This document shows, one piece after another, positions 1 to 20,216 of a stretch of 20,216 nucleotides of DNA; position 1 is the first letter of the stretch, and each line of letters begins with the position of its first letter. The stretch is from a virus. The notes below the pieces were generated by a model. It was not told the origin of the DNA, ran no database searches, and saw nothing but the letters and a program-made list of their open reading frames with translations. Location: positions 1 to 20,216 of IMG/VR virus record IMGVR_UViG_3300031234_000117, one strand, 5' to 3'. The translations under genes and the position numbers were made by a program.

Positions 1-1069
1 TCGGTACGCCGAATGTGGCGGCGAGGCTTTGCGGCGCACCGGTCGTGATGTATTGATCCTCCGCGAGCGCCGGGGCGGCCGTGTCGGTGCCCGCGAGCCA
101 CACGGCGTTGCGGCTGGTGAAGCCTGAGCCCGCCGTGACCGTGGCAGGGATCGCGCCCGATTGAATATCGGCGCAAAATCCCATCATGTGCACGGGCACG
201 GTCGGCAGGCTGATGAGCCCCGAGTTGATCGAGGTGACGCTGCTGTTGGTCGCGATCGTGAACGCGGAGAAGCCGGCGAAGCTGCCCCAGACGGCACCCA
301 CGGGCGAGAAATTCTGCGCATACACGTTGATGATCACGGCGGAGTAGGAGTTGGAAGCGGTGATCGTCGCTGAGCCGCCGATCGCGTTCAAACAGTAGTA
401 AAACGCGAGCGATTGATAGGCCGATGAGTTGTACGCGACTTTGAGGCTCGTGGTCGTCGTCGCGCTGAGCCCTCCCGGCCAGGTGACGACGTTCGAGCCG
501 TTGACAAAGGTCGCGTACACCTGCTGGGTCGCAGAGAGCTGCATCTCGTAGGTGCCGGAGGCGTATGCCCAGTTGCCGGTGAGCAAAATGCTCGACGCCG
601 AGACCGTGCCGCCGGTGGTGTAGCTGCCGCCCGTCGATAAGTTCACCGTCACGGTCCAGGCGCTCGTCACGCCGCCGATCGCGGTCACCTGACCGATATT
701 GCCATCAAGTCCCGTGATACCACCCGCCGCAGTGAAGTAGAGGTATTGCCCCACCGCAAAGGGGTTACTCGCAGCGGCGCTATTGAAGGTGACTAAGGTC
801 GAGGAGCCCGCCACCGCCGCCGTGATGCTCGCGGCGGTCGGGATCGTGGTCGCGGTGTAGGCGACGAAGGTAAACTGGCTTCCAGCGTACACATAGGTGT
901 TGCCGAGGTTATCGGATACGCTGAGGTCACTCAAATAAATGAGGTTGAGCTGCACCACCACATCGATCCGATCCCCGGTGTTGACGGTAAGCGCAGAATT
1001 GCACGCGAGCGAGCTAGAACCGCTTGTCGTCGTGGCAACCGCAAAACCGTTGTAGGTGACGGAGGCCAT
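1..1069 (-). CDS. Beta-rich phage tail/virion surface protein, 3' end cut by window edge
   Basis: The reading frame is open from the ATG at 1069 to the window edge, giving about 356 residues without a stop; the C-terminus is missing. The start overlaps the stop of the upstream gene by one base (TGATG), so translation is probably coupled. The N-terminus (MASVTYNGFAVATTTSG) leads into a beta-sandwich-like stretch with VSDNLGNTYV near residue 52, a pattern frequent in secreted or virion Ig-like domains. Residues of about 80-155 form a second Gly/Ser/Thr-rich beta region (FAVGQYLYFTAAGG, IGQVTAIGG) of the type often found in phage tail proteins. Further on VTAGSGFTSR resembles the C-terminal domains of such proteins. 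No catalytic motif is visible. Being last after the tailspike and the glycosidase-like protein, it is probably another tail-associated, host-contact protein. The role is inference from composition and position. Confidence 0.75.
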   Translation of the reverse strand, partial: MASVTYNGFAVATTTSGSSSLACNSALTVNTGDRIDVVVQLNLIYLSDLSVSDNLGNTYVYAGSQFTFVAYTATTIPTAASITAAVAGSSTLVTFNSAAASNPFAVGQYLYFTAAGGITGLDGNIGQVTAIGGVTSAWTVTVNLSTGGSYTTGGTVSASSILLTGNWAYASGTYEMQLSATQQVYATFVNGSNVVTWPGGLSATTTTSLKVAYNSSAYQSLAFYYCLNAIGGSATITASNSYSAVIINVYAQNFSPVGAVWGSFAGFSAFTIATNSSVTSINSGLISLPTVPVHMMGFCADIQSGAIPATVTAGSGFTSRNAVWLAGTDTAAPALAEDQYITTGAPQSLAATFGVP

Positions 1070-3831
1070 CAGGTAAAGACCAGCGTCGTGCTAGATCCTG
1101 CGGTCCAGTGCGCTTGCGCCGTCCCATTGCCCAGCACTAGCAAATTGGAGCCGTAGACCAAGGGCACATTCACCCCTGCCGTAGTGCCATTCGCGACGCT
1201 AAGCCCCGTTTGCAGCACCGTGTTGCCGTTCTGTGAGTTCGCGACCTGCACATTGGTCGTCACGGCGCCCGCTGTGACCGTATTAATCGCAAAGCCATAC
1301 GTGCCACCGCCGGGATTCGTACAGTTGATGATGAAGCCGACGTAGTAGGCGGCTCCGGTCGGTGAGCCGAATAGATTGCCGCTCGAGGGCATGCCGGGCC
1401 ATGTGCCGCCATTCGAATCGCAGTAATTGCCGCCCTGGATCGTATAGGGGCCTGCACCGGGCGCGCCCACCACATTGCGATTCCAAGAGATGCCACCCGA
1501 CACCATGAACTGCTGCAACGCCGCGAGCACCGGCACATTGGTGTTGTCGATCAAATTCGCGTAGGAGTTCGTGAAGTCCAATCCGATCGCATTATTAGTC
1601 ATCGGGTTCGCGGCGTGCGCCACACCCCCGGTGCTCCAGAAAGTCAGCGTCGAGCCTGCATTCAAGAGCGCGTTCTCGTAGGTCGCGGTGGGCGCCTGCA
1701 TCCCCGGATCAACCACCGCGAGCGAAAGATTCGTGATTCCCGTGTAGGCGCTATTCGTCCACTCGCCCACATTCGCTTCGTACTCGCCCGCGCTCTGGCC
1801 ATAATAAAAGGCGACCGCTGAGCGATTCTCGCAACCGCTCGACCACGCCTGCGTCGGTGCGGTCACGGCGGTAGCCGCTTCAATCTGCGCGATCGTCATG
1901 GCAGAGGTCAGCGCGGGCGTCGCATAAGGCGCGTTGAACAGCCACTGCACATCGGCGGACGGGGTGCCGCCTAGCGTGCTGATATAGGCATTGAACGGCG
2001 CCATCACGGTTTGTGAAGTCTTGGTCTGCCAGGCGAACACGTTTTGAATGCTGGTGCCCCACAGACTGCCCCAGAAAGCGCGCCCCGCATTCGCAATGGC
2101 GTGCATCCGGTAAGCCATGTAGAGCCAAGGCTCCGTGTATCCATAGAAAGTCGTCAGGTACTGCACATACATCATGCGATAGGCGTAGTTTCCGGAGTTC
2201 CAGATTTCGTTCGCAATCTCTTGTATAAGTTTCGTCCCAGCCGCCCATGAAGGATAAGCATTGCGCGCCGCTTGCCAGAGTGTCCAAAGATCATTGGTGA
2301 AACTACCGCAGGCGTAGTTTGAGCCGTCCTCCAAGAACGGCGTATTCATGAACATGCTGGTGTTAGAGGCTATGCACAGCGCAATCTGCCACTCCATGGG
2401 CACGCCATCGCCGCCGTAGCTAAAAGTCGCCGAAGTCGCCGCATTGACCAAGGGCTGCGTAAAAGTCGCTGTCCACTGTCCCGAGATATTGGCGATTGTC
2501 GCAATCACCCAGCCGATGCCGTTGTTCATGACATTGCCGGAGAGCCCCATGGCCCACGTGCCAGCGCCCAAACTCCAACTGCTGATGACAGCGCTAGTGG
2601 CCCCCGCCCCAGGGGTCGCCGTGAACGTCCCGGTTTGATGCCCGGTACCCATCCCTTGAGGCGAGCCGGGATTTATTTGGAAATTGGCAGGACTGGTGCG
2701 ATTCGAATGCGTGGTGAGTTTGCTGTTCCACCAATTGCCATTGAGCCATTCGGTGCTAATCGAGCCAAACTGCGAATAGTGCTGTGCGGTGGGCGTGAAA
2801 ATAATCGCGGGGTTGGGCGAGCCGTTACCGAGTACGATCTGCTCAATCACATTCGGATTCCCCGTATAGCCGCCAGGGATGTAGGCATACATGTTTGTAA
2901 TGCCGCCCGTTGAGCCAGCCCACGTAAAGCCAAAGTCATCCGTGATGTTGTAGAGAGCAAACGTCGTATAGGTGGTTGTGCCGTTGCCATACACAATGTT
3001 GCCGATAGAGCACGAATCCGCCGCTGTCACCGTGCCCGTGCCGATATAGCCGCACATGAAGGGCATCGTGAAGGTCAACCCCGCAGTCGAGCCCGCAAGC
3101 GTGGTGGTGATAGGAGCGCCGCCGATCGCGGTGAGCGTAAAGCTAGTCGAAGTCGCCGCACTGATCGTGTAGAAGCTCGGGTTTGTGTAGCCGACAATCG
3201 GCGTGCCCGTCGCGGTGCCTGAGACCATGATAGTCCAACCGATAGCGGGCAGCGTCGAGGAGGCGCAAGAAAACTCACCGCTGGTGCCGGCGATCGCAAC
3301 ACTTGCGAGGTTAGCATTGAAACAAGACGGCACATTTGTACCGCCGGCCCATAGAATCCAGGTGCCGTCCGCAGTCGGCCAGCCGGAAGCACCGACCGTC
3401 GTGTTGGCGGAGGTCGAGCCCCAAGTGCCCTCACGCACCCGATTCGCCATGTAGGGCAGATTCTCATAATCGCTCGCGCCTACGCCGCCCGCAGGGATCA
3501 GCACGCCGATGGGGTTGACATACGCGCCCGCGGCGGCCGATACCGTCATCGTGAAGGCGAGCATGAAGGTCGAGCCGATCTGATCTTGGACCTTGATCGT
3601 GAAGGTGTACGGGCCGGCCGCAGTCGGCGTGCCGGACAGCACCGGGCCTGTAAGCGTCAACCCGGTCGGCAAGGTGCCTGAGGCGAGCGACCAGGTATAG
3701 GGTGGCACACCCCCGATCGCGCCGAAGTCAAACGAATAGGCCACACCCACCTGGCCCGCGGGCAACGGCGAGGTCGAGACGATGGTGAGCGTCTGCAGGG
3801 CGTAGGCGGGGATGAGCTGGTAGCGTCGCAT
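1069..3831 (-). CDS. Tail-associated protein: Ig-like domain plus glycoside-hydrolase-like core
   Basis: I chose the ATG at 3831 (920 residues), two bases after the tailspike stop; a GTG at 3864 would add 11 residues and overlap that gene by 32 bases. Residues of about 12-98 look like a putative Ig (He_PIG) domain: LPAGQVGVAYSFDF, GVPPYTWSLASGTLPTGL, LSGTPTAAGPYTFTIKVQD. After Gly/Ser/Thr-rich beta segments, residues of about 470-760 contain QEIANEIWN (Asn541-Glu542), which resembles the Asn-Glu acid/base motif of clan GH-A glycoside hydrolases, followed by helices rich in aromatic residues and an AWQT segment. Downstream, GEYEANVGEW (Glu683, Glu685, Glu690) could supply the nucleophile. The last 150 residues are beta-rich and could bind carbohydrate. 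Lying directly after the tailspike, it is plausibly a virion enzyme that binds or cuts a host surface glycan. No conventional phage-anchor domain is seen at the N-terminus. The glycosidase assignment is inferred from a few motifs only. Confidence 0.8.
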   Translation of the reverse strand: MRRYQLIPAYALQTLTIVSTSPLPAGQVGVAYSFDFGAIGGVPPYTWSLASGTLPTGLTLTGPVLSGTPTAAGPYTFTIKVQDQIGSTFMLAFTMTVSAAAGAYVNPIGVLIPAGGVGASDYENLPYMANRVREGTWGSTSANTTVGASGWPTADGTWILWAGGTNVPSCFNANLASVAIAGTSGEFSCASSTLPAIGWTIMVSGTATGTPIVGYTNPSFYTISAATSTSFTLTAIGGAPITTTLAGSTAGLTFTMPFMCGYIGTGTVTAADSCSIGNIVYGNGTTTYTTFALYNITDDFGFTWAGSTGGITNMYAYIPGGYTGNPNVIEQIVLGNGSPNPAIIFTPTAQHYSQFGSISTEWLNGNWWNSKLTTHSNRTSPANFQINPGSPQGMGTGHQTGTFTATPGAGATSAVISSWSLGAGTWAMGLSGNVMNNGIGWVIATIANISGQWTATFTQPLVNAATSATFSYGGDGVPMEWQIALCIASNTSMFMNTPFLEDGSNYACGSFTNDLWTLWQAARNAYPSWAAGTKLIQEIANEIWNSGNYAYRMMYVQYLTTFYGYTEPWLYMAYRMHAIANAGRAFWGSLWGTSIQNVFAWQTKTSQTVMAPFNAYISTLGGTPSADVQWLFNAPYATPALTSAMTIAQIEAATAVTAPTQAWSSGCENRSAVAFYYGQSAGEYEANVGEWTNSAYTGITNLSLAVVDPGMQAPTATYENALLNAGSTLTFWSTGGVAHAANPMTNNAIGLDFTNSYANLIDNTNVPVLAALQQFMVSGGISWNRNVVGAPGAGPYTIQGGNYCDSNGGTWPGMPSSGNLFGSPTGAAYYVGFIINCTNPGGGTYGFAINTVTAGAVTTNVQVANSQNGNTVLQTGLSVANGTTAGVNVPLVYGSNLLVLGNGTAQAHWTAGSSTTLVFT

Positions 3832-3832
3832 G

Positions 3833-6196
3833 TCAGTTCGTGTAGTACTCGACCCACGCCTCACCCAAGGACCCGACGGCGGCGCCGGTAACGCTGGTGG
3901 TCGCGGAGAGAGTGATCTGGTTCGCGTACGTGCCGCTCGTCTGCAAGAGGAAGCCGACCGCGGTACTCGAATTCCCGGCCGGGTTTGAATCCTGGATCCA
4001 GGTTTGGGTCACATTCAATGCGGAGGAGGCGCTCGACCCGTAGGCCGTCAAGGTGCCGCCGGTACCGTAGCCCAAGTTGGCGACCCAGGTGTTGCTGCCG
4101 CCGCCCGCATTCGCAGTGCGGCTCAAACAGGTGCGCACGATGAGCGCGCCCGGTGGAAGCGTCAACGTCCAGTTAAACGTCGTGGTCGAATCGGGCCACT
4201 GCCGATTCAGGGGCTTGAACCAGGCGCGCAGCAACTCCCGGCCGTTTGAGCAAAAGCCCTGATTGCCGCCGTTCAAGTCGAAGTCCAAGGCAGTGCGCGA
4301 GGTGCGCGGGGTGGCCGGATTGTAGGCGCCCTGGAAACACTTGCGCGCGGTCGCAGTGCCCCAGATGAGGCCGTCGCTCGAGGCGGCAAGCGTGATCAAG
4401 GTCGGCAGAGTCGCGAGTACATTGCAATCAAAGAATTCCAGCGTCCCCGGGTCACCGTACTGATCGCCAGTCGCGTTCCCCGTCATCGAATAGGTATCTG
4501 AGGGGTTTTGCGTCAAGCCGCAGCGCACGAAGCGCACCCGCCCGCCCTGCGCAGAGACCATCAGGCGCGAGGTCAAGACGGTGCCGGAAGTGAAGTTAGA
4601 TTCCCGGAAACACACCACCGGCACCTGCGAGCCCGCTTGCGTGATATTGCAGGTGCCGGTTTGGGTCGATTGCTGCTGCGTCTGGACGCCGTCAATGAGG
4701 TAGGTACCGTTAAATCCCCCTAAGCCCGTGCCGCCGTTCAAACTCACGATGTACGCCATCGTCGTCATGGAAGTCGATGCGACCGTGGTGATGGCCGGGT
4801 TGTTGACGGTCCAGGTCGCGGTACCTCCGACGCCTCCCGGGGGGCCTGAGAGCTGCGCCGTTATCTCCATGTTCACCGGCACCCCCGCGCCCTGCACGAC
4901 CATCCCCAATGCGATCGGCGCGATGACGCCGCCGGAGCCGGGAATCGTCCCCGTCAGTGCGCTCGTGGTGAGCACCGTGCCCGACACCGACCCGGTGAAG
5001 GCGGTGGAATTCGACATGATGATCGAGCCGCCCCACTGGCGCATCGCCCCGCCGCCGCCGGGCCCGAAGTAATAGATATTGCCCCACCAGGATTCCCAGT
5101 CGCAGGAGTGGAACTCGGTGTTGACCATCTGCGGATTGTTGCCGAGGATCACGTTTCCGCCCTCGGTCGCGCGGCAGTGGCGAAATTTCCACGAGTCCCC
5201 GCCCGCCGCCCCGTTCGAGGCGAGGAGCGTGTTGAAGGTGTTGAAGTAGCAGCGCTCGAAATCGAAGCCCTGCGACTGGTAGGCGTTGAAGAAATTCACG
5301 TTTGCCGGAAAGTCGCCCAAAAAGTACAGGTCCCGGAAACACAAGTTGATGAACGATTGCTCGGTCGTCGTGAAGCGCGAATCCAACGCGGGGTTGAACC
5401 ACCAGAAAACGTTGGTGCTGCCGCCGGAGACGCAATTGATGCGCGTGCCGCCCATCGCATCGCCATAGACCATGATGCCGCGGCGCACGTTGCCGGTGGG
5501 GCCTAAAGGGTTATTCATCACGGGGAGCGTGTTGTTGTTGATCAGGTACTGGCCGCGCGGAATGTAGATGGGCGAGCAGTTGCCAAGCCCCGAGGAGCCG
5601 GCTGAATTGACCGTGACCGCCATCGCCGTTTGGAACGCGATGTTGCTCGCCATCACACCTGTCGGGTCCGCCCCATAGCGCAGCACATTACCTTCCGGGT
5701 ACTGGAAACTCGAGATCGCGGCGGCCGCGTTACCCTCGTTCGCGGTGCGCGGATAGAACACGGCACCGATGATCGATTGAGTGATGATCTGCGTCAGAAG
5801 CGCGGCCGTGTTCGGGATCAGAATCTGCCAGGCGGTCCCGTTATAGAGCACGAGCGTCGGGGTGAGCGGCTGCAACTCCCCACCGATGAGCGGCGCGCCC
5901 GCCGCGTTGACGATGGCGGTCGGCGTGTTCCCGAGCACACTCAAGGTCGCGGGCCCGGTGTTTGCGATCGCGGGGGTGAATAAAAGCCGTGTGTTGAGCG
6001 AGAGCGCGAAGGAGGCCGGGTTCGGCGCGATGGCGGCAACCAGCGCGGCATTGACCACCCCGGTATCGGCGCCGACAAAGAGCGCGTTGCCGTAGAGTTC
6101 GGTGAAGTTCGCGTTGACTTTGGAGAAGGGCACTTGGCCCTTATCCCCGGTGCCATCCCCGGGCAGCGTGCCGACGTTGACGACCGCTTGCGTCAC
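3833..6196 (-). CDS. Tailspike protein with N-terminal phage anchor and right-handed beta-helix
   Basis: 787 residues, starting at a GTG (6196) one base after the previous stop. The N-terminus, VNVGTLPGDGTGDKGQVPFS followed by KVNANFTELY (residues 6-35), matches the widespread tail-fibre/tailspike anchor pattern in which GTGDpxxxaFxKxNaNFxELY occurs. After a linker, residues of about 166-190 (YPEGNVLRYGADPTGV, then AFQTAM) are the classic entry into a pectate-lyase-like beta-helix (V..YGA..TG....AFQ.A), with YIPRGQYLINN at 211 as an early coil. Residues of about 397-478 carry an inserted beta domain (FTGSVSGTVLTTSALT ... ITTVASTSMTTM) of a kind repeated in many phage tail proteins. Residues of about 665-787 form a separate C-terminal domain that could trimerise the spike or bind receptor. 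The role is adsorption and possibly depolymerisation of capsule or LPS; catalytic residues cannot be identified from sequence alone. Confidence 0.9.
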   Translation of the reverse strand: MTQAVVNVGTLPGDGTGDKGQVPFSKVNANFTELYGNALFVGADTGVVNAALVAAIAPNPASFALSLNTRLLFTPAIANTGPATLSVLGNTPTAIVNAAGAPLIGGELQPLTPTLVLYNGTAWQILIPNTAALLTQIITQSIIGAVFYPRTANEGNAAAAISSFQYPEGNVLRYGADPTGVMASNIAFQTAMAVTVNSAGSSGLGNCSPIYIPRGQYLINNNTLPVMNNPLGPTGNVRRGIMVYGDAMGGTRINCVSGGSTNVFWWFNPALDSRFTTTEQSFINLCFRDLYFLGDFPANVNFFNAYQSQGFDFERCYFNTFNTLLASNGAAGGDSWKFRHCRATEGGNVILGNNPQMVNTEFHSCDWESWWGNIYYFGPGGGGAMRQWGGSIIMSNSTAFTGSVSGTVLTTSALTGTIPGSGGVIAPIALGMVVQGAGVPVNMEITAQLSGPPGGVGGTATWTVNNPAITTVASTSMTTMAYIVSLNGGTGLGGFNGTYLIDGVQTQQQSTQTGTCNITQAGSQVPVVCFRESNFTSGTVLTSRLMVSAQGGRVRFVRCGLTQNPSDTYSMTGNATGDQYGDPGTLEFFDCNVLATLPTLITLAASSDGLIWGTATARKCFQGAYNPATPRTSRTALDFDLNGGNQGFCSNGRELLRAWFKPLNRQWPDSTTTFNWTLTLPPGALIVRTCLSRTANAGGGSNTWVANLGYGTGGTLTAYGSSASSALNVTQTWIQDSNPAGNSSTAVGFLLQTSGTYANQITLSATTSVTGAAVGSLGEAWVEYYTN

Positions 6197-6197
6197 T

Positions 6198-6503
6198 TTA
6201 CGCCCACGCCACCGTCACGTCTGCGGTGCCTACAATCACCACCGTCAAGCCTTGGGTCAACTGTTTTTGCACGTTGAAGCAGCCGGTGATCGCCCCGTAC
6301 ACCGCCACCACCGGGAAGGATGCGCTCGGGCCATCGTAGACCGTGACCGTGGTTCCGGCGGTGTTGATCTCAACCCCGCCCAGTACGCCGACGTTCCCGG
6401 GCGAGCTCGTAGAGCCTTGCGTCGCCCCGATGCCGGCCAGGATGACGGTGGTTCCGGCGCCAGAGAGGTGCGTGTAGTGAAACCCTGTGTTGCCTGGCTG
6501 CAT
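6198..6503 (-). CDS. Small beta-sandwich phage structural protein (conserved hypothetical)
   Basis: 101 residues from ATG 6503, two bases downstream of the preceding stop; only a weak GGA lies about nine bases before the start. The protein alternates hydrophobic strands with Gly/Thr/Ser turns, and contains GGVEINTAGTTVTVYDG near residues 42-58 and LTQGLTVVIVGTADVTVAWA at the end. This INTAG..xTVTVYDG ... GLTVV..GTADxTVxx pattern recurs in small conserved proteins of tailed phages, usually of unknown or presumed structural role. There is no signal peptide or membrane segment. It lies immediately before the tailspike, whose GTG begins one base after its TAA, so the two are probably translated together. 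A tail or decoration role is inference. Confidence 0.8.
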   Translation of the reverse strand: MQPGNTGFHYTHLSGAGTTVILAGIGATQGSTSSPGNVGVLGGVEINTAGTTVTVYDGPSASFPVVAVYGAITGCFNVQKQLTQGLTVVIVGTADVTVAWA

Positions 6504-6505
6504 GG

Positions 6506-6835
6506 CTACTTGTCCGTTTTCAAGGGGCCCAAACGCCGCTTGGTGCCGACGGGTAGCGGCATGGCGAGCTCCTGCGCGCGGTCCGGCGCGGGCCCATCGG
6601 TCGAGGCAAAGCCGCCATTCGGCTTACAGATGGGCGAGGGGTCGGGCCGGTAATTGGTGACCCCGTAGTCCTGGTTCGTGCGCGTGCCGCCCGGGCACTT
6701 TTTCGACAGGTCATCGACGCGCTTCGGCCACGGCATTTCGAACGTGTCAACGCCCAACGGGTCTTGGCGCCGCTCCAGGCTCCCGTACTTGCTGATCATG
6801 CGCACCGGGCGCGAGAAGATGTCTTTGGTAGGCAT
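6506..6835 (-). CDS. Hypothetical phage protein, 109 residues
   Basis: The ATG at 6835 is preceded by a strong Shine-Dalgarno sequence, AAGGAGA at 6840-6846, which itself overlaps the stop of the 61-residue gene upstream. The protein is hydrophilic and rich in Pro, Arg, Lys and Asp (PTKDIFSRPVRMISKYGSLE, DPLGVDTFEMPWPKRVDD). It has a Cys at KKCPGGTRTN and another at SPICKPNGG; I see no metal-binding pattern or known fold. No signal peptide or transmembrane segment is present. It sits in the group of small genes between the ejection proteins and the tailspike. The function is not recognised. The good ribosome site and tight fit between neighbours support it being real. Confidence 0.72.
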   Translation of the reverse strand: MPTKDIFSRPVRMISKYGSLERRQDPLGVDTFEMPWPKRVDDLSKKCPGGTRTNQDYGVTNYRPDPSPICKPNGGFASTDGPAPDRAQELAMPLPVGTKRRLGPLKTDK

Positions 6836-6844
6836 GGGGTCTCC

Positions 6845-7030
6845 TTAGTAACTTTCCGGGTCATACTCGCTATCGGCGTTGTCTAGTATGGCATTTTTTG
6901 TTTTTTCCCAGGAGATGGCGGTATTAAGAGCCTTGCAGCGCATGTCGAAGGGCTGGTCCACGCTGTCCTCAAGGAGCTTCTTGAGCGCGGACTCAATATC
7001 CTTGTTCGGGTCGTATTTCTTCGCCGTCAC
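6845..7030 (-). CDS. Small hypothetical phage protein, 61 residues
   Basis: The GTG at 7030 overlaps the stop of the upstream ejection-protein gene by four bases (GTGA), the same coupling used at several other junctions in this operon. The product is short, charged and mainly helical: DPNKDIESALKKLLEDSV, then FDMRCKALNTAISWEKTKNA and an acidic end (DNADSEYDPESY). The stop (TAA) is embedded in the ribosome binding site of the next gene. No known family is recognised. The length and tight fit between two overlapping neighbours favour a real gene over a chance frame. Confidence 0.68.
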   Translation of the reverse strand: MTAKKYDPNKDIESALKKLLEDSVDQPFDMRCKALNTAISWEKTKNAILDNADSEYDPESY

Positions 7031-8607
7031 TGGCCGACTCCGTTCTCATCGACGCTCCCCGGCTGCGCGAGTGCACCCGCCGCGGCCGCCTTCTTGCCGC
7101 CGATCGGCGTGTAAGGGCCGCCCTTCTTAAGCGCACGGTTTTGCAGCGCCTTCAATACCGGCTGCGAATACATCGCGGGTCCGCCCATCACGGCCGCCGC
7201 GCCTAGCGGGTGGTGTGCGGCAATCCCCGCGCCGCCCAAGATGGCCTCCATGGTGGCGATGCGTCCGGCGCTTCCGGAGTCAGGCTCGGTGTTGCCGATG
7301 ACCTTCTCGACCGCCTCGGCGCCCTTCTCACCGTGTGCGGTACCGCTCGCAAAGCGCTGCTTGTCCTTAGACTTATCGCGCGCGCGGATGGCTTGGAGTT
7401 TTTGCGCCGGGGTGTAGGTGCCGCTTTGCTTGGTCGAGTAGAGGGAGGCTTTCGAGGAGGTTTTGAACTTGGCATAGCCCTTGTCGATGCCGTCGAGTTC
7501 GCCCGCGAGTTTCGGGTTTTCGCGCTTGAGCATCGCTTTCATATCCGCGCTCACCTGCTTCAAAATCTCCGCGACGCTGCGCTCCTGGTAGCCGCCGCTC
7601 TTCAATTTGTCGGCCTCAGTGCGAAGTGTCTCCTGAATTTCTTTGATCTTCGCGCCGGGAGCAAGACCAGTCTTTTGGTCGAACTTCGCGATCACCTTGT
7701 TATCGATGATGTTCTTGACCACCTTGGCGTAAGCAGGCTCTAAGCCCTTCGCTGCGGTCTGCTTGGTGAGGTCGAGAAAGCGGCGAAAGGTGACCCCTGA
7801 TGGGTCGGCAGAATTCAAGTTCCCGCCCATGTTGGTGAGCACCCGATCGTACGCCTTGCCCATCTCCGCTTCCGTGTGCGCGATGGCATCTCGCCCCGTG
7901 CGATTCGCGGGGATCTCTTTGCCGCCCGCATCCTTGATCGCCTCATTCAACTCGGCGCGATTCCACTGCTCGGTGGTCTTGCCGCGCGCCCGCTTGATGG
8001 CATCTCCTAGGAGCGGAATCGAGGTTGCGCGCTGCTCCAAGGCACTCGCAATCTTTCCGCCGCGCATGCCGGGCGTGGTGACAACGCCCTTGCTCGCAAG
8101 GTCTCGAATGGTGGGCGACACGGGTTTTTGCAACGCCTTGACAGCCGGGCCGACGACATCTCCCAGCACACCCGCTGCCTTGCCCGCCGCGCCACCGATC
8201 ATGCCCTGACCGATGCCGCTGCCAACCTGTTGAGGCGTGACGCTGGGCAAGCCCTGCACTGCGCCCGTAATAGAGTCAATTGGGTGCTGCAAAAAACCAC
8301 CGATGCGACCGGCCGCGGCGCTCGCCGCATCAATCGGGTGCTGCACCACGTTCGCGATGCCCTCGGCTCCAGATACAACGCCGCTCGGGATCGCGCCCAC
8401 CATGTTCATCGCGTCCTGCACGGGCCCGTGCTCGCTCGCGTCCGCCGCGGCGTTGGCTTGGCCGATCGCGTCCGGTTTGGTCACCGCTGGCCTGCTCACA
8501 CCTGATATATCAGAGACGTTTTTGTTTTGGGGGGTGGCAGCATATTTCGACCACGGCCCATCGGCCGCTGCGGCTTGGTACTTGAGCCACGGCAGTTCAT
8601 CCGCCAC
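7027..8607 (-). CDS. Putative internal virion / DNA ejection protein (third of three)
   Basis: 526 residues from GTG 8607, overlapping the previous gene by 11 bases; an ATG at 8600 is out of frame. The N-terminus holds a duplicated aromatic-basic motif (PWLKYQ at 6-11, PWSKYA at 18-23), common at the start of podovirus ejection proteins. Residues of about 65-155 are Gly/Ala-rich and amphipathic, with two QHPID copies (89-93, 107-111), and could interact with membranes. Residues of about 175-230 (GVVTTPGMRGGKIASALEQ, then SIPLLGDAI, then RAELNEAI) match a recurring phage segment of the LTPGQ..GG...EDKLTSxPxxGxxI type. The rest is helical and charged. The position after two other helical proteins and before the tail proteins parallels P22 gp16 or T7 gp16. 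No lysozyme or transglycosylase motif is visible. Ejection function is inferred from order and composition. Confidence 0.78.
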   Translation of the reverse strand: MADELPWLKYQAAAADGPWSKYAATPQNKNVSDISGVSRPAVTKPDAIGQANAAADASEHGPVQDAMNMVGAIPSGVVSGAEGIANVVQHPIDAASAAAGRIGGFLQHPIDSITGAVQGLPSVTPQQVGSGIGQGMIGGAAGKAAGVLGDVVGPAVKALQKPVSPTIRDLASKGVVTTPGMRGGKIASALEQRATSIPLLGDAIKRARGKTTEQWNRAELNEAIKDAGGKEIPANRTGRDAIAHTEAEMGKAYDRVLTNMGGNLNSADPSGVTFRRFLDLTKQTAAKGLEPAYAKVVKNIIDNKVIAKFDQKTGLAPGAKIKEIQETLRTEADKLKSGGYQERSVAEILKQVSADMKAMLKRENPKLAGELDGIDKGYAKFKTSSKASLYSTKQSGTYTPAQKLQAIRARDKSKDKQRFASGTAHGEKGAEAVEKVIGNTEPDSGSAGRIATMEAILGGAGIAAHHPLGAAAVMGGPAMYSQPVLKALQNRALKKGGPYTPIGGKKAAAAGALAQPGSVDENGVGQ

Positions 8608-9979
8608 CGACGCGCTCCCAGGATGAGGCTTGCGCGGGGTCGCCGCCCTTGAACTTGTAGCCGCCCTCCACCGTGCCTATCGCCGGGCCAGATCCAGTAC
8701 CCTCACCAGTCGCTGTTCCGGGAATGGCCGAGCCCGACACTTCTCCGATCGTTCGGTCGGCCGCCGATCGCGCGCCAGACGCCTCCTCCTTCACCGCTTT
8801 GACCAAGGTGCGAACGTTCTCATCGGACAGTTTGGCATCGAACAGTTTATGGATGTGCTCGCGCTTGTCCTTGTCAGTGCCGCCGCGCGCCGCCAACTGG
8901 TCATAGGCGTTGTTGAGCGCTTGGAGTTTCGTCCTCAAGGTAAGAAGTTGCGGGTTGTTGATCTCGGTCTCTCCCGCCTGTATCAGCCCATTGAGCGTCA
9001 TCGATTGTCCGCGAGGCAAGTTCTTCGACGCCGCGAGCACCTGATCCCCGAAACTATCGAGTTCGTTCGCCGCGAGCGACACCTTGCCGATCTGAGTGCC
9101 CGCGGTGCGCGCGCCGGCAGTCTCGGCGGTGAGTTTGAGTTTCCCGGACACGATATCATCCGCGATCTGATCCGCGCTCTTGCCGGGGTTTTTCTCATAC
9201 AGCCCGTCGATCGTCGCCTTGATCTGAGACTGAGCGCGCAGCCCGGCGGGCAGATTCACGTTCCGAGTCGCCATCGCCGCGAGAAGGTCTTTCTGCTCGG
9301 GTGTGTATTGGCCTTTGCCAGAATCCGCCAGGCGTTTTTGGATCTCCGAGTCGATATTCCTGCTTTGGATGCTCAATTGCTCGCGCTTCTCATCCATCCC
9401 ATAGATCTGCTTGCGCACTTCGGCAATGTCCTTGGAACGGGCGCGGGCAAGGAGCGCCTGATCGTCCCACTTCGCGGCCTTCGTTTGCAGCTCGGCCAAG
9501 ATCCCGTTGATGGAGAGCTTCTTGTTGTTGAGCGTGTCGATGTAATCCTCTTGCTGCTCCTTGTGCTTGTCAACCGCCTTGGTGAAGTCCGCCTGGTATT
9601 TTTTCCACTCCTCGTCCGCCTTTTGTTGGTTGCCCTCCATGTAGCCCTTGAGCGCGCCATTGAGCGAGTGCGAAACACCGAACCAGTTGCCGCGCGAGAC
9701 CGAGCCCGCAATGAGCGCCATCGCCACTAAAGCGCCGCTGAATTTTTGGTACTCAGCGGCGTCCACCAAGGGCTTATTGGGCGCCTGAGGGAGATCGGCC
9801 GGCCCTGGTGGTTTAACTGATTCTGCGTCGTGGTAAGCGTGCTGTAGCGCCTCCTGGGTCGGCGCCAGGTCCGCCTGCTTCGCCGCGAGCGTCGCGCCCT
9901 CGTCCCCGCCCGGCATGCCAGCCACCTGCTTGACCAGGGCGGCGCGGTCAGCACCCAACTGATCGCCGGGTACGCTCAC
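8597..9979 (-). CDS. Putative internal virion / DNA ejection protein (second of three)
   Basis: 460 residues from GTG 9979, overlapping the preceding stop as GTGA. Residues of about 81-103 form a hydrophobic stretch (SGALVAMALIAGSVS). Residues of about 115-220 are a long, highly charged helical region likely to form coiled coil (EEWKKYQADFTKAVDKHKEQ, then KSKDIAEVRKQ-like heptads). Residues of about 240-400 (NLPAGLRAQSQIKATIDGLY ... LAANELDSFGDQVLAASKNL ... NAYDQLAARGG) resemble a helical domain seen in many podovirus internal proteins. The C-terminus ends in YKFKGGDPAQASSWERV, a G-Y-x-F-K-G-G-D-P type tail also recurrent in such proteins. The gene lies between two other candidate ejection proteins. 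It is most likely packed in the head and delivered with the DNA. That role is inferred. Confidence 0.8.
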   Translation of the reverse strand: MSVPGDQLGADRAALVKQVAGMPGGDEGATLAAKQADLAPTQEALQHAYHDAESVKPPGPADLPQAPNKPLVDAAEYQKFSGALVAMALIAGSVSRGNWFGVSHSLNGALKGYMEGNQQKADEEWKKYQADFTKAVDKHKEQQEDYIDTLNNKKLSINGILAELQTKAAKWDDQALLARARSKDIAEVRKQIYGMDEKREQLSIQSRNIDSEIQKRLADSGKGQYTPEQKDLLAAMATRNVNLPAGLRAQSQIKATIDGLYEKNPGKSADQIADDIVSGKLKLTAETAGARTAGTQIGKVSLAANELDSFGDQVLAASKNLPRGQSMTLNGLIQAGETEINNPQLLTLRTKLQALNNAYDQLAARGGTDKDKREHIHKLFDAKLSDENVRTLVKAVKEEASGARSAADRTIGEVSGSAIPGTATGEGTGSGPAIGTVEGGYKFKGGDPAQASSWERVGGG

Positions 9980-11385
9980 GGGCCGCCTGGGATGCCGGTG
10001 CTACCGGGGATGCGCATTGAGCCGCCGGATTGCAGTAGGAGCGCCATCTCGGCGGTCTGCGCGGCGAGTGCCTGCGCCTCCTCGCTTTGCTGGAGCTGCG
10101 TGTTGCCAATGCTGGTAAGCACCTGATCGCCGCCCGAAAGCTCCGAGAGCGCGTTCGAGACGTTTTGCTGCTGCGCCTGCGCGTAGAGGTTTTGCCGCTG
10201 CACGTTGGCGTTTTGCGTCATCTGCGCGATTTGCTGCTGCACGATGCCTGAATTCTGGTTGCCCTCACCGCTCGAGGCGGCCGCCTGCATGATCGCCTCG
10301 GTTTGCTGCTGGATCTGCTGGTTGATCGTGGCGTCGATGCTCGCCTTTTGGCTGCCCCATTCAGGTGTCGCGGTACCGCCCGATTGCACTACCGAGGTCG
10401 CGCCCTTGACGGCCTGTTGCGCCGCTGCTGAGGCGGTCGCGTCCGCGCCGGGCAGTTTTGGCGTGGTCAAGGCATTCTTGAGCGAGAGACCTAGGAGGCC
10501 CGCAGTCGCGGCGTTTTTAGGGTTCGAGAGCCAAGAGCCGATGCCGCCGCCTTGCCCCGCACCCGGCGCCGGGGCGTTCGGGTCGATGCCGGTGTCCGAG
10601 GGGTTCACTGCCGCATTCGATAGGTCAAAGTCCCCGCCCGCGCCGCCCGGGTCGTTCAAGCCCCCGGTGGGGTCTATCCCGAGGGCCTGCATGGTCGAGG
10701 GGTCCAAGCTCTGCAAGGACGGGGCGGTGTCGTCCGCCGACAGAAATTGGGTCGGCGTGGTGCTCGCCAAAGAACCTGAGAAATCCGCGGGCTGAGCGCT
10801 TGCCCCCGGCACGCCAGAACCTCCCGCGCCCGGCGCGCCCGCCGCCACCGCAGAGGGCAGCACCATGCCGCCCAAGGCGTCGGGCAGGCTCGAGGTTCCG
10901 GCCGCGGCCGGTCCTGCGGCTTGGCCGAGTACCGTCTGTTCGGGGAGCATGGCCCCAGCGCCCGCGTCACCGACGGCTCCCGGGATGGCGCCACCGCTCC
11001 CTAGCGCTGCGGTGTCCGCCCCCGCGCCGCCCAACGCACTGTCTGCCCCTAGCGCTGCGGTTCCGGTGTCGGCGAGTGCTCCGGTGCCGGCGCCTGTGAA
11101 GCCCACATCACCTAACGTGCCAACGCCTGCGTCCGCGATCCCGGTGTCCGCGATGCCGCCCAGCGCCGCCGACGTGCCCGCATCCGCCGCCAAGGCTCCC
11201 GCACCGATATCGGCCCCCGCATCGGCCGCGAGCGCGCCAGCTCCGACATCCGCAGCAGCGACCCCGGCGCCTGCGTCCGCAGCGGCTCCCACGCCCGCAT
11301 CGAGGGCGGCTGAGTCCCCGACCGCATCGACAATCGCGCCGATAATGTCGGTTATCGGACACTCGAAAAAATGCAGCCGTATCAC
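9976..11385 (-). CDS. Putative internal virion protein with Ala/Gly-rich N-terminus (first of three)
   Basis: 469 residues from GTG 11385, overlapping the acetyltransferase stop as GTGA. A short start (MIRLHFFECPITDIIGAIVD) leads into a low-complexity Ala/Gly/Asp region at about residues 24-146, including an exact ten-residue repeat GAGALAADAG at 48-57 and 61-70. A Pro/Asp-rich linker follows. Residues of about 283-310 (GSWLSNPKNAATAGLLGLSL) are weakly hydrophobic. Residues of about 350-447 are rich in Gln and helical (INQQIQQQTEAIMQAAAS, QQQIAQMTQNANVQRQNLYA), typical of the small internal core proteins of podoviruses (T7 gp14-like or P22 gp7-like by position). The C-terminus is Gly/Pro-rich. 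It probably acts with the next two products in DNA ejection; this is inference from order and composition. Confidence 0.75.
   Translation of the reverse strand: MIRLHFFECPITDIIGAIVDAVGDSAALDAGVGAAADAGAGVAAADVGAGALAADAGADIGAGALAADAGTSAALGGIADTGIADAGVGTLGDVGFTGAGTGALADTGTAALGADSALGGAGADTAALGSGGAIPGAVGDAGAGAMLPEQTVLGQAAGPAAAGTSSLPDALGGMVLPSAVAAGAPGAGGSGVPGASAQPADFSGSLASTTPTQFLSADDTAPSLQSLDPSTMQALGIDPTGGLNDPGGAGGDFDLSNAAVNPSDTGIDPNAPAPGAGQGGGIGSWLSNPKNAATAGLLGLSLKNALTTPKLPGADATASAAAQQAVKGATSVVQSGGTATPEWGSQKASIDATINQQIQQQTEAIMQAAASSGEGNQNSGIVQQQIAQMTQNANVQRQNLYAQAQQQNVSNALSELSGGDQVLTSIGNTQLQQSEEAQALAAQTAEMALLLQSGGSMRIPGSTGIPGGP
10948..11316 (-). repeat. Low-complexity Ala/Gly/Asp coding repeat
   Basis: This segment encodes about residues 24-146 of the 469-residue protein. 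It is a degenerate series of short units built from GAGAL, AADAG, ADTG and GGA, with one exact ten-residue duplication (GAGALAADAG). At DNA level CCTAGCGCTGCGGT occurs twice on the plus strand, near 10998 and 11046. Such tracts can lengthen or shorten by slippage, and they also generate many spurious antisense frames here. Confidence 0.7.
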
Positions 11386-11855
11386 AACTTTTTCTCCATC
11401 ACGATCTCATCGTCGACGTAGCCACGCGACTTCAAGATCATGTAAAAGCGGCTCCCCGTGCGCACAAACCAGCCCATGTAGCGCACGCCCTTGGCCCGTA
11501 AGTGCGCCTCGGCGGCATCCAGCAAGCGAAAGGCGGTGCGCCCCAAGCCTGCCTCGTCCTTTACATAGATCATGTCCCCATGGCCCGTGTGCACGGTCTG
11601 GTGATGGAGCGAGAAGTTGTCGAAGAAAATCGCGTAGCCGACGAGCGCGCCGTCGCGCCTCGCCGTGATGCAGGTGACCATGTCCATCTCATCGAGCTTT
11701 TTGTACTTCTTGAACGCCGGATCGATTTCAAGCTCACTGATGTAACTCTCGGTGCGCACCCAGTTATCCCGCAGGAGCGGGAGTAATTCCTGGCACAGCG
11801 CGTCCGAGTAGCGCTCGCGCTGAATGCTGATCATGGGTTTTAATTGCGCGCTCAC
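11382..11855 (-). CDS. GNAT-family N-acetyltransferase-like protein
   Basis: I chose GTG 11855, which overlaps the upstream stop as GTGA like its neighbours (157 residues). An ATG at 11834 would give 150 residues, and a longer frame from 11912 would intrude 61 bases into the previous gene. Around residues 61-78 TCITARRDGALVGYAIFF is the typical GNAT strand pair. Residues 93-127 (GDMIYVKDEAGLGRTAFRLL, then AEAHLRAKGVRYMGW) fit the acetyl-CoA-binding strand-loop-helix, with Gly103 and Gly105 in the loop but without the usual Arg/Gln before them. The C-terminus (YMILKSRGYVDDEIVMEKKL) matches the last GNAT strands. Similar small acetyltransferases are encoded in structural operons of other phages, with unknown substrate. 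It could modify a virion or host protein; the substrate cannot be predicted, and activity is uncertain given the altered loop. Confidence 0.82.
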   Translation of the reverse strand: MSAQLKPMISIQRERYSDALCQELLPLLRDNWVRTESYISELEIDPAFKKYKKLDEMDMVTCITARRDGALVGYAIFFDNFSLHHQTVHTGHGDMIYVKDEAGLGRTAFRLLDAAEAHLRAKGVRYMGWFVRTGSRFYMILKSRGYVDDEIVMEKKL

Positions 11856-12265
11856 ATCAACCCCAACTGCTGGTACTCGTAATCGTGCATTTCCTGGTGC
11901 GCTTGCATCCAATCGTAGAACTGATCGGCTTGGGCGAAATCCACCACCGACAAATCCGGCGCGACCGCCCCTTGGCCGGCCAAGAGACTATACGACGCAT
12001 TGTGAATGGCCGCATGCACGTTCAGCCAATCTTGAAGCGAGGCGGGCTGTTTGACGCCCCTTTGCCCCTGCGCGCCCTGTTGCATGGCCTGCACCCAAGC
12101 ATCCTCGGCCAATTGGCTGTCGAGCCCGAAGGTCGAGAAGGGTACGTTGTACTTGGCACTCAACGCGTTCGCGGTCTCCAAGTGCACGAAGCGGTGCACG
12201 AGCAGGAAATTGCGCAAGCCCTGCGTATCGTTAAAGCCGGTGGTCGCGGACAAGTCGATGTTCAT
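11852..12265 (-). CDS. Phage protein with three HxxxH helical motifs
   Basis: 137 residues from ATG 12265, overlapping the preceding stop as ATGA. The protein appears helical and carries three copies of one motif: FLLVHRFVH (residues 20-28), WLNVHAAIH (80-88) and WMQAHQEMH (119-127), each of the form aromatic-Leu/Met-x-x-His-x3-His. The His pairs are spaced i, i+4 on a helix face, which could bind a metal ion or stack together in a bundle. The segments between them are Gln/Ala/Gly-rich loops. There is no signal peptide or membrane helix. It sits between the nozzle candidate and the acetyltransferase, so a virion or assembly role is possible. I know no precise function; small proteins with similar His-containing helices may occur in other phage structural operons. 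Confidence 0.8.
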   Translation of the reverse strand: MNIDLSATTGFNDTQGLRNFLLVHRFVHLETANALSAKYNVPFSTFGLDSQLAEDAWVQAMQQGAQGQRGVKQPASLQDWLNVHAAIHNASYSLLAGQGAVAPDLSVVDFAQADQFYDWMQAHQEMHDYEYQQLGLM

Positions 12266-14247
12266 GCGAGTTTATCCCGGGGGCCTGAGGAGCCACGTAG
12301 CGCCAACATGTCAATTTGCGACATGTCGGTCGAGCCCGTGACGGTGAGCCCCAAGTACTGGGTGCCGCCGTTGTTCACGGAGGACACGTTGAAGTGGTAC
12401 CCAGAGGTCACGCTCATCAGCGGGTTCAGAGTCGCCGGAGTCGTCGCGTTCGCGGTCTCCGTGTCGATGTAGAGCGCAACGCCCGAAGGCGTGAGGCCCG
12501 TCCACACCCCGGCGACCGCCGCGTTCAGGGACTGTTTGTCGTGCGTGGGCGCCCCGCCGTCCCAGAGTTTGGTTTTCAAAAGCCAGGCCGCAAGCGCTGC
12601 AGCGGAGTCCATCATCCGGTAGAGCGAGTTCCCGGCCCAAGCGTACATCGTCGCGACGCCGCCGACCGAAATAGACACCATCGACTGATAGGGACCCGAC
12701 GTCAACCCCGAGTACACCCACCAGCGGCCGCGAAAGTAGAGCGCGAAAATGCCGCGCGTCGCCCCGTAGCCCGTGACGGTGTCGGTGAAGGAGAAAAGCA
12801 TCGCGGCGCACAGCTCCCCTTGCACCAGCACCTGCCCGCCCCAGGCAAGAGGCATGGAGAAGCCCGGGTTCACGGCGACAATGTTCTGAATGAGCCCCGA
12901 GACCTTGTCGGAAATTTTCTCAGGCGTCGCACCCGCGAGCAGATAGAACCCGGAGGCGTGATAGAAAACGATTGCGCGGTAGTAGGCGAAAATCGAGGTC
13001 GGAGTCGAGGTGCCGACGCTCGCAGTGACGTTGATGCGCGAGAAGAAGGTCACGCCGGCCGACACCGTGACGTTCGACAAGGCATCGATCGAGGTGTCGC
13101 CGAAAATATACAGGTAATTGTTCGCCGCGTAGAGTGCCGTGATGTTGTTGTGCAGGTAGGAATCGGGGATGAAAAATGAGCCCCCGACGCCGCCAAAGGA
13201 GTAGTAGGAATTGATGTCGGTGAAGTACACCGTGCGCGAGAGCCCAATCCACACCCGCCCCGAATAGACCGCAATCGAAGTGCCGCCGATCACCCCCGAG
13301 GAGGCGGCTATCCAGGTGTCAACCACGCTTGAGCCGGTCTGGTCCTGAACTGCGGTGTCGGTGCCGTAGCCCGTGCCCCGGGTGAGCACCGCCATCGAAA
13401 TCGCTTGAATGTGGTCGGTGAAAGTCGCGCCGGTGCCCGCGCCTGTGGTGGTGATGGTCGAGCCGGTCGGCCCGGTGGCGACGAAGGTGCTTGTGGTCGG
13501 ACCCGGGTAGGAGCCCCCGGCAGCCAACGTGATACCGGTTACCGGGCCGGTCGCGCCGCCCCCGGAGATCGAGGCGACGATGATCTGTGCCGGGGTCACC
13601 GGCGAGCCGTCGCTCAAAAAGATCGAGTCCCCGACCGCGTAGCCTGACCCGGCGTTCACCAGGGTGACATTGACCACCTGGTAGCTCGCCTGGAAGGTCG
13701 CCCCGGTGCCCAAGGGCGCGAGCGTGACGATGCGAAGGCTCGTGCCCCCCGCCACTTGCGCGGCGCTGCCCTCCAGAGTCACGTTCGCGATGGCCTTGTT
13801 TTGGGGGGTGAGCGTGTTCGGGGCCGTTAAATTCCAGTCCCAATAGCCCGTCGGGTCGATGATTAGAAGCCCTTGGTTCGAGTATTGCGCGGCCGCCGTG
13901 AGCCCGGAGGTAAGCCCCGAGATGATTTTCGTCACCGCGAAGCTCGAGAGGTTCACCACGTAACCATTACCCGAAAACGCCCACACCGAGAACTCGTAAT
14001 CGGTCCCGAGCACGTTGAAGTTCTGCACATAGGAGGGGGCGCCGGTCTCCGCCGAAACGGTGGCGAGGGCGGCTGACGGGGCCTTGACCGGCACGCACTT
14101 GCCCGGGGCGATCGGAATCGCGTTCTCGCACCAGTAAAACTCATTGTCGTTGATGGCCTCGCGCGCGGCCAAGTTGTTCATGCCCTCAAACTCACGCAGG
14201 ATCCACTCCGGGTTCGCCCCGCCGACGTTCGCGGTTTTAGGTGGCAT
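12262..14247 (-). CDS. Large tail nozzle / tail hub candidate (P22 gp10- or T7 gp12-like by position)
   Basis: 661 residues from ATG 14247, overlapping the adaptor gene by 11 bases. The N-terminus (EGMNNLAAREAINDNEFYWC, then ENAIPIAPGKCVPVKA) is typical of podovirus tail hub or packaged-DNA stabilisation proteins, in which many short beta segments follow. Blade-like motifs include GLLIIDPTGYWDW (126-138), SIAVYSGRVWIG (324-335), YFTDINSYYSFGG (341-353), ALYAANNYLYIFG (371-383), RAIVFYHASGFYLLAG (424-439) and FRGRWWVYSG (505-514), resembling a beta-propeller. Residues of about 155-315 look inserted between these: a Gly/Thr/Ser-rich repeat region with GSGYAVGD and GTGYGTD. By position after the adaptor, and by size, it should form the lower part of the short tail that closes the portal channel. 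The assignment is by architecture and order; exact family membership was not tested. Confidence 0.8.
   Translation of the reverse strand: MPPKTANVGGANPEWILREFEGMNNLAAREAINDNEFYWCENAIPIAPGKCVPVKAPSAALATVSAETGAPSYVQNFNVLGTDYEFSVWAFSGNGYVVNLSSFAVTKIISGLTSGLTAAAQYSNQGLLIIDPTGYWDWNLTAPNTLTPQNKAIANVTLEGSAAQVAGGTSLRIVTLAPLGTGATFQASYQVVNVTLVNAGSGYAVGDSIFLSDGSPVTPAQIIVASISGGGATGPVTGITLAAGGSYPGPTTSTFVATGPTGSTITTTGAGTGATFTDHIQAISMAVLTRGTGYGTDTAVQDQTGSSVVDTWIAASSGVIGGTSIAVYSGRVWIGLSRTVYFTDINSYYSFGGVGGSFFIPDSYLHNNITALYAANNYLYIFGDTSIDALSNVTVSAGVTFFSRINVTASVGTSTPTSIFAYYRAIVFYHASGFYLLAGATPEKISDKVSGLIQNIVAVNPGFSMPLAWGGQVLVQGELCAAMLFSFTDTVTGYGATRGIFALYFRGRWWVYSGLTSGPYQSMVSISVGGVATMYAWAGNSLYRMMDSAAALAAWLLKTKLWDGGAPTHDKQSLNAAVAGVWTGLTPSGVALYIDTETANATTPATLNPLMSVTSGYHFNVSSVNNGGTQYLGLTVTGSTDMSQIDMLALRGSSGPRDKLA
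13303..13785 (-). repeat. GSGY-type beta-repeat insert within the nozzle gene
   Basis: Encodes about residues 155-315 of the 661-residue protein. It holds Gly/Thr-rich beta units such as VTLVNAGSGYAVGDS, ITLAAGGSYPGP and AVLTRGTGYGTD. They resemble the two units inserted in the adjacent adaptor gene. The flanking sequence, ending near NTLTPQNK and resuming near GGTSIAVYSGRVWIG, reads as one continuous propeller-like domain, so the block looks inserted. Boundaries are approximate. Confidence 0.55.
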
Positions 14248-15106
14248 AGATCGAGCCTATGCGGCGGGTGTAGGAGGCGCAGACCTCGAGCAGGCGCGTC
14301 GCATACTGGCGGCGAAACCCTTCAGCCTCGCCGAAGTTCTGGGCGTTGTTTTTGGCAAGGTAGGCGGCAAAGAACTTGATCGGATCCTGATTGCGAAGCG
14401 GAATGGCGTCCTGGGTGGTCGTATCCCCGGTGACGAAGGGCGTCGGCAAAATCACCGAGTCGAGCTCGAGCCCGTATGTTTGGTCCGGGGTGACGCCGAT
14501 GAAAAGGCTCTGTTCGCCATAGAACGCCATCGCGTCGGGCCGTCGCTGGTAGGTCGCCGCCGTGTAGAGCCGGTAGCGCGCCGAGAAGAGGCTAAAAGGG
14601 TACCAGTCCAAGGAGTAACGCTGCGTGCCCCAAAGCACGTGCACGCCCAAGATGTCGAAGGTCGAGATGTTGATCACGCCGACCTGCACGCTCGCGCCCG
14701 CCCCGGTCGAATCCGTGACCGTGGCGGTGGGGGCACTCGTGTAGCCGCTGCCGTAACTCGTGAAGACAATCGTGTTGAGCGCACCACCGCTTTGAGTCAC
14801 GACAGCGGCGGCACCAGTGCCCCCGCCCCCAGAAAAGGCTACCGTGGGAGCGGAATAACCGGACCCCGGGGTAAGAATGCTTGCGCCCGCCACCGCGCCA
14901 AATTGGTACTGCTCCACGCCTTGGGAGAGATAGGACTGCTGAAGCGTGCGAAGGCAGCCCGAGTCCATGACGAGTTGCTTGCGCGCCTCGTTGATGTAGC
15001 CATCGATCTGCGCGATGGACCAGCGGTTATTGTTCGGGTCGTGGAGGGCGTCGAGCACCTGATATTCATAGGTGCCGGGTGTCGTTGAGGGGCCAAGGGT
15101 GGTCAC
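14237..15106 (-). CDS. Head-tail adaptor (connector) protein with beta-repeat insert
   Basis: 289 residues from GTG 15106, just after an in-frame TGA, and 18 bases after the previous stop. Residues of about 14-65 form a helical region (YQVLDALHDPNNNRWSIAQI, then INEARKQLVMDSGCLRTLQQ) like the adaptor proteins (P22 gp4 / T7 gp11 class) that bind beneath the portal. Residues of about 74-145 are a beta insert with two copies of a GSGYxxAPT unit (81-88 GSGYSAPT, 119-126 YGSGYTSAP), the first followed by GGGGTGAAA. The adaptor-like fold then resumes (LGVHVLWGTQRYSLDWYPFS, GVTPDQTYGLELDSVILP) and ends in helices (IKFFAAYLAKNNAQNFGEAE, QYATRLLEVCASYTRRIG). Its place between capsid and nozzle genes supports the adaptor role. 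It should form the dodecameric ring that joins portal to tail. Specific homology was not tested. Confidence 0.82.
   Translation of the reverse strand: MTTLGPSTTPGTYEYQVLDALHDPNNNRWSIAQIDGYINEARKQLVMDSGCLRTLQQSYLSQGVEQYQFGAVAGASILTPGSGYSAPTVAFSGGGGTGAAAVVTQSGGALNTIVFTSYGSGYTSAPTATVTDSTGAGASVQVGVINISTFDILGVHVLWGTQRYSLDWYPFSLFSARYRLYTAATYQRRPDAMAFYGEQSLFIGVTPDQTYGLELDSVILPTPFVTGDTTTQDAIPLRNQDPIKFFAAYLAKNNAQNFGEAEGFRRQYATRLLEVCASYTRRIGSIYAT
14672..14887 (-). repeat. Two-copy GSGYxxAPT repeat insert within the adaptor gene
   Basis: Encodes about residues 74-145 of the adaptor. Copy one is LTPGSGYSAPTVAFSGGGG and copy two is FTSYGSGYTSAPTATVTD, about 38 residues apart. Such units recur in phage virion proteins and are likely surface-exposed beta structure. 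The segment interrupts an otherwise helical and strand-rich adaptor. Confidence 0.6.
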
Positions 15107-15124
15107 GGCTCACGCGCGAGCGCT

Positions 15125-15448
15125 TCACGCCGCGACGGGTTTCTCAAGCGCGCGCGCGAGCGAGGACTCCGACACCATCACCGCTTTGTCAAACACGAAC
15201 CGACCGAGCCGCTGGGCGCCTTGCGGGTTCTCGGCCCAGTTCTTGGTTTTGGGGTCATAGATCGTCGCCCAGCCCAACCTCACGAGAGTGTCGGTCTTGT
15301 CAACCAAATTAAACCCTAACATGTGGATTGCGGCTTCGACGGGAACCAAAACCCGTTCGCCCGGCGGAAAGACGAAAGCCTCCCCGTTGTAGCCATCCTC
15401 GTGCACATCCTCGTTCGTGTTGGTCACGAACACTTGATCCATACCCAT
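15125..15448 (-). CDS. Conserved phage protein of the capsid-tail region, 107 residues
   Basis: The ATG at 15448 has an AAAGG Shine-Dalgarno sequence about seven bases upstream; a second in-frame ATG follows at 15442. The product begins MGMDQVFVTNTNEDVHEDGY and continues NGEAFVFPPGERVLVPVEAA and HMLGFNLVDK, then LVRLGW. The FxFPPGExVxVPxEAAxHMxG pattern is one I associate with small proteins encoded between capsid and adaptor genes in many tailed phages, usually annotated as hypothetical. It is soluble, with no signal or membrane segment. A virion assembly or structural role is likely from position but not demonstrable here. Confidence 0.8.
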   Translation of the reverse strand: MGMDQVFVTNTNEDVHEDGYNGEAFVFPPGERVLVPVEAAIHMLGFNLVDKTDTLVRLGWATIYDPKTKNWAENPQGAQRLGRFVFDKAVMVSESSLARALEKPVAA

Positions 15449-15470
15449 AGCTCAACCTTTCTGGGTGTGT

Positions 15471-15489
15471 AAAAAAATCAGAAGCTGAT
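15471..15489 (-). terminator. Weak intrinsic-terminator-like hairpin at the end of the 455-residue gene
   Basis: On the minus strand ATCAG-CTT-CTGAT forms a perfect five-base-pair hairpin with a three-base loop, directly followed by six T residues. The stop codon of the 455-residue gene lies in the 3' arm. The short, AT-containing stem makes it a weak terminator at best. Partial termination here would raise expression of head genes over the tail genes downstream; that is inference. Confidence 0.35.
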
Positions 15490-16845
15490 GAACTTCACCA
15501 CATCGGACGCGCCGCCGAACACCGGGGTTTGCACCGCCACCGTGCCCACCGTGCCCGCCGCCAACTGCGTGCCCAGCGCGATCGTGGCGGCTGCCTGGAT
15601 GTTGACGCCCCCGAAGTTGTTGCCCGAGAGCGTGGTGACGCCGGTCGTCGCCGCTACGACTAAGGGCGGGAAAATCGGGTTCGAGATCCTCTGCGTGAAG
15701 GAGACCGACGTGTTCGCGGCCGGGGTGGCGACCGTGACGCCGCCTTGCCACACCGCGTAAGCGCCGGTGTAGGTGACGCCGGGCGTGGTGTTGGTGATCG
15801 AGGTCACCGTCCAGTTCATGATCGCAGTCGCCGTGGGCGCGGGGTTTGAGGTGCCGCCGTAGGTAAAAGTCGGCACGGCGGTCAACGCAGTGCCGTAGTA
15901 GGCCGGCCACATGGCAAGGACCGACCCAGAACCGGTGCCCGCGCCCAAGCCGGCGGTGCCGGTGGCGCCGAAGAGCCACCCCAACACCGCGCCGCCGCCG
16001 GTGACATCGCCCGGTTGCGGGACCGCGACAATGCCGGGCAGGCCCATCAGGCCCGCGCCCTGGTCAATGACGGTGATCGCGTTGATGATGCCGCCCGAGA
16101 TCGTGCACACCGCGGTCGGCAAGATATAGGGCTGCTGGCCTTGGTTCGCCGGGGGCGAGAACACGAGGATCGGGGGTTTGGTCCAAAGCGTGCCGCCGGA
16201 AGCGGTGATTCCGCCAGCGGCCGATCCTTGCCCGAAGCCGCCCAAGGACTGGCCGGCGCCGCTGTTCGCGCTCGCGAAGTTGCCGTTGAACACCGTGCCG
16301 GAGAAACTGATGGTCGAGTTGATAGCCCCGCCGACAATCGCGTTCCAAAGCCCGCCGCCCGCCGACGGGGTGATGGTGAAAATCGCGTTGCCGGTCGCGA
16401 CGATGCCGGACTGAATGGTGATCGCGGCGCCCAAGGCGGTCGCCGGCTGAGTCGAGTCGCCCGGGCCTTGCGCGTAGCCGTAGAAGCCGTTCGTGCCGCC
16501 GGAGCCCGCGTTCGTGATGACCGCTCCCACGGGGCAGCCGGTTGAGTTGACCACGCGGTAGTTGGTGCCGTCGGATGAAATCGTCGTCTGCGCGTAGATC
16601 GAGACCTGCACGCACTGCCAATTGTTGGTGCCCTGATCGTATTGCTGAAGGTTCGTGTACTGACCCAACTGCAGGAGGAACTGACCGCTGAGCGGGTTAT
16701 TCGTGCCGATCTGCGGCAAGAGTACCCCACCAAAAGCGCCCACTACCCCTTGGCCTGCGGGCACCATCCAGTAAGAGCCCGCCGGCATCCCGACGTTCAT
16801 CATCGGGGGGACGTTTGCGCCGCCGGAGATTTTATTGAAACCCAT
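15478..16845 (-). CDS. Beta-rich virion protein encoded directly after the capsid gene
   Basis: 455 residues from ATG 16845, with AGGAG at 16855-16859 nine bases upstream. Residues of about 20-82 (MPAGSYWMVPAGQGVVGAFG, then GQFLLQLGQYTNLQQYDQGT and NNWQCVQ) form an N-terminal domain with a QYTxLQxYDxxTxxW pattern seen in structural proteins of some podoviruses. The rest is Gly/Ala/Thr/Ser-rich beta sequence without Lys-rich or catalytic segments, including ITNAGSGGTNGFYG and a stretch (ITVIDQGAGLMGLPGIV) that recalls the repeat units in the adaptor and nozzle. The C-terminus (ASDVVKFISF) is compact. There is no signal peptide. The separate, strong ribosome site and the position next to the capsid gene suggest high expression; a head decoration or fibre protein is one possibility. 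The function is not known. Confidence 0.8.
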   Translation of the reverse strand: MGFNKISGGANVPPMMNVGMPAGSYWMVPAGQGVVGAFGGVLLPQIGTNNPLSGQFLLQLGQYTNLQQYDQGTNNWQCVQVSIYAQTTISSDGTNYRVVNSTGCPVGAVITNAGSGGTNGFYGYAQGPGDSTQPATALGAAITIQSGIVATGNAIFTITPSAGGGLWNAIVGGAINSTISFSGTVFNGNFASANSGAGQSLGGFGQGSAAGGITASGGTLWTKPPILVFSPPANQGQQPYILPTAVCTISGGIINAITVIDQGAGLMGLPGIVAVPQPGDVTGGGAVLGWLFGATGTAGLGAGTGSGSVLAMWPAYYGTALTAVPTFTYGGTSNPAPTATAIMNWTVTSITNTTPGVTYTGAYAVWQGGVTVATPAANTSVSFTQRISNPIFPPLVVAATTGVTTLSGNNFGGVNIQAAATIALGTQLAAGTVGTVAVQTPVFGGASDVVKFISF

Positions 16846-16854
16846 CTGACTTTA

Positions 16855-16859
16855 CTCCT
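16855..16859 (-). promoter_or_regulatory. Ribosome binding site of the 455-residue virion protein gene
   Basis: AGGAG on the minus strand, nine bases before the ATG at 16845, in a 25-base gap after the capsid stop. It is one of the few junctions in the operon that does not depend on overlapping stop and start codons. Confidence 0.7.
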
Positions 16860-16870
16860 GAACGTGCTCT

Positions 16871-17887
16871 TTAAATTGCCACGAACGTGAACCCCGTGAC
16901 CACGGTGCACACCTTCGGTTTCGCGAGCACCAACTCCAACAAGGATAGCACCGCGCCGATGAAGCCGATTTGGTTGTTCGAGAGCGTCGACTCAAAGCCG
17001 GTGAAGGCAAAGGCCGCGCGCTCGTGGATGTAGAACGCGAGATACCCCGTGTTCAACAAATAGAGCGTGCCCTCAGGCACGTACGGGTCCATATAGATCG
17101 GCACCCCGGAGACCATGCAGGCGCGGAACGCCGAGCGCGCGCCCCAGGGCTCATCATCGAACCCCTTCTCAGGGGTCACCACATAGGATTCGTTCGGGAT
17201 GTAGTCGTTTTGCAGCGTTTGCCAGGTCGCCGGTCCCATGATGCCGAAGGTGGGCAGCTCGCCGCCGTACTTGAAGGTGCCGGTGATGTACTGCGCCACG
17301 AGCGCACGCGTCGGGTTCGTCGAGCCCGCCGCATAGCGCTTAGCCTTCAACCACGGGTTGGTGGTGCGCGACTGGTTGCCGTAAAGAGTCGAGTTCGTAC
17401 CATCATCGACCGCCGCCGGGAGCCCGATCACCTGCGTCTGGTTCGACACGTTGTTAAGGAGCGCGGTTGCGACCCCATCGCAGTAGACGTTGCCCGCATC
17501 GTTCATGCGCGCGGCCAGGAGCGGAATGATTTCGTGCGCGTCCTGAATCAAGCCCTCGAACCCAAGGTACGGGATCGGGATCACCGCGCCTTTTAAATTG
17601 AATTCGAGGTTCGTCACCGCCGCCTGTACCGCCGGCTGGTTGAACGAGCCGTCGTAGCCGACCCACTGCAAGTTCACGAACTGCGACCCTTGCGCCGGGA
17701 TCGTCACCGAGGAGACGCCGCCCGAGGCGGGCTGAGAGTTCGCAATGAGCGCGGCGGTTAAGGGGCTCGTGTTGTACAACTGTACAACTAACTTTTTCAC
17801 GAATCCGCGGCGCACTACATACTGTAGCTCACCTCCCAAAGATCCAACGCCGCCGGCGGGGACAATTCCTGTGCCTAAAATCGGCAT
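16871..17887 (-). CDS. Major capsid protein
   Basis: 338 residues from ATG 17887, with TAGGAG nine bases upstream. Order (portal, small proteins, coiled-coil scaffold, this gene, adaptor) and size identify it as the major capsid protein, presumably with the HK97 fold common to all tailed phages. An extended N-terminus (GGELQYVVRRGFVKKLVVQL) is followed by strands (GVSSVTIPAQGSQFVNLQWV), a helical region (LIQDAHEIIPLLAARMNDAG), a central part with YITGTFKYGGELPTFGIMGP, and a late VSGVPIYMDPYVPEG segment typical of capsid proteins near the A-domain, then LYLLNTGYLAFYIHERAAFA. There is no protease gene beside it and no long N-terminal delta-like domain, fitting a separate scaffold. It forms the icosahedral shell. 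The family within the HK97 group cannot be fixed by eye. Confidence 0.85.
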   Translation of the reverse strand: MPILGTGIVPAGGVGSLGGELQYVVRRGFVKKLVVQLYNTSPLTAALIANSQPASGGVSSVTIPAQGSQFVNLQWVGYDGSFNQPAVQAAVTNLEFNLKGAVIPIPYLGFEGLIQDAHEIIPLLAARMNDAGNVYCDGVATALLNNVSNQTQVIGLPAAVDDGTNSTLYGNQSRTTNPWLKAKRYAAGSTNPTRALVAQYITGTFKYGGELPTFGIMGPATWQTLQNDYIPNESYVVTPEKGFDDEPWGARSAFRACMVSGVPIYMDPYVPEGTLYLLNTGYLAFYIHERAAFAFTGFESTLSNNQIGFIGAVLSLLELVLAKPKVCTVVTGFTFVAI

Positions 17888-17896
17888 GAGCGCAAA

Positions 17897-17902
17897 CTCC
17901 TA
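17897..17902 (-). promoter_or_regulatory. Ribosome binding site of the major capsid gene
   Basis: TAGGAG on the minus strand, nine bases before the capsid ATG. It lies within the 65-base gap 17888-17952, the largest gap between substantial genes apart from the tiny-ORF region after the portal. The gap also holds a short inverted repeat (AGCG/CGCT, 17918-17934) followed by three T residues, too weak to call a terminator. I see no convincing promoter. Confidence 0.65.
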
Positions 17903-17952
17903 CTGTGGTCCCGTAAAAGCGCCGCTCAAACGCTCACGAGACGTTGAAAATT

Positions 17953-18543
17953 CTAATTCGCCCGCGCGGGGCCGACTCCTGCAACTTTGCCTGACATGAT
18001 CTCACCCATCGCATTGTACGCCTCATCCATCGCGATCTTGTTGAGCTTCGCGGGGCTGCCGATACCGCCCGCCCACACTTCCTTCTCCGGCATCTGAAAG
18101 GTGGGCCTCTGATACGAAGCGGGTGTCGGGAGCGCGCTCTGCCGGCTCGCGGCGAACACTTGCGCCGCCCCTCGGTAGGTCGGGATCGGATCCTCGGCGC
18201 GTACCATCAGCTTCTCGACCTCCAAGAGGTCATCATCGGTTAAGTTGAAGTCGCGCTTGACCGCGAGTTTCTGCTTCTCCAACCGGTCACGTACATCGCG
18301 CTCCAGAATTTTCTGCTCGAGCGCCAAGCGCGCCTCGCGCTCGGTCTTGATCTCCTCGCGCACCGAGTCCTTCGCATCGATCTCGGGGATGGAGAGGTTC
18401 GGCTGCACTTTCTTGATGAGCCGCTGCAGCGATTCGCGCGTCTCGGGGTTCGAGGTGAGCGAGCGCAGGAGCGTGTGGGAAGACTCGGTCGCTTTCGCGT
18501 GCGCGAGTAGCTGCTCAATCGGCAGATCTTCCAAGGTCGGCAT
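17953..18543 (-). CDS. Putative scaffolding protein
   Basis: 196 residues from ATG 18543, overlapping the upstream stop by one base (TGATG). Residues of about 57-115 are a strongly charged helix (VREEIKTEREARLALEQKIL, then ERDVRDRLEKQKLAVKRDFN and DDDLLEVEKLM) with coiled-coil character. The N-terminus (LPIEQLLAHAKATESSHTLL) is also helical, and the C-terminal third is Pro/Ser/Ala-rich before a final helix (KLNKIAMDEAYNAMGEIMSG). A coiled-coil protein of this size directly before the major capsid gene is characteristic of phage scaffolding proteins, which fill the procapsid and leave or are degraded before DNA packaging. No sequence family is recognised, so the role is by position and structure. 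A minor head protein is the alternative. Confidence 0.75.
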   Translation of the reverse strand: MPTLEDLPIEQLLAHAKATESSHTLLRSLTSNPETRESLQRLIKKVQPNLSIPEIDAKDSVREEIKTEREARLALEQKILERDVRDRLEKQKLAVKRDFNLTDDDLLEVEKLMVRAEDPIPTYRGAAQVFAASRQSALPTPASYQRPTFQMPEKEVWAGGIGSPAKLNKIAMDEAYNAMGEIMSGKVAGVGPARAN

Positions 18544-18725
18544 CAGCTACGTCCGCCATTGGGCTTGGAGATCTTCAACGGGTTGTGCTGCGCGACGCGA
18601 GCGGGCTTGTCGAGGCCGCCGTGTTCCGCGTACCGGGGCTGGTTGATGATCTGGCCGTTATCCTTCTGCGGATCCGTCGGGCGGCGAAGTCCGGCGCTTG
18701 AGGGTTCTAGGAATCGCTCCGGCAT
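18543..18725 (-). CDS. Small hypothetical phage protein, 60 residues
   Basis: The ATG at 18725 is preceded by AAAGGA at 18732-18737, six bases away, overlapping the stop of the 149-residue gene. The product is polar and probably unstructured (MPERFLEPSSAGLRRPTDPQ, DNGQIINQPRYAEHGG), ending in ISKPNGGRS. No domain or membrane segment is seen. Its stop overlaps the scaffold start by one base. Good ribosome site and tight packing support it as real; function unknown. Confidence 0.68.
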   Translation of the reverse strand: MPERFLEPSSAGLRRPTDPQKDNGQIINQPRYAEHGGLDKPARVAQHNPLKISKPNGGRS

Positions 18726-18735
18726 ACAGTGTCCT

Positions 18736-19185
18736 TTAAGCGGCTTGCGCCGGTTGTGGTTTTGCCGCCTGCATCTGTTTCATAATAGCTTGTTGAACCT
18801 GGGTTCCGCCGCCCGCTTGTGGGAGTTGCTTGACCATTTGCATGACTTCGGCTGGCACAAGGTCCGAAGTATCACGCTTCGCGACCAAACTGCCAAGAGA
18901 TTTCAGCGCGGCCAGGATTTTCGCGCCCTCGGGGGATTCGCTACCGAACTTCGGCAGCGCCTCCTCGAGCATGTTCATTGCGATATGGACGTTGGTCTGG
19001 GCGGCGGCTTTCAGGCCGCGCTTATCTTGCGGCTTTGACATGGGACCTGCGGCCGGAGACTGTGCCGGAGGAGCGCCACCCGCGCCCTCAGGGCCGGCCG
19101 GTGGGGTCGCGCCAACGCCGGTGGGCGCGGCGCCACTTCCAGCGCCAGCCATCATTTTCTGCATCACTTCGGGCGGCACGGCCAT
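18736..19185 (-). CDS. Conserved phage head-region protein, 149 residues
   Basis: Starts at ATG 19185, whose A overlaps the stop of a tiny upstream ORF (TGATG); a GAGG lies upstream. The N-terminal 50 residues are Gly/Ala/Pro-rich and disordered in appearance (GAGSGAAPTGVGATPPAG). Residues of about 56-122 are helical (GLKAAAQTNVHIAMNMLEEA, PEGAKILAALKSLGSL, VPAEVMQMVKQL), and the end is Gln/Ala-rich (QQAIMKQMQAAKPQ). Proteins with this disordered-then-helical layout are common between portal and capsid genes of podoviruses and remain hypothetical. It may aid procapsid assembly; that is inference from position. Confidence 0.75.
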   Translation of the reverse strand: MAVPPEVMQKMMAGAGSGAAPTGVGATPPAGPEGAGGAPPAQSPAAGPMSKPQDKRGLKAAAQTNVHIAMNMLEEALPKFGSESPEGAKILAALKSLGSLVAKRDTSDLVPAEVMQMVKQLPQAGGGTQVQQAIMKQMQAAKPQPAQAA

Positions 19186-19238
19186 CAGACCCGCCTCGGA
19201 GTCGGGCGAGAGGAGGGCGCGCGGCCATAGCGACGCAT
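19185..19238 (-). CDS. Possible tiny basic ORF (17 residues) coupled to the 149-residue gene
   Basis: MRRYGRAPSSRPTPRRV, from ATG 19238 to a TGA that overlaps the next gene's ATG. It starts one base after the stop of the 28-residue ORF. No Shine-Dalgarno sequence is evident. It could be a coupling peptide that delivers ribosomes to the next gene, or chance. It shares the ending TPRRV with the ORF before it. Confidence 0.3.
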   Translation of the reverse strand: MRRYGRAPSSRPTPRRV

Positions 19239-19239
19239 A

Positions 19240-19326
19240 TCAAACACGTCGCGGGGTGCGGCCCCGGCGGTACGCGCCGCCCGCGCCGCGGCGACCCGCG
19301 GGGACTACTTGAGGTTCGTTTTTCAT
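19240..19326 (-). CDS. Possible tiny basic ORF (28 residues)
   Basis: Starts at ATG 19326 with MKNEPQVVPAGRR and ends GRTPRRV, in the gap between the 54-residue gene and the 149-residue gene. Gly/Arg-rich composition can arise by chance in GC-rich DNA, and there is no clear ribosome site. The point in its favour is the chain of close stop-start junctions leading into the 149-residue gene. Confidence 0.3.
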   Translation of the reverse strand: MKNEPQVVPAGRRGAGGAYRRGRTPRRV

Positions 19327-19334
19327 GGCGGTCA

Positions 19335-19360
19335 AACGGGAGGAGGCTCAAACTCCCGTT
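19335..19360 (-). other. Intergenic inverted repeat (hairpin) after the portal region
   Basis: AACGGGAG at one side and CTCCCGTT at the other form a perfect eight-base-pair stem with a ten-base loop. On the minus strand it is followed by TTTGACC, so the T-tract is too short for a confident terminator. It lies between two tiny ORFs and could be a transcript-stability or attenuation element. Confidence 0.45.
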
Positions 19361-19366
19361 ATTTCC

Positions 19367-19399
19367 TTACCGCTTGTGACGACGATGCCGACGAGCCAT
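19367..19399 (-). CDS. Possible ten-residue basic leader peptide
   Basis: MARRHRRHKR, from ATG 19399 to TAA, with a strong AGGAG at 19408-19412 eight bases upstream. The ribosome site is as good as that of the capsid genes, though the frame closes after ten codons, just before the hairpin at 19335-19360. It may be a leader peptide. A longer gene truncated by frameshift is another possibility. Confidence 0.35.
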   Translation of the reverse strand: MARRHRRHKR

Positions 19400-19455
19400 G
19401 GTGCATTCTCCTATTTCAGAAGGGCCACTAATCGAGGGAGCAGCCAACCCTTTTC

Positions 19456-19620
19456 TCAACCGTTCCGGGCGCCCGCACCGCGCGAGGACTTCGCGCGCGA
19501 GTGCGCCGGTCGATGCATGCGGATACCGAATCGGCCCGACGGCGGCGCGTTGAAGTTGCGCTTGTACGCGTGGCCGGGCTGATGGCCGCCGGATGCTTTG
19601 CTCGCGCGGTCAATCTTCAC
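19456..19620 (-). CDS. Small basic hypothetical protein, 54 residues
   Basis: The GTG at 19620 overlaps the portal stop as GTGA, the same junction used at several other places in this operon. The product is basic and Gly/Ser/His-rich: MKIDRASKASGGHQPGHAYK, then RNFNAPPSGRFGIRMHRPAH, ending in SRGAGARNG. The composition suggests a disordered nucleic-acid-binding or virion peptide, with no domain I recognise. The N-terminal part (HAYKRNFNAPPSGRFGI) reads as ordinary protein sequence, unlike the Arg/Ser-rich frame on the same strand at 19428-19613. Function unknown. Confidence 0.65.
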   Translation of the reverse strand: MKIDRASKASGGHQPGHAYKRNFNAPPSGRFGIRMHRPAHSRAKSSRGAGARNG

Positions 19621-20216
19621 TTTTTCTTGCCTCCTGCCTTCGGCGCAATGCCTGCCTGAAGTTCCAACTGCTTCGCTTTCAATTCCTGTTCCTCGATGAC
19701 TTTAAGCTTTTCTTTCAAAACCTGCAAATTGGAGGGGTGGAACATCTCAAGATAGGTCTCCCGATCGATCGCGTGCGCTTCGAGCAAGGTCACCGCGTCA
19801 TGCTTTTCGTCCTCGATAAAGATCGGCGAGGCGGAGTGCCCGTCGACCTGTACCTCGTAATCGCGCGTGAACTGCTCGGCAATGAAGGTGCGCGGCGTCT
19901 TCTCTGCGGGGACCGAGTATTGAAAGCGCTGGTCGGAATGATCCTGCACCTGGCGCAGAATATTGCCCGCCGCGTCCTCTAAGGATTCCTCGATCGCGAG
20001 CGCTCGCTCACGCGGGCGGGCGGAGCCCAACCTCGCCATCAAGTCCGCCTGACCCTTCGAGCGCACGCCGGGTTCACCCTTGCCTTGCAGCACGTGGCCC
20101 AAACCCGCCTGATCGTCGAACATGGCATCGATTTGCGAAATTTCCGCAAACACATCGGAGGGCATCTGCGGTTCGTGCACTTGAATTTTGGCGCTCGGGG
20201 TGGGCATCGAGAGCCG
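19617..20216 (-). CDS. Portal protein, C-terminal part (5' end outside window)
   Basis: The frame is open from the window edge to the TGA at 19617, giving the last 199 or so residues; the Met at 20207 is most likely internal. Visible features are an acidic/helical region (SDVFAEISQIDAMFDDQAGL), a stem-like helix (RERALAIEESLEDAAGNILR), then FIAEQFTRDYEVQVDGHSAS and PIFIEDEKHDAVTLLEAHAI, DRETYLEMFHPSNLQVLKEK, and a Lys/Gln-rich tail ending GGKKK. The segment in which a beta hairpin is followed by KHDAVTLLEAHAID..TYLEMF matches the C-terminal part of podovirus portal proteins. It would form the dodecameric DNA channel at one capsid vertex. The start of this operon gene order (portal, small proteins, scaffold, capsid) agrees. 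Confidence 0.82.
   Translation of the reverse strand, partial: RLSMPTPSAKIQVHEPQMPSDVFAEISQIDAMFDDQAGLGHVLQGKGEPGVRSKGQADLMARLGSARPRERALAIEESLEDAAGNILRQVQDHSDQRFQYSVPAEKTPRTFIAEQFTRDYEVQVDGHSASPIFIEDEKHDAVTLLEAHAIDRETYLEMFHPSNLQVLKEKLKVIEEQELKAKQLELQAGIAPKAGGKKK

Follow-up and report, generated by a model that had tools for sequence, protein, structure and literature searches.

The window analysed here is an IMG/VR virus contig, taken at its full length of 20,216 bases, and its minus strand carries a gene, P0001, that encodes a protein of 920 amino acids (Table 1). The ATG of P0001 at position 3831 comes directly after the stop codon of a tailspike gene, and its own stop codon (1071-1069) overlaps the ATG of the gene that follows. 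By means of the major head protein of the window we have identified 59 loci of kin viruses, which probably come from peat or soil, judging from sample numbers. The N-terminal part of the tailspike, about 176 amino acids, is conserved at 43-50% in the kin viruses where it was found, and the remainder of the spike does not align. The P0001 gene is absent from all 26 kin records searched, several of which are fragments. A conserved spike N-terminus together with a P0001 gene that is missing in kin viruses is the pattern expected of a swappable host-recognition region.

Table 1. Coordinates of P0001, its parts and its neighbours in the window
Feature	Position	Strand	Basis
GH-A-like tail-region protein P0001	1069..3831	minus	ORF list, ATG 3831, overlapping junctions
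He_PIG Ig-like domain, residues 16-98	3538..3786	minus	PF05345, E 1.7e-11, scanned alone
Ser359, aligned to the near-invariant beta2 Arg (RFMDW) of the family	2755..2757	minus	alignment
Barrel half beta3-beta8 modelled with confidence, residues 475-735	1627..2409	minus	AlphaFold2 and HMM score
QEIANEIWN, residues 537-545, predicted acid/base Asn541-Glu542 after beta4	2197..2223	minus	model and alignment
Tyr636 (APY), conserved Tyr after beta6	1924..1926	minus	alignment
GEYEANVGEW, residues 682-691, Glu685 the predicted nucleophile after beta7 (family YEGG)	1759..1788	minus	model and alignment
Tailspike, upstream of P0001	3833..6196	minus	pectate-lyase-like match just under cut-off
Downstream ORF of 356 aa or more, cut by the end of the record, without a family match	2..1069	minus	ORF and library scans
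Major head protein	16871..17887	minus	phrog_9953, E 9.5e-22

Several other genes of these viruses deserve mention in their own right. In two kin loci (L186:10538-14350, plus strand, and L184:5651-9463, minus strand) a fibre-like protein of 1271 amino acids is encoded between a homologue of g6198 and the spike. It has a signal-peptide-like N-terminus and an S74-chaperone-like C-terminal region, as well as a hydrophobic stretch at the C-terminus with arginines behind it, which is unusual for a phage fibre. The structural gene block of the window contains a GNAT acetyltransferase (11382-11912, minus strand; phrog_1249, PF00583), and homologues with 26-70% identity occupy the same place in several kin viruses. 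For the protein encoded at 14237-15106 (minus strand), numerous weak hits to families of head-closure, baseplate and virion structural proteins fall on residues 40-150, which probably form a shared Ig-like or adhesion domain. Four large late genes on the minus strand (12262-14247, 15478-16845, 9976-11385 and 7027-8607) are 33-74% identical across kin viruses and have no significant function-bearing family match; the kin viruses with these genes are an under-described viral clade.

The first-pass annotation of this DNA had read P0001 as a tail protein with an Ig-like N-terminus and a glycosidase core of clan GH-A type, built around the motifs QEIANEIWN and GEYEANVGEW. Both motifs do lie at residues 537-545 and 682-691, with Glu542 and the three candidate nucleophiles Glu683, Glu685 and Glu690 at the positions it gave them. 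The Ig-like domain was also confirmed, since PF05345 matches residues 16-98 with 44.9 bits (cut-off 24 bits), a match that was missed when the whole low-complexity protein was scanned. P0001 does have an extreme bias towards Gly, Ala, Ser and Thr, which partly explains why searches with the whole protein of Pfam, PHROGs, NCBIfam and PDB sequences returned no homologue. No homologue came from tblastn of phages and plasmids or from peptide-pattern scans either. It took a degenerate DNA pattern encoding E..NE[VIM]WN, run against viral contigs, to reach any relatives. The viral loci listed for this pattern include about 57 long ORFs, most of which have a second conserved element, YE(G/A), located 120-330 residues downstream. 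In P0001 this element is Y684-E685, which places Glu685 143 residues after Glu542. A second DNA pattern did not reveal a closer relative among the matches examined, and no close homologue usable for a selection test was found; P0001 shares only 14-22% identity with the remaining aligned viral members.

At such low identity the relationship was assessed with a profile that represents 52 viral relatives and leaves P0001 out. The core of P0001 (residues 475-735) scores 36.6 bits against this profile with composition correction on, compared with 4.6 for the best of 199 shuffles and -12 for the reversed core. The flanks that do not contain the motif score as well, 15.0 bits for residues 475-535 and 11.4 bits for residues 546-735 (best of 200 shuffles of the latter segment, 5.2), so that the match consists of more than the motif used in the search. 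The score of the whole protein, on the other hand, is lost to bias under composition correction, whereas that of the core survives; we therefore relied on the core-only test rather than on the uncorrected whole-protein score of 91.8 bits (best shuffle 30.0). Thus, the core of P0001 has a significant profile match to a family that we name ExSNEVWN/YEGG after its two elements. The 1271-residue fibre-like protein of the kin viruses was considered as a further member at 65 bits, but its reversed sequence scores 47.8 and the motifs are missing, so that this match is compositional.

The family extends well beyond viruses. Relatives are found in at least 583 bacterial genome stretches of one species-level genome set, distributed among Planctomycetota, Cyanobacteria, Armatimonadota, Proteobacteria and others. 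Two plasmid homologues that were inspected have genes for glycosyltransferase, acyltransferase, O-antigen ligase or polysaccharide export in their vicinity, and the loci of several viral relatives carry genes for tape measure, J-like tail protein, portal, tail sheath, head protease or terminase. For the family members tested there was no usable match to a relevant Pfam, NCBIfam or PHROGs model or PDB sequence, and the few library matches are scattered, fall on accessory domains or involve PHROGs of unknown function matched by a single member. None of the glycoside hydrolase models of Pfam and NCBIfam (GH51, GH79, GH5 and GH10 were considered) matches P0001 or its relatives. By sequence the family thus appears unmodelled in Pfam, NCBIfam and PHROGs, although it may still belong to a CAZy family, and we found no direct description of the motif or of TIM-barrel phage depolymerases in the literature. 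Two features of individual relatives were noted along the way. In one viral relative (L048, 1-3717) the GH-A region is followed, within one fused protein, by a PhoD-like phosphatase domain at the C-terminus (PF09423, E 5.3e-14), and in another (L070, 1-4848) both the relative and its neighbouring genes have signal-peptide-like N-termini, as do the relatives in L040 and L102.

An AlphaFold2 model of P0001 made with 37 viral relatives has a whole-protein pLDDT of 53.7, and the Ig domain, the insertions and the C-terminus (about 30 over residues 780-920) are poorly modelled. The model does not confirm the beta-rich C-terminus described in the first-pass annotation. Residues 475-733, however, form alternating beta strands and alpha helices with pLDDT mostly 77-92. 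The strands beta3 (492-497), beta4 (535-539), beta5 (595-602), beta6 (630-634) and beta7 (680-683) are separated by helices; beta3 to beta8 are confident and beta1 less so. All six PDB matches from Foldseek at E<=0.001 are GH10 or GH53 enzymes. The 50 best VIA-align matches shown consist only of clan GH-A-type enzymes, including GH51, GH79, GH44, GH39, GH5, GH53 and GH164, with the GH51 structure 2y2w at the top (Z 19.8, rmsd 3.8 angstroms, 302 residues aligned). A canonical relative, L093, gives a full barrel with confidence (pLDDT 88.1, pTM 0.86) and resembles GH51 1pz3 even more closely (Z 24.2, rmsd 3.4, 302 aligned). Its model has strands between beta1 and beta2 that we read as an inserted beta-sandwich, and by analogy P0001 probably has this insertion too. 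A GH-A-like (beta/alpha)8 barrel, which the first-pass annotation had named as support for its reading, is therefore present in the predicted fold of P0001.

The model and the alignment together place Asn541-Glu542 just after beta4, Tyr636 after beta6 and Glu685 just after beta7, where a clan GH-A acid/base pair and nucleophile would be predicted. Only Glu685 of the three candidate nucleophiles takes this place; Glu683 and Glu690 do not. In a set of 85 aligned homologues, which are almost all cellular and include the viral reference, four positions are identical in 85 of 85: the beta2 Arg, the beta6 Tyr, the nucleophile Glu and the Tyr that precedes it. Both predicted catalytic glutamates are conserved, but since the NE motif helped to pick the loci, only the other positions count as independent evidence. 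P0001 departs from the family at one of them. The beta2 Arg, which lies in RFMDW, is also present in nearly all aligned viral relatives, while P0001 has Ser359 in this column of consensus Arg. In clan GH-A the beta2 Arg usually contacts the nucleophile, so that hydrolysis by P0001 may be weakened or altered and its full activity is uncertain. The Arg is a conserved trait of the family but does not define clan GH-A, some families of which lack it. On the alignment, P0001 without this Arg is a divergent relative of the ExSNEVWN/YEGG family and not a canonical member.

Comparison with known systems provides a working precedent for such a protein. Gp095 of Erwinia phage S6 has two N-terminal domains followed by GH5 and lies in a polymorphic region; its catalytic residues are predicted to be Glu570 and Glu689, and it has been verified experimentally to degrade a carboxymethylcellulose-type model substrate (PMC9544554). 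Cellulose is the first receptor of this phage (PMC9544554). P0001 resembles gp095 in its variable genomic region and in having an N-terminal domain ahead of a GH-A-type barrel, which in P0001 is predicted. In phage phiEaP8 a putative tail spike is directly followed by two glycoside hydrolase genes, one annotated as 'putative cellulase or glycoside hydrolase'. The family profile does not match their products, which by sequence are not members; in fold, however, the family model is matched by a phiEaP8 glycoside hydrolase (E 3.9e-4). The best fold match overall is to the GH51 alpha-L-arabinofuranosidases (1pz3, 2y2w); the catalytic pairs should sit on equivalent barrel strands, but identity is only 7-10% and there is no sequence match. 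The beta-sandwich-like insertion between beta1 and beta2 distinguishes the family model from GH51, and the beta2 Arg is missing in P0001. GH79 heparanases and beta-glucuronidases (5bwi, 7psh) tie as a fold match (Z up to 19.3), again with no sequence match, and this fold match does not point to a substrate for P0001. The beta-helix tailspike depolymerases share the proposed role, removal of surface polysaccharide, but are trimeric beta-helices, unlike the predicted barrel with a Glu pair in P0001; the pectate-lyase-like match at this locus belongs to the spike gene next door.

Taken with these comparisons, the results largely bear out the glycosidase reading of the first-pass annotation. We consider it likely, though well short of certain, that P0001 is a tail-region glycan-active protein that combines an Ig-like domain with a GH-A barrel and acts as a retaining glycosidase on host exopolysaccharide. 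The main competing view is that the barrel has become a glycan-binding pseudoenzyme: its cleft and glutamates persist, but having lost the beta2 Arg it would serve as a receptor-binding module that holds polysaccharide and hydrolyses it little, if at all. The replacement by Ser359 of an Arg kept throughout the mostly cellular homologues, the strong divergence of P0001 from the aligned viral members and its Ig-like N-terminus would all suit such a module. However, Asn541, Glu542, Tyr636 and Glu685 are all retained despite this divergence, and clan GH-A families without the Arg exist, so that we regard the loss of catalysis as rather unlikely. That the whole resemblance is a coincidence, with a chance NE motif in a low-complexity tail protein, has been largely refuted and is now very improbable: the Gly/Ala/Ser/Thr-rich composition and the vanishing of whole-protein scores under correction gave it some ground, but the corrected core score is far above its best shuffle, the motif-free flanks also score, and the fold matches GH-A throughout.

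A different question is whether the enzyme is part of the virion at all. P0001 could be a secreted or intracellular auxiliary metabolic enzyme that degrades environmental or host polysaccharide for carbon. An active, virus-encoded GH5 endomannanase is known from Stordalen peat viruses, with a proposed role in carbon breakdown rather than infection (PMC6786970). It belongs to clan GH-A, as P0001 is predicted to do, but it is a GH5 enzyme found through Pfam identifiers. The signal-peptide-like N-termini in some viral relatives also fit this explanation. P0001 itself has no obvious signal peptide by eye, is tightly joined to the tailspike and the next gene in a late block, and has relatives that share loci with the head and tail genes of various phages, all of which makes an auxiliary role improbable. 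From this gene order and the neighbours of the relatives we infer a location in the virion, and activity, substrate and virion attachment are likewise inferred. Membership of the sequence family, the fold prediction, the placing of the catalytic pair and the lack of the gene in the kin records searched are what the analysis shows directly. P0001 would most likely be a retaining glycosidase, its acid/base being Glu542 and its nucleophile Glu685, that cuts host exopolysaccharide and so lets the virion reach the cell surface; adsorption would be the task of the neighbouring spike. P0001 is best read as a swappable exopolysaccharide glycosidase that is probably borne on the virion.

A GH-A enzyme in a phage tail region is already known; what is new is a large family that no model in the libraries searched matches, together with the loss of the Arg in P0001. 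We speculate, with somewhat less than even confidence, that this is a large undescribed clan GH-A family of many bacterial phyla, partly encoded near exopolysaccharide genes and recruited time and again by phages as exopolysaccharide enzymes of the tail, of which P0001 is a variant without the beta2 Arg and so with altered chemistry or pure binding. A family of this kind, with its strongly conserved Glu pair, would escape CAZyme annotation in viromes and genomes. If its members do cut bacterial exopolysaccharide, they would form a class of phage depolymerase that is not built on the beta-helix, and they would give a function to hypothetical genes in bacterial polysaccharide loci.
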